From Clostridiales bacterium GWD2_32_19 (GTDB lineage Bacteria; Bacillota; Clostridia; Lachnospirales; UBA12420), in NCBI GenBank assembly GCA_001795385.1, contig MGOU01000019.1, positions 1 to 48,945 of the forward strand: a stretch of 48,945 bases of DNA, read 5' to 3'. The notes under the pieces are model-generated. The model was not told the DNA's origin, did no database searches, and saw only the letters and a program-made list of their open reading frames with translations. Each line of letters starts with the position of its first letter. Within the stretch, counting starts at the first letter, position 1. The position numbers and the translations under genes are program-made. Below, piece after piece: positions 1 to 48,945 of the stretch.

Positions 1-113
1 TTTTTTTGTCATCCTCATCGCTACTGCTTACTCTATTCTCACCAGCTCCGCTGGTGGTTTCGACATCCAATGACAACATGATACCCCGTCAGCTTGCTGC
101 GGGGAGGTTCATT
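1..113 (+). repeat. Dispersed repeat, right module with divergent centre
   Basis: Positions 84-113 match the right module of the repeat seen complete at 40409-40569: a CCCCGTCAGCTTG unit followed by a GGGG stem arm and ending in TTCATT. The preceding ATGACAAC at 70-77 matches the end of the central insert. Bases 8-69 differ from other copies and contain a 7-bp hairpin (CACCAGC 40-46, GCTGGTG 50-56). The element may continue left of the window. Confidence 0.7.
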
Positions 114-116
114 ATT

Positions 117-150
117 AAGCTCTCATTTATTAGACAATGAGGGCTTTTCG
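117..150 (+). terminator. Intrinsic terminator-like hairpin
   Basis: AGCTCTCATT pairs with AATGAGGGCT (one G-U pair) around an 8-nt loop and is followed by TTTT. It probably ends a plus-strand transcript entering from the left, although the repeat lies between that gene and this hairpin. Confidence 0.45.
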
Positions 151-264
151 TTATGCATTTTAATGCTTATATATTGTACCATTTTATGGGTTATACTAAG
201 TAAATATAAAGCATATATATAGTTATGTTATGTATGAATAAAGCATGGAAGGGTTGAAGATAGA

Positions 265-507
265 ATGAATAAACACTTAATGTACTTAAATCAATTGAAA
301 ACAGGACAAAATGCGATAATCAAGCAGCTTGTATGCGAAGGAAATACGAGAAGAAGAATGATGGATTTAGGGTTGATTCCAGATACCAAAATAGAGGCTT
401 TACAAAAAAGTCCATCAGGAGATCCAACTGCCTATTATATTAGGGGAGCAGTAATAGCTTTACGATCAGAGGAAGCATCTAAAATAATTATAAAAGCTAG
501 AGATTAA
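265..507 (+). CDS. feoA: FeoA family ferrous iron transport protein
   Basis: This 80-aa SH3-like cytoplasmic protein assists the FeoB ferrous iron permease. The length and the central RRRMMDLGLIPDTKIE segment, followed by a turn and an IALRSEEASKI strand-helix, are typical of FeoA. The ATG is preceded by a modest Shine-Dalgarno (GAAGGGTTGA, 248-257). The stop is 25 bp before feoB, so the two genes form an operon. No FeoC follows. A convincing Fur box was not seen in the 115-264 leader. The identification rests on both the sequence and the position immediately before feoB. Confidence 0.9.
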   Translation: MNKHLMYLNQLKTGQNAIIKQLVCEGNTRRRMMDLGLIPDTKIEALQKSPSGDPTAYYIRGAVIALRSEEASKIIIKARD

Positions 508-532
508 CTCTAAGAAAGGAGAATATTTTGAG

Positions 533-2683
533 ATGGGGATTACTTCACAATCAACAGGGTCTAATATTTTAAACGATATGTTTAAAATAGAGCGCGCTTC
601 TCCTAATGACAAAATAATAGCATTTGCAGGTAATCCTAATGTTGGAAAAAGCACAGTATTTAATAGCTTAACTGGACTTAATCAACATACTGGAAACTGG
701 CCAGGAAAGACTGTAACTAATGCACAAGGAAAATATAATTATAAAGAAAGTACATTTATATTAGTAGATTTGCCAGGAACATATTCATTATCATCAAGTT
801 CAGCAGAAGAAGAGGTAGCAAGGGATTTTATCTGCTTTGGAAATGCGGATGCAACATTGATTATAACTGACGCTACGTGTCTAGAGCGAAATTTAAATTT
901 GGTTTTACAAACGATTCAGATGACAGATAAGGTAGTTGTTTGTGTTAATCTAATAGATGAAGCTGCTAGGAAAAAGATAACAATAGATTTTGATGAACTA
1001 TCTAGGTTACTAGGAGTTCCAGTAATAGCAACGAATGCAAGGGATAAAAAAGGGTTTGCTGAGTTGATGGCTGCTTTAGATGATATTTCAAATGAAAGTA
1101 AGGTAACAAATAAGATTAAGATTACATATGATAAGAATGTCGAGGATGTAATTAACATAATACAGCCAGTAGTAAAAGAATTGGTATTTGAGAAAGTAGA
1201 TAGTAGATGGCTATCCTTAAAGATAATTGAGGAAGATGAGAGTATTAGTGAAACATTAACGAAATATTTAGGGTTTAATATATATGAAAATGAGCTATTT
1301 ATAAGTAAACTAAATATTGCAAAAGAATATTTAAAAGAGAAAGAAATAAGTAATAACGACTTAAGAGACAGTTTAGTTTCAAGTATTTTACATAAGGCAG
1401 AGGAAATTAGTAATAATGTAGTTGTCTATGAGAATAAGACATATAATGATTTTGATAGGAAAGTTGATAAAATTATTACTTCGAGATTGATAGGTATTCC
1501 AGTTATGATTGGTTTGTTAGGAGTAATATTATGGCTGACTATCTCAGGAGCAAACTATCCATCTGAAGTTTTAGTAAAATTTTTCTTTTGGGTAGAAGGA
1601 ATTTTAACTGAGTTTTTGTACTCTATAGGCACACCACAGTGGCTGCATGGATTGATGGTATTGGGAGTTTATAGGACATTAGCATGGGTTGTAGCGGTAA
1701 TGCTCCCACCAATGGCTATATTTTTCCCCTTATTTACATTGCTCGAAGACCTTGGATATTTACCTAGGGTAGCCTTCAATCTAGACAACTTCTTTAAGAA
1801 GGCTTGCGCACATGGAAAACAAGCATTAACTATGTGCATGGGCTTTGGATGCAATGCAGCAGGTGTTATTGGGTGTAGGATAATAGATTCGCCTAGAGAA
1901 AGGCTTATTGCCATAATAACCAACAATTTTGTACCGTGCAATGGAAGGTTCCCAACCTTGATAGTAATAAGTACGATATTTTTTGCAGGTATAGCATTAG
2001 GACCATTACAGTCTTTAGTATGCACATTGATACTGACATCGGTTATCGTTTTTGGTGTACTGATGACTTTACTAATATCAAGATTGCTATCTAAAACGTT
2101 ACTGAAAGGATTACCATCATCTTTTACACTTGAGCTTCCACCATATAGAAGACCGCAAATAGGAAAAATAATTGTGAGATCTATATTCGATAGAACGATA
2201 TTTGTACTTGGTCGAGCAATGGCAGTAGCGGCACCTGCTGGACTTATTATTTGGATAATGGCTAATGTACAGATTTATGATATAAGCATTTTAGCCTACT
2301 GTGCAGGATTTCTTAATCCGTTTGCGAGTCTAATAGGACTTGACGGGTACATATTGATGGCTTTTATACTAGGTTTTCCTGCCAATGAAATTGTGTTTCC
2401 GATTATTATTATGAGCTATATGGCTACGGGAAGTTTGGTTCAGTTAAATGATTTAAGCCAGTTAAGAGAAATACTGGTATCTCATGGATGGACTTGGTTA
2501 ACAGCTGTATGCGTAATGCTATTTTCACTCATGCATTTTCCATGCGCTACAACATGTTGGACTATAAGAAAGGAGACACAAAGTCTTAAATGGACGATGA
2601 TTGCCTTTATAGTACCTACCGTAATAGGGATATTGATTTGCTTTACATTTGCAAATGCTGTTAGATTGTTTGAATTAATATAG
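533..2683 (+). CDS. feoB: Ferrous iron transport protein B
   Basis: FeoB is the GTPase-coupled membrane permease for Fe(II). This 716-aa protein has an N-terminal G domain: G1 GNPNVGKS at residues 33-40, switch I NWPGKTVT near 55-62, G3 DLPGTYSLS at 79-87 and G4 NLID at 139-142. A helical GDI-like linker follows, then a polytopic membrane region from about residue 310. The membrane part shows the FeoB signatures LGYLPRVAF, MGFGCNAAGVIG, NNFVPCNGRFP and FPANEIVFP. The N-terminus is about 28 residues longer than usual before the G domain, but AAAGGAG at 515-521 supports this ATG. It is cotranscribed with feoA. Confidence 0.97.
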   Translation: MGITSQSTGSNILNDMFKIERASPNDKIIAFAGNPNVGKSTVFNSLTGLNQHTGNWPGKTVTNAQGKYNYKESTFILVDLPGTYSLSSSSAEEEVARDFICFGNADATLIITDATCLERNLNLVLQTIQMTDKVVVCVNLIDEAARKKITIDFDELSRLLGVPVIATNARDKKGFAELMAALDDISNESKVTNKIKITYDKNVEDVINIIQPVVKELVFEKVDSRWLSLKIIEEDESISETLTKYLGFNIYENELFISKLNIAKEYLKEKEISNNDLRDSLVSSILHKAEEISNNVVVYENKTYNDFDRKVDKIITSRLIGIPVMIGLLGVILWLTISGANYPSEVLVKFFFWVEGILTEFLYSIGTPQWLHGLMVLGVYRTLAWVVAVMLPPMAIFFPLFTLLEDLGYLPRVAFNLDNFFKKACAHGKQALTMCMGFGCNAAGVIGCRIIDSPRERLIAIITNNFVPCNGRFPTLIVISTIFFAGIALGPLQSLVCTLILTSVIVFGVLMTLLISRLLSKTLLKGLPSSFTLELPPYRRPQIGKIIVRSIFDRTIFVLGRAMAVAAPAGLIIWIMANVQIYDISILAYCAGFLNPFASLIGLDGYILMAFILGFPANEIVFPIIIMSYMATGSLVQLNDLSQLREILVSHGWTWLTAVCVMLFSLMHFPCATTCWTIRKETQSLKWTMIAFIVPTVIGILICFTFANAVRLFELI

Positions 2684-2740
2684 GTGCTTATAAATAAAAA
2701 ATTGTAAAATGAGAGAATACTGAAAATGCATTTTTCTAAT

Positions 2741-2802
2741 GCATAACTAAACCAAAAAGATATAAGAAAATTTATTCTTATATCTTTTTGGTTTAGTTAT
2801 GC
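2741..2802. terminator. Long perfect inverted repeat after feoB
   Basis: A 26-bp perfect inverted repeat (arms 2741-2766 and 2777-2802) with a 10-nt AT loop lies 57 bp after the feoB stop. The arms contain C/T-rich and A/G-rich runs but no clear T-tract follows. It may terminate feoAB transcription or protect its 3' end. The stem is much longer than the other terminators in the window. Confidence 0.6.
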
Positions 2803-2837
2803 GAACAATGTATGTGGAAATTCATTGTTGTAATATA

Positions 2838-2866
2838 TTGACAAATGTAAAAAAAAAACTTATAAT
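2838..2866 (+). promoter_or_regulatory. Sigma-A promoter for the transglutaminase-like gene
   Basis: Consensus TTGACA (2838-2843), a 17-bp spacer and TATAAT (2861-2866) lie 52 bp before the gene at 2919. Both hexamers match perfectly. Confidence 0.8.
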
Positions 2867-2918
2867 GCAGAAAAAGGATAAAAAAGAAAAAGGATAAAAA
2901 AGAAAAGGAAGTAAGGGT

Positions 2919-3839
2919 ATGAATCACAAAATGAAGATATCAAAAATAAAAAGAACGCTTTACTCAGCTAAGTCTGAAATTAAAGAAACGATAGTTGAAA
3001 AGATAATATCAGTATTATTGGTGTTGCCTATAATTCTTTGTCCTCAGATTGTACATAAAGTGAACAAACATATTAATATGTTTGCAGCAAAACCATATAT
3101 AGAACCATATGAAAAATTTACTAAAGATATGGGAGAAAATATAAAAAATAATTCAAAAGGAAAAAGTAATTTAGCTGAGATAATGGGGTTAATGGATGAA
3201 ATATGGGAAAAATCTATGTATGGACAACCAGAGATAGATATACATGGTTATTGTGGGTTAGACATTCAAAACGGTGTTGGAGTATGTAGAAATTTAGCTG
3301 CATTTGCTTCTGATTTATTAAAATGTTTGGGATATAATGATGCAGAAGTATTAGCTGTATATGTGGAACTAAAGGAAGATGTTCCTATATATACAACAAA
3401 CATTAATAGAAAGTTTAAAAATGAAAGAGAAATTGAAAATGAGAATAAAGAAGAAGAGGGAACTGAGGGAACATCTAGTGAAAAAGCAAATCATGCAGTT
3501 GTTCTAATACCGGATTTTCAAACAGAAAACAATGAAAAAATTGATCTAATTATAGATCCGACTAATTTATTGATAGGGTATTTGGAAGATGGAGGGAAAA
3601 TCGTAATCCTAAATACGGGAGCATATAAAAGCATATATATGAAGGTTGATAACTTTGAAACAGAAAGAAGTTTTAATAATGACGCCAATTGTCTAAGTAT
3701 TACTAAAGCATGGATTGATGATAGTATTAAAAATTTTAGAATTGAAGAGTATGAAAAAGAAGATAAACTGCCCATTGGTCTAGTAAATGAGTTTGATACG
3801 AGAGCCCAACAAAACGCACTTGAGCAATATTTAGAATAA
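2919..3839 (+). CDS. Membrane-anchored transglutaminase-like protein
   Basis: This 306-aa protein has one hydrophobic segment at about residues 27-43. A transglutaminase/cysteine-protease-like domain with a plausible Cys-His-Asp triad follows: Cys123 in NGVGVCRNLAAFA, His192 in ANHAVVLIPDF and Asp213 in LIIDPTN. The Cys sits at the start of a helix and the His and Asp in strands, as in the transglutaminase fold. A Glu/Asn-rich insert (about 165-190) lies between Cys and His. It is probably extracytoplasmic and may process or cross-link peptides or wall proteins; the substrate is unknown. It is a monocistronic unit with a consensus promoter and a terminator. The family assignment is by motif; the exact role is not known. 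Confidence 0.6.
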   Translation: MNHKMKISKIKRTLYSAKSEIKETIVEKIISVLLVLPIILCPQIVHKVNKHINMFAAKPYIEPYEKFTKDMGENIKNNSKGKSNLAEIMGLMDEIWEKSMYGQPEIDIHGYCGLDIQNGVGVCRNLAAFASDLLKCLGYNDAEVLAVYVELKEDVPIYTTNINRKFKNEREIENENKEEEGTEGTSSEKANHAVVLIPDFQTENNEKIDLIIDPTNLLIGYLEDGGKIVILNTGAYKSIYMKVDNFETERSFNNDANCLSITKAWIDDSIKNFRIEEYEKEDKLPIGLVNEFDTRAQQNALEQYLE

Positions 3840-3898
3840 GATTCTAAATATTGCAGAAAATAGCTAACTTCATGAGTTAGTTAGCTAGGAACATAAAA

Positions 3899-3950
3899 AG
3901 AGTTGGAAAATTATTAGCGAATTGCTAAATCTTTTCTAACTCCTATTTTT
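3899..3950. terminator. Bidirectional terminator between convergent genes
   Basis: AGAGTTGGAAAA pairs with TTTTCTAACTCC and has T-rich tails on both strands. It separates the plus-strand gene ending at 3839 from the minus-strand cotJ operon ending at 3979. A second stem (TAGCTAAC / GTTAGCTA) lies just upstream at 3861-3887. Confidence 0.75.
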
Positions 3951-3978
3951 ATAGTATTATTTACATTGAACCCCTTAT

Positions 3979-4551
3979 TTATAAGTATTTTTTAGTATCT
4001 TTATACTCTTGAACACCCATTAATGCTTCACCAAATCGCTGGAAGTGAACTACTTCTCTTTCACGCAAAAATTTTAAAGTGTCAGTTACACCAGGATCAT
4101 CAGAAAGCTGAATTAAGTATTCATATGTCGATCTAGCTTTTTGCTCTGCAGCCATATCTTCGTATAAATTAGTAATTGGATCATCTTTAGATTGTATATA
4201 AGCCGCCGTCCATGGATGACCTCCTGCGTTACCAGGGAATGGACTTCTACCATGGGCTGCAAAATGAGCCTCGAAAGGAGTACCTTTAATTTTATCAAGA
4301 GGTGCATCTTTAACGAGTTTCCATACTAATGTTTCGATTATTTCCCAGTGTGCTAACTCCTCAGTACCTACATCTGTAAGAATAGCTATTGATTCCTTAG
4401 TAGGCATAACAAATCTTTGAGTTAGATATCTTATACCAGCAGCAAGTTCACCATCTGCCCCTCCAAACTGTTCCATAATCATTTGTGCTAAAGCAGGATT
4501 GGTAGTGTCTACTTTAACAGGATATTCTAATTTCTTTTCATATATCCACAT
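3979..4551 (-). CDS. cotJC: Spore coat protein CotJC, manganese catalase family
   Basis: This 190-aa ferritin-fold protein belongs to the manganese catalase family, which breaks down hydrogen peroxide. Ligand positions are present: Glu35 (GADGELAAGIRYL), Glu65 and His68 (GTEELAHWE), Glu136 (AAEQKAR) and His169 (REREVVHF). The family occurs in the spore coat of Bacillus and Clostridia. It is the last gene of cotJABC, 21 bp after cotJB, with a GGAGGT Shine-Dalgarno. The full set of ligands suggests an active enzyme. By analogy with Bacillus the operon would be transcribed by the mother-cell sigma factor E, but no sure promoter was found. Confidence 0.95.
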   Translation of the reverse strand: MWIYEKKLEYPVKVDTTNPALAQMIMEQFGGADGELAAGIRYLTQRFVMPTKESIAILTDVGTEELAHWEIIETLVWKLVKDAPLDKIKGTPFEAHFAAHGRSPFPGNAGGHPWTAAYIQSKDDPITNLYEDMAAEQKARSTYEYLIQLSDDPGVTDTLKFLREREVVHFQRFGEALMGVQEYKDTKKYL

Positions 4552-4572
4552 ATATTTACCTCCATTTTGATT

Positions 4573-4866
4573 TTATACTTCCCACGGCCAAGGAGTTTCA
4601 ACCCATTGCCATGGAGACATGCTTGGTGCAGAACCGAAATTTGCGAGTGGACCAAATTTTAATCGATATTCTTTTTTTAGTTTTGAGAGTTCGACAGTAT
4701 ACATATTATAGTCGTTTAATGCTCTTTGATTATCAGGATGTGTATCTAAAAAAAGATTTAAATCAACTGTTGCAAATTCGAACTTTTGTATTTCGAGTAA
4801 TAAATCTTCATAATTCGTATGTTCAGAATTAACTTCGCCGTAGTTCTCTTTATTGTCTTCAATCAT
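4573..4866 (-). CDS. cotJB: Spore coat protein CotJB
   Basis: This 97-aa protein carries the CotJB pattern: a helical front half with DLNLFLDTHPDNQRAL, a YRLKFGPLANFG segment, and a Trp/Pro-rich end containing WQWVETPWPWEV. CotJB is a small inner coat protein encoded with the CotJC catalase. A GGGGGT Shine-Dalgarno precedes the ATG. It is the second gene of the operon, between cotJA (15 bp upstream) and cotJC. Confidence 0.93.
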   Translation of the reverse strand: MIEDNKENYGEVNSEHTNYEDLLLEIQKFEFATVDLNLFLDTHPDNQRALNDYNMYTVELSKLKKEYRLKFGPLANFGSAPSMSPWQWVETPWPWEV

Positions 4867-4881
4867 TTTAATACCCCCTAA

Positions 4882-5061
4882 CTAATAATGTTTGCTAACC
4901 ATATATGGATCATAAAGGTTTGGGAAAAGTGTTCCTTTTTTTAATGCTTCATCCAATGAAAATTTATCTGTATAAGGTTGATCCATGATTGTAACCTTAG
5001 GTAATTTTGAATCTTTTGGGACTTGTTGTTCATTCATCATAACATCGTCCATGTGTCTCAT
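4882..5061 (-). CDS. cotJA: Spore coat protein CotJA
   Basis: This 59-aa reading frame on the minus strand begins ATG at 5061 after a strong AAAGGAG site with 7-nt spacing and stops at 4882. The translation contains DQPYTDKFSLDEALKKGTLF followed by PNLYDPY, the typical CotJA core (a Q-x-Y start, EAL-x-x-GTLFP and LY-x-PY). It completes a cotJABC operon. CotJA is needed for CotJC assembly in the Bacillus subtilis coat. The gene is easily missed because of its length. Confidence 0.92.
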   Translation of the reverse strand: MRHMDDVMMNEQQVPKDSKLPKVTIMDQPYTDKFSLDEALKKGTLFPNLYDPYMVSKHY

Positions 5062-5200
5062 AAGCTCACTCCTTTTTGAAAATTTACAAATAATGATATT
5101 TCATAAAAATATCTATTTAAATGATATTCAATGCTTTAAAAAAAATACTTAAAAATTAATTAAAATGTAGATAAAGGTAGTCCTAAGTTGTTTATGAAAA

Positions 5201-5280
5201 ACGAGATTGCTTCGTCGAAAGAACCTCCTCGCAATGACAAGAGCGTGGCAAGCCGACGGGGAATTAAACCCAAAGAGATT
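5201..5280 (-). repeat. Dispersed repeat, half element in reverse orientation
   Basis: Read on the minus strand it starts with the AATCTCTTTGGG left module, runs through CCCCGTCGGCTTG and TTGTCATTGCGAGG, and stops after the inner arm GAAGCAATCTC. It is therefore a truncated copy of the 40409-40569 element. It sits in the 316-bp gap between cotJA and the DUF2935 gene. The rest of that gap holds the cotJ upstream region and a weak AAAATGT/ACATTTT dyad at 5287-5310. Confidence 0.8.
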
Positions 5281-5377
5281 AAAGATAAAATGTAATGGGT
5301 GTAACATTTTACTCAATATATTAATAAAATGATAGCATATGGCTTTTTAAATGGGCTAATTATTTAGGGGGGATTTT

Positions 5378-6304
5378 ATGCTAACAGGTACTGAATTTAT
5401 AAAGCAATCTTTAGGATTGCATCTGTTTTTTTTAAGAATAATGAAGGAGCACGCAATATTTTTAAAATTAGGATTTACACCTAAGAATTCTGGGCTTGCT
5501 GAGCAAGCAGATGGGTTTAGGATAAAACTCGAAGTACTATTAACAGAAGTAGTAGCTATGTCAAATAATGTTGTGAGTCCTGATGTACTTAGTTCTGGAG
5601 AGGTAATCACAACATATACACTAAATGCAGAGAAGACTACACAATATTTTACAGGAGCAAATATAGATACAAGAATAACAGAAGAAGAAGCTAAATTACA
5701 AGGGAACCCGGGGATGAGACTAAATATTATGCTTGAAAATAAGGTGTTAATGGCAAATAAGAAAGCTATAGAACTAATTTCAGATTTAATAAAATTTAAA
5801 AAAATGGTTTTGTCAGATGTACTTAGCTGCAAAATATTCACGACTAATTATCCGTCGATGGTTCCCCATATTATAGGAGAAGCAGAGTTCTATCTTAATA
5901 TGGTGAAAAGGTTGCAAGACCGTGAAGAAATTGAATCTGAAAAGCAGGTATTAAAACAAGCAATCTTCTGGAATGATATTATGGCAGAACATTCTGAATT
6001 TATAAGGGGATTATTAGACCCATCAGAAAATAAGCTTATTATGACAGCAAATAAATTTGCAAATGAATTTAATAAATTAGAAAAAGAATCTAAGGCTGCA
6101 ACTGAAGCAACAGCACATGTACAGAAAGTTACTCGTGATAGCTTGAAAGCCACACAAGAACTACGGAACTTCAAGGCACAAGGAACAAAAGGAATACTTG
6201 AATGTAAAATAAAGTCGATCATAATACCACTACTCGCCGATCATGTTTTACGCGAGGCTAATCATTATCTACGATTACTAAGGAAATATGATAAGGTTGA
6301 CTAA
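5378..6304 (+). CDS. DUF2935 family ferritin-like protein
   Basis: This 308-aa, mostly helical protein resembles the DUF2935 family of Bacilli and Clostridia, which is built from two ferritin-like four-helix halves. Metal-ligand-like residues repeat in both halves: MKEHAIFLKLG near residue 25, GEAEFYLNMVKRL near 170, WNDIMAEHSEFIRGLL near 205, and ADHVLREANHYLRLLRKY near 290. The function is unproven; the spaced Glu/His residues suggest metal binding. A GGGGGGA Shine-Dalgarno precedes the ATG. The neighbours are cotJABC and ferritin, which fits a role in metal or oxygen handling or in the spore. It is monocistronic, ending at a bidirectional terminator. Confidence 0.8.
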   Translation: MLTGTEFIKQSLGLHLFFLRIMKEHAIFLKLGFTPKNSGLAEQADGFRIKLEVLLTEVVAMSNNVVSPDVLSSGEVITTYTLNAEKTTQYFTGANIDTRITEEEAKLQGNPGMRLNIMLENKVLMANKKAIELISDLIKFKKMVLSDVLSCKIFTTNYPSMVPHIIGEAEFYLNMVKRLQDREEIESEKQVLKQAIFWNDIMAEHSEFIRGLLDPSENKLIMTANKFANEFNKLEKESKAATEATAHVQKVTRDSLKATQELRNFKAQGTKGILECKIKSIIIPLLADHVLREANHYLRLLRKYDKVD

Positions 6305-6307
6305 ATA

Positions 6308-6360
6308 AAAATAAGGCTTACAACATAGCATTTTCACGCCAAATTGTAAGCCTTATTTTT
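6308..6360. terminator. Bidirectional terminator between DUF2935 gene and ferritin
   Basis: A 16-bp stem (AAAATAAGGCTTACAA / TTGTAAGCCTTATTTT) has T-runs on both strands and serves the convergent genes ending at 6304 and 6374. Confidence 0.85.
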
Positions 6361-6373
6361 GGTTACATATAAA

Positions 6374-6895
6374 CTACTGAGCCTGTGTAGTAGTTGTAGG
6401 AGGAGTAAACACTCTCAAACCTAGCTCTTTGTCAAGCATATATAAAGATGCACTGTCATTATTAATTCTTTTTAATTTTTGAATTATGCCAGTAAAGTTG
6501 TTTTCTTCTTCAACTTGTTCATCGATAAACCATTTTAGTAAACTGATGGTAGCATATTCTTTTTCTTCTGAGGCAATATCCATTAATTGATATATTCTTT
6601 TAGTAACAAAGTTTTCGTGTGCCAATGATTTTTCAAACACATCCAATATTGATGAAAAGTTGTTTTCAGGTTCATCAAGTCCATAAATAATAATTCTAGA
6701 GCCCATTTGATTTAAAAAATTATAAAACTTTATTGCATGAAATTTCTCTTCTTCTGCCTGTACCCTAAAGAAGTTTGCAAATCCTTCAAGGTTTTCATAA
6801 TCGCAATATGCAGCCATAGCAATATATAAATGGGCTGAATATAACTCATATTTAATTTGAGTATTAACTTCTGATATTAAATTCTGACTTAACAT
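6374..6895 (-). CDS. ftnA: Ferritin (non-haem, FtnA type)
   Basis: This 173-aa ferritin stores iron as ferric mineral after Fe(II) oxidation. Ferroxidase-centre residues are visible: Glu17 (KYELYSAHLY), Glu50 and His53 (AEEEKFHAIKF), Glu94 (AHENFVTKRI), and Gln127 with Glu130 (WFIDEQVEEE). This is the bacterial H-type pattern. The C-terminus ends in a short Pro/Thr tail. An AAGGAGG Shine-Dalgarno fixes the start. It complements feoAB 4 kb upstream: import followed by storage. No haem-binding Met typical of bacterioferritin was noted. Confidence 0.96.
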   Translation of the reverse strand: MLSQNLISEVNTQIKYELYSAHLYIAMAAYCDYENLEGFANFFRVQAEEEKFHAIKFYNFLNQMGSRIIIYGLDEPENNFSSILDVFEKSLAHENFVTKRIYQLMDIASEEKEYATISLLKWFIDEQVEEENNFTGIIQKLKRINNDSASLYMLDKELGLRVFTPPTTTTQAQ

Positions 6896-6959
6896 ATAAA
6901 CCTCCTTGTTAACTTATGTTTATATAGTATTTGCAAATGCTTTAATTTTAAAAGATAAA

Positions 6960-7001
6960 ACTAAAAAAGAATGTTATAAATAAAGTTTCATAACATTCTT
7001 T
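6960..7001 (-). terminator. Terminator of the LysM-GH18 gene
   Basis: A 12-bp stem (AAAGAATGTTAT 6966-6977, ATAACATTCTTT 6990-7001) is followed on the minus strand by a T-rich run, 10 bp after the stop of the gene ending at 7011. Confidence 0.8.
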
Positions 7002-7010
7002 CTAGTTTTG

Positions 7011-8132
7011 CTAAATATTCACTTTTACTATATTATACATAGAATCTAATATAACCCAATTTTGCTTGAAGAATCTATTTATAGTCCAATAGCTAACTCC
7101 GGCTATATTATATTTATTTACTAAAAGCAATTTTTGATAAATACTTCTTGCATCTTCAAACCATACTACATGTTGCTTTTTGTTTTTATCATAATAGCTA
7201 TAATGTGGAGTTTGAGATTCCTGGTCAAATTCGATACTGGCTTTTACATTTCTAGCAGTATTAACTGCATTGGTGTTTCCAATAGCTCTTGCTGGAACAT
7301 CATTAACCCAAGGAAGCGTCCAGTCGTATCCGTAATTAGGCACACCCATGAGTATTTTAGAAGGAGGAATTGCAGTAGTTGCATAATCAAGAACCCTGCT
7401 AACTTGGTCTACAGGTGCAACTGCTCTAGGCGAGCTATATGTGTGCCCCCATTCATATGTCATCAAGACTACTCTATCGACTGAATTTCCATGATATCTA
7501 TAATCATGAGCAGTATATAGGAGACCTTGTTGACTTTCATTATATTTAGGGGCTAATGATGTGAAAACTTTATATCCCATCGAGCGAAGTAGAGTCACAG
7601 CTCTATTTAAGAATCGGTTATATGTATATCTATCATACTCATAAATATACTCAAGATCAAAGTTTATACCATAATATCCTTTTGATTCTAAAACATAAAC
7701 AATATTATTTAATAAGGTTGTCTGGAGTTCATAATTATTAAAAATCTGATGTGCAACGCTACTACTAAAATCCCTATTATTCACAACCATCATAGGAGCC
7801 ACACCTTGAGCCTTAGCGAGTCTAATAAATGTTTCATCCTCTATTGTTTCTAAAGTCCCAGTGACATTTGCACTATAACTAAAAATACTTAAATAAGTAA
7901 GATAAGGTAAAGTTTTGTTTAATACATCTAATTTTATATTTGGATTAATGAAACCATTAACTTCAATATCACCTAACTTTGTGCTAGGAGTATCAATAAC
8001 TAGGGACTCTCCTACAATAAGTGGAACTGATGCATCTATTTCATTATCAGATGCTAATTTAGTGTATTGTACATTATATTGTTGAGATATCGAGTATAGA
8101 GAATCACCCGTTTTTACAGTATATATATTCAT
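7011..8132 (-). CDS. LysM and GH18 domain spore peptidoglycan hydrolase
   Basis: This 373-aa protein has one LysM module at residues 3-46 (IYTVKTGDSLYSISQQYNV) and a glycoside hydrolase family 18 domain from about 56 to the end. The catalytic GH18 motif is GYYGINFDLEYI with Glu161 as acid/base. The architecture is that of YaaH/SleL-type cortex-lytic N-acetylglucosaminidases of the spore, which usually carry two LysM modules. No signal peptide is present, as is usual for coat proteins made in the mother cell. The start at 8132 is chosen because AAAGGAGG lies 7 nt before it; an upstream in-frame ATG at 8153 would put this site inside the coding region. Confidence 0.9.
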   Translation of the reverse strand: MNIYTVKTGDSLYSISQQYNVQYTKLASDNEIDASVPLIVGESLVIDTPSTKLGDIEVNGFINPNIKLDVLNKTLPYLTYLSIFSYSANVTGTLETIEDETFIRLAKAQGVAPMMVVNNRDFSSSVAHQIFNNYELQTTLLNNIVYVLESKGYYGINFDLEYIYEYDRYTYNRFLNRAVTLLRSMGYKVFTSLAPKYNESQQGLLYTAHDYRYHGNSVDRVVLMTYEWGHTYSSPRAVAPVDQVSRVLDYATTAIPPSKILMGVPNYGYDWTLPWVNDVPARAIGNTNAVNTARNVKASIEFDQESQTPHYSYYDKNKKQHVVWFEDARSIYQKLLLVNKYNIAGVSYWTINRFFKQNWVILDSMYNIVKVNI

Positions 8133-8339
8133 TTCAACGCCTCCTTTATACATATTATGAGTACTTTAAAGAATTATGTTTGGAAAATTTCAAAATAATT
8201 TATATTAAGAAAAAGTAGGGGTGTATATAAATATTCAAAATAAAATGCATTAAATTGGATATATAACGCTTTAAAAACAATAATATATATGATATAATTT
8301 AAAATATAAATTTACATTATTTATCAAGGGGGAAGAATA

Positions 8340-8519
8340 TTGAATACACAAGATATTATATTAAAAACTTTAACAGATTCTGAAAGTCCACTAAAGGCTG
8401 GAGAAATCGCAGAACTTTCGGGGATAGATAAGAAAGATGTCGACAAAGCAATTAAAATATTAAAAGATGAGGAGAAAATAATATCTCCGAAAAAATGTTA
8501 TTATAGTGCAAACAGATAG
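8340..8519 (+). CDS. Mini winged-helix DNA-binding protein
   Basis: This 59-aa frame has a TTG start after an AAGGGGGAAGA Shine-Dalgarno. The sequence has the compact winged-helix pattern: an N-terminal helix (QDIILKTLTDS), SPLKAGEIAELSGIDKKDVD as helix-turn-helix, an AIKILKDEEKI recognition helix, and a short wing (ISPKKCYYSANR). Such mini-proteins occur in Clostridia. It could be a stand-alone regulator; the efflux operon 100 bp downstream and its dyad at 8575-8596 are candidate targets. A TATAAT box at 8293-8298 lies upstream, with no good -35. The function is inferred from fold only. Confidence 0.75.
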   Translation: MNTQDIILKTLTDSESPLKAGEIAELSGIDKKDVDKAIKILKDEEKIISPKKCYYSANR

Positions 8520-8540
8520 GAAAAAGGATGAAGTAATAAT

Positions 8541-8570
8541 GAAATGCAAGTATAGTCATACTTGCATTTC
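8541..8570 (+). terminator. Strong hairpin after the mini winged-helix gene
   Basis: A 13-bp perfect stem (GAAATGCAAGTAT / ATACTTGCATTTC) with a 4-nt loop sits 21 bp after the stop. The T-tract is poor (TATATAG), so termination may be partial and the efflux operon may be read through. Confidence 0.55.
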
Positions 8571-8574
8571 TATA

Positions 8575-8596
8575 TAGTGTCAAAAGTTTTACACTA
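8575..8596. promoter_or_regulatory. Operator-like dyad before the efflux operon
   Basis: TAGTGT and ACACTA are separated by 10 bp that are themselves near-symmetrical (CAAAAGTTTT). The site lies 12 bp before the Shine-Dalgarno of the ABC ATPase gene. The spacing and symmetry suit a dimeric repressor. Confidence 0.4.
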
Positions 8597-8621
8597 CCCA
8601 TTTCTATAAAGGAGTGAAACT

Positions 8622-9374
8622 ATGCAAGATGTAAATAGCAAAACGATAACAAGTCCTCCATGTATTAGTGCCAGGAGCATTGATAAATTTTTTGGAAAAA
8701 AGCAAGTGCTTTTCGATATTAGTTTAGAAGTGCCTTATTCTCAAATACTAGGGCTTCTCGGTCCGTCAGGCTCAGGGAAAACAACTTTAATTAAAATAAT
8801 TTCGGGAATAGATGCTGCGAGCAGTGGAGAAGTAAATGTACTAAATGAAAAGATGCCTAAGCTTTCGGTAATGAGTAAAATTGGATATATGGCACAGTCT
8901 GATGCACTGTATGGAGATCTCACAGCAGAAGAGAACCTAAAGTTTTTTGCATCTATGTATAATTTAAATGGGACTAAACAAAAACAAAGAATAGCTGAAG
9001 TTATGCAGCTTGTAGATTTGTCAGATCACCTAAAAAAGCAAGTTAAGCAATATTCAGGTGGTATGAAACGTCGTTTATCCCTTGCTATTGCACTGATACA
9101 TAAACCTCCAGTTTTGATATTAGATGAGCCTACTGTTGGTATAGACCCTGTTCTTCGTAAATCAATATGGAATGAATTATATAAATTAAAAGATGAAGGT
9201 ACCACGATTATTATTACCACCCATGTGATGGATGAGGTAGAGAAGTGTGATTATCTTGGAATGATTCGTGATGGTAAACTTATTGCTTCAGGTACTCCAA
9301 ATGAAATTAAAAATGCAACGGCTTCAAACACAATCGAAGAGGCATTTTTATATTATGGAGGTGCATCTAAATGA
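8622..9374 (+). CDS. ABC transporter ATP-binding protein (DrrA/CcmA-like)
   Basis: This 250-aa ATPase of an ABC-2 type exporter has Walker A GPSGSGKT at residues 47-54, signature SGGMK at 145-149, Walker B LILDEP at 165-170, a D-loop after TVGIDP, and the switch His in IITTHVMDE. It powers the permease encoded next, which it overlaps by 4 bp (ATGA at 9371), indicating translational coupling. The start has AAAGGAGTG at 8608-8616. The family includes drug and lipid exporters such as DrrA and YbhF. The substrate is unknown. Confidence 0.93.
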   Translation: MQDVNSKTITSPPCISARSIDKFFGKKQVLFDISLEVPYSQILGLLGPSGSGKTTLIKIISGIDAASSGEVNVLNEKMPKLSVMSKIGYMAQSDALYGDLTAEENLKFFASMYNLNGTKQKQRIAEVMQLVDLSDHLKKQVKQYSGGMKRRLSLAIALIHKPPVLILDEPTVGIDPVLRKSIWNELYKLKDEGTTIIITTHVMDEVEKCDYLGMIRDGKLIASGTPNEIKNATASNTIEEAFLYYGGASK

Positions 9375-10387
9375 GAGTGATTGCGGTTATGATTAGGATT
9401 TTACTAGGGCTTAAACATGATAAACGTACAATAGCTTTGATGATTATTGCGCCAATAATTGTATTATCATTGATGTCAGTCATATTTAATGGCTCAGACT
9501 ACAATCCAAAGATAGGAATAATTAACGCACCAATTAATTTTGTGAATAAGCTAGAGGATAATGATGCAAAAGTAAGTAGATACGATGAAAGTGCAGCTGA
9601 ATTGGCACTTAATCAAGAACAAATAGATGCAATCATCAATTTCAAAAGTGGTGTTCCTCATATAAAGTTAGAAGGTAGCGACCCAAGCAAAAATAGTGCA
9701 GTGATTAAACTTACGCAAACTGTAATTCAACAAATAGTCCCGACCACAAAGCCTGATATAACCTATCTATATGGTTATGAAAACATGTCTAGTTTTGACA
9801 ACTTTGGACCGATACTGATTGGATTTTTCGTATTCTTCTTTGTTTTCTTAATTGCAGGAGTTTCATTTTTAGGTGAGCGTACTTCAGGTACACTAGAGAG
9901 GCTACTTGCTACACCACTTCGTAGGTGGGAACTTGTTTTAGGATATATTCTTGGATTTGGAGTTTTTACGATTATACAGGCAACGCTTATTGCATGGTTT
10001 GCAATCAATGTATTAAATATAATGATGATAGGGTCTTTTGCACTCGTACTTCTCATAACTATACTAACTGCAATGGTTGCTCTTTCAATAGGAACATTCA
10101 TATCTGCCTATGCTAATAATGAACTTCAGATGGTTCAATTTATACCATTAATAGTAGTGCCACAATTTTTCTTTTCAGGATTATTTGATTTGAGTACTAT
10201 GCCTACATGGCTACAAGCTATTGGAAGATTTATGCCATTATGGTATTCAGCTGATGGTCTGAGGAATGTTATGATACGGGGAAAAGGCTGGAATGAAATA
10301 CAGATGGATGCATATGTTTTGATTGCGATATGTTTAGTTTTCATGATGGCAAATGTATTAGCTCTTAAAAAACATCGAAAAATATAA
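9371..10387 (+). CDS. ABC-2 type transporter permease
   Basis: This 338-aa membrane subunit has an N-terminal TM helix at about residues 20-38 (IALMIIAPIIVLSLMSVIF), an extracytoplasmic region to about 135, then five hydrophobic segments to the C-terminus. The ABC-2 signature GERTSGTLERLLATPLRRWE is at about 170-190, and QFFFSGLFDLSTMP is near the end. The layout matches YhhJ/YbhS/DrrB-like permeases. It overlaps the ATPase gene and is followed 19 bp later by the HlyD-like gene, so all three are one operon. Confidence 0.92.
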   Translation: MRVIAVMIRILLGLKHDKRTIALMIIAPIIVLSLMSVIFNGSDYNPKIGIINAPINFVNKLEDNDAKVSRYDESAAELALNQEQIDAIINFKSGVPHIKLEGSDPSKNSAVIKLTQTVIQQIVPTTKPDITYLYGYENMSSFDNFGPILIGFFVFFFVFLIAGVSFLGERTSGTLERLLATPLRRWELVLGYILGFGVFTIIQATLIAWFAINVLNIMMIGSFALVLLITILTAMVALSIGTFISAYANNELQMVQFIPLIVVPQFFFSGLFDLSTMPTWLQAIGRFMPLWYSADGLRNVMIRGKGWNEIQMDAYVLIAICLVFMMANVLALKKHRKI

Positions 10388-10406
10388 CATGAACGGGAGG
10401 GATTTT

Positions 10407-11555
10407 ATGAAAAAATTAATTATGAGTATGTTGCTTATTGCTTTTACAATCACAGGCTGCGGTTCGAGTCCTGATAAGCTAACACTAAAAGGGGATATTC
10501 AAAATAATATTATTTCAGCCACAAGCACGGTAGCAGGTAAAATAGTGCAAATGGATAAAGCTCAAGGGGAGCAAGTAAAAAAGGGAGATAGTATTGCTAT
10601 AATAGATAACGCAAATCAAAAATATACAGTAGATCAGTTACAAGCAGTTGTAAATATGAAAAAGGCGAAGCTTGAGGAATTACAAGCAGGGACTCGTCCT
10701 GAGCAGATTGAGCAGTCACAAGCACAAGTACGCGCAGCTAAATCACAGGTAGACCTTTTAACTTCTGGTAACAGAACTGAACAAATAAAGCAATCTAAAA
10801 ACGGTGTTTCTGTTGCAGGTGAAGCAGTAAATACAGCACAAGTAGCATATGATTATATAAATACCCAATATGATAAAGCCTTGAAATTAAATGAGGTGGG
10901 TTCTTTATCTAAGAACGACTTAGACGATGTAAAATTTAAATTAGATACAGCAGCAAATCAGCTTTCTGCTACAAAATATCAATTACAAAGTGCCAAAGAG
11001 CAGCTAGCATTATTGCAAAGCGGTTCAACTACGCAGTCAATTAGCGCTGCAAAGGCAAATTATGATGCTGTTAATGCACAGTTAAAGTTACTAAAAAGTG
11101 GAGCTACAAAGCAATCCATCGATATTGCACAAGCGGATCTTGACCAATCTACAGCACAATTAAATCAAGCTCAAAACAATTTAAATAACTGTAATATTAT
11201 CGCGTTATCCGACGGAATAATTATCAGCAAGAACTTTGAGTTAGGTGATGTTGTTGGCATAGGTAGCAATATTGCTGATATAGCGGTTGCGAATGATTTA
11301 TACATACTTTGCTATATCCCGGATCAATATTTAGATAAAATTTATTATAATCAACAGATAAATGTTATAACATCTACAGGCACACAAATTGGAAGAGTTA
11401 GTTACATAGCTTTAAAGCACGAGTATACACCTAAAGATAAGCAATCCACAACGGATAGTGGACGTATTGCTACTAAAATAAAAGTTGCTATAAAAGATGA
11501 AAAAGGAATCTTAAAATCTGGAATGACTGCAAATGTTGATGTTCCATTAAAATAA
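10407..11555 (+). CDS. HlyD-family adaptor lipoprotein
   Basis: This 382-aa protein has a lipoprotein signal peptide (ITGC, Cys18). A biotinyl-lipoyl-like half follows (STVAGKIVQMDKAQGEQVKKG), then a long coiled-coil hairpin of about 70-270 with three repeats ending in related TRPEQIEQSQA / NRTEQIKQSKN / ATKQSIDIAQA segments. The second lipoyl half (GIIISKNFELGDVVGIG) and a beta-barrel domain complete it. This is a periplasmic adaptor fold, as in YbhG/HlyD, here anchored to the outer face of the membrane. In a single-membrane cell it may guide substrate through the wall rather than to an outer membrane channel. The start at 10407 is supported by GGGAGG at 10395-10400; the longer frame begins 18 bp upstream. 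Confidence 0.88.
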   Translation: MKKLIMSMLLIAFTITGCGSSPDKLTLKGDIQNNIISATSTVAGKIVQMDKAQGEQVKKGDSIAIIDNANQKYTVDQLQAVVNMKKAKLEELQAGTRPEQIEQSQAQVRAAKSQVDLLTSGNRTEQIKQSKNGVSVAGEAVNTAQVAYDYINTQYDKALKLNEVGSLSKNDLDDVKFKLDTAANQLSATKYQLQSAKEQLALLQSGSTTQSISAAKANYDAVNAQLKLLKSGATKQSIDIAQADLDQSTAQLNQAQNNLNNCNIIALSDGIIISKNFELGDVVGIGSNIADIAVANDLYILCYIPDQYLDKIYYNQQINVITSTGTQIGRVSYIALKHEYTPKDKQSTTDSGRIATKIKVAIKDEKGILKSGMTANVDVPLK

Positions 11556-11560
11556 AATAT

Positions 11561-11597
11561 AAAAAGTGTATTTCATCATAAATGAATACACTTTTTT
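11561..11597. terminator. Terminator between hlyD-like gene and CAP lipoprotein gene
   Basis: AAAAAGTGTATT pairs with AATACACTTTTT, and T-rich tracts follow on both strands. It can serve both convergent genes. Confidence 0.8.
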
Positions 11598-11603
11598 ATA
11601 TTT

Positions 11604-11652
11604 GATCTCTTTGGGTTTAATTCCCCGTCGGCTTGCCACGAGGAGATTCATT
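11604..11652 (+). repeat. Dispersed repeat, empty 49-bp form
   Basis: It has the left module (ATCTCTTTGGGTTTAATTCC), CCCCGTCGGCTTG and the right module ending GATTCATT, with no central insert. It ends 3 bp before the stop codon of the minus-strand CAP gene. One base of the CACGGGG stem is changed (CACGAGG). Confidence 0.85.
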
Positions 11653-11654
11653 GT

Positions 11655-12476
11655 TTATTTTGTAATAAACATTTGTGTGAACATTTTCCCATAAGTTCCA
11701 CCGTTTTTTATTCCTATACCAATGTGAGTAAAGTTTGCATTTAAAATATTTGCCCTGTGTCCTGGTGAATTCATTAACGAATCATGTGATTTTTGAACAG
11801 TTTGATTACCAGCTATATTTTCACCTGCGCTCGAGTAAGCTATACCAAAGCTTTTCATCATGTCAAATGGACTACCATATGTCGGAGAATTATGATCAAA
11901 ATAATTATTATTTATCATATCTTGTGCTTTGGTCCTAGCAACATCAGTTAACTTAATATCTACAGTTAATGCTGGTACATTATTTTGGGCTCTAGCTGCA
12001 TTCACAAGGGTAACCATTTGTTGTTCGTCACTAGATAAAGATGTATTTGTGGTATCTGCGGTAGTAGGAGGGGGTGCGGTATTTGTATCTGTATCTGTAT
12101 TTGTTGTAGGTGAAGGAATAGTAGCGCCAGCTCCAGTGTTTTTAGAGGTTGTGTTTAAAAGAGGGGCATTATCAGCTGTTATCGTTTTACATTGGTTTGT
12201 AGGGATAAAACCAATTTTATTGCCAGGTAGCCTTACAGCATAATAACTAGAAACTTGATTGATAACATCTAAGGATGCATTTTTATTTACTTTTTGAAGC
12301 ACCTGTGAGCTATTATCTGCACCTACTCTTACATTTGATTGGTCAGTAAGTACTTTTACTTTTTTAGCATTTGCAACTCCAGAAATCGAAGATTCGATAC
12401 TTTTTGAAACCTGATTAGAGCATGCAGTGAAAACGAGTAATAAGACTAATGCTAAGATTAAATAAAGTCTTTTCAT
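11655..12476 (-). CDS. CAP/SCP domain lipoprotein, YkwD-like, with SH3b domain
   Basis: This 273-aa secreted lipoprotein has signal peptide and lipobox FTAC with Cys19. A bacterial SH3-like domain spans about 38-100 (TDQSNVRVGADNSSQVLQKV). A Thr/Pro/Asp-rich linker (about 105-148) leads to a CAP domain at about 150-273. CAP motifs are NYFDHNSP, GENIAGNQ and SLMNSPGHRANIL, with the conserved His residues. YkwD-type CAP proteins occur in spore-formers; the biochemical role is unsettled. SH3b suggests binding to peptidoglycan. An AGGAGG Shine-Dalgarno precedes the ATG. A palindrome ATACTATAGTAT at 12514-12525 lies in its upstream region. Confidence 0.9.
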   Translation of the reverse strand: MKRLYLILALVLLLVFTACSNQVSKSIESSISGVANAKKVKVLTDQSNVRVGADNSSQVLQKVNKNASLDVINQVSSYYAVRLPGNKIGFIPTNQCKTITADNAPLLNTTSKNTGAGATIPSPTTNTDTDTNTAPPPTTADTTNTSLSSDEQQMVTLVNAARAQNNVPALTVDIKLTDVARTKAQDMINNNYFDHNSPTYGSPFDMMKSFGIAYSSAGENIAGNQTVQKSHDSLMNSPGHRANILNANFTHIGIGIKNGGTYGKMFTQMFITK

Positions 12477-12651
12477 ATTTTAAAGCCTCCTAATTTTAAA
12501 AAAATAAGTATATATACTATAGTATTGCGTAAATTTAGGGTTTTATTTAATAATTAAAAAATTAATGTAATATATGAATACCAAAAGTATTGTACACTTG
12601 TGGGAAAATGTATTGAGAAGACCAATAAATGTAAAAGATTGTAAAATACAC

Positions 12652-12680
12652 TTGACATATGTAAAAATATGGGATATAAT
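12652..12680 (+). promoter_or_regulatory. Sigma-A promoter
   Basis: TTGACA (12652-12657), a 17-bp spacer and TATAAT (12675-12680) drive the small gene at 12731. Both hexamers are perfect. Confidence 0.8.
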
Positions 12681-12730
12681 GTGTAGATATTTTATAAAGA
12701 TGATATTATTATAAAGGAGTGGCAAAAGAT

Positions 12731-12988
12731 ATGGAAATTGAAAAACAAAACGTACAAGATATGTTTAAGTTAGTAGAAGCTATTGAAAGTGCTGCTAAAG
12801 CTGAAAAACATAATGAAGAAATGGGTATAAAAAATGTAAGATGGGTTCAAAAATATAAAGAATTACAAAGTTTAAGTAATAATAATATGTTAAAATCAGT
12901 AGAACTCCATATGTTGACATCGGGGGAACCTAATAATGTTATTTCAGTAGAAAACAAAGAAATTGATGGAGTATATCAAGTAATATGA
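12731..12988 (+). CDS. Small hypothetical protein
   Basis: I do not recognise this 85-aa, charged, probably cytoplasmic protein. The first half is predicted helical (VQDMFKLVEAIESAAKAEKH), and a second helix includes VRWVQKYKELQSLS. There is no signal peptide or Cys pair. The ATG at 12731 is preferred because AAAGGAG at 12713-12719 is 11 nt before it; the upstream GTG at 12719 overlaps that site. It has its own consensus promoter and a good terminator, so it is a well-defined single-gene unit that is probably well expressed in growing cells. Confidence 0.7.
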   Translation: MEIEKQNVQDMFKLVEAIESAAKAEKHNEEMGIKNVRWVQKYKELQSLSNNNMLKSVELHMLTSGEPNNVISVENKEIDGVYQVI

Positions 12989-13025
12989 TAAAAATACAAA
13001 CAAACAAACTGGTATTGTAAAAAAA

Positions 13026-13064
13026 GAACATAATCCTAATTTTATAGGTATGTTCATTTTTTTT
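13026..13064 (+). terminator. Intrinsic terminator
   Basis: GAACATA pairs with TATGTTC, with an inner TCCTA/TAGG pairing, followed by eight T residues. Confidence 0.85.
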
Positions 13065-13089
13065 GCAATATATTATTTTGAAAAATACT

Positions 13090-13117
13090 TTGATAATATA
13101 TCGATATATGTTATAAT
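13090..13117 (+). promoter_or_regulatory. Promoter with a palindrome in its spacer
   Basis: TTGATA (13090-13095), a 16-bp spacer and extended -10 TGTTATAAT (TATAAT 13112-13117). The spacer holds the perfect 14-bp palindrome ATATATCGATATAT (13096-13109), which could be a repressor site. It lies 65 bp before the gene at 13182. Confidence 0.6.
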
Positions 13118-13181
13118 ATATTGAACTTTCATATAGCGCATTTACTTATGTAAATAACATAACAAAACAGGAGGTAGAGAG

Positions 13182-13571
13182 ATGAAAAAGATACTAATTG
13201 GTGGGAGTATGAAGTATAGAGATATAATAAAAAATACAATGAAGGAACTAGAATGTTTAGGTTTTGAAGCAATATTTCCTAATATTGATTATACACAAGA
13301 AAATAGAGATGTCGCTGAAAGTATTGAGGAGAAATCGAAATTGGTTTGGGCTCATCTAAAAGCAACAGAACAAGTTGATGCGATATATTTTATATTGCCT
13401 AATGGTTATATGGGAACTAGTTGCAAAATAGAGTTAGGATATGCACTTGCTCTAAAAAAGCCAATATACTTTTCAGAAAAAACTAATGACGATGGACTTG
13501 ATTGTTTTCCAAAAGAGTTTATAAAGCTTGAAGAATTAGATGAGCTTAAGAGGATATTATGTACCAATTAG
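13182..13571 (+). CDS. Nucleoside 2-deoxyribosyltransferase-like protein
   Basis: This 129-aa protein has a Rossmann-like fold. It has an N-terminal strand and glycine turn (KKILIGGSM), a central YFILPNGYMGTSCKIELGYA segment, and ALKKPIYF. The Glu84 in KIELGYA is placed like the catalytic Glu of nucleoside 2-deoxyribosyltransferases, which swap bases on deoxyribose. The fold is shared with other nucleotide-processing and TIR-like proteins, so the reaction is not certain. An AGGAGG site precedes the ATG. It stands alone behind its own promoter. Confidence 0.65.
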   Translation: MKKILIGGSMKYRDIIKNTMKELECLGFEAIFPNIDYTQENRDVAESIEEKSKLVWAHLKATEQVDAIYFILPNGYMGTSCKIELGYALALKKPIYFSEKTNDDGLDCFPKEFIKLEELDELKRILCTN

Positions 13572-13677
13572 TTGAGGGTAGTGGGATACATATTACATAC
13601 AGTTTGCTTAGATAAAAATGGTAATTAATTAGATTGTAAATAGACATGATAAAATCATCTAGAAAGCAGGTATAAAT

Positions 13678-14547
13678 ATGTGGTTTGTTTTAGCAATTTC
13701 GGCAGCAATAATTTGGGGGTTTTCCGAGCTGTTCTTCAAAAAATCCACACAAACAGAAAATAATATATTATTGTTTTTCTGGCAGTATGTTTTACAAGGC
13801 ATACTATATATATTAGTTTATTTTGTTTTGGGAGAAGGGTTACTTAAAAATTTTAGATTGGAGTTATTATTTATAATATTACCTATCGCTTTTGCTTTTT
13901 GGGCGTCAATGTTTATTTATATTAAAGCAATATCAAATTCTAAATTATCTATTGTATCTCCAATAATGTCATCTAGCTATATTTTAGCAGTAATACTTGG
14001 TATAGCATTTTTAAATGAAAAGGTTACCTATTTGCAGACAATTAGTATAATACTAATATTAATATCAATGGTTTTACTTATTAGATGTAAGAATATTGAC
14101 AAAGATTCTGAAGTTAGCAATAAAAAATATGTATATGGAATAATCTTAGGATTAATATATTTTATTGTAGTAGGCATAAGTAGTTTCGCTGAAAAAGCAT
14201 ATCTTAATTTTTATGTTGAGCCAACAGAATATATATTTTACTATGGGATACTTTGCTTAATTATGACTACTATTATGTTTTTTACTATTAAAAATGTAAA
14301 AAAAGATTTCATGTTCAGATTACCTAATATAGATACATGGAAGGGAATAATTTATTGTAATATGGCTGGGGTTATATACATATATACACTATCAATGAAT
14401 AATATTTCTCTTGTAGAACCAATAGTTTCATCATATGTTGTAGTCACCGAAATATTAGCTGCATTTATATTAAAAGAAAGAGTAAGTTTGAAACAAAGAA
14501 TATATATTATTTTAATAATTTTAGGTGTAATAATGATAAGTTTATAA
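13678..14547 (+). CDS. EamA/DMT superfamily transporter
   Basis: This 289-aa protein has about ten hydrophobic helices in two repeats of five, the EamA pattern. The first repeat starts MWFVLAISAAIIWGFSELFFKKS and the second near residue 155. Typical marks are the end-of-repeat segments AVILGIAFLNEKVTYLQ and AAFILKERVSLKQR, each with the conserved Glu before the last helix. The family exports metabolites or drugs; the substrate is unknown. Desulfoferrodoxin follows 41 bp later without a terminator, so the two may be cotranscribed. Confidence 0.88.
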   Translation: MWFVLAISAAIIWGFSELFFKKSTQTENNILLFFWQYVLQGILYILVYFVLGEGLLKNFRLELLFIILPIAFAFWASMFIYIKAISNSKLSIVSPIMSSSYILAVILGIAFLNEKVTYLQTISIILILISMVLLIRCKNIDKDSEVSNKKYVYGIILGLIYFIVVGISSFAEKAYLNFYVEPTEYIFYYGILCLIMTTIMFFTIKNVKKDFMFRLPNIDTWKGIIYCNMAGVIYIYTLSMNNISLVEPIVSSYVVVTEILAAFILKERVSLKQRIYIILIILGVIMISL

Positions 14548-14588
14548 TATTTAAAAAGATATGCAAAATAAAGGAAGGGGATTTAAAA

Positions 14589-14972
14589 ATGGCTGAAAAA
14601 AATGGAATTTACAAATGTAATGTATGTGGGAATGTAGTAGAAATGGTAATAGTTGGTGGAGGAACATTAGTTTGTTGTAATGAAGATATGGAGTTTTTAC
14701 CAGGAAAAGAAGAGAATAGTTCTGCGGAAAAGCATGTTCCGTTTATAGAAGAATTAGAGGATGGGTACTTGGTAAAAGTTGGTGAGAATGAGCAACATCC
14801 AATGTTAGATAAGCATTATATTATGTGGATTGAGATTATAGTGAATAATAAAGTATATAGACATGAACTCAAACCTAATGATAAACCAGAAGCAACATTT
14901 AAAGTAGAGAAAGGAAATGTTATTGCAAGAGAGTATTGCAATATACATGGACTTTGGAAAAATATAAAGTGA
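14589..14972 (+). CDS. dfx: Desulfoferrodoxin (superoxide reductase)
   Basis: This 127-aa two-iron protein reduces superoxide to hydrogen peroxide in anaerobes without making oxygen. The N-terminal desulforedoxin domain has Cys10, Cys13, Cys29 and Cys30 for centre I. The catalytic centre II ligands are His49, His70, His76, Cys117 and His120 (REYCNIHGLW). All ligands are present, so both centres should be intact. GGAAGGGG precedes the start. The peroxide formed could be handled by other enzymes such as the CotJC catalase family during sporulation, which is inference. Confidence 0.97.
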   Translation: MAEKNGIYKCNVCGNVVEMVIVGGGTLVCCNEDMEFLPGKEENSSAEKHVPFIEELEDGYLVKVGENEQHPMLDKHYIMWIEIIVNNKVYRHELKPNDKPEATFKVEKGNVIAREYCNIHGLWKNIK

Positions 14973-15051
14973 TAATTGACAAATAATGAGAATATATAAT
15001 CCAATGTATAAAATTATACTTTTTATTTATACTATACAAGAGGTGATATAT

Positions 15052-15219
15052 ATGTCTGAGAATACACTTAAAAACAAGGTTAAATGTGGTGTTCATAATT
15101 GTACTTATAATGAAGATAAAGCGTGTAACGCAGAAGCTCTTGAAGTTAATTTAATGGACGGAAATGATAAGGCACGTATAAGTGACGAGACTTGTTGTTC
15201 AACATTTAAAGATAAATAA
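15052..15219 (+). CDS. DUF1540 domain small cysteine protein
   Basis: This 55-aa protein has Cys residues in the DUF1540 pattern: VKCGVHNCTYNEDKACNAEAL followed by TCCSTF near the end. The residues suggest metal binding. DUF1540 proteins are common in spore-forming Clostridia, but their role is not established. The start at 15052 has GAGGTGAT just before it; the longer frame from 14986 would cover this site. It follows desulfoferrodoxin by 79 bp and ends at a strong terminator. Confidence 0.85.
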   Translation: MSENTLKNKVKCGVHNCTYNEDKACNAEALEVNLMDGNDKARISDETCCSTFKDK

Positions 15220-15251
15220 TAATAGAAAAACATTAGAATAGATATTATGCA

Positions 15252-15289
15252 AAATAACAATTCATTATAGAATGAATTGTTATTTTTTT
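15252..15289 (+). terminator. Intrinsic terminator
   Basis: A 15-bp stem (AAATAACAATTCATT / AATGAATTGTTATTT) has a 4-nt loop and a T-run of seven. It ends the EamA-dfx-DUF1540 region. Confidence 0.9.
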
Positions 15290-15352
15290 GATAGTGTATA
15301 TTACTTACATTTATATGAAATATAAGGTTAGACTAATAAGAATGTCAGAGAG

Positions 15353-16810
15353 GTGATGCAAACGAAAAATCTAATTATATTTATAGTTACTATAGTTTTA
15401 TTCTTGGGGATTAGACATGTATATGCTTCACCTAATTACAATAACATAGATACTATAATTCAAAACTACATGAGGGATTTTAATATACCAGGGATAGCTG
15501 TCACGGTTACTAAAGGTGATAAGGTTGTTTATTTAAAGTCATTTGGAGTGGGACATAATAGTCAACCACTAGCTAAAGATACAAAAATGTACATCGGATC
15601 ACTTAGTAAATCATTTACAGCTTTAGCAATTATGCAACTAGCAGAAGAAAGAAAAATAGATATAGATAAGCCAGTTAAGACTTACTTACCATACTTTAAA
15701 GTAAATAATAAATATTCCACTGAGAATATTACTGTTAGACATTTATTAAATCAAACAAGTGGTTTATCTGAGATGACCTGTATATCTAAACTCAAAAATA
15801 CAACTTCACAAAAAGAAGGGGTACTTGATTTAAAAAGTGCAGAACCTGTATCAAAACCTGGTGAAGAGTTTCATTATTTTAATCCTAACTACATGATACT
15901 AGGTGCAATAGTGGAAGAAGTGACAGGAGAGAAGTATGAAAAATATATGAAGGATAATATATTAGTTCCTTTAGAGATGAGAAATACAGTACTTGATATT
16001 GAAAATGGAGTTACAAATTTATCAGATGGATTTGGAGCTTTTGCTGGTTTTCCTATAAAGAGGAAAGAAGAGTTTATAAAATCAGCAATTTCCGCAGGGT
16101 ATATTGTCTCAACACCAGAGGATATTTCAAAATACATGATTTTTCAAAATAAAATGAATAAGACTTTATCTAATGTTTTATCAGATAGAAATTTAGATGA
16201 AATGCATATGCAAACATTAAAAACAAAACCGGGTTATGGAATGGGATGGTTTGTAAATGAAAAATATAATGGTATTAAAGTGGTTGAACATAAAGGGGAA
16301 CTTAAAAATTTTCATGCAGACATAATTTTACTACCCAATTTTGATTATGGAATATCGATTATGACAAATCAAAATCATGCCTTATATGATATATTTGTAT
16401 ATCCAGAGTTACGGGAAAACTTAACCAAATTGGTGATAGGAATGAGCTATAAAAAGAGTAGTACATTTGCGTTTGGTTATTTATTTCTAATTTTTGTTGG
16501 GATAACTACAATTATAGCTAGTATATATAAAACAGTTAAAGTAAAAGAAATATTTCTAAAAACTAAAGAAAAAGGTTTGAAGAAAGTTTATTATAGTATT
16601 ATTATAGATGCAATAATGCCAATAATTTTTTTAACAATTTTTCCATATATTTTTGGTAAGATTATTAAAAGAGGCTTTAGTTTTGAGATGATATGGGGAC
16701 TTACACATGACTTGGTAATATGGTTTTTAGTTATTTGCATATTAGCTCTTATCAGGGCCTTATATAAAATATCAATTTTGCACGAAGTAACAAAAAAAGA
16801 AATAATTTAG
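15353..16810 (+). CDS. Serine beta-lactamase-like protein with C-terminal membrane domain
   Basis: This 485-aa protein has an N-terminal signal/anchor segment (about 6-24), a class C beta-lactamase/PBP-like domain at about 30-350, and C-terminal TM helices from about 368. Catalytic motifs are S83-L-S-K86 (IGSLSKSF), Y175-F-N177 (HYFNPNYM) and an HKG motif (VEHKGELKNFH) in place of KTG. Relatives include D-amino-acid peptidases, esterases and lipopeptide-modifying enzymes, so antibiotic resistance should not be assumed. The start is unclear: GTG 15353 and ATG 15356 both overlap the GAGAGGTGAT site. Confidence 0.82.
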   Translation: MMQTKNLIIFIVTIVLFLGIRHVYASPNYNNIDTIIQNYMRDFNIPGIAVTVTKGDKVVYLKSFGVGHNSQPLAKDTKMYIGSLSKSFTALAIMQLAEERKIDIDKPVKTYLPYFKVNNKYSTENITVRHLLNQTSGLSEMTCISKLKNTTSQKEGVLDLKSAEPVSKPGEEFHYFNPNYMILGAIVEEVTGEKYEKYMKDNILVPLEMRNTVLDIENGVTNLSDGFGAFAGFPIKRKEEFIKSAISAGYIVSTPEDISKYMIFQNKMNKTLSNVLSDRNLDEMHMQTLKTKPGYGMGWFVNEKYNGIKVVEHKGELKNFHADIILLPNFDYGISIMTNQNHALYDIFVYPELRENLTKLVIGMSYKKSSTFAFGYLFLIFVGITTIIASIYKTVKVKEIFLKTKEKGLKKVYYSIIIDAIMPIIFLTIFPYIFGKIIKRGFSFEMIWGLTHDLVIWFLVICILALIRALYKISILHEVTKKEII

Positions 16811-16883
16811 CTGTAAAGGAATAAAAGTCCAATTAGCATAATACAAATATAATAGTAAAATGTATTTTATAAAGGAGGAAAAA

Positions 16884-17375
16884 ATGAAAAAAATCAGTAA
16901 TGCATTACTATTAATACTAGTTTGTATAGTTGTTGTCGCTGTTTCAGGTTGTAAAAATGCAGAAAATATTAAAAGTGATACACAAAAAGTAGAAGAAAAA
17001 ATTAATCCAACAGAAGAACCTTCTAAAGAGACATCAACAAATGTTATACCTAAAAATCAATATGTAGAGGTTGAGTATCCTACTCCAAATGCAGAAATAT
17101 CAAATCCTGTGACAGTTAAAGGCAAGTCCAATTTTTTTGAAGCCAATACGAGAATAAGGATTAAAGATGAAAAAGGCAAAATACTAGCTGATACATTTAC
17201 AACAGCAGAAGGATGGATGGAAAAATTATTTCCTTTTTCAAAAGAAATTGCATATAAAGAAACGACTGCTAAAACTGGAGTTATAGAGGTATTTGAATCT
17301 TCACCTAAAGATGGCAGTGAAATTAATAAAGTAACGGTACCAGTAGTATTTAGCGCAAAAACTCCAAAAAAATAA
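16884..17375 (+). CDS. Gmad2 domain lipoprotein
   Basis: This 163-aa lipoprotein has a signal peptide ending in VSGC with Cys23. A Glu/Thr/Lys-rich spacer (about 27-60) leads to a Gmad2 immunoglobulin-like domain at about 60-158. Domain marks are VEYPTPNAEISNPVTVKGKS, FFEANTRIRIKDEKGKIL and VIEVFESSPKDGSEINKVTV. Gmad2 is linked to spore germination and sporulation proteins. The start at 16884 follows AAAGGAGG at 16871-16878; an in-frame ATG at 16860 is upstream of that site. A long palindromic element follows the stop by 10 bp. Confidence 0.88.
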   Translation: MKKISNALLLILVCIVVVAVSGCKNAENIKSDTQKVEEKINPTEEPSKETSTNVIPKNQYVEVEYPTPNAEISNPVTVKGKSNFFEANTRIRIKDEKGKILADTFTTAEGWMEKLFPFSKEIAYKETTAKTGVIEVFESSPKDGSEINKVTVPVVFSAKTPKK

Positions 17376-17385
17376 TTGTTGGAGC

Positions 17386-17456
17386 AGGACAATGGGGACG
17401 GTTCTTCATGTCCAGTTTTATTAAAACTGGACATGAAGAACCGTCCCCGTTGTCCT
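17386..17456. repeat. Long palindromic element, GGGGACGGTTC family
   Basis: Arms of 35 bp (17386-17420 and 17422-17456) are complementary except for one G-T position, around a single central base. The core is GGGGACGGTTCTTCATGTCC. It could form a cruciform or an RNA hairpin and may act as the terminator of the Gmad2 gene. Related elements lie at 18759, 23369 and 42850. Confidence 0.9.
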
Positions 17457-17551
17457 ATGGAGGAACTAAAAAAATGAACAGGACAACATACATTTTATGA
17501 TAAATATAATATTATTATAATGGAACCATTTAAACGAAGGGGGAGATTATA

Positions 17552-18277
17552 ATGAATAATAATAAAGAAAAATACGAGGTACCAACATATTATAAAACAA
17601 TAACTGAGGCATTAAAACTAGTAAAAAATGCTGTCGAAGGTGAAAGGGAAGATGAGTTGTTCTACGACTATATGCTTTCTATCGCACCTACTAGGGAAGA
17701 TAAAGACATAATAGCAAGTATTAGAGATGATGAGATAAAACATAATAAAATGTTTAGGGAAATATATAAATATTACACAGGCCAAGATATAGTAGCGCCG
17801 AGAGATGTGAAATTTGAAAAGCCAAAATCATATGAAGATGGATTGAAAAAAGCATTGTTTGGAGAATTATCGGCGGTAGAAAGATATAGAGATATAAGAG
17901 CTGGTTTACCAAATGAATATTATAGAGATATGGTTTTTGAAATATTGACAGATGAACAAAAGCATGCAGATAAATATAACTACTTACTTAACCTAAGCAA
18001 TAGCGGTGAAGAAATAGCAGATGAATACACACCAGATGAATGGATAGGATATATTGAACCTTTGGTAGAACATGCACTAGATGAGGTAAAGGAAGGAGTA
18101 AATCCTAGACATTTATTCCAAGAATTTATTCTTATGGGAGTACTAGTGGGGATGGGAGATGAACCAGAAGATGCATATAAACAAGTGGAGATGTGGGAAA
18201 AAACAGGAGCATCTAAACTACTTGTAAAAAGTAAAAAGATGGGTGGAAATCATGAAAGAAATAATCGTACCATATAA
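17552..18277 (+). CDS. Ferritin-like diiron domain protein
   Basis: This 241-aa protein has a rubrerythrin-like four-helix core with two ExxH pairs: Glu61/His64 (DDEIKHNKMF) and Glu135/His138 (TDEQKHADKYNYL). Glu105 and Glu110 (GELSAVERYRDI) lie between them. The pattern predicts a diiron or dimanganese site. No rubredoxin-type Cys pairs are present, so it is not full rubrerythrin. The C-terminal 90 residues form an acidic helical extension (EYTPDEWIGYIEPLVEHAL). The amidase gene overlaps its 3' end by 26 bp, so the two are coupled. The enzymatic role is unknown. Confidence 0.8.
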   Translation: MNNNKEKYEVPTYYKTITEALKLVKNAVEGEREDELFYDYMLSIAPTREDKDIIASIRDDEIKHNKMFREIYKYYTGQDIVAPRDVKFEKPKSYEDGLKKALFGELSAVERYRDIRAGLPNEYYRDMVFEILTDEQKHADKYNYLLNLSNSGEEIADEYTPDEWIGYIEPLVEHALDEVKEGVNPRHLFQEFILMGVLVGMGDEPEDAYKQVEMWEKTGASKLLVKSKKMGGNHERNNRTI

Positions 18278-18758
18278 TAGAGAAGCAGTACTGCAATATG
18301 CACATATATGGGCGAATAAACGTAACCCAGCGTATACTAATTTTGAAAAAATGGGTGGGGATTGTACAAATTTTGTATCACAGTCAATTTTTGCAGGTAG
18401 TAAAGTAATGAATTATACACCTACTTACGGTTGGTATTATATAAACTCTCAAAGGCGGTCGGCGTCATGGACAGGAGTAAATTTCTTGTATAATTTCCTC
18501 ATAAAAAATAAAGGAGCAGGACCATTTGCAGAAGAAGTTAGTATGCAGGGTATCATGATAGGTGATATAGTACAATTATCATTTAGGGGCAACGATACTT
18601 ATAAACATTCCCTTGTTGTAGTTGAAGTAGGTACGCCAATGAGTTTATCCAACATACGTACGGCTACACATACAATAGACAGAGATAATTATGTTCTAAG
18701 TAATTATGTGTTAGCGGATAATATGAGATTTTTACACATTAAAGGGGTTAGAAAGTAG
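18252..18758 (+). CDS. Amidase-domain (Amidase_6) protein
   Basis: This 168-aa protein matches the putative amidase domain seen in Firmicutes: YNREAVLQYAHIWANKRNP, then GGDCTNFVSQSIFAGSK containing the likely catalytic Cys. It continues with GWYYINSQRRSASWTGVNFLYNFL, GDIVQLSFRG, and HSLVVVEV with the likely catalytic His. The fold is NlpC/P60- or CHAP-like, pointing to wall-peptide cleavage. No signal peptide is present, so it could act in the mother cell or on spores. GGGTGG at 18241-18246 supports ATG 18252 over GTG 18243. It overlaps the diiron gene. Confidence 0.82.
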   Translation: MKEIIVPYNREAVLQYAHIWANKRNPAYTNFEKMGGDCTNFVSQSIFAGSKVMNYTPTYGWYYINSQRRSASWTGVNFLYNFLIKNKGAGPFAEEVSMQGIMIGDIVQLSFRGNDTYKHSLVVVEVGTPMSLSNIRTATHTIDRDNYVLSNYVLADNMRFLHIKGVRK

Positions 18759-18822
18759 TACATGAGACGGTTCTTTCTGTAAAGTTTCTAATAAAACTTA
18801 ACAGAAAGAACCGTCTCATGTA
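18759..18822. repeat. Palindromic element, GGTTCTT family
   Basis: Two 30-bp arms (18759-18788, 18793-18822) carry few mismatches and a 4-base loop. The core GAGACGGTTCTTTCTGT is related to the element at 17386. It starts at the base after the amidase stop codon and may act as its terminator. Confidence 0.88.
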
Positions 18823-18967
18823 TTAATCACTGTGGAGTATATAATATGTATAAATTGGAGAAAATAAAAAATGAATATTATAAATATTTCTGTTGTATAT
18901 GGGAGATAGTGTAGTATTTAGTATTATAAATATTTTACACTACAATATGGGAAAAGGGAGGTATATT

Positions 18968-19825
18968 ATGGCAAGCATATATTGGTATTGTAGTTTGACT
19001 GTAATTGGTGTGATTACTGCCATCTTTGTTATGTATAAAAAAAGATATATTACAGAGATTTCTACATTTATTATATTCTATTTATTTGCTACATGTATCA
19101 CTTGGTTATGTGAATTTACCGTACTTGGCATTTTTAACGGTTATGCATACAAACCAGGTGTGTTCACCGATCCTTGGGCAGAAAATATAACGGCACATCT
19201 ATTACTCAATTCGGCCTTATGGCCTGGTGCAGCATTACTATTTGCAGCTTACTCGCTAAGATACACTGGGATTACTATTATTACTATTATATTCATCCTG
19301 CTCGAGTATTTGTTTGAGATATTGGGTATATATGAACAATATTGGTGGAACTATTATATGTCAGCAATCCTAGTTGTAGTTTTTTTAGTTGTTTCAAAAA
19401 AATGGTTCATCAAAATGAATAAAATACGTCATGGTTTTACTCGAAATTTTACATTCTTCATGGTTGCGATGTTCATAATTCATTTTCCATTTGCTATAAC
19501 TTTGCTTTTAGGAAAACAATATTATGATGTTGGATTGGTTGACAATGTATATCGTTCAAGTACCATATTCATTGTTATTTATCAATTTGTTGAATCATTA
19601 TTATTAATGTTTTTTGTATGTATATTAAAAAAGTGGTATTGGAAGCTAGTTCCATTTTTTATTGCTTTCATAGGACATGGAATACTTGCATACATGAATA
19701 TTCTTGTTTTTCAAGATGAATGGAATTTATTTTACACATTTATCCTTTATACTATAAGCATATGTGTTTTTATTCTACTTGAAAAGTATACATTGAAACC
19801 ACAGTTAGAATTAATTGAGAAATAA
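18968..19825 (+). CDS. CBO0543-like multi-pass membrane protein, long form
   Basis: This 285-aa protein has about eight hydrophobic segments. The middle contains LFEILGIYEQYWWNYYMSAI, which aligns with GIYEMNNWNYLYSFPIYI in the next gene, so the two are related. The family resembles CBO0543-type integral membrane proteins of spore-formers, whose role is unknown. The start at 18968 follows AAAAGGGAGG; a longer frame from 18893 has no such site. Upstream, TAGTGTA (18907-18913) and TACACTA (18936-18942) form a dyad with an AT-rich centre. Confidence 0.6.
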   Translation: MASIYWYCSLTVIGVITAIFVMYKKRYITEISTFIIFYLFATCITWLCEFTVLGIFNGYAYKPGVFTDPWAENITAHLLLNSALWPGAALLFAAYSLRYTGITIITIIFILLEYLFEILGIYEQYWWNYYMSAILVVVFLVVSKKWFIKMNKIRHGFTRNFTFFMVAMFIIHFPFAITLLLGKQYYDVGLVDNVYRSSTIFIVIYQFVESLLLMFFVCILKKWYWKLVPFFIAFIGHGILAYMNILVFQDEWNLFYTFILYTISICVFILLEKYTLKPQLELIEK

Positions 19826-19862
19826 ATCAGTATTAGACAGTATTATAAACAAAAAATACTTT

Positions 19863-19911
19863 AATCTCTTTGGGTTTAATTCCCCGTCGGCTTGCTACGG
19901 GGAGATTCATT
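19863..19911 (+). repeat. Dispersed repeat, empty 49-bp form
   Basis: It comprises the left module, CCCCGTCGGCTTG and the right module ending GATTCATT, exactly 49 bp, without the central insert. It lies between the two CBO0543-like genes. An artificial open frame runs through it, upstream of the true start of the second gene. Confidence 0.88.
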
Positions 19912-19955
19912 ATATAATATGTAATAAAAAGATAAAACTTTTAGGATGTGAAGTG

Positions 19956-20540
19956 ATGCTCGACAAATATCTTTTATTTCAGTATAGTGGCGATTCGCTT
20001 TGGAATGAAATGGTGCAAAAACGCATTGAATTAAGAGATATCAATTTAAAACTTTATTTAGAACAAGATTTATTTTCTTTTCTTTGGTGGTTGAAAATAA
20101 TTGCATTTATTTTAGTGTGGGCTATATGGTGGAAATGGGTAGATAAAACAAGGTTACTCGAAATAATTGCATATGGTTTAATGGTATCATCTTTAGCAAC
20201 AGTGATTGATTTAATTGGTATGAATATGGTTCTTTGGGGATATCCAATAACGCTATTACCATTCACTTTGCCACTATATGTAGCAGATCTAGGCATGATT
20301 CCGGTAATATATATGTTAGTATATCAAAATTTTTCTAATTGGAAGTCATTTATTAGAGCTGTTTTTGTAATGGCAGTAATAGTAGCTTTTGTTGTAGAGC
20401 CCTTAAATGTATGGACAGGTATTTATGAGATGAACAACTGGAACTACCTTTACTCCTTTCCAATATATATTATTTCAGCCATATTATTAAAATGGATTAT
20501 CAATAAAATACTATTTAAGCAAAATTCTCATCATTACTAA
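19956..20540 (+). CDS. CBO0543-like membrane protein
   Basis: This 194-aa protein has an amphipathic N-terminus and about five TM segments. It contains the family pattern LIGMNMVLWGYPITLLPF, MIPVIYMLVYQNF, and EPLNVWTGIYEMNNWNYLYS followed by FPIYI. Such proteins are widespread in spore-forming Firmicutes and have no known function. The start at 19956 has AGGATG 8 nt before it; the longer frame from 19815 is rejected because it crosses the repeat. Confidence 0.75.
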   Translation: MLDKYLLFQYSGDSLWNEMVQKRIELRDINLKLYLEQDLFSFLWWLKIIAFILVWAIWWKWVDKTRLLEIIAYGLMVSSLATVIDLIGMNMVLWGYPITLLPFTLPLYVADLGMIPVIYMLVYQNFSNWKSFIRAVFVMAVIVAFVVEPLNVWTGIYEMNNWNYLYSFPIYIISAILLKWIINKILFKQNSHHY

Positions 20541-20640
20541 AAACCGTTACAGACCAGCGGATAAATTCTAAAGAGTCATACTTAAAGATTTTACTTTTAT
20601 TTGTTTTATCTTTTATCCTTTTATAAATTCGCGTAGCTCC

Positions 20641-20669
20641 ATTTGTCTACCTTGCCATGGTAGACAAAT
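20641..20669. terminator. Hairpin across the stop codon of the FAD gene
   Basis: A perfect 11-bp inverted repeat (ATTTGTCTACC / GGTAGACAAAT, 7-nt loop) includes the minus-strand stop codon at 20647-20649. No T-run follows on the minus strand, so efficient intrinsic termination is doubtful. Confidence 0.45.
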
Positions 20670-21663
20670 CAAAACTCCCCTTTAACCCCGGCAATCTAAA
20701 AATAAAATTCTCAACACTATAGTCACTATCCTCAAAGCTAGTTAAACTTTTTCTAAAGCCCTTAACCTCATCAATCAAAGGCTGTATAGCAGAAACATAA
20801 TCATCCCCAGTTATAATAGTCCGTGCAGCAAGAACTCCACTTTCTATTGAGTTAATAATCCCATGCCCAAGAAAATCATCAATTAATCCACCCGAATTTC
20901 CTATAAAAAAGGTATTATTAATCCTAATATGTTTAATAAGGAAAGTATAATAATCAAGATCAACCGTTGCAATAAATGTATATTTATTTTCAAGAATAGA
21001 AAGGAATTCTTTCCAGTAAAACTCCATTTCACTATAAGAAACATCATTTACTACTAATGTAATAATAGCTTGTTTATTGCTATGAGCAATCATATAGGCA
21101 TAAGAGCTTTTTGCAAATTTTTCATCGAACCATACAGTAAGAGTACCTGTCTCAAATTCACCGTATATGAGTGCCAACTTGACACGAGTACTAGATACCG
21201 AAGTACTAAGGTCTAGCGACTTAGCAATATTATAATTGCCAGTAGCTACTACGACATGGTCAAAGCTTTTACTTAATTCTTCTGTACTATTAATATAAGT
21301 ATCAAAAGTTATAGGGCTCTTTAAATTTTTAGATAGCTGATTACTAAGTGAATACTCTTCCATTCCTCTTTTAAATATATAACCTAGATTTTTCTCTAAT
21401 ATTGTTTGATTATCTGGTCCATTTAAAATTACTTTAGTTAGACGAGCTATAGGATGTAATTCTATCCCATACTGTTTTCTTAAGTACTCTATTGGATCAC
21501 TATATAATTTACTTGAATTATTAAATATACATATGTTTGTATCAAAAGAATTATATATGTAACTTTTCTTTTCAAATATTGTAGGAGAAACACCGTTTCT
21601 TTCTAACTCGCAAGCACAAGACAAACCCGCTATCCCTGCACCTATAATTGCAATTTTCATCAT
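20647..21663 (-). CDS. FAD-dependent oxidoreductase, paralogue 1
   Basis: This 338-aa protein has an N-terminal dinucleotide-binding fold: Gly8-x-Gly10-x2-Gly13 and acidic Glu31 at the end of the second strand. A late FAD-contact motif is NTFFIGNSGGLIDDFLGHGI, followed by ARTIITGDDY. The layout resembles geranylgeranyl-reductase-like and related flavoproteins. It has no TM or signal segment. It is divergent from a small operon containing its paralogue (22269). The flavin-contact region of this copy lacks the Pro found in the other copy (DDF versus DPF). The substrate is unknown. Confidence 0.78.
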   Translation of the reverse strand: MMKIAIIGAGIAGLSCACELERNGVSPTIFEKKSYIYNSFDTNICIFNNSSKLYSDPIEYLRKQYGIELHPIARLTKVILNGPDNQTILEKNLGYIFKRGMEEYSLSNQLSKNLKSPITFDTYINSTEELSKSFDHVVVATGNYNIAKSLDLSTSVSSTRVKLALIYGEFETGTLTVWFDEKFAKSSYAYMIAHSNKQAIITLVVNDVSYSEMEFYWKEFLSILENKYTFIATVDLDYYTFLIKHIRINNTFFIGNSGGLIDDFLGHGIINSIESGVLAARTIITGDDYVSAIQPLIDEVKGFRKSLTSFEDSDYSVENFIFRLPGLKGSFDLSTMAR

Positions 21664-21790
21664 ATTTAACCTCCTTAATAAAGCAAAGTATCATCTTAGG
21701 AGCTGTGCTTATGTCCGGTTCCTACGTATAATATTAACATTTTTAGTGGAAAATATTTATAGATTATAAATTATATGGGAGGAAAATCAT

Positions 21791-22012
21791 ATGCAAAGTG
21801 TATTACAACAAAATATCCAAGAAATAGCCTTTAAGTTATCTATTGAGAGAGAAGAGCTGCTTATTAAGAAATACAATAATTATTATAAGGAAATTAAAGA
21901 TAAAAATCTCATAGACATGATGAAAGAATTTGAAAATACTTCTAGGGAGCATATTAAAATAGTAATGTATAAGATAGAAAAACTAAATCCGCAGGGGAGG
22001 TTAAAACAATGA
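21791..22012 (+). CDS. Small helical protein, ferritin-like half
   Basis: This 73-aa all-helical protein contains EREELLIKKYNNYYKEI and FENTSREHIKIVMYKI. The two-helix pattern with spaced Glu and His resembles half of a ferritin-like or coat-protein bundle, but I do not recognise the family with confidence. A GGGAGG site precedes the ATG. Its stop overlaps the next start (ATGA at 22009), which indicates translational coupling. It is the first gene of a three-gene operon ending in an FAD oxidoreductase. Confidence 0.65.
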   Translation: MQSVLQQNIQEIAFKLSIEREELLIKKYNNYYKEIKDKNLIDMMKEFENTSREHIKIVMYKIEKLNPQGRLKQ

Positions 22013-22233
22013 GAGAAGAAGATATATTAAATGATATACTAAAGGACAAAATAATAAATCAATGCTTTTATAATGAAAGTCTATTAGAAAATAAGAATCC
22101 AGAGGTTAGAAATGTATTTATGGAAGCACGGGATGATGAAACGAGAGATATTGTAAGACTGCAACAAAAAGTAGAAAGGATACACAATAATTCTAGTTCG
22201 ATAAATAAGATTTTCACAACTAAGGATGACTAG
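22009..22233 (+). CDS. Small helical protein, CotF-like fragment
   Basis: This 74-aa helical protein contains EDILNDILKDKIINQCFYNE, then NPEVRNVFMEARDDETRDIVRL. The LNDIL and NPEVR-x-x-F patterns resemble the CotF family of spore coat proteins, which are usually longer. It overlaps the preceding small gene by 4 bp and is 35 bp before the FAD gene. A GGGGAGG site lies within the end of the upstream gene. A role in the spore or in a complex with its neighbours is inference. Confidence 0.62.
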   Translation: MREEDILNDILKDKIINQCFYNESLLENKNPEVRNVFMEARDDETRDIVRLQQKVERIHNNSSSINKIFTTKDD

Positions 22234-22268
22234 TTTAGGGTTTTTTGATAAGTTTGGAGGGATAAAAT

Positions 22269-23339
22269 ATGAATGTTGCAATAATTGGGGCAGGAGTCGC
22301 AGGGCTAGCTTGTGCTCACGAGCTAGAAAAGCATAACATAAGTCCAGTTATATATGAGCAAAACGCTTATATTGGTGAACAATACCCTCATGTTGGAGCA
22401 ATGTTAGAGCTTATAGATAGGCCTGTTGTTGATGTTATTATCTATATAAAGAATGAATTTGATATCGATATAAAGCCTCTAAATGTTTTAACTAAGCTTA
22501 TAACATATTCCCCAAAGGACTCCTATGAAGTTAGAGGGAACCTCGGATATTTTGTAGAAAGGGGTAGAAACTCAAATGATTTAAAAAATCAGTTATATGC
22601 TCAGCTTAATAATACAAAAATTAAATTTAATGAGGTTGCTGATTATGAAACATTGAAGAATCAATATGATTATGTCGTCATAGCGAATGGTTCACCTTCA
22701 TTTTCAAAAGAATTAGGATGCTTTAATGAATTATTTAATGGTTTTATAAGAGGAGCTATTGTTTTGGGAGAATTTGATCCTAATGCTCTTATAGCATGGA
22801 TTAATAAAGATTATTGTAAAAGTGGTTATGTTTACCTAACACCATTTAATAATAAAAAGGCATTTATAGGACTTATCGCATCAGATGTAAATGAAAGTGA
22901 AGTGGAACATTATTGGGATCTTTTCAAATCTACTGAAAATATAAATTATCCTATTGTAGAGGAATTTAAGCTAAATCATATTAGTGGTTTTGTGTATCCA
23001 CACACGGTTTCTAATACTTTACTTGCAGGTAATGCTGGGGGAGCACTTGATCCCTTTCTAGGATTCGGACAGTTTACTTCAATCGCAATGGGTGTTATGG
23101 CTGGAAAATCAATCATCACTGGAGATGATTACGATAAACTTTTAAAATATTATATATTTAAACAAAGAAAAATGCATCAGTTTAGAATAGCTTTAAATAA
23201 AGGTACAAATAAGGATTATGATAAAGCGATTGCATTAGTCAAAATACCGCCTTTAAAGCATCTAGTTTATAATACGAAAATTGATTTTGTAAAACATGGA
23301 GCCAATATTATAAAATTTCTATCAAAGAGAAAGGGATAA
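22269..23339 (+). CDS. FAD-dependent oxidoreductase, paralogue 2
   Basis: This 356-aa flavoprotein has Gly7-x-Gly9-x2-Gly12 and Glu30 at the end of strand 2. A later motif is LLAGNAGGALDPFLGFGQ, followed by GKSIITGDDY. Much of it aligns with the gene at 20647: LGYFVERG versus LGYIFKRG, and SIITGDDY versus TIITGDDY. It has a longer C-terminus of basic residues (KFLSKRKG). It lies third in an operon with two small helical proteins. The family includes geranylgeranyl-reductase-like enzymes that reduce isoprenoid double bonds, but substrate and electron donor are not shown. Confidence 0.78.
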   Translation: MNVAIIGAGVAGLACAHELEKHNISPVIYEQNAYIGEQYPHVGAMLELIDRPVVDVIIYIKNEFDIDIKPLNVLTKLITYSPKDSYEVRGNLGYFVERGRNSNDLKNQLYAQLNNTKIKFNEVADYETLKNQYDYVVIANGSPSFSKELGCFNELFNGFIRGAIVLGEFDPNALIAWINKDYCKSGYVYLTPFNNKKAFIGLIASDVNESEVEHYWDLFKSTENINYPIVEEFKLNHISGFVYPHTVSNTLLAGNAGGALDPFLGFGQFTSIAMGVMAGKSIITGDDYDKLLKYYIFKQRKMHQFRIALNKGTNKDYDKAIALVKIPPLKHLVYNTKIDFVKHGANIIKFLSKRKG

Positions 23340-23368
23340 TTAGTAAGGTACTGAACCTACATATTGAA

Positions 23369-23401
23369 GGGGACGGTTCCTTCTTTATAGGAACTGTCCC
23401 C
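23369..23401. repeat. Short palindromic element, GGGGACGGTTC family
   Basis: GGGGACGGTTCC pairs with GGAACTGTCCCC (one G-U) around a 9-nt loop, 30 bp after the stop of the FAD gene. It is the shortest member of the family here and can serve as terminator. Confidence 0.85.
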
Positions 23402-23443
23402 ACGAAGAAATTAATATTGAGTTAAAATCGAAGTCTTTTTTTG

Positions 23444-23472
23444 TTGCAAAATCACTCAAAAAATGGTATAGT
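23444..23472 (+). promoter_or_regulatory. Promoter for topB
   Basis: TTGCAA (23444-23449), 17 bp, and extended -10 TGGTATAGT (TATAGT 23467-23472), 42 bp before the TTG start. Confidence 0.65.
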
Positions 23473-23514
23473 GTAGGAAATGATAAAGATTATAAATATA
23501 AGCGGAGTGATGTT

Positions 23515-25719
23515 TTGAAAAAGAATTTGTATATAGCGGAAAAACCAAGCGTCGCTCTCGAGTTTGCGAGAGTACTTGGGATAACCGGACCGAAAAGAAA
23601 TGGATATATAGAGTCAGAAAGTTCTGTAGTTACTTGGTGCGTTGGACATTTGGTAAATATGTCGTATCCGGAAAAATACGATGAGGAACTCAAAAAATGG
23701 AGACTAGAAACATTACCATTTATACCTGACGATTTTAAATACGAAGTAATAGACAATGTGAGAAGCCAATTTCAAACGGTAAAGACACAACTCGAGAGAG
23801 AAGATGTCGAGACCATATATGTATGTACTGACTCGGGGCGTGAGGGAGAGTATATATTTAGATTGGTAGATATGATGGCTAATACGAAAAATAAAATCAA
23901 GAAGAGAGTATGGATTGACTCTCAAACTGAAGAAGAAATACAGCGGGGAATAAGAGAAGCGAAAAATCTAACAGAATACGATAACTTATCTGATGCGGCG
24001 TATCTCCGAGCTATAGAGGATTACCTCATAGGGATAAACTGCTCTAGGGTTTTTACGCTTATTTATGGTAACATAATAAGCAATATATTAAACACAAAGT
24101 ATTCAGTAATTGCGATTGGGCGAGTTATGACTTGCGTACTTGGAATGATAGTGCAAAGAGAGCGTGAAATAAGAAATTTTATAAAAAGTACATATTATAA
24201 AATAAATGCAATAAGCGCAGGTAATAGCTTTAAGTATAAAGTAGATGAGGAGTCTATTCACTTTAATTCGCCCAGATTATTTAATGAAACAGGTTTTAAA
24301 GAAGAAAAGGATGCACAGGATTTTGTGAAATATTTAAAGGAAAACAACGAACCAATCATGGGTGAAGTCGTGGAAGTAACAAAGACGAAAGAAAAAAGGA
24401 ACCCACCTTTGTTATATAATCTAGCTGAGCTTCAAAATGATTGTTCAAAGAGGATGAAAATATCTCCTGATGAAACTCTGAAAATAGTACAAGAACTTTA
24501 TGAAAAAAAGCTAGTTACATATCCAAGAACTGATGCAAGGGTTATATCTACTGCAGTAGTCAAAGTAATAGATAAAAATTTGACAGGACTCTTAAGCTAC
24601 AAATTTAAAGAAGAAGTACAGAAAATACTCGATGAAAAGAAATATATTAACCTAGGTAAGACAAAATATGTAGATGATAAAAAAATAACAGATCACTACG
24701 CCATAATACCAACAGGGGTTGGAGTAAATGGTGCTGGCAAATTAGGACATGAACAGGCAATCGTTTTTGAAATGATAGTCAGAAGGTTTTTAGCAATCTT
24801 TTTTGAAAGTGCGGAATATAACAAGCTTACGATAAAAGCTAAAATAAAAACAGAAAGCTTTTACCTAAACTCAAAAGTATGTATTAAGAGAGGGTATTTG
24901 GATATATTAGATGATACTGAAAAAGATGAAAACGAAGGAAATGCAGAAAGCAACCTCAGCTCTTTCAAAAAGGGACAAAGTATCACAATAGAAGAATTAG
25001 AAATAAAAGAAGGTGAGACGACACCACCGAAACGATATACATCAGGATCTATCATACTAGCCATGGAAAATGCGGGGAAACTGATAGATGATGCACAACT
25101 CAGGGAACAGATAAAAGGCAGTGGAATAGGAACAAGTGCGACAAGAGCAGAGATTTTAAATAAACTAGAAAGAATAGAATACATAAATCTAAATAAGAAA
25201 ACTCAAATACTAACCCCTGCATTAACGGGAGAAATAATATATGACATAGTGAAAAACTCTATGACATCACTACTAGAACCGAATTTCACAGCGAGCTGGG
25301 AAAAAGGTCTATCCATGATAGAACAAGGTGAAATAAGCAAAAATGAGTACATGCAGAAATTAAATGGTTATATAGAAAAAAATATAAACAAACTAAAACA
25401 AATAAAAAATCAACCAATGATATTTAAACAAATTTTAAATATACCAAAAGATATTATAAAAGGAAGATGTAAGTGCTGCAATGGAGAGATATTAGAAAAT
25501 AGCAAAACTTTCTACTGTAGCAACTATAAATTTGGCTGTGAATTTAAAATATGGAAAAATGAACTTGAAAGTTTTGATGCTACGATAGATAGGAAATTAA
25601 TAGACGAGGTTATGTGTAAGGGTAGTGCAGTTGTAATACGGGATAATGGAGAAAGTGTTGAAGTCATAATAAAGGATAATAAAAAAGGCGGATTGGTTTG
25701 TGATAAAAAATCAACCTAA
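23515..25719 (+). CDS. topB: DNA topoisomerase III
   Basis: This 734-aa type IA topoisomerase has an N-terminal Toprim domain (NLYIAEKPSVALEFARVLG; TDSGREGEYIF at 105-115) and the active-site Tyr336 in LVTYPRTDARVIS. The later fold has GIGTSATRAEILNKLERI. A C-terminal zinc motif is made of Cys-x2-Cys (CKCC, about residue 655) and YCSNYKFGCEFKIW. The Toprim motif reads DSG, a variant of DxD common in Firmicute TopB as DAG. The gene starts at TTG 23515 behind GGAGTGAT; no in-frame ATG is near. It unlinks single-strand DNA junctions during replication and recombination. It is a single-gene unit with its own promoter and terminator. Confidence 0.95.
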   Translation: MKKNLYIAEKPSVALEFARVLGITGPKRNGYIESESSVVTWCVGHLVNMSYPEKYDEELKKWRLETLPFIPDDFKYEVIDNVRSQFQTVKTQLEREDVETIYVCTDSGREGEYIFRLVDMMANTKNKIKKRVWIDSQTEEEIQRGIREAKNLTEYDNLSDAAYLRAIEDYLIGINCSRVFTLIYGNIISNILNTKYSVIAIGRVMTCVLGMIVQREREIRNFIKSTYYKINAISAGNSFKYKVDEESIHFNSPRLFNETGFKEEKDAQDFVKYLKENNEPIMGEVVEVTKTKEKRNPPLLYNLAELQNDCSKRMKISPDETLKIVQELYEKKLVTYPRTDARVISTAVVKVIDKNLTGLLSYKFKEEVQKILDEKKYINLGKTKYVDDKKITDHYAIIPTGVGVNGAGKLGHEQAIVFEMIVRRFLAIFFESAEYNKLTIKAKIKTESFYLNSKVCIKRGYLDILDDTEKDENEGNAESNLSSFKKGQSITIEELEIKEGETTPPKRYTSGSIILAMENAGKLIDDAQLREQIKGSGIGTSATRAEILNKLERIEYINLNKKTQILTPALTGEIIYDIVKNSMTSLLEPNFTASWEKGLSMIEQGEISKNEYMQKLNGYIEKNINKLKQIKNQPMIFKQILNIPKDIIKGRCKCCNGEILENSKTFYCSNYKFGCEFKIWKNELESFDATIDRKLIDEVMCKGSAVVIRDNGESVEVIIKDNKKGGLVCDKKST

Positions 25720-25733
25720 AAAGTTGATTTTTT
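25705..25733 (+). terminator. Terminator overlapping the topB stop
   Basis: AAAAAATCAAC (25705-25715) pairs with GTTGATTTTTT (25723-25733). The stop codon lies in the loop. Confidence 0.85.
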
Positions 25734-25735
25734 AT

Positions 25736-25764
25736 TTGCCAAATTTTTTTAAATGTGGTATATT
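25736..25764 (+). promoter_or_regulatory. Promoter for gatCAB
   Basis: TTGCCA (25736-25741), 17 bp, and extended -10 TGGTATATT (TATATT 25759-25764), 42 bp before the gatC start. Confidence 0.65.
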
Positions 25765-25806
25765 ATTATATATTATATATCAAATATTAATACGGAGGTA
25801 AAAACC

Positions 25807-26097
25807 ATGCAAATAACAAGAAAAGATGTGCTACATGTTTCAAAATTGGCAAAGCTATATTTAAATGATAATGAAGTTGATAAATTTACGAAAAACTTAT
25901 CGGATATAGTTAATTTTGCTGATAGATTAAATGGAATAGATGTGAGCGGTGTTTCACCAACAGCTGCAATATTGCCACTACAAAATGTATTTAGAGAAGA
26001 TAAGATAGAAAAATCAATGGATAGAGAAAAAATATTACAAAATGCACCAGAAAAAAGTTATGGATGTTTTTGGGTGAAGAATAAGATTGTAGAATAA
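25807..26097 (+). CDS. gatC: Aspartyl/glutamyl-tRNA amidotransferase subunit C
   Basis: This 96-aa GatC stabilises the GatCAB complex, which converts Glu-tRNA(Gln) and often Asp-tRNA(Asn) to the correct amidated forms. Family marks are VLHVSKLAKLYLNDNEVDKF, LSDIVNFADRLNGIDVSGV and a C-terminal LQNVFREDKI and NAPEKSYGCFWV. The start at 25807 follows GGAGGT; a longer frame from 25753 is not supported. It is the first gene of the operon. A repeat lies between it and gatA. Confidence 0.95.
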   Translation: MQITRKDVLHVSKLAKLYLNDNEVDKFTKNLSDIVNFADRLNGIDVSGVSPTAAILPLQNVFREDKIEKSMDREKILQNAPEKSYGCFWVKNKIVE

Positions 26098-26106
26098 AAC
26101 CTCAAA

Positions 26107-26201
26107 TTTGTCATTGCGACATCCTAAGACTTGGTTTGTGTATTGTGCAAACCTAGACATAGGGGTCCTCTAGGAGGGTGAACGAAGCAATCCTGTTTTT
26201 A
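26107..26201 (+). repeat. Dispersed repeat variant inside the gat operon
   Basis: It begins TTGTCATTGCGA and ends GAAGCAATCCTG, as in the central insert of the 40409 element, but with a different interior. The interior includes a GGTTTG/CAAACC hairpin within an outer CCTA/TAGG pairing. It lies between gatC and gatA and should be present in their shared transcript. Confidence 0.7.
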
Positions 26202-26285
26202 GGAAAGGATGATATAAATGGCGAATCAATGGCAAAGAAAACAAAAAGATGAATTAACTACCAGATAAAATTAGGAGGTAAAAAA

Positions 26286-27743
26286 ATGGAATTACATGAT
26301 AAAACGGTGCATGAACTTTGTGACATGCTAGATAATAATGAAACAACAAGTGTGGAGCTTACAAAAGCTTGTTTTAATAGAATAAAGGATGTAGAAGACA
26401 AGGTACAGGCTTTCATTACGATAACTGAAGATGCAGCTTTAAAGCAGGCAGAAGAAACAGACAAAAAAAGAAAAAATGGTGAAGTGTTAGGTATATTACA
26501 TGGAATACCTATGGCGATAAAAGACAATATGTGTACAGAAGGAATACTTACTACATGTGGATCAAAGATGCTTAGTAATTTTGTCCCACCTTATACATCA
26601 ACAGCTGTAAATAAATTAAATACTGCAGGTTGTATTTTGCTTGGAAAAACAAATATGGATGAGTTTGCAATGGGTTCATCTACAGAGAATTCATATTTTA
26701 AGAAAACTAAAAATCCTTGGGATTTAAATAGAGTTCCTGGTGGAAGTTCTGGAGGTTCGGCAGCTGCTGTTGCGGCTTGTGAGGCACCATTTTCACTTGG
26801 TTCTGACACGGGTGGATCTATACGTCAACCTGCTCATTATTGCGGTGTTGTTGGTATGAAACCAACTTATGGTTCTGTATCAAGATATGGATTAGTTGCA
26901 TTTGCATCATCACTTGATCAAATAGGACCGTTTACAAAAGATGTACATGATATGGCACTTATTTTGAGTACAATAACTGGACATGATCCTAAAGATTCGA
27001 CATCATACCCTAGAGAGTATCCTGATTTTACAAAAGCATTAAATCAAGATGTACGCGGCATGAAGATTGCCTTGCCAAAAGAGTTTTTTGGCAAGGGAAT
27101 AAATGAAGAAGTAAAAAGTGCAGTTATGAATGTTGCAAAGAAATATGAAAGCATGGGTGCTAAAGTAGAAGAAGTAAGCATGCCAATGAGCGATTATGCA
27201 TTGCCTGTATATTATCTCATTGCTTGTGCAGAAGCTTCATCTAACTTAGCAAGATATGATGGTATAAGATTTGGATATAGGGCCCAAGATGTGGAAAGTC
27301 TAGATGATTTATATAAAAAGACACGTTCAGAAGGATTTGGAGACGAAGTAAAACGTAGAATTATATTAGGAACTTATGCACTAAGTTCAGGGTATTATGA
27401 TGCTTATTATAAAAAAGCACAACAAGTTAGAACGCTTATTAAGAAAGAGTTTGACGATGTATATAAAAATTATGACATGATACTTACACCGACAGGTCCG
27501 ACAGTGGCATTTGAGTTCGGTCAGAATTCTGATAATCCACTAGAAATGTATATGAATGATATATGTACAGTTCCTATTAATATAGCAGGAGTACCTGCAA
27601 TGAGCATGAATTGTGGATTTGACTCAAAAGGAATGCCGATAGGCATGCAACTAGTAGGAAAACATTTTGACGAATTCAACATATTAAAATTAGCACATGC
27701 AATGGAAAAAGAACTGGGACTTAATAATAAATCCAAATTATAA
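26286..27743 (+). CDS. gatA: Aspartyl/glutamyl-tRNA amidotransferase subunit A
   Basis: This 485-aa amidase-signature enzyme releases ammonia from glutamine for GatB. The catalytic triad is Lys79 (MAIKDN), cis-Ser154 ([10 protein letters not shown]) and nucleophile Ser178 ([10 protein letters not shown]), the positions known in Staphylococcus aureus GatA. An AGGAGGT Shine-Dalgarno lies 7 nt before the ATG. It is the second gene of gatCAB, separated from gatC by 188 bp holding the repeat and a 16-codon frame, and from gatB by 91 bp. Confidence 0.98.
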
Positions 27744-27834
27744 TTGCATAAATGGTTTGGGGTCACACCACAATCTACAAAATATAAATTAATAAGAAGT
27801 CTATTAATTGCTTATAACCGAAAGGAGAATTGAA

Positions 27835-29271
27835 ATGGCATATAATGATTATGAAATAGTTATGGGGCTTGAGACACATGTAGAGCTTAAGACAAATACT
27901 AAAATATATTGCAACTGTACGACTGATTTTGGGGGAGATCCTAATACCCATTGCTGTCCAGTTTGTATTGGGTTACCAGGTACATTACCAGTATTAAATG
28001 AAAAAGTTGTGGAGTTTGCTATACGTGCTGGACTCGCAACAAACTGTGAAATACAAGAATATAGTAAACAAGACAGAAAAAATTATTTTTATCCCGATCT
28101 TCCAAAGGCATATCAAATATCACAATTTGACTTACCACTTTGTTATGAGGGTAAGGTTGACATCATTGTAGATGGTGTGAAAAAAGATATTGGTATTACT
28201 AGAATACATATAGAAGAGGATGCAGGAAAGCTTTTGCATGAGAGCATACCAGGTTCTTTAGTTGATTATAACAGAGGTGGAGTGCCACTGATTGAGATAG
28301 TATCAGAGCCAGATTTGCGTTCTTCTGATGAAGTAAAAGTGTATTTAGAAAAGATAAAAACGATGTTAAAATACATAGATGTTTCTGATTGTAAAATGCA
28401 AGAGGGATCGCTTAGATGTGATGTAAATATATCTGTTCGTAAACACGGAGAAACTAAATTTGGTACTAGAACTGAGCTTAAAAACATGAACTCATTTGCA
28501 TATATAATAAAAGCGATAGGATATGAATCAAAAAGACAAATAGATTTTATAGAGGCTGGCGGTACGATAGTACAAGAAACTAGAAGATGGGACGAAGTCC
28601 ATGGCGTAACAGAAAGCATGAGAGGAAAAGAAGAAGCTCATGATTATAGATACTTTCCAGATCCAGATTTGATGCCTATAGTGACTACAAAAGAAAAAAT
28701 AAAAAATATAAAAGATACATTGCCAGAACTTCCAGAGGCTAAGAAAGAAAGATATATAGGCCAATTTGGTTTGACGCCATATGATGCAAACCTGATTGCG
28801 GACTACAAAAATGTAGCTGAATTCTTTGAGACTTCGATTGATGGGATAAAAACTCCAAAAACAGTAGCAAACATGATTATAGGAGATATTTATTCTAGAT
28901 TTGATACAGAAGAGGAAAAAGAAGATTTCAATATACCAGTTAGTCCTAGTCAATTTAATGAACTTGTAAAAGTTATAGAATCAGGAATGATAAGTAATAG
29001 TATTGGTAAAAAAGTTCTTGAAGAAATGTGGGAAACAGGTAAAGCACCGATGCAAATAATAGAAGAAAAAGGTTTAAAACAAATGGATAATCAAGATGAG
29101 TTGAGAGAAATAGTACGAAAAGTATTAGCAGCAAATCCACAGGCAGTAGAAGAATATAAAGGTGGAAAAGAAAAAGCCTTTATGTCACTTGTTGGTGGAG
29201 TTATGAAAGAAACAAAAGGAAAAGCAAATCCACAGATGGTTAATGATGTAATGAAGGAAGAATTGAAATAG
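27835..29271 (+). CDS. gatB: Aspartyl/glutamyl-tRNA amidotransferase subunit B
   Basis: This 478-aa GatB binds the mischarged tRNA and performs the kinase and transamidation steps. Visible marks are GLETHVELKTNTKIYCNC, HCCPVCIGLPGTLPVLN, DRKNYFYPDLPKAYQISQ, EEDAGKL and the YRYFPDPDL motif. A C-terminal helical YqeY-like tail follows from about 330 and ends VNDVMKEELK. The start at 27835 has AAAGGAG with 7-nt spacing; the ORF opens upstream at 27808 without a site. Part of its 3' end plus terminator is copied at 30103-30233. Confidence 0.98.
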   Translation: MAYNDYEIVMGLETHVELKTNTKIYCNCTTDFGGDPNTHCCPVCIGLPGTLPVLNEKVVEFAIRAGLATNCEIQEYSKQDRKNYFYPDLPKAYQISQFDLPLCYEGKVDIIVDGVKKDIGITRIHIEEDAGKLLHESIPGSLVDYNRGGVPLIEIVSEPDLRSSDEVKVYLEKIKTMLKYIDVSDCKMQEGSLRCDVNISVRKHGETKFGTRTELKNMNSFAYIIKAIGYESKRQIDFIEAGGTIVQETRRWDEVHGVTESMRGKEEAHDYRYFPDPDLMPIVTTKEKIKNIKDTLPELPEAKKERYIGQFGLTPYDANLIADYKNVAEFFETSIDGIKTPKTVANMIIGDIYSRFDTEEEKEDFNIPVSPSQFNELVKVIESGMISNSIGKKVLEEMWETGKAPMQIIEEKGLKQMDNQDELREIVRKVLAANPQAVEEYKGGKEKAFMSLVGGVMKETKGKANPQMVNDVMKEELK

Positions 29272-29281
29272 ATGTTAGTAG

Positions 29282-29313
29282 AGCTTGAAATCCTTAAAGA
29301 TTCAAGCTTTTTT
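29282..29313 (+). terminator. Terminator of gatCAB
   Basis: AGCTTGAA (29282-29289) pairs with TTCAAGCT (29301-29308) and is followed by a T-run. A similar hairpin recurs at 30198. Confidence 0.85.
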
Positions 29314-29427
29314 ATCTTTTGTAGTATCCAGAAAAACAAAAACAAACAAGAGACCTAAAAAATAGAAAATATTAAAGAAATATTATAGTAACATAAAGTA
29401 AAAATTTAGAAAAATGGAGGGTTAAAA

Positions 29428-30057
29428 ATGGAAAAAAGAAAGAAAACTATACTAGAATACAGATTTCCTTTAGTACTAAGACCATGGGAGCTTTATTATA
29501 TATTTATATTTATGATTATAACTGCATATGCCATAGTGTATGGATATGCTTACTTTAAAGGAATAGCATTTGATAGTCAGATGTTTAAGTTTCTCTTTCT
29601 AGCAATATTTACAGTAATAATAGGTGTATTAATGTTTGTAATGATAAAATTCGACTTCTATGTAAAACTTTACGAAAACAAGTTATTAATCAAACACTCG
29701 TTTGAAAAGAGCTTCGAGATTAAATATTCAGATATAAAAAATATTTGTTTGAACATAGAGATGGTGAAACTAATAGAACTTGAAATACCCAACATATTTA
29801 TGAACATAATATCTAATAAAGAAGGTGAGGCGTACAAACTTAACATTTCAAAGCTTAGTGATGAAACTAAAGGGTTATTGATTGAAATAATATATATTAG
29901 GAATCCTTTGATAGAATTAAATGAACACGCGAGAAATATAAAAAGTTATAATTATAAGAAGTATAGACAAGCATTAAATAAAGCTAGTATTGGAGTAGTG
30001 GTAGCAGGTGCAGGTATAGTTATTATACATATAATATTAATAATATTTTTTAAATGA
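29428..30057 (+). CDS. Membrane protein with PH-like domain (hypothetical)
   Basis: This 209-aa protein has two TM helices near residues 22-42 and 53-73. A cytoplasmic segment of about 75-160 (DFYVKLYENKLLIKHSFEKS) follows that could be a bacterial PH-like domain. A final hydrophobic helix (about 188-208) ends in FFK. I do not recognise the family securely. AATGGAGGG precedes the start. It lies between gatB and a decayed copy of the gatB tail, which suggests that this gene arrived or was rearranged together with that duplication. Confidence 0.6.
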   Translation: MEKRKKTILEYRFPLVLRPWELYYIFIFMIITAYAIVYGYAYFKGIAFDSQMFKFLFLAIFTVIIGVLMFVMIKFDFYVKLYENKLLIKHSFEKSFEIKYSDIKNICLNIEMVKLIELEIPNIFMNIISNKEGEAYKLNISKLSDETKGLLIEIIYIRNPLIELNEHARNIKSYNYKKYRQALNKASIGVVVAGAGIVIIHIILIIFFK

Positions 30058-30102
30058 TAAGATTAAACTAAAGACTTTTTAAGATAGTAGAAGATAATAA
30101 CA

Positions 30103-30233
30103 TGCCACTTGTTGGTGGAGTTATGTAGGAAACAAAAGGAAAAGCAAACTCACAAATGGTAAATGATATGATGAAGAAAAATTAAAGTAAATATTATAAA
30201 GCTTGAAATTCCATGAGATTTCAAGCTTTTTTA
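30103..30233 (+). pseudogene. Relic of the gatB 3' end with its terminator
   Basis: This stretch matches gatB at about 29183-29313, roughly 85 percent by eye. It includes CACTTGTTGGTGGAGTTATG, then ACAAAAGGAAAAGCAAA, the end of the reading frame, and the terminal hairpin. A TAG replaces a Lys codon early in the copy, and small indels follow, so it cannot code. It has no start region. Confidence 0.85.
30198..30232 (+). terminator. Terminator copy in the gatB relic
   Basis: AAAGCTTGAAAT pairs with ATTTCAAGCTTT and is followed by a T-run. It is a longer stem than the parent at 29282 and probably ends transcription of the 29428 gene. Confidence 0.8.
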
Positions 30234-30271
30234 TGTCACAAAAAGTACACAAATATTTCACAATTTTAACC

Positions 30272-30300
30272 TTGAAAAATTAAATACTATATATTATAAT
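30272..30300 (+). promoter_or_regulatory. Promoter of the htrA-like gene
   Basis: TTGAAA (30272-30277), a 17-bp spacer and TATAAT (30295-30300), 73 bp before the start codon. Confidence 0.7.
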
Positions 30301-30373
30301 ATACTATGTAAAAATGTAAAGTATATAATACAACTGTATTTATTACTATTATTTAAATGTGGAGGTGTTTTTC

Positions 30374-31693
30374 ATGGATGATGAGAAAGAATTATTGGAG
30401 AATGAAGAAAACAATGATGTACAACAAATTAAGAAGGAAGTAAAGGCAAGGAAATCTAATCATGTAGGTATGTTTATAGTTGTTGCATTAATATTTACGG
30501 TACTCAATATAGGGATAATAGTGGGTGGTGACTATATAAAGCCACTTGTGGAGAGTGCATTTAGCAAGAGTGGAAGTACAACTAATGATAAAAAGACAGA
30601 GGAGTTTAAGTTTAAAGATGTAGTATATAATGATGTTAATAATTATGGTGAAGGAGTAGAAAAACCTGGTATTTCGGGTATGGTAAAAAGTGTAAATAAT
30701 GCTATAGTTGCGATAACTACGAAGACAACAGTAACAGACTGGTTCGATATGGAGTATGATTCTGAAGGGGCAGGTTCTGGAATTATATTTAATATAACAG
30801 ATGATAAGGTAATGATAGCCACAAATCAACATGTTGTTGCAAATGCAAATAAGGTAACAGTTACATTATTAGTAGATAAAACATATATTGCGTACTCAGT
30901 AGGAAGTGATGTAGATACAGATTTGGCTGTAATATATATAAATAAAAAAGATATAGAAAAAGATGTGTTGGACAAGCTAGTCGCAGCTAAGTTTGGAAAC
31001 TCTGATGAACTAGAAGTAGGGGAACAAGCAATTGCTATAGGAAATCCTTTAGGGTCAGAATTTACCAATACAGTTACTGTAGGAATTATTAGTGCGCTAA
31101 ATAGAGAAATAGAAGTTTCGAATAGAAAGTATAAACTTATTCAAACCGATGCAGCAATAAATCCTGGAAACAGTGGAGGCGCATTGCTTAACTACAAAGG
31201 TGAGGTAATAGGCATAAACTCAGTTAAAATAGTCGACACAACAGTAGAAGGAATAGGATTTGCTATTCCAAGTAATACTGCAAAACCGATAATAGAAGAA
31301 CTCGTAAATAATGGAAATATAAAACGTCCGTTTTTAGGAATATATGGTGCAGACATAACAGATAGCTTATCAGATTTATATGAATTGCCTGTGGGTGTAT
31401 ATGTTCAAAATGTAGTTAAAAATGGGAGCGCAGGTCTTGCTGGAATAGAGAAAGGTGATGTTATTATATCAGCAGATGGACAAAAAATATTGTCAATGGA
31501 ACAACTAACAAATATAATTAAAAACCATAAGGTTGGAGATAGTATTACGATAAAATATATAAGAGAATTAAAAGATAAAAAAGAAGTTAAAGTAAAACTA
31601 CAAGACAAATCAACATATAATCAGGGTAGCGCAGATGACACTGATAGTGAAGAAAATATACGAGAAAAAGCAGTGCCGAGATTTAATTATTAG
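30374..31693 (+). CDS. htrA: HtrA/DegP-like S1C serine protease
   Basis: This 439-aa membrane-anchored protease has an acidic cytoplasmic tail (1-30), one TM (about 31-52), a trypsin-like domain and one C-terminal PDZ domain (about 318-410). The catalytic triad is His153 (ATNQHVV), Asp183 (DTDLAVI) and Ser267 (GNSGGALL). It would degrade or refold misfolded exported proteins outside the membrane. The start at 30374 follows GGAGGTG at 30361-30367. The next genes encode large exported surface proteins, which it may help process; that is inference. Confidence 0.95.
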   Translation: MDDEKELLENEENNDVQQIKKEVKARKSNHVGMFIVVALIFTVLNIGIIVGGDYIKPLVESAFSKSGSTTNDKKTEEFKFKDVVYNDVNNYGEGVEKPGISGMVKSVNNAIVAITTKTTVTDWFDMEYDSEGAGSGIIFNITDDKVMIATNQHVVANANKVTVTLLVDKTYIAYSVGSDVDTDLAVIYINKKDIEKDVLDKLVAAKFGNSDELEVGEQAIAIGNPLGSEFTNTVTVGIISALNREIEVSNRKYKLIQTDAAINPGNSGGALLNYKGEVIGINSVKIVDTTVEGIGFAIPSNTAKPIIEELVNNGNIKRPFLGIYGADITDSLSDLYELPVGVYVQNVVKNGSAGLAGIEKGDVIISADGQKILSMEQLTNIIKNHKVGDSITIKYIRELKDKKEVKVKLQDKSTYNQGSADDTDSEENIREKAVPRFNY

Positions 31694-31728
31694 ACTTGCA
31701 AATATTTTGCAAGTTTTTATTTTTTTTG
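31694..31728 (+). terminator. Intrinsic terminator
   Basis: ACTTGCAAA pairs with TTTGCAAGT around a 3-nt loop and is followed by a long T-run, directly after the htrA stop. Confidence 0.88.
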
Positions 31729-31739
31729 TTATAAAAAGT

Positions 31740-31767
31740 TTGAAAAAAGAAATGAATGTGGTATAAT
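31740..31767 (+). promoter_or_regulatory. Extended -10 promoter of the surface-protein operon
   Basis: TTGAAA (31740-31745), 16 bp, and TGGTATAAT (TATAAT 31762-31767), 41 bp before the start at 31808. Confidence 0.75.
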
Positions 31768-31807
31768 TGTATAGATAACTACAAGCTGAATTCTAGGAGG
31801 TTAAGAT

Positions 31808-34800
31808 ATGAAAAAATATATAATTACCATACTAATACTATTCACATTAGTATTTACCACAAGTGTAGCACACGCTAATAAGCAAAGTAGTATAGCAAAG
31901 GTAAATGTTGATGATATTACATATAACGAAATAGTTGATTCACTTACTGGTGAGTCAACAAAACGCTCAATTGTAAAAATTAGTTGGGAAGATTCACCAG
32001 ATTCTTTTGAAGTAGATACTAGTGAAGGCATTGTTCAAGGTGATCTAATTCATCCTACTACTAAATACGAAATATATTTACAGAACCTTTCTCAGTTAGG
32101 AGATAAAAAACTGTTAACTGTAGTAGATAGTTCTGTAAAGCAATATGAAATTGGTACTTCGGCTTGGCTTGTATCAGGAAATCTATACCAAATACAAGTT
32201 ATACCTGTACATTATCATGATAAAATTTTTAATAGTGTGACAAGTCAAGTTAAGGCAGAATATGTAATTACTAACTTAGAGAATCATCCAAAAGTGATTG
32301 CTTTTACTGATTATAATATTACACTTAATGCAGACGGCAAAGAGATAACTGTCGTTTGGGAAGACGCAGGAATTTGGGTTAATTATGATATATATTATGA
32401 AAAAGGTGACATATCAGATTATAATAACATGTCTGGTAAAATAGAAGATGTTAGAGATTTGTCTACAAAATTTATAGATACCGATAAAAAGGTAAAATTG
32501 AGGTATGTGATAAAAACGAGTGATATAAAGTCAGGACAGCTTTATTCAGTAAGTATAAGGCCTAAAATTAACAATATAAATGGTGTAAATGTTTATGTAA
32601 ATCCTAGGACGAATGTTGAAGAAGTGACTACAAAGGTTCCATTTAAAATAGAGGCTGAAAGCGATAAATACATAAAACTTTCGTGGTGGGGAATAGACAA
32701 TACGGTAGGAATAAGTGGAGAAATAACAGAATATTCGGTGAGAAAATTGCAAATTATGAGGAAGGACACGGATTCAGCATCAGAACAAATAATAGCAACA
32801 ATAGAAGGTCAAGAATCAATAGACATAGGGTATTATACAGATTTGAGGTCGGAGAATAAAACAAATTATAGAATAAAAATAACATACACAAAAATGGAAA
32901 ATGGAATGGAGAAAACTATATATATGTATTCTGATTGGGAGATGTATGATCCTGGAGCTTTTAGAATCACCCCTGCTAAACCGGAAGTACCAAAATTAAA
33001 TGAGATATTATCAAAAGATGATAATGTTGTAATTAATATTGCTGACTATGATGGTGCGTTTAAAATAAACAAGACTGAAAATATTATAAATATTGTTTGG
33101 TCTGTATTTGAAAGGCTTGATTATAGCGCAGAGGATCCTGCAAATACTGTTATTCAAGATTTGGATACATACTATGATATTTGGCTGACAGATGATGCAA
33201 ATTTATTATATACTGATAATGATTTATGTGTTGAATCTAACTTCTATGTGTCAGAAGAACAAGGTAGTGCTACTTATGTAAAAGACAAGGTTGGAACAAA
33301 GATAGGTTTCTATAAGGAGTATTCGCAATATCTTGCTGCAATAAGAGAAAATGGATTAGTAATTGGATATAAACTGAAAGATTTAGATCCTAATAAAATA
33401 TATTATATAAAGATAGTGGCTAAGAAAAAACTATTAAATGAAGTACTAGAATCAGAGCCAGCAATGCTTTCTGTGTACTATGATTCTGATGAAACTATAT
33501 ATGCACCACCTGTGTTGTCAAAGCCACCTCTGAAAATTGATCAATTAGAATCTGATAATATAAAACTTATGTGGAGGCTTAGTTGGTGGGAGGTTGTTTC
33601 AAGCGAAGATATAGAACAAAACTGGTATAATCAAATATGGTTAATAAACGATGATATTGTTTTTACTGAAACAGCAGGAGCAGAAAAAATAAATTTAAAT
33701 TCACAGGAAGATGTAAATAAGTTAAAAGCAAAGATAGATTTAGCTTATTTACCCAAATATACATTTAGACAGATTAATCTAGGCGATAATATCGGTTATG
33801 AAATGAAGACACTCCTTTATACAGATGTTGAGGCAGCAATACTCAATGCACAGCAAATGGATTCAAATTATACATTAGAAGACTATATAAAGAGTATAAA
33901 GGATACAACTGGTGAAATAAATGGATGGGAACAACTGATAGTGAAAGTTGATCCAGCAGATAAAACTAACCAGACATTATACTTTACAAAAGAAAAACTA
34001 ACAAATAATACTTCATATATGTTTGTAATTAAAACATATAGAACCATAGTAAATGGTTCTGAAACAGAAAGATTATATTGTTTAAATCCAACTACGATTA
34101 TAGGAACCACACTAATAAATGGAACAGAAGTAATACCAAAACCAACTGTACCTAATTTGTTTTTAGATGAAGCAAGAGATATTCAAGTAGAATTGAAATG
34201 GGAATATAATACTAAAATGGAATATGAGATGAAAATTAATGAAAAAGAAGATTTTAATACAGCTAGAGACAATGAAGTTATAATACCTACAAATTCTACA
34301 GATCCTAAATTTCCAAAAGATGGGGAAGATTATGTACTTACGATTATAGACTTACTACCGAAGACAGAGTATTATTTCTGGATAAAATCTAAACAAAAAG
34401 ATGGAAATGAAGAATCTGCATGGAGTAATCCAATTCTTGTAAAAACGACAGACATATTACCAAACCCAATTAATCCACCAGAAGGAATAGGTGTTGCAGA
34501 TATAACTGATCCAATAGGCGATACATATATTACTATTGAATGGACACGATTACTTGAAGACCTTTCATCAGAAGAAACTAATAAAAATTATAAAGTAAAG
34601 AAGTTATTTTCATATATTCTCATAATATCAGATAATTCAAAGTTTTTAGATGCAAGACAAATAGAAATTAAGGATGATAATGTTGGTTCAACTGAAAATG
34701 GGTTTGAAATGATTGAAAAATCACTTGTAAAAGTAAATGGTCTTGAAACAAATAAAAAATATTATTTCAAACTAAAATCAAAAGTTTCTGCTAAAAAAGG

Positions 34801-35599
34801 GGATTCAGCAAAGATTGTTACAAGTGAATCTAATTACTCACTGGTTAAAGCCGTAAAGACATCAACTGATAATGAATTTGATGCGAGTACTGGAGAGTTT
34901 GTTACACCGCTAACAGACAAAGCAACTACTACATATGTTAATGAAATACTAACATATACAATAACTGACGGACAGAGAGTTATAAACGATATATTAATGC
35001 AAGATGAATATAGGTTCACTATTGATATGAAGAATTACACAACTACAAGCTCAGCAGGTAAAACCACTGTTGCAAACAAAACAATTAATAAAAGAGTAGC
35101 AAGTGTTCCATATGAAGTAATTGAAACCTTAAAACAACAGAAAATGAACTTTGATATTGTAGTTGATGATATGAAAATTAGTATACCAGTAGAAAGCTTA
35201 AGCACACCAACCCTAACGCGTGCAAAGCAACTGGGCGGGCTGAAAAACTATTTATTTACGATTTCTACACCGTCAGAAACGAGTGGAACATCAAACATAG
35301 TAGTTAGCAAATCAAAAGAAATAACAATAACGATACAAACAAAACATGGAAATATAGATGAAAAATATCTTAATGGTTATGTTGTAATATCATACGATAC
35401 TGCAAAAGCAAGTACTACAACTACTAGCAAAACAGCAACTAGTACGACTACAAACAATGTTTCACCAAATGCAAAGGCATACAAATTTGATACTAATAAA
35501 AACATATGGATAGATGTCCCTGAACAATATAATTCATATAATGGAACTATAATATTTAAAACAAGTGAACTTGGAAAATTTGGTTTAGGTGGAATCTAA
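31808..35599 (+). CDS. Large secreted fibronectin type III repeat surface protein
   Basis: This 1263-aa protein has a signal peptide (about 1-23, cleavage after VAHA). Several fibronectin type III-like modules follow, with repeated patterns such as IQVELKWEY, LLPKTEYYFWIKSKQK, GDTYITIEWTR and LETNKKYYFKLKSK. Many modules carry Trp and Tyr at strand positions. The last 200 residues form a separate beta-rich domain after VTPLTDKATTTYVNEI, with a Ser/Thr-rich linker (TTTSKTATSTTTNNVS) and an end segment NIWIDVPEQYNSYNGTIIFK. It has no anchor of its own. The SLH protein 20 bp downstream may hold it on the wall. Confidence 0.8.
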   Translation: MKKYIITILILFTLVFTTSVAHANKQSSIAKVNVDDITYNEIVDSLTGESTKRSIVKISWEDSPDSFEVDTSEGIVQGDLIHPTTKYEIYLQNLSQLGDKKLLTVVDSSVKQYEIGTSAWLVSGNLYQIQVIPVHYHDKIFNSVTSQVKAEYVITNLENHPKVIAFTDYNITLNADGKEITVVWEDAGIWVNYDIYYEKGDISDYNNMSGKIEDVRDLSTKFIDTDKKVKLRYVIKTSDIKSGQLYSVSIRPKINNINGVNVYVNPRTNVEEVTTKVPFKIEAESDKYIKLSWWGIDNTVGISGEITEYSVRKLQIMRKDTDSASEQIIATIEGQESIDIGYYTDLRSENKTNYRIKITYTKMENGMEKTIYMYSDWEMYDPGAFRITPAKPEVPKLNEILSKDDNVVINIADYDGAFKINKTENIINIVWSVFERLDYSAEDPANTVIQDLDTYYDIWLTDDANLLYTDNDLCVESNFYVSEEQGSATYVKDKVGTKIGFYKEYSQYLAAIRENGLVIGYKLKDLDPNKIYYIKIVAKKKLLNEVLESEPAMLSVYYDSDETIYAPPVLSKPPLKIDQLESDNIKLMWRLSWWEVVSSEDIEQNWYNQIWLINDDIVFTETAGAEKINLNSQEDVNKLKAKIDLAYLPKYTFRQINLGDNIGYEMKTLLYTDVEAAILNAQQMDSNYTLEDYIKSIKDTTGEINGWEQLIVKVDPADKTNQTLYFTKEKLTNNTSYMFVIKTYRTIVNGSETERLYCLNPTTIIGTTLINGTEVIPKPTVPNLFLDEARDIQVELKWEYNTKMEYEMKINEKEDFNTARDNEVIIPTNSTDPKFPKDGEDYVLTIIDLLPKTEYYFWIKSKQKDGNEESAWSNPILVKTTDILPNPINPPEGIGVADITDPIGDTYITIEWTRLLEDLSSEETNKNYKVKKLFSYILIISDNSKFLDARQIEIKDDNVGSTENGFEMIEKSLVKVNGLETNKKYYFKLKSKVSAKKGDSAKIVTSESNYSLVKAVKTSTDNEFDASTGEFVTPLTDKATTTYVNEILTYTITDGQRVINDILMQDEYRFTIDMKNYTTTSSAGKTTVANKTINKRVASVPYEVIETLKQQKMNFDIVVDDMKISIPVESLSTPTLTRAKQLGGLKNYLFTISTPSETSGTSNIVVSKSKEITITIQTKHGNIDEKYLNGYVVISYDTAKASTTTTSKTATSTTTNNVSPNAKAYKFDTNKNIWIDVPEQYNSYNGTIIFKTSELGKFGLGGI

Positions 35600-35619
35600 G
35601 CAATTGGAGGTACAAGATT

Positions 35620-36510
35620 ATGAAAATGTTTAGAATATTCATTTATGCAGTGATGATGATACTTGCGTTCCAATTTAATGTTGCGAGTGCAGAGCAAGGT
35701 AGAGTAGTTTATCAAATTAATCAAGAGAGTAAAAGTTATATAAAAGTGGAACTTAGCTTTATAGACATAAATTCAACTAATAAAATTCAAATAACTTCGT
35801 ATAAAAAATATAATGACTATACAATTATACTTACATATATAACAGGCAAAAATGCAGAATTATTTGATAAAATAACGATTAACAAAGATGAATTAGGTCT
35901 CAAACTCGGAAATGATATTCTGCCTAATATTATACTTAAAAATGAACAAGACGGAAATCTCTATTCTTTTAAAGATGTGGGGGAACAATATTTATATCGT
36001 GACTCAATATTAAATTTGTATAATAAGGGAGTATTAAATGGATACCCTGATGACACATTTAAACCTGAACAAGCAATAAGCAGAGAAGAGTTCTGTCAAT
36101 TATATATTAAAGCTATAGACCTGAAGTTGAGTGATATAGATGTAAATATATTTACTGATGTAGAAAATAATAGATGGTCAAAGGATGTTATAAACACACT
36201 CTCAATTAAGGGTATATTAAAAGGAAAAGAAGCAGGAAAGTTTAATCCAACTGATACTATAACACTTGCAGAAGTAGCTGCTATACTGGATAGAACATAT
36301 ACATTTTTGAATTTTATAAATAGAAGTGATTATAAACATACACAAACTAATCACTGGGCAAATGCATATATTACCAACCTTCTTAATGTAAATATAATTA
36401 ATGAAGAAGACAGTTTTTATAAAAATAATTCGTTAGATAAAAAATTAACAAGAGCTGAAAGTGTATCCATAATTAATAAAGTAGTAAATGGATATAAAAC
36501 AGAGAAATAA
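35620..36510 (+). CDS. SLH-domain cell-surface protein
   Basis: This 296-aa protein has a signal peptide (about 1-24), a beta-rich region (25-120), and S-layer homology repeats from about 125: DSILNLYNKGVLNGYPDDTF, EQAISREEFCQLYIKAI, FTDVENNRWSKDVINTLSIK and FNPTDTITLAEVAAILDR, with a third degenerate repeat to the end. SLH domains bind pyruvylated wall polymer. GGAGGT precedes the start. It is the second gene of an operon with the 1263-aa protein, suggesting a joint surface complex. Confidence 0.88.
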   Translation: MKMFRIFIYAVMMILAFQFNVASAEQGRVVYQINQESKSYIKVELSFIDINSTNKIQITSYKKYNDYTIILTYITGKNAELFDKITINKDELGLKLGNDILPNIILKNEQDGNLYSFKDVGEQYLYRDSILNLYNKGVLNGYPDDTFKPEQAISREEFCQLYIKAIDLKLSDIDVNIFTDVENNRWSKDVINTLSIKGILKGKEAGKFNPTDTITLAEVAAILDRTYTFLNFINRSDYKHTQTNHWANAYITNLLNVNIINEEDSFYKNNSLDKKLTRAESVSIINKVVNGYKTEK

Positions 36511-36514
36511 TTTT

Positions 36515-36545
36515 AATCTCTTTGGGTTTAATTCCCCGTCGGCTT
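36515..36545 (+). repeat. Dispersed repeat, left module only
   Basis: It starts AATCTCTTTGGG four bases after the SLH stop, runs through CCCCGTCGGCTT and then breaks off into an AT-rich sequence. It is the most truncated copy in the window. Confidence 0.8.
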
Positions 36546-36684
36546 TGTAATTTTTTTATTTTATATATTGTATTTTTAAAAGAAATGGTATAAGATATGT
36601 AAAAGATGATAATAACAGATAATAGATAAAAATAATTTCCTTTTGTAAATGGTATACGATAATTGACTTGAGGGGTGAGTATTT

Positions 36685-37923
36685 ATGGCTTCTAATTTTA
36701 TTAAAAATCTTATAGCAAATAGGTTAGGTGGAAAGAAGTTTGGTGATAAGACTTGCGAATATAAATTTACAAAGATAAAGAATGCACACGACGAAGCATT
36801 GATGAAAAATCCTAATATGGATTTTATAGATATGGGAGTTGGAGAGCCAGATGCCATGGCTGATGAAGGCGTGGTAAGAGCATTAACATATGAAGTTAAA
36901 AAGTGGAACAATAGAATGTATGCTGATAACGGTATACAGGAATTTAAAGATGCCGGAGTTACTTATCTAAATAATGAATTTAATGTACAAAACATAGACT
37001 CGAAAGATGAGATAAATCACTGCATAGGTTCGAAATCCGCACTAGCAATGATTGCTCAAATCTTTATAAATCCAGGGGATATAATGCTTATGCCCGTGCC
37101 GGGTTACTTTGTAACAGCCACTTATACTGAGTGGCTTGGTGGTAAGGTGTACAAGTTGCCCTTGTGTAAGGAAAATAATTATTTGCCAGAGCTAGATAAA
37201 ATACCGAATGGAATACTAAAAAAAGCCAAGCTGCTATATTTGAATTATCCTAATAATCCTACAGGAGCAGTTGCAACTAAAGAATTCTTCACTAAAGTAG
37301 TAGCATTTGCTAAAAAGAATAATATTGCTGTTGTACATGATGCAGCATATGGTGCTTTGGTTTATGATGGTGAGAAGCCACTTAGCTTTCTAAGTATTGA
37401 TGGAGCGAAAGATATAGGAGTGGAAATTCATTCACTTTCAAAAACCTTTAACATGACAGGATGGAGAATCGGATTTATTGCGGGGAATGAAGATATTATT
37501 AGAGCATTCAGAATAGTGAAAGATAATAATGATTCAGGACAATTCAAGCCTATACAGTATGCAGGGGTTTATGCAATGGAGCATTCAGAAATAACTCAAA
37601 ATACAATTGAAAAATATTCTAGGCGTTTGAATTTATTAGTTAGTACTTTGAGTGAATTGGGATTTAAAGTAGAAAAACCAAGAGGTACATTCTATCTGTA
37701 TGTCAAGATACCGAAGTCTATCCCACACGAGAGAGTATTTAAAACAGCAACAGATTTTGCAGAATACTTGATAAGAGAAAAAGGGATTGTAACGGTGCCC
37801 TGGGATGATGCAGGACACTATGTGAGATTTTCAGTTACATTTTTAGCGTATGGAGAAAAAGAAGAAAAATATATAATGGGTGAAATATATAGCAGGTTAA
37901 AAGATGTAAAATTTTCTTTTTAA
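36685..37923 (+). CDS. dapL: LL-diaminopimelate aminotransferase-like
   Basis: This 412-aa class I aminotransferase has the PLP Lys in HSLSKTFNMTGWRIGF. Further marks are the DMGVGEPDAMADEGVV start, LNYPNNPTGAVATKEF, VVHDAAYGALVYDG, and a C-terminal GTFYLYVKIP and YVRFSVTF. The opening region matches LL-diaminopimelate aminotransferases (DapL), which make LL-DAP directly from tetrahydrodipicolinate for lysine and peptidoglycan. Other aminotransferases of the class cannot be fully excluded. A GAGGGG site lies before the start. The spoVFAB genes, which use the same pathway, lie about 9 kb downstream. Confidence 0.85.
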   Translation: MASNFIKNLIANRLGGKKFGDKTCEYKFTKIKNAHDEALMKNPNMDFIDMGVGEPDAMADEGVVRALTYEVKKWNNRMYADNGIQEFKDAGVTYLNNEFNVQNIDSKDEINHCIGSKSALAMIAQIFINPGDIMLMPVPGYFVTATYTEWLGGKVYKLPLCKENNYLPELDKIPNGILKKAKLLYLNYPNNPTGAVATKEFFTKVVAFAKKNNIAVVHDAAYGALVYDGEKPLSFLSIDGAKDIGVEIHSLSKTFNMTGWRIGFIAGNEDIIRAFRIVKDNNDSGQFKPIQYAGVYAMEHSEITQNTIEKYSRRLNLLVSTLSELGFKVEKPRGTFYLYVKIPKSIPHERVFKTATDFAEYLIREKGIVTVPWDDAGHYVRFSVTFLAYGEKEEKYIMGEIYSRLKDVKFSF

Positions 37924-37926
37924 ATA

Positions 37927-37955
37927 TTGACAATTTTAGACAAATGTGGTAAAGT
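37927..37955 (+). promoter_or_regulatory. Promoter with extended -10
   Basis: TTGACA (37927-37932), 17 bp, and TGGTAAAGT (TAAAGT 37950-37955), 35 bp before the start at 37990. Confidence 0.65.
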
Positions 37956-37989
37956 CTTGATAAGTTAATTATGAAAGGAATGATAAAAG

Positions 37990-38484
37990 ATGAATAATAT
38001 AGTAGCGGGCAAAGATTTGGAAGGCAGAATTATTGGAATTTATGTAAAAAATGATGTTGCGAGTTTTGAATGGGATAAAACGATAAAAGAATTAGGAATA
38101 GATATAAAATGTAATACAGATGTTATCAGAAAAAAAGTATTATATGGAGAACATGTATATAAACATTATATATATACTAAATGGTTAATAGATAGTAAGT
38201 TAATAGAAAGATCAATATTAATAAGTAGTGATGCTATGGATGTTCTTGATAGTAAAAAATATAATGACGGATTGATAAATCCAATAAACAATGCCGATAT
38301 ATTAAATGTTATTAGGATAAATAAAGATGTGAATCCAGTACTTAAAGAAGTTTCAGAAAGTGCTGAGTGTTTATTTGGAGAAGATAAACTAGATGCAAAG
38401 ATGGGTAAAGATAATGTAGATACGAGTAGTCTAACTAAGGAAGATATTTTTTCACTGGAGATGGAAAGTATGTGTTGCTCTTAG
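37990..38484 (+). CDS. Hypothetical protein
   Basis: I do not recognise this 164-aa soluble protein. It has an N-terminal beta-rich part (GRIIGIYVKNDVASFEWDK), a middle with YKHYIYTKWLIDSKLIERS, and an acidic C-terminal region ending SLEMESMCCS. No signal, TM or enzyme motif is visible. AAAGGAA precedes the ATG and a good promoter lies upstream. A weak stem (AAATAACTT / AAGTTATTT, 38540-38562) follows the gene. Confidence 0.65.
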   Translation: MNNIVAGKDLEGRIIGIYVKNDVASFEWDKTIKELGIDIKCNTDVIRKKVLYGEHVYKHYIYTKWLIDSKLIERSILISSDAMDVLDSKKYNDGLINPINNADILNVIRINKDVNPVLKEVSESAECLFGEDKLDAKMGKDNVDTSSLTKEDIFSLEMESMCCS

Positions 38485-38620
38485 GTAAGTTAATAGAAAA
38501 ATAAAAGTGATAAAATGATATTTAAGGAAAAGTATAACAAAATAACTTCTATTAAGTTATTTGCATTTCTGGAATAGTATAGTATACATGTACATACTAT
38601 GAAACTAAGGAGATGTGAAT

Positions 38621-39178
38621 ATGAAAAAAGAAATAGAATTTGAGGGTTTAGATATATTAAAAGAAGAAATAAATATAGTTAAAATAACAGATGAAAGACT
38701 TTATATTACTGAATTTTTAGATTTAATGGCTGAGTTTAAAGATTACAAAGAATTATCTAATTATTATAAAAAAGAGAAAGAAGATATTGTAAACATAAGA
38801 ATAGTTACACCGTCATTAGCGGACTTTGAAACAGAGTCGCAACAAAATAGTAGAGAAGCAAGGTTAGATAACCTTTTTAAAAATGGCAAGAAGTTGTATG
38901 CTGTATTGCAAGAAGAAGGAAAAGAAAACTTGATGGGTGAACTATATTCTGCAAATACGCAGTTAAATAATGGACTTGAAAGAGTAAAAGAACGTGGTTT
39001 AAATATACAAAATGAAAGATACTTAGAACATGTTCTTATTAAATACGGGATACCAGTAGAAGATAAGAAACAAGAAATATCTGGTATAATGGAAAAACAT
39101 GAAATATTTGATTTAAGATGTGAACAAGACCTTATTCTAGCCGTTGAATTAGTTGAAAATATTGAACCTATTGAATAA
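38621..39178 (+). CDS. Hypothetical helical protein
   Basis: This 185-aa, acidic, mostly helical protein contains FLDLMAEFKDYKELSNYYKK, and later TQLNNGLERVKERG and EQDLILAVELVENIEPIE. I do not recognise it. The ATG at 38621 is chosen because AAGGAG at 38607-38612 lies 8 nt before it; a GTG at 38615 is closer to the site. Upstream, TAGTAT and ATACTA form a dyad in the promoter zone (about 38575-38600). It ends at a clear terminator before the ribosomal operon. Confidence 0.62.
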   Translation: MKKEIEFEGLDILKEEINIVKITDERLYITEFLDLMAEFKDYKELSNYYKKEKEDIVNIRIVTPSLADFETESQQNSREARLDNLFKNGKKLYAVLQEEGKENLMGELYSANTQLNNGLERVKERGLNIQNERYLEHVLIKYGIPVEDKKQEISGIMEKHEIFDLRCEQDLILAVELVENIEPIE

Positions 39179-39200
39179 TAAAAATTGATTAATAATACAT

Positions 39201-39229
39201 AAAAAATCTTTCATTTGAAAGGTTTTTTC
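39201..39229 (+). terminator. Intrinsic terminator
   Basis: AAAAAATCTTTC pairs with GAAAGGTTTTTT (one G-U) around a short loop, 22 bp after the stop of the 38621 gene. Confidence 0.8.
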
Positions 39230-39258
39230 ATTTACATTAAAAAAATCCATTCTAAAAC

Positions 39259-39287
39259 TTGACAAAGTATGAAAAATAATGTATAAT
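39259..39287 (+). promoter_or_regulatory. Sigma-A promoter of rplU-prp-rpmA
   Basis: TTGACA (39259-39264), a 17-bp spacer and TATAAT (39282-39287), both perfect consensus, placed just before the L21 leader. Confidence 0.88.
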
Positions 39288-39290
39288 AAC

Positions 39291-39366
39291 AACGTTGTTA
39301 TTCCGCACAAATAAGGCTATGAAGATAAAATGCAGCGATGCTGCCTAGTTTGGCGAGATTTATGTA
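39291..39366 (+). ncRNA. L21 leader regulatory RNA
   Basis: The 5' leader of rplU contains CCGCACAAATAAGGC, a GCAGC-GAT-GCTGC hairpin and CTAGTTTGGCGAGATTT. This is the conserved shape of the ribosomal protein L21 leader of Firmicutes, an autoregulatory element for the L21-L27 operon. A covariance model search was not possible here. Confidence 0.8.
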
Positions 39367-39381
39367 ATAGGAGGTGTACAG

Positions 39382-39693
39382 ATGTACGCTATAATCAAAA
39401 CTGGAGGAAAGCAATACAGAGTACAAGAGGGAGATTTAGTTAAAATAGAAAAACTAGATTTAGAAGCAGGAAGTGAAGTTGTTTTCGACGAAATTCTTGC
39501 CGTTTCAAATGATGAAACATTAACTTTTGGAACTCCGATTGTTAAAGGAGCTACTGTTAAAGCAACTGTTTTAGAACAGGGAAAAGCAGCTAAAATAATA
39601 GTATTTAAGTATAAGGCGAAAAAAGGTTATGCAAAGAAAAAAGGTCATAGACAACCTTTCACACAAGTGAAAATTGAAAAAATAAACGCGTAG
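39382..39693 (+). CDS. rplU: 50S ribosomal protein L21
   Basis: This 103-aa L21 starts [18 protein letters not shown] and ends [16 protein letters not shown], both highly conserved. GGAGGTG lies 7 nt before the ATG. It is the first gene of the L21-Prp-L27 operon, after the L21 leader. It binds 23S rRNA in the large subunit. Confidence 0.99.
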
Positions 39694-39714
39694 TGTTAAA
39701 GGAATGATAGTTTA

Positions 39715-40041
39715 ATGATTAAAGTTAAAGTGTTAAAAAAAGAGAATATGATTTATGGATTTGATATAGTAGGTCATGCAGGCTTTGATAAGCATGGAAA
39801 AGATATAGTGTGTTCGGCTGTTAGTGTTTTAATGATAAATACTATTAACAGTATAAGTAATTTTACCAAAGACGATATTGTAGTAGATGAATATGTTGAA
39901 AATGACGGTCATATAAAGTTCTTGGTAAATGGAATTTATTCAAAAGAAACAGAGATTTTACTTAAAAGTCTAGAATATGGGCTTTATGATATAAATGAAC
40001 AATACGGAAAAAAGTATATAAAAATCGAGGAGGTGCAGTAA
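39715..40041 (+). CDS. prp: Ribosomal-processing cysteine protease Prp
   Basis: This 108-aa Prp (YsxB family) trims the N-terminal extension of ribosomal protein L27 in Firmicutes. The catalytic residues are His21 ([10 protein letters not shown]) and Cys33 ([10 protein letters not shown]). It lies between rplU and rpmA, the usual order. The rpmA start is 1 bp after its stop, so the genes are coupled. The substrate extension is present in this L27. Confidence 0.96.
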
Positions 40042-40042
40042 A

Positions 40043-40366
40043 ATGTTATTAAAATTAAATCTTCAATTTTTTGCTCATAAAAAAGGTGGCGGGTCTACAA
40101 GCAACGGACGCGACTCAAACTCTAAAAGACTAGGAGCAAAAAGAGCAGACGGACAATTTGTTTTAGCAGGAAATATATTATACAAACAAAGAGGAACTCA
40201 CATACATCCAGGGAAAAATGTAGGTAGAGGTGGAGATGATACTCTATTCGCATTAATAGACGGATATGTAAGTTTTGAAAGAAAAGGTAGAGATAAAAAG
40301 CAAGTTTCAATATACACAGAAAGAAAAGTAAATGAGAAAGCTGTAGAAACAGTTATAGAAGCATAA
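40043..40366 (+). CDS. rpmA: 50S ribosomal protein L27 with cleavable N-terminus
   Basis: This 107-aa L27 starts [19 protein letters not shown]. The LNLQFF segment is the Prp recognition site; cleavage is expected between Phe10 and Ala11, as known in Staphylococcus. Mature L27 would start AHKKGGG and reach the peptidyl transferase centre. The body contains [18 protein letters not shown] and RQRG-like basic motifs ([10 protein letters not shown]). It is the last gene of the operon, closed by a terminator. Confidence 0.99.
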
Positions 40367-40370
40367 AATT

Positions 40371-40408
40371 AAAAGGGCAAAAACCACAGTGGTTTTCTGC
40401 CCTTTTTT
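40371..40408 (+). terminator. Terminator of the L21-L27 operon
   Basis: A GGGCAAAAACCAC / GTGGTTTTCTGCCC stem is followed by six T residues. The dispersed repeat begins at the next base. Confidence 0.9.
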
Positions 40409-40569
40409 AATCTCTTTGGGTTTAATTCCCCGTCGGCTTGACGCGTTCTTGTCATTGCGAGGAGGTTCTTTCGACGAAGCAATCTCGTTTTTGAAAGATG
40501 AGATTGCTTCGCAAAAACGCTCGCAATGACAACATGATACCCCGTCGGCTTGCCACGGGGAGATTCATT
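40409..40569 (+). repeat. Dispersed composite repeat, filled 161-bp form
   Basis: A left module starting AATCTCTTTGGG leads to CCCCGTCGGCTTG (40428-40440). A 99-bp insert (40441-40539) follows, then a second CCCCGTCGGCTTG (40540-40552) and the right module ending GATTCATT. The insert has nested inverted repeats: GTCATTGCGAG (40451-40461) with CTCGCAATGAC (40520-40530), and GAAGCAATCTC (40476-40486) with GAGATTGCTTC (40500-40510). Removing the insert and one 13-bp unit leaves exactly the 49-bp form seen at 19863 and 11604. Confidence 0.9.
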
Positions 40570-40626
40570 TTGTAATTTAGGCATGATAAGATATAGAAAA
40601 TCAAAATATAGAGATAGGTGATAAAA

Positions 40627-41817
40627 ATGGAAAAACTTTTGAAGTTAGTGAGAAATTTGTTCTTTGAAAATGAAATAATACAAGTTATTTTAAGTAAGTC
40701 AAAGAATAAGGATGATAATGAGCTAAGTAAAGTGAGGATATGTCCTTTTTATAAAAAGGATGAGTTATTATACCAATTTGAGTATTTTCAAGGAAAAAAG
40801 GTTTTACACGAAAATATGAGTAGTGAAGATGCAATAGAGTGTATATTTAGGCTGGTAGATACGCAGTTTGAAAATTTAGCTATATTTTCAAAGAATGCTG
40901 ATTATCAAGTTTTGACAAATAAAAAAGGGAATATTAAAATTATAAAATCAAACGCTACTAAGAGGCTAGAAAGTGCTTCTCACAATAGAAAAAAAGAATA
41001 TATTTTAGAAGAAAATAATCCGGTGGATTTTTTAGTATATTTAGATATCATGAATAAACAAGGTAGAGTTCATGACAAAAAGAGAGATAAGTTTAAACAA
41101 ATAAATAAATTTTTAGAGGTAATAGAAGATAGTATAAATGATTTTGAAAAAGAGGATATAATAAATATAGTTGACTTTGGTTGCGGTAAAGCGTATATTA
41201 CATTTGCCTTATATTATTATTTGGTAAAAGTCAAAGGCAATAAAGTGAATATAGTAGGACTTGATATAAAAGAAGATGTAATAGAATTTTGCAATAAGGT
41301 AGCACTTGAACTTGGCTATGTTGGGTTAAAATTCGAAATTGGAGAAATAAAGGACTTCAATGAGTTAAACAATGTTGATATGATTGTAACACTCCATGCA
41401 TGCGACACAGCTACTGATGACGCGTTGGTTAAAGCTGTAGGTTGGGGGTCAAAAGTGATACTATCTGTGCCTTGTTGCCAACATGAGCTATTTAGCAAGA
41501 TAAATAACGAGTTAATGTCTCCCATGCTAAAACACGGTCTAATAAAGGAAAGATTATCTGCACTTATAACTGATAGTATACGAGTTAAACTATTAGAAGC
41601 ACTTGGCTATAGTGTGTCCGTAGTCGAATTTATAGATATTGAGCACACACCTAAAAACCTAATGATAAAGGCAATAAAGAAAAGTAATAAAAATAATCAA
41701 AAAAGCATGGACGAGTATAAAAAGTTTGTGGAGTTTTGGGGAGTGAAACCTTACTTAGAAAAACAATTAATAACTAATGAAAACAATAAAATACAAAAAA
41801 GGAATGAAATATTATGA
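40627..41817 (+). CDS. SAM-dependent methyltransferase, PF13679-like
   Basis: This 396-aa protein has an N-terminal domain of about 150 residues without known motifs. A class I methyltransferase domain follows, with motif [15 protein letters not shown] at about 186-199, [11 protein letters not shown] for the second strand, and [15 protein letters not shown] and [11 protein letters not shown]. This is the pattern of the METTL25/RRNAD1-like Methyltransf_32 family. The target, probably RNA, is unknown. ATG 40627 is preferred over GTG 40618, which overlaps AGGTGAT. It overlaps queA by 4 bp (ATGA), so the two genes are coupled. Confidence 0.8.
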
Positions 41818-42839
41818 AACTTGGTGAATTTGATTATTACTTACCGGAAAGACTAATAGCACAAAAACCTCTGGATGACAGGAGTAGTTCTAGAATGTTA
41901 GTGATCGATAAAAATACAGGAGATATAGAACATAAAGTATTTACAAATATCTTGGACTATGTAAATCAAGGTGATTGCTTGGTATTAAACGACACAAGAG
42001 TCATACCTGCAAGATTATTTGGAGTAAGAAAAGATACAAATGCTCCTATTGAGTTACTTTTACTTAAAAGAAAAAATATAAATGAATGGGAAACACTTGT
42101 TAAACCGGGGAAAAAGGCTAGGACAGGAGTAGATATAGTTTTTGGTAATGGAGAGCTCACAGGTACTATAAATGAAGTATTAGACAATGGTAATAGAGTG
42201 ATAAAGTTTAAATATAATGGTGTTTTTGAGGAAGTGTTGGAAAAGTTGGGGCATATGCCGTTGCCACCATACATAACTGAAAAATTAAATGATAAAGAGA
42301 GATACCAAACAGTTTACTCGAAAAATAAAGGTTCGGCAGCAGCACCAACTGCAGGGTTACATTTTACTCAAGAACTACTAGAAAAATTAAAAGATAAAGG
42401 CGTAGAAATAGCTTTTATAACTTTGCATGTAGGACTTGGTACATTTAGACCAGTAAAGACTGAAAATGTCTTAGAACATGAAATGCATTCCGAATATTTT
42501 AATATAGATAAGGAAGAGGCTGCTAAGATAAACAGGATGAAGCAAGAAGGTGGTAGAATAATATCTGTAGGAACTACATCAACAAGGACATTAGAGTCTG
42601 CCTGCGACGATCAGGGCAATGTAGTGGCAGGTGATGGATGGACAGATATCTTCATCTATCCAGGTTACAAATTTAAAGTGATTGATGGACTTATAACAAA
42701 CTTTCACTTACCTAAATCTACATTACTCATGTTAATATCAGCACTTGCTGGAAGAGAAAATGTTTTAAATGCATATAAAGTAGCCGTTGAGAGTGAATAT
42801 AGATTCTTCAGTTTTGGAGATGTGATGATCATAAAATAA
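41814..42839 (+). CDS. queA: tRNA preQ1 ribosyltransferase-isomerase QueA
   Basis: This 341-aa QueA moves the ribosyl part of SAM to preQ1 in tRNA, forming epoxyqueuosine. Marks are [20 protein letters not shown] at the start, [35 protein letters not shown] and [15 protein letters not shown]. The length is normal. It overlaps the preceding methyltransferase gene. No tgt gene follows here. A palindromic element lies 10 bp after its stop and may terminate the message. Confidence 0.98.
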
Positions 42840-42849
42840 AACTATAGCG

Positions 42850-42904
42850 GACATTGGGGACGGTTCTTGTTGTCCAGTGGACAACAAGAACCGTCCCCAA
42901 TGTC
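42850..42904. repeat. Perfect palindromic element, GGGGACGGTTC family
   Basis: Two perfectly complementary 27-bp arms (42850-42876, 42878-42904) flank one central base. The core is GGGGACGGTTCTTGTTGTCC. It lies between queA and pepD. An open frame running through it is an artefact. Confidence 0.92.
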
Positions 42905-42937
42905 TCGAAACACTTAATAAAGAGGGGAGTATACCAA

Positions 42938-44392
42938 ATGTTAGAGAACATAGAACCAAATAGAGTTATGTATTATTTTGAAGAGATTTCTAAGATACCT
43001 AGAGGGTCGGGCAATGAAAAAGCTATAAGTGATTATATTGCCAATTTTGCGCGTGAACATGGATTTGAGTATATACAAGATGAAGTAAATAATGTTATTG
43101 TAAAAAAAACTAGCACAAACGAAAGTTCTGATACTATTATATTTCAAGCGCATATGGATATGGTATGTGAGAAAAATAAGGATGTCGAACATGATTTTTT
43201 GAAAGAAGGTATAAAACTAAAAATAGATGAAGATTTTATAAAAGCTGAGGGGACTACATTAGGTGCAGATGACGGAATAGGGGTAGCTTATAATTTAGCT
43301 ATACTTGAAAGTAATGAAATAAAGCATCCTAATTTGGAAGTTGTATTTACCGTTGATGAAGAAGAAGGCATGACAGGTGCAAATGGTCTTGACATGAGCA
43401 AATTGAGCGGAAGTATGCTAATTAATATAGATTCTGAAGAAGAAGGAATAATAACTGTTGGTTGTGCCGGTGGAGCAAGGATTAATGCTGATATTTCGGT
43501 AGATAAAGTATGTCTAGAAAATATAGATAATTTTCAAAAATTTGAATTATTAGTAAGTGGTTTGAAGGGTGGGCATTCTGGGATAGATATAGATAAAAAT
43601 AGAGGTAATGCTGTACGTATACTTACAGAGTTACTTAAAAATTTTGAAGACTTTAATGATGATTTGTATATTTACAGTATGGAAGGTGGCATGAAGGTTA
43701 ATGCCATTCCAAGAGAAGCAAGTGCTAAAATTTTGGTTAACACAAAGGCTTTAATAAAGTTTTTAGGATTATATAACACTTATGAAAGTGAAATATTGGA
43801 AAAATATATAGAAAGTGAAAGTGAACTAAAAATAGAATTAAACAAAATATCAGAAGATGAGGTGCGTGAAGTATATACCAAGGAAACAAGTAATAAAATG
43901 ATAAACATAATTAATAATATTATTGACGGAGTATATACAATGTCTGAGGATGTAAAAGGTTTGGTAGAAAGCTCTAGCAATCTAGGAGTGTTAAAATATG
44001 AAGGAGATAAAATAAAATTAAGCATCTTGCCAAGAAGTTCTAAAGATGAAAAATTAGATGAAATAATAGAACGAATAACAAGTGTTATTAGCAATCAAAC
44101 TAATGCTAAAATAGAAGTGACAACAAGATACCCAGCATGGGATTATGCAAAAGACTCAAAAATAAGAGATATAGCGGTACAAGCATATAAAGAAATAACT
44201 GGTGTAGAGCCGATAATTAATATAATTCATGCAGGACTAGAATGTGCGGTATTTAAACGAAATAATGATACGATAGATATTATATCAATAGGCCCCAATC
44301 TATATGATCCACATACACCAAATGAAAGAGTGAGTATATCATCAATACAAAAAACATGGGAGTACTTGTTAGCAATAATACAAAAAATATAG
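42938..44392 (+). CDS. pepD: Xaa-His dipeptidase (aminoacyl-histidine dipeptidase), M20 family
   Basis: This 484-aa M20 peptidase cleaves dipeptides such as Xaa-His in the cytoplasm. Metal-ligand motifs are His72/Asp74 (QAHMDMV), Asp111 (LGADDGIGVA), Glu141-Glu142 (VDEEEGMTGA) and a late His (IIHAGLECAVF). The lid region has SGLKGGHSGIDIDKNRGNAV. The start at 42938 has GAGGGGAG nearby; the frame opened earlier inside the palindromic element and is rejected. It ends at a clear terminator. Confidence 0.95.
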   Translation: MLENIEPNRVMYYFEEISKIPRGSGNEKAISDYIANFAREHGFEYIQDEVNNVIVKKTSTNESSDTIIFQAHMDMVCEKNKDVEHDFLKEGIKLKIDEDFIKAEGTTLGADDGIGVAYNLAILESNEIKHPNLEVVFTVDEEEGMTGANGLDMSKLSGSMLINIDSEEEGIITVGCAGGARINADISVDKVCLENIDNFQKFELLVSGLKGGHSGIDIDKNRGNAVRILTELLKNFEDFNDDLYIYSMEGGMKVNAIPREASAKILVNTKALIKFLGLYNTYESEILEKYIESESELKIELNKISEDEVREVYTKETSNKMINIINNIIDGVYTMSEDVKGLVESSSNLGVLKYEGDKIKLSILPRSSKDEKLDEIIERITSVISNQTNAKIEVTTRYPAWDYAKDSKIRDIAVQAYKEITGVEPIINIIHAGLECAVFKRNNDTIDIISIGPNLYDPHTPNERVSISSIQKTWEYLLAIIQKI

Positions 44393-44398
44393 CGAATT

Positions 44399-44431
44399 AA
44401 AAAAGCAAGTAAAAATTTTACTTGCTTTTTT
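44399..44431 (+). terminator. Terminator of pepD
   Basis: AAGCAAGTAAAA pairs with TTTTACTTGCTT and is followed by a T-run. Confidence 0.88.
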
Positions 44432-44585
44432 GATGTATATAAAATATAATAAGATTAGAGTGTATTTATCTCCAAATAATAAAGGAGAGAGTAAATACTT
44501 GAAAACTTTCTAAGTGGTCGATTATGTGTATTTTTACTAATGAATGTTATCACTACCAAATGTGTATTGTAATGGGGGAGTAATT

Positions 44586-45815
44586 ATGGATATTTTTGTA
44601 GCTAGACAACCAATATTTGATACAAAGATGAATGTATTTGGGTATGAACTATTATACAGGGATAGTTCAGTGAATAAGTATACTGAGATAGATGGTAACA
44701 AAGCCACGGCAGCTGTACTTGCCAATAGTTTTATGGAAATAGGATATGATGCTATAACTAATGGTAAAAAGGCTTTTATTAACTTTACAGAAGAACTGTT
44801 ATATATGGGTGCTCCAACACTTTTTCCGAAAGAGCTAATAGTTATTGAAATATTAGAGGATGTGGAGCCAACGGCAATATTGTTGGGAAAGTGTATAGAG
44901 TTTAGAGAGAAAGGTTATATAATTGCTTTAGATGACTTTGAGTATAGATATATGGAAAAGTATAAATCACTATTAAAAGTTGTAGATATTGTAAAGGTTG
45001 ATTGGTTACTTAATACAGTACAAGAACAAAGAAAGCTTGTAGGAGAAATAAAGAAGATAAATCCTAGAATAAAGTTTCTTGCTGAGAAGATAGAAACGAA
45101 TGCAGAATATGAAGAAGCATTAAAAAGTGGATATTCACTATTTCAAGGATATTTTTTTAGTAAACCAACTATAATAAAGGGAATCGCGGGACAAGGTAGT
45201 AAAGTGAATTATTTACAAATTATAAATGAAATTGCAAAAAAAAATCCTGATTTTGATAATATTACACATGTTATAGAAAGAGATCCTGTGCTTGCGTTAC
45301 AACTACTTAAGCTTATTAACTCTGTAACATTTAGGTCTATGCAAAGGGTAACTTCGGTACACGAAGCGTTAGTACGATTAGGTATGAAAGAAATAAATAA
45401 ATGGGTTTCAGTGCTTATGTTACGTGAAGCAACCAAAGAAAAACCGGTAGAAGTAATGAGGATATCATTGGTAAGGGCATATTTCATGGAAGAGCTTGCA
45501 GGGAGCACTATACTTAGGAATAGAAAATCAGAAGCATTTTTATTCGGGCTTTTCTCTATGGTAGATGTTTTGTTTAATTATAATAAAGAAGAACTCTTAC
45601 ATGATATACCTCTTAATGAAGATGTGAAAGATGCTTTACTAGGAATTGAAAATGACTTTAGTGATATTTTTAAAATAATTACTTATTATGAAAAAGCAGA
45701 GTGGAGTAAATTAGAACAACATATAAAAGAAAAGAACATAATAATAAATCCATTTCAAATATCAGAATTATATTATAATGCTTTAAAACTTGCAGAAAAC
45801 TTGATAGATTATTAA
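44586..45815 (+). CDS. EAL-HDOD domain signalling protein
   Basis: This 409-aa protein has an N-terminal EAL-like domain (about 1-200) and an HDOD domain (about 205-400). The EAL signature reads FGYELLYRD, and the DDFG-type metal motif reads ALDDFEYRY, so c-di-GMP hydrolysis is doubtful. The HDOD part has VIERDPVLALQLLKLINS and SVHEALVRLGMKEINKW. Such proteins (YuxH/CdgJ type) act in motility and surface behaviour in other bacteria. The start at 44586 follows GGGGGAG; the frame upstream to 44544 is not supported. A weak promoter-like TTGAAA (44499) with TTATGT (44522) is upstream. Confidence 0.9.
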   Translation: MDIFVARQPIFDTKMNVFGYELLYRDSSVNKYTEIDGNKATAAVLANSFMEIGYDAITNGKKAFINFTEELLYMGAPTLFPKELIVIEILEDVEPTAILLGKCIEFREKGYIIALDDFEYRYMEKYKSLLKVVDIVKVDWLLNTVQEQRKLVGEIKKINPRIKFLAEKIETNAEYEEALKSGYSLFQGYFFSKPTIIKGIAGQGSKVNYLQIINEIAKKNPDFDNITHVIERDPVLALQLLKLINSVTFRSMQRVTSVHEALVRLGMKEINKWVSVLMLREATKEKPVEVMRISLVRAYFMEELAGSTILRNRKSEAFLFGLFSMVDVLFNYNKEELLHDIPLNEDVKDALLGIENDFSDIFKIITYYEKAEWSKLEQHIKEKNIIINPFQISELYYNALKLAENLIDY

Positions 45816-45888
45816 AACAGTAAATAATTAACCTTAAACTGTAAAAAAATAAAAAAAATACTTTTTTATGATATTTTATAAATAATGC

Positions 45889-45917
45889 TTGACGAAATGG
45901 GAAATATATGATAACAT
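45889..45917 (+). promoter_or_regulatory. Promoter of the cold-shock gene
   Basis: TTGACG (45889-45894), 17 bp, and extended -10 TGATAACAT (TAACAT 45912-45917). A leader of about 50 nt, very AT-rich, precedes the start. Confidence 0.65.
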
Positions 45918-45976
45918 AGGAAATGTAGATATTTTAATTAAAATATTTAAATTTAATTTTCTGGAGGATTTAGAAT

Positions 45977-46183
45977 ATGATGAACAAAGGAACAGTAAAA
46001 TGGTTTGATGCACAAAAAGGTTACGGATTTATAGCTGCGGAGGGCGGAGATGATGTATTCGTACATTACACTGCAATTCAAAACGAAGGATTCAAGACTT
46101 TAGAAGAAGGACAAAAAGTTTCATTTGAAATTACAAATGGACCTAAAGGAAAGCAAGCTGCTAACGTAACTGTAGAAGCTTAA
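45977..46183 (+). CDS. csp: Cold-shock protein
   Basis: This 68-aa single OB-fold RNA chaperone has RNP1 [10 protein letters not shown] and RNP2 VFVHYTAI, and starts [11 protein letters not shown]. It binds single-strand RNA and DNA and melts mRNA structure in the cold. GGAGG lies before two adjacent ATG codons (45977 and 45980); either may be used. It is a single-gene unit with promoter and terminator. Confidence 0.98.
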
Positions 46184-46236
46184 TTGTAACAACAAACTAG
46201 AATAAGAGATAGTAATATCAAATATATGGGTTTGTC

Positions 46237-46269
46237 AAAAAAACTATTGACTATGTCAATAGTTTTTTT
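46237..46269 (+). terminator. Terminator of csp
   Basis: A 15-bp stem (AAAAAAACTATTGAC / GTCAATAGTTTTTTT) with a 3-nt loop and a T-run. Confidence 0.92.
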
Positions 46270-46357
46270 GCTGTATAATATATAAAATATTGTCAAAACT
46301 ATTATTAAAAGTATCTATAAAACTTTCACATATTAAACAGGTTAAGGAGATGATAAT

Positions 46358-46972
46358 ATGTATCGTTATAAGACTAGAGAAAAAAATAATGCATACACTT
46401 TGATTATATTAATAATACTGGCATTAATTGCTTTTGCTTACTTTTATAATACAAATAGTAACCCACCCAAAAATAATGTGACAATAAAAAACTATTCTAT
46501 AAAAAATGATGAGAAGCCAGACATTAGTGCCTCTAATATTATTGAGGTTGCTCCTGTTGCCAGTATAGTAGAGAAAATAACACCTAATACTGAGATTGTG
46601 TATCAGTATTATTATGAATTAGATCAAAAAACAGTAGAAGAAAGAGAGCAACCACCTTATTATATGATTAATATGGCAGAAGAAGAGTTTAGGAGTAAAT
46701 ACAGTGATTGGGAGATAAAGGTTTTTTCAAGTAAACAAGTCGTTATGCAAAAGAATTTAAATGGGAAAAGTCCATTTTATTTTAGGATTGGTGAAAAGGA
46801 CGGATATATAGCAGTATATTATGAAAAACCTGTAAATGGAATATCGCTTAGGGAAATAACAGATACACCAGTGAATACATTACCGAAAGATGAACAAGAC
46901 AAAATAAGAAGTGGTATAACAGTTTATGGAGAAGATGAGTTGATAAAGATATTAGAAGACTATTCTTCGTAA
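46358..46972 (+). CDS. BofC C-terminal-domain-like sporulation protein
   Basis: This 204-aa protein has one TM near the N-terminus (about 12-31) with a short basic cytoplasmic tail. A low-complexity linker leads to a C-terminal domain of about 105-200: EEEFRSKYSDWEIKVFSSKQ, FYFRIGEKDGYIAVYYEKP and TLPKDEQDKIRSGITVYGED. It resembles the C-terminal domain of BofC, which in Bacillus controls the SpoIVB protease signal that activates sigma-K. The resemblance is by pattern. GGAGATG lies before the ATG. A terminator follows. Confidence 0.75.
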   Translation: MYRYKTREKNNAYTLIILIILALIAFAYFYNTNSNPPKNNVTIKNYSIKNDEKPDISASNIIEVAPVASIVEKITPNTEIVYQYYYELDQKTVEEREQPPYYMINMAEEEFRSKYSDWEIKVFSSKQVVMQKNLNGKSPFYFRIGEKDGYIAVYYEKPVNGISLREITDTPVNTLPKDEQDKIRSGITVYGEDELIKILEDYSS

Positions 46973-47000
46973 GTGGTATAATATTGATTTTACAGTTTTG

Positions 47001-47030
47001 AAACAAACCAAGATTTTGGTTTGTTTTTTT
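47001..47030 (+). terminator. Intrinsic terminator
   Basis: AAACAAACCAA pairs with TTGGTTTGTTT around a 4-nt loop and is followed by a long T-run. Confidence 0.9.
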
Positions 47031-47108
47031 GTAGCAAAAAAGTGATAGATTAATATTATATAGTAGTTATTATAGTTTGCATTGCGAACTGAAGAAAGGG
47101 GAGTAGTT

Positions 47109-47963
47109 ATGCAAAATAACATTATTTCTATTATAGGTGGAGATATAAGGCATATATATCTTGCAAATTTATTAATTGATAAAGTAAAAGAAATAAAAGT
47201 TTTTGGATTGAATCATGTAAAACTTGATTCTAGGATAACTAAATGTGATAATGTTCTAGAGGCGATTAATAAAGTTGACATAGTTATTGGACCTATACCA
47301 TTTAGTACAAACAATACAACCTTAAAAGCTAGTTTGTACAACAAAGATATATATATAGAAGAATTATTTATGTCCATGACTAATAAACAGAAGCTGATAA
47401 GCTCAAACTTTTCTGAAGATGTTTTAGGGATGGCAATCAATTATAAAATAAATATAATTGATTTAAATAATATAAATGAATTTGCAATATTAAATGCTAT
47501 TGCAACTGCAGAAGGCGCGATAAAAGAGGCAATAGAAGTAAGCGATATAAATTTACATGGTAGTGAAGTACTTGTACTTGGGTTTGGGAGATGTGCAAAG
47601 GTACTCGCAGATAAATTAAATGGTATACGTGCTAAAGTGTCAGTCGCAGCAAGAAAGAAAGAGGATTTGGCATATATAGAAGCATATGGGTACACACCAC
47701 TAGACTTAAAGCAAATGGATGTGTTACTAGATAAATATGACTTTATTTTTAATTCAATACCTACTCTTATACTAAATGAAGGTATGTTATGTAAACTTAA
47801 AAAGGATTGTTCAATAATAGACATAGCCTCGAGTCCTGGTGGAGTTGATTTCTATGCGGCTGAAAAATTGGACATAAAAGCTATCCTATCATTAGGTATA
47901 CCAGGCAAAGTATCGCCAAAAACATCTGCTAAAATTATGTGGAAAGTTATCAACGATTTATAG
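47109..47963 (+). CDS. spoVFA: Dipicolinate synthase subunit A
   Basis: This 284-aa NAD(P)-dependent subunit of dipicolinate synthase (DpaA) oxidises dihydrodipicolinate to dipicolinic acid for the spore core. Marks are the N-terminal ISIIGGDIRHIYLANLL, the nucleotide-binding VLVLGFGRCAKVLADKL, and IDIASSPGGVDFYAAEKL. The start at 47109 has GAAAGGGGAG upstream; an earlier frame at 47082 lacks a site. It is followed 80 bp later by the B subunit. Expression in the mother cell is expected from Bacillus. Confidence 0.96.
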   Translation: MQNNIISIIGGDIRHIYLANLLIDKVKEIKVFGLNHVKLDSRITKCDNVLEAINKVDIVIGPIPFSTNNTTLKASLYNKDIYIEELFMSMTNKQKLISSNFSEDVLGMAINYKINIIDLNNINEFAILNAIATAEGAIKEAIEVSDINLHGSEVLVLGFGRCAKVLADKLNGIRAKVSVAARKKEDLAYIEAYGYTPLDLKQMDVLLDKYDFIFNSIPTLILNEGMLCKLKKDCSIIDIASSPGGVDFYAAEKLDIKAILSLGIPGKVSPKTSAKIMWKVINDL

Positions 47964-48043
47964 AAACATTATTATATATGAAAGGACACTCTATTTCATA
48001 TAAGAATGAATGAGTGGAAAATTATAAGGGGAAGGTGATAAAT

Positions 48044-48607
48044 TTGAAAGAATTAAAAGATTTGAAAATCGGATTTGCACTTACAGCTTCATATTGTAAT
48101 TTTAAAGAAGTGATAACATATATAAGTAAGCTCATAGAAACGGGAGCAAAAGTAGTACCGATAATGAGTTATAATTCATATACATACGATACAAGATTCG
48201 GAAAAGCAGAAGAGTTTATAGCGGAGATAGAAGAAATGACTGGAGAAAAAATAATGAAAACATTAGTAGATGTTGAACCACTAGGACCTAAAGATCTTAT
48301 TGATATAATAGTTGTTGCACCTTGTACAGGGAACACTCTAGCAAAGCTAGCTAACGGTATAACCGACACATCAGTGCTAGGAGCAATAAAGACGATGAGG
48401 CGAAACGATAAGCCGGTGGTGATAGCGATAGCTACAAATGATGCGCTGGCGCTAAACATGAGGAATATATTTACACTACAAAATACAAAAGGAATAACAT
48501 TCGTGCCATTTAAGCAAGACAATGCAAAAGATAAACCATACAGCTTGGTGGCTGAGTGGGATAAGATGGTGGAGACGATAGAAGATGTAGCTAAGGGACT
48601 TGAGTAA
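48044..48607 (+). CDS. spoVFB: Dipicolinate synthase subunit B
   Basis: This 187-aa flavoprotein-fold subunit of dipicolinate synthase (DpaB) starts with LKIGFALTASYCNFKEVI and continues with VVPIMSYNSYTYDTRFG and DIIVVAPCTGNTLAKLANGI. TTG 48044 is preferred because AAGGTGAT at 48032-48039 precedes it; GTG at 48014 lies before that site, giving 10 extra residues. It works with SpoVFA. Its stop codon lies in the loop of the terminator. Confidence 0.95.
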   Translation: MKELKDLKIGFALTASYCNFKEVITYISKLIETGAKVVPIMSYNSYTYDTRFGKAEEFIAEIEEMTGEKIMKTLVDVEPLGPKDLIDIIVVAPCTGNTLAKLANGITDTSVLGAIKTMRRNDKPVVIAIATNDALALNMRNIFTLQNTKGITFVPFKQDNAKDKPYSLVAEWDKMVETIEDVAKGLE

Positions 48608-48619
48608 TCAAGTCTTTTT
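48597..48619 (+). terminator. Terminator overlapping the spoVFB stop
   Basis: GACTTGA (48597-48603) pairs with TCAAGTC (48608-48614); the loop GTAA contains the stop codon, and five T residues follow. Confidence 0.9.
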
Positions 48620-48744
48620 AGTTTTTGAAATGGAAAATCTGATAGAACCAATTCCTGATTTAAGTCTTTAGAGTAATGAATAAGGTATTTAGCATGCTTA
48701 GTACCTTTATTTATGTGTTACGGGTATTTCTTAGAACGCTACTA

Positions 48745-48773
48745 TTTACAAAAATAGTGAAACATGCTATAAT
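48745..48773 (+). promoter_or_regulatory. Strong extended -10 promoter without a gene
   Basis: TTTACA (48745-48750), a 17-bp spacer, and TGCTATAAT (TATAAT 48768-48773). No reading frame of useful size follows before the window end. Confidence 0.75.
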
Positions 48774-48779
48774 GTGTAA

Positions 48780-48904
48780 AATAGTGAGGTTGAAATATAC
48801 TTCGAATAAAATAAACAGTGCTATTGAAATAAGTTGATAGCATATAAAAGAGACCAGTTAATAAATGTCAAGTAGTTTTGTAAAAAAACTCTAAAAAGTT
48901 TTTT
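48780..48904 (+). ncRNA. Candidate small RNA or 5' leader
   Basis: The 48608-48945 interval holds no gene. A transcript from about 48780 would pass a TGCTAT/ATAGCA hairpin near 48820-48842 and reach a terminator-like hairpin (AAAAAACT 48883-48890, AGTTTTTT 48897-48904) after about 125 nt. It could be a small RNA, or the leader of a gene beyond the window. A 17-codon GTG frame inside has no Shine-Dalgarno. Confidence 0.4.
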
Positions 48905-48945
48905 ATGCTAAAAATGTGCATAGCAAACAAAGCAATAATAAAGCT

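Follow-up and report, generated by a model that had tools for sequence, protein, structure and literature searches.

How did one repeat come to exist, within a single genome, as a 161-bp form with two copies of a 13-bp unit and as a 49-bp form with only one? We addressed this in the window, the whole 48,945-nt stretch of DNA analysed, which is contig C19 of the draft genome G000 (1.97 Mb, 47 contigs, 97.6% complete). Direct reading bore out the two forms as first described: the 161-bp copy at 40409-40569 has CCCCGTCGGCTTG at 40428-40440 and again, after a gap of 99 bp, at 40540-40552, and each of the 49-bp copies, 11604-11652 and 19863-19911, has a single unit. With up to 2 mismatches allowed, the 13-mer had 7 matches in the window against 0.08 expected from shuffles; its exact form occurred 57 times in G000 and the reversed control 0 times. 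The 99-bp insert folded much more strongly than shuffled sequences (z -6.3), and no Rfam family was matched in the window. The original prediction had read this insert as an element that landed with a 13-bp target duplication, citing the sum 161-99-13=49. The numbers are right, but they fit any deletion between direct repeats and so cannot favour insertion with target duplication.

The copies in the window and their parts are listed below (LE, left end; RE, right end).

40406-40569, plus strand: full composite copy including the TTTAAT left tip; about 28 further near-full-length copies match it at 93-99% identity.
40406-40411, plus strand: TTTAAT left tip, a putative cleavage or target site; TTAAT is near-invariant in 34 copies and the preceding flank is random.
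40418-40445, plus strand: LE, a small GGG-TTTAATT-CCC hairpin and a CTTG-loop hairpin (alignment, folding); holds the first 13-bp unit.
40451-40530, plus strand: inner 80-bp inverted repeat GTCATTGCGAGG...CTCGCAATGAC, similar to two CGTC/TGTC-tagged REPs paired head to head (PMC3733652).
40536-40569, plus strand: RE, GATA, a hairpin with a bulged T (40540-40560) and AGATTCATT (alignment, folding); holds the second 13-bp unit.
5197-5283, minus strand: truncated copy, LE and the first half of the inner inverted repeat.
11604-11652, plus strand: 49-bp single-hairpin form, left part of LE fused to right part of RE.
19863-19911, plus strand: 49-bp single-hairpin form with one CCCCGTCGGCTTG unit.
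36512-36545, plus strand: truncated copy, LE only, broken within the hairpin (sequence match).
68-113, plus strand: RE of another subfamily with hairpin CCCCGTCAGCTTGCTGCGGGG (sequence match); the contig starts inside or beside this copy.

Matches to the long copy were found at some 40 places in G000, about 29 of them nearly whole length at 93-99% identity, and a genome-wide census put the full copies at about 32, beside eight of the 49-bp form and several that are truncated. Alignment of 36 copies gave a consensus with the order TTTAATCTCTTTGGGTTTAATT-CCCCGTCGGCTTGCCGCG-TTCTT-(80-bp inverted repeat)-AACATGATA-CCCCGTCGGCTTGCCGCG-GGGAGATTCATT, in which the repeated unit is the 18-bp CCCCGTCGGCTTGCCGCG; only 13 bp are shared in the window copy because of its C to A change after GCTTG. 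The predicted 13-bp duplications at the insert boundaries did not hold up in this genome-wide alignment, where the same unit is present in every copy. Three subfamilies were distinguished in G000; B and C differ from the window's subfamily in both hairpins and cores. The hairpin sequence varies among subfamilies, yet it usually agrees between both ends of a copy. At G001:C40:35507, in a congener, the same LE/RE frame surrounds an unrelated inverted repeat. Variation was 0.9% in the inner part versus 3-4.5% in the frame, a low inner value that may partly be an assembly effect because some copies contain N runs. Such runs lie in copies near C2:12228 and at C41:25750, and the window itself begins (1-113) inside or beside a copy of another subfamily: the repeat breaks the assembly.

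The ends of the repeat identify it very probably as a non-autonomous derivative of an IS200/IS605-type element, of the kind that encodes only the Y1 HUH transposase TnpA. The definition of IS200/IS605 elements includes subterminal hairpins on the same strand and in the same orientation (PMC6006769), and the repeat has such hairpins at both ends: by folding, the right unit forms a hairpin in which one T is bulged, and the left unit forms a hairpin that follows the small GGG...CCC hairpin. In the window's subfamily the LE hairpin folds weakly (-3.4 kcal/mol, z -0.37). Near-identical ends, LE as TTTAATCTCTTnGGGTnnAATTCCCCG-hairpin and RE as GATACCCCG-hairpin-CGGGG...TTCATT, flank TnpA genes in an IMG/VR contig, a Rickettsiales plasmid and cyanobacterial plasmids. 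The locus in the viral contig (L311), located through a GGTTTAATTCCCCG scan of IMG/VR, consists of LE TTTAATCAAAAAGAGGGTTTAATTCCCCGCAGCTTGCTGCG, then a 156-aa IS200/IS605 transposase, then RE GATACCCCGCAGCTTGCTGCGGGGTAGTTCATTAA, and its TnpA matches PF01797 (4e-35), NF033573 (1e-36) and the solved structures of ISHp608 and other TnpA proteins. The same end pair flanks annotated tnpA on Candidatus Megaera and Pseudanabaena plasmids and encloses a tnpA-matching stretch on Kovacikia and Chroococcidiopsis plasmids, and in a genome of the same order (L374) LE TTTAATCTCTCTGGGTCTAATTCCCCG stands immediately 5' of a partial (truncated) tnpA. Overall, counterparts of the window's LE lie beside TnpA genes in L311, L371, L372, L374, L384, L385 and L388, while counterparts of its RE lie 3' of TnpA genes in L311, L384 and L385, with close variants in L371 and L372.

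The LE stem is also maintained by compensatory changes. Across 11 LE sequences 100% of the cells were paired, two-sided (compensatory) changes occurred in 3 of 5 pairs, and the covariation score was 0.524, compared with 0.119 for shuffled and at most 0.116 for slid alignments. Because the TnpA-flanking ends match and the LE stem covaries, we take the frame to be the end pair of an IS200/IS605-type element. The conserved TTAAT at the left tip is accompanied by ATG/CAT motifs able to pair around the RE hairpin, and the relatives are too diverged to show an empty target. The exact RE hairpin is present in repeats of Parcubacteria, Nitrospirae, Alphaproteobacteria, Deinococcales and Treponema. Double-hairpin repeats with the same layout and very different insides occur in Parcubacteria and other phyla (L150, L123, L129, L137, L152 and similar loci); these are apparently miniatures of the same IS200-type ends.

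A transposition cycle can be proposed from these parts. LE and RE each carry a hairpin, and because one transposase would read both, the hairpins are near-identical and point in the same direction; this accounts for the 'two 13-bp units'. TnpA supplied in trans would bind both hairpins and cut at two putative sites, just after TTAAT at the left end and just after TTCATT at the right. The repeat would then be excised and moved as a single-stranded DNA circle and inserted 3' of a TTAAT-like site. The position of tnpA is occupied by an inverted-repeat dimer that resembles CGTC-tagged REPs, and the 49-bp form most likely results when the two end hairpins recombine or replication slips between them.

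That the repeat is a miniature, non-coding, dispersed element of mobile type that would need an enzyme encoded elsewhere was a sound suggestion. The transposase with matching ends that was to be sought was found in elements from other sources (for example L311), but the draft assemblies of G000 (97.6% complete), G001 and G002 yielded no intact IS200-type TnpA whose ends match. The IS200-type gene of G000 contains a stop and has different ends, and the L311 TnpA had no match in G000 at 1e-20. A matching TnpA in the same cell is not what defines a non-autonomous derivative, but the failure to find one lowers any claim of present activity; the spread of the family may date from a time when an autonomous element was still there.

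We also compared the window with the congener G001. The places orthologous to the copies at 5197, 11604, 19863 and 40409 had no repeat there, neither 49-bp nor 161-bp, and no 49-bp copy examined proved to be an orthologous empty site, contrary to what the insertion model had foreseen. The matched G001 stretches were mostly about 75-87% identical, too diverged to show an exact junction, and no polymorphic insertion was seen. The absence of the repeat at these places dates the gain of the four copies, or their loss, to the time after the two species diverged. One G001 copy (L106; G001:C46:21514-21678) is 97% identical to the window copy, well above the usual level for matched stretches, which suggests recent transfer or recent activity in both genomes.

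Genes next to two of the window copies differ as well. Just 3' of the long copy, between rpmA and queA, is a methyltransferase gene (PF13679; 40618-41817, plus strand); in G001 and G002, both congeners, queA directly follows rpmA with no gene between. An ABC transporter/HlyD-type operon (8622-11555, plus strand) adjoins the 49-bp copy at 11604 and is missing from the corresponding G001 place. Another dispersed repeat, GGAAGATAATACTGATAAAATAT..., has 34 copies in G000 (L207-L230 and elsewhere), 0 in G001 and 0 in G002; the copies read lie upstream of a likely gene start, often abutting the GTCATTGCGAG core. In G001:C61 (L160/L109) an IS110-family transposase gene adjoins an LE copy, with GTCATTG remnants inverted on both sides, and this IS110-family element may have inserted into the repeat core.

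Eight copies of about 49 bp were found: 11604 and 19863 in the window, C2:27590, C7:40876, C8:55343, C23:17165, C31:1198 and C32:12879. They most likely arose when the LE and RE hairpins recombined, or when replication slipped from one to the other, with loss of 112-113 bp, which agrees with the 'exchange between two repeat units' that had been offered as an alternative from the start. It is also conceivable, though rather unlikely, that the 49-bp form is no deletion product but a second, REP-like mobile unit with a single hairpin. Two short copies share a left-tip variant, TTGATCTC, that no long copy has, which suggests that short forms may also spread alone, and an unrelated IMG/VR contig (L277) contains a 49-bp-like form with one hairpin and the same layout. 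However, every short copy has LE to the left and RE to the right of its hairpin, and there are only eight, each explicable by one LE/RE recombination. We considered TTTAAT-A-CCCC in the short copy at C32:12879 as a sign of a different crossover point and set it aside, since one long copy has the same A.

We considered it improbable that the frame is a REP/RAYT-type system moved by one of the genome's RAYT-like Y1 proteins of about 300 aa instead of by an IS200-type TnpA. Several Y1 genes of about 290-314 aa do occur in G000 and its relatives, a RAYT-like pseudogene adjoins a 49-bp copy (L173), and in Paceibacterota two such hairpins lie directly against a RAYT-like gene (L183). Yet adjacency at two loci is near chance, and when the Y1 genes of G000-G002 were screened by their flanks no matching ends were found except that 49-bp copy beside the pseudogene; in other phyla, the Y1 genes located close to the hairpin were too few to exceed chance. 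The intact Y1 genes of the genome lack these ends, and some are flanked instead by GGGGACGGTTCTT hairpins. Furthermore, REPIN pairs are inverted, whereas the hairpins of the present repeat are direct, and its ends match IS200-type TnpA elements. The window has GGGGACGGTTCTT palindromes at 17386-17456 and 42849-42904, which look like RAYT-type hairpins because GGGGACGGTTCTT also flanks RAYT-like Y1 genes of the genus (L167, L170, L171).

Insertion of a 99-bp element into a 49-bp repeat with duplication of 13 bp of target is highly improbable: the window-copy numbers agree with it and the inner dimer does exist alone elsewhere, but the shared unit is longer in the consensus, the hairpins differ by subfamily and usually agree between the ends of a copy, all 28 classifiable long copies hold the inner part the same way round, and autonomous IS200/IS605 elements have both hairpins with tnpA between them. 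The single orientation argues that the inner part was not inserted afresh into many 49-bp copies and that the composite is the unit that spread. The repeated units are best read as the LE and RE hairpins of the IS200/IS605-type frame, and at its outer tips no target duplication beyond chance was found (32 copies, 1144 length/offset combinations, best z 3.1). A single ancient insertion between LE and RE is possible; it would not have created the repeated unit.

What the frame carries is less ordinary. Within GTCATTGCGAGG...CTCGCAATGAC there are two inverted arms, each with TGTC-ATTGC at its start and GCAAT at its end. No dedicated transposase is known for CGTC-tagged REPs. In the published account (Di Nocera et al. 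2013, PMC3733652), these REPs form head-to-head dimers, Rickettsia RPE-4 included, have stems of 8-9 bp and are listed from five phyla other than that of the present host. The inner part resembles a head-to-head dimer of such REPs, a resemblance and not a family assignment: the TGTC tag faces outward on both sides, the stem starts with AT (TGTC-ATTGC...GCAAT), and the dimers are head-to-head and dispersed. The present dimers differ in lying mostly inside an IS200-type frame, in their Clostridia-type host and in a stem shorter than 8-9 bp.

Unframed inner dimers were found in G000, G001 and G002. Among the dimers sampled, a complete or partial frame was present in 39 of 44 in G000, 3 of 8 in G001 and 0 of 6 in G002, counts that are biased because many loci were fetched by their frame. 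Since three subfamilies share the layout, the REP-type dimer was probably acquired before they split. We suggest tentatively that IS200-type frames carry and disperse CGTC-type REP dimers, and that such REPs could have spread in part by hitch-hiking in IS200/IS605-derived miniatures. This would offer a route of dispersal to REP dimers that lack their own transposase.

The apparent new miniature transposon with a 13-bp duplication is thus settled, the duplication being the hairpin end pair of an IS200/IS605-type element. The result adds a well-populated non-autonomous IS200-type family, with three subfamilies in one genome, and an end signature found in groups as different as cyanobacteria, Rickettsiales and Clostridia-type bacteria. 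In the library searched for core or hairpin strings, no paper was found to describe the repeat's sequence, and the IS982-derived MITE of Cardinium (PMC9769881) is a different element.

Among known systems, REPIN/RAYT units are likewise non-coding, dispersed hairpin substrates of a Y1 enzyme (PMC3116915, PMC2817692). The present hairpin pair is direct where REPINs are inverted, has no GTAG tag and, unlike REPs, flanks no RAYT gene except a pseudogene. With TnpA-only IS200/IS605 elements (relatives of IS608 and ISDra2; NF033573) the repeat shares direct, similar LE and RE hairpins, the bulged T of RE, the lack of target duplication and the fixed left tip TTAAT, and its ends match those of L311, L371, L372, L374, L384 and L385; it differs in having an approximately 80-bp REP-like dimer between its ends in place of tnpA, with no matching TnpA found in G000. 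Non-autonomous derivatives of IS200/IS605 are already known, as palindrome-associated elements and MITEs that are miniature and non-coding, have hairpin ends and are presumed to be moved in trans. Unlike these, the present family carries a dispersed repeat that also occurs alone, and it frequently leaves single-hairpin remnants. What is new here is an IS200/IS605 derivative in which a REP-type dimer is nested; the class of element is ordinary, its cargo unusual.
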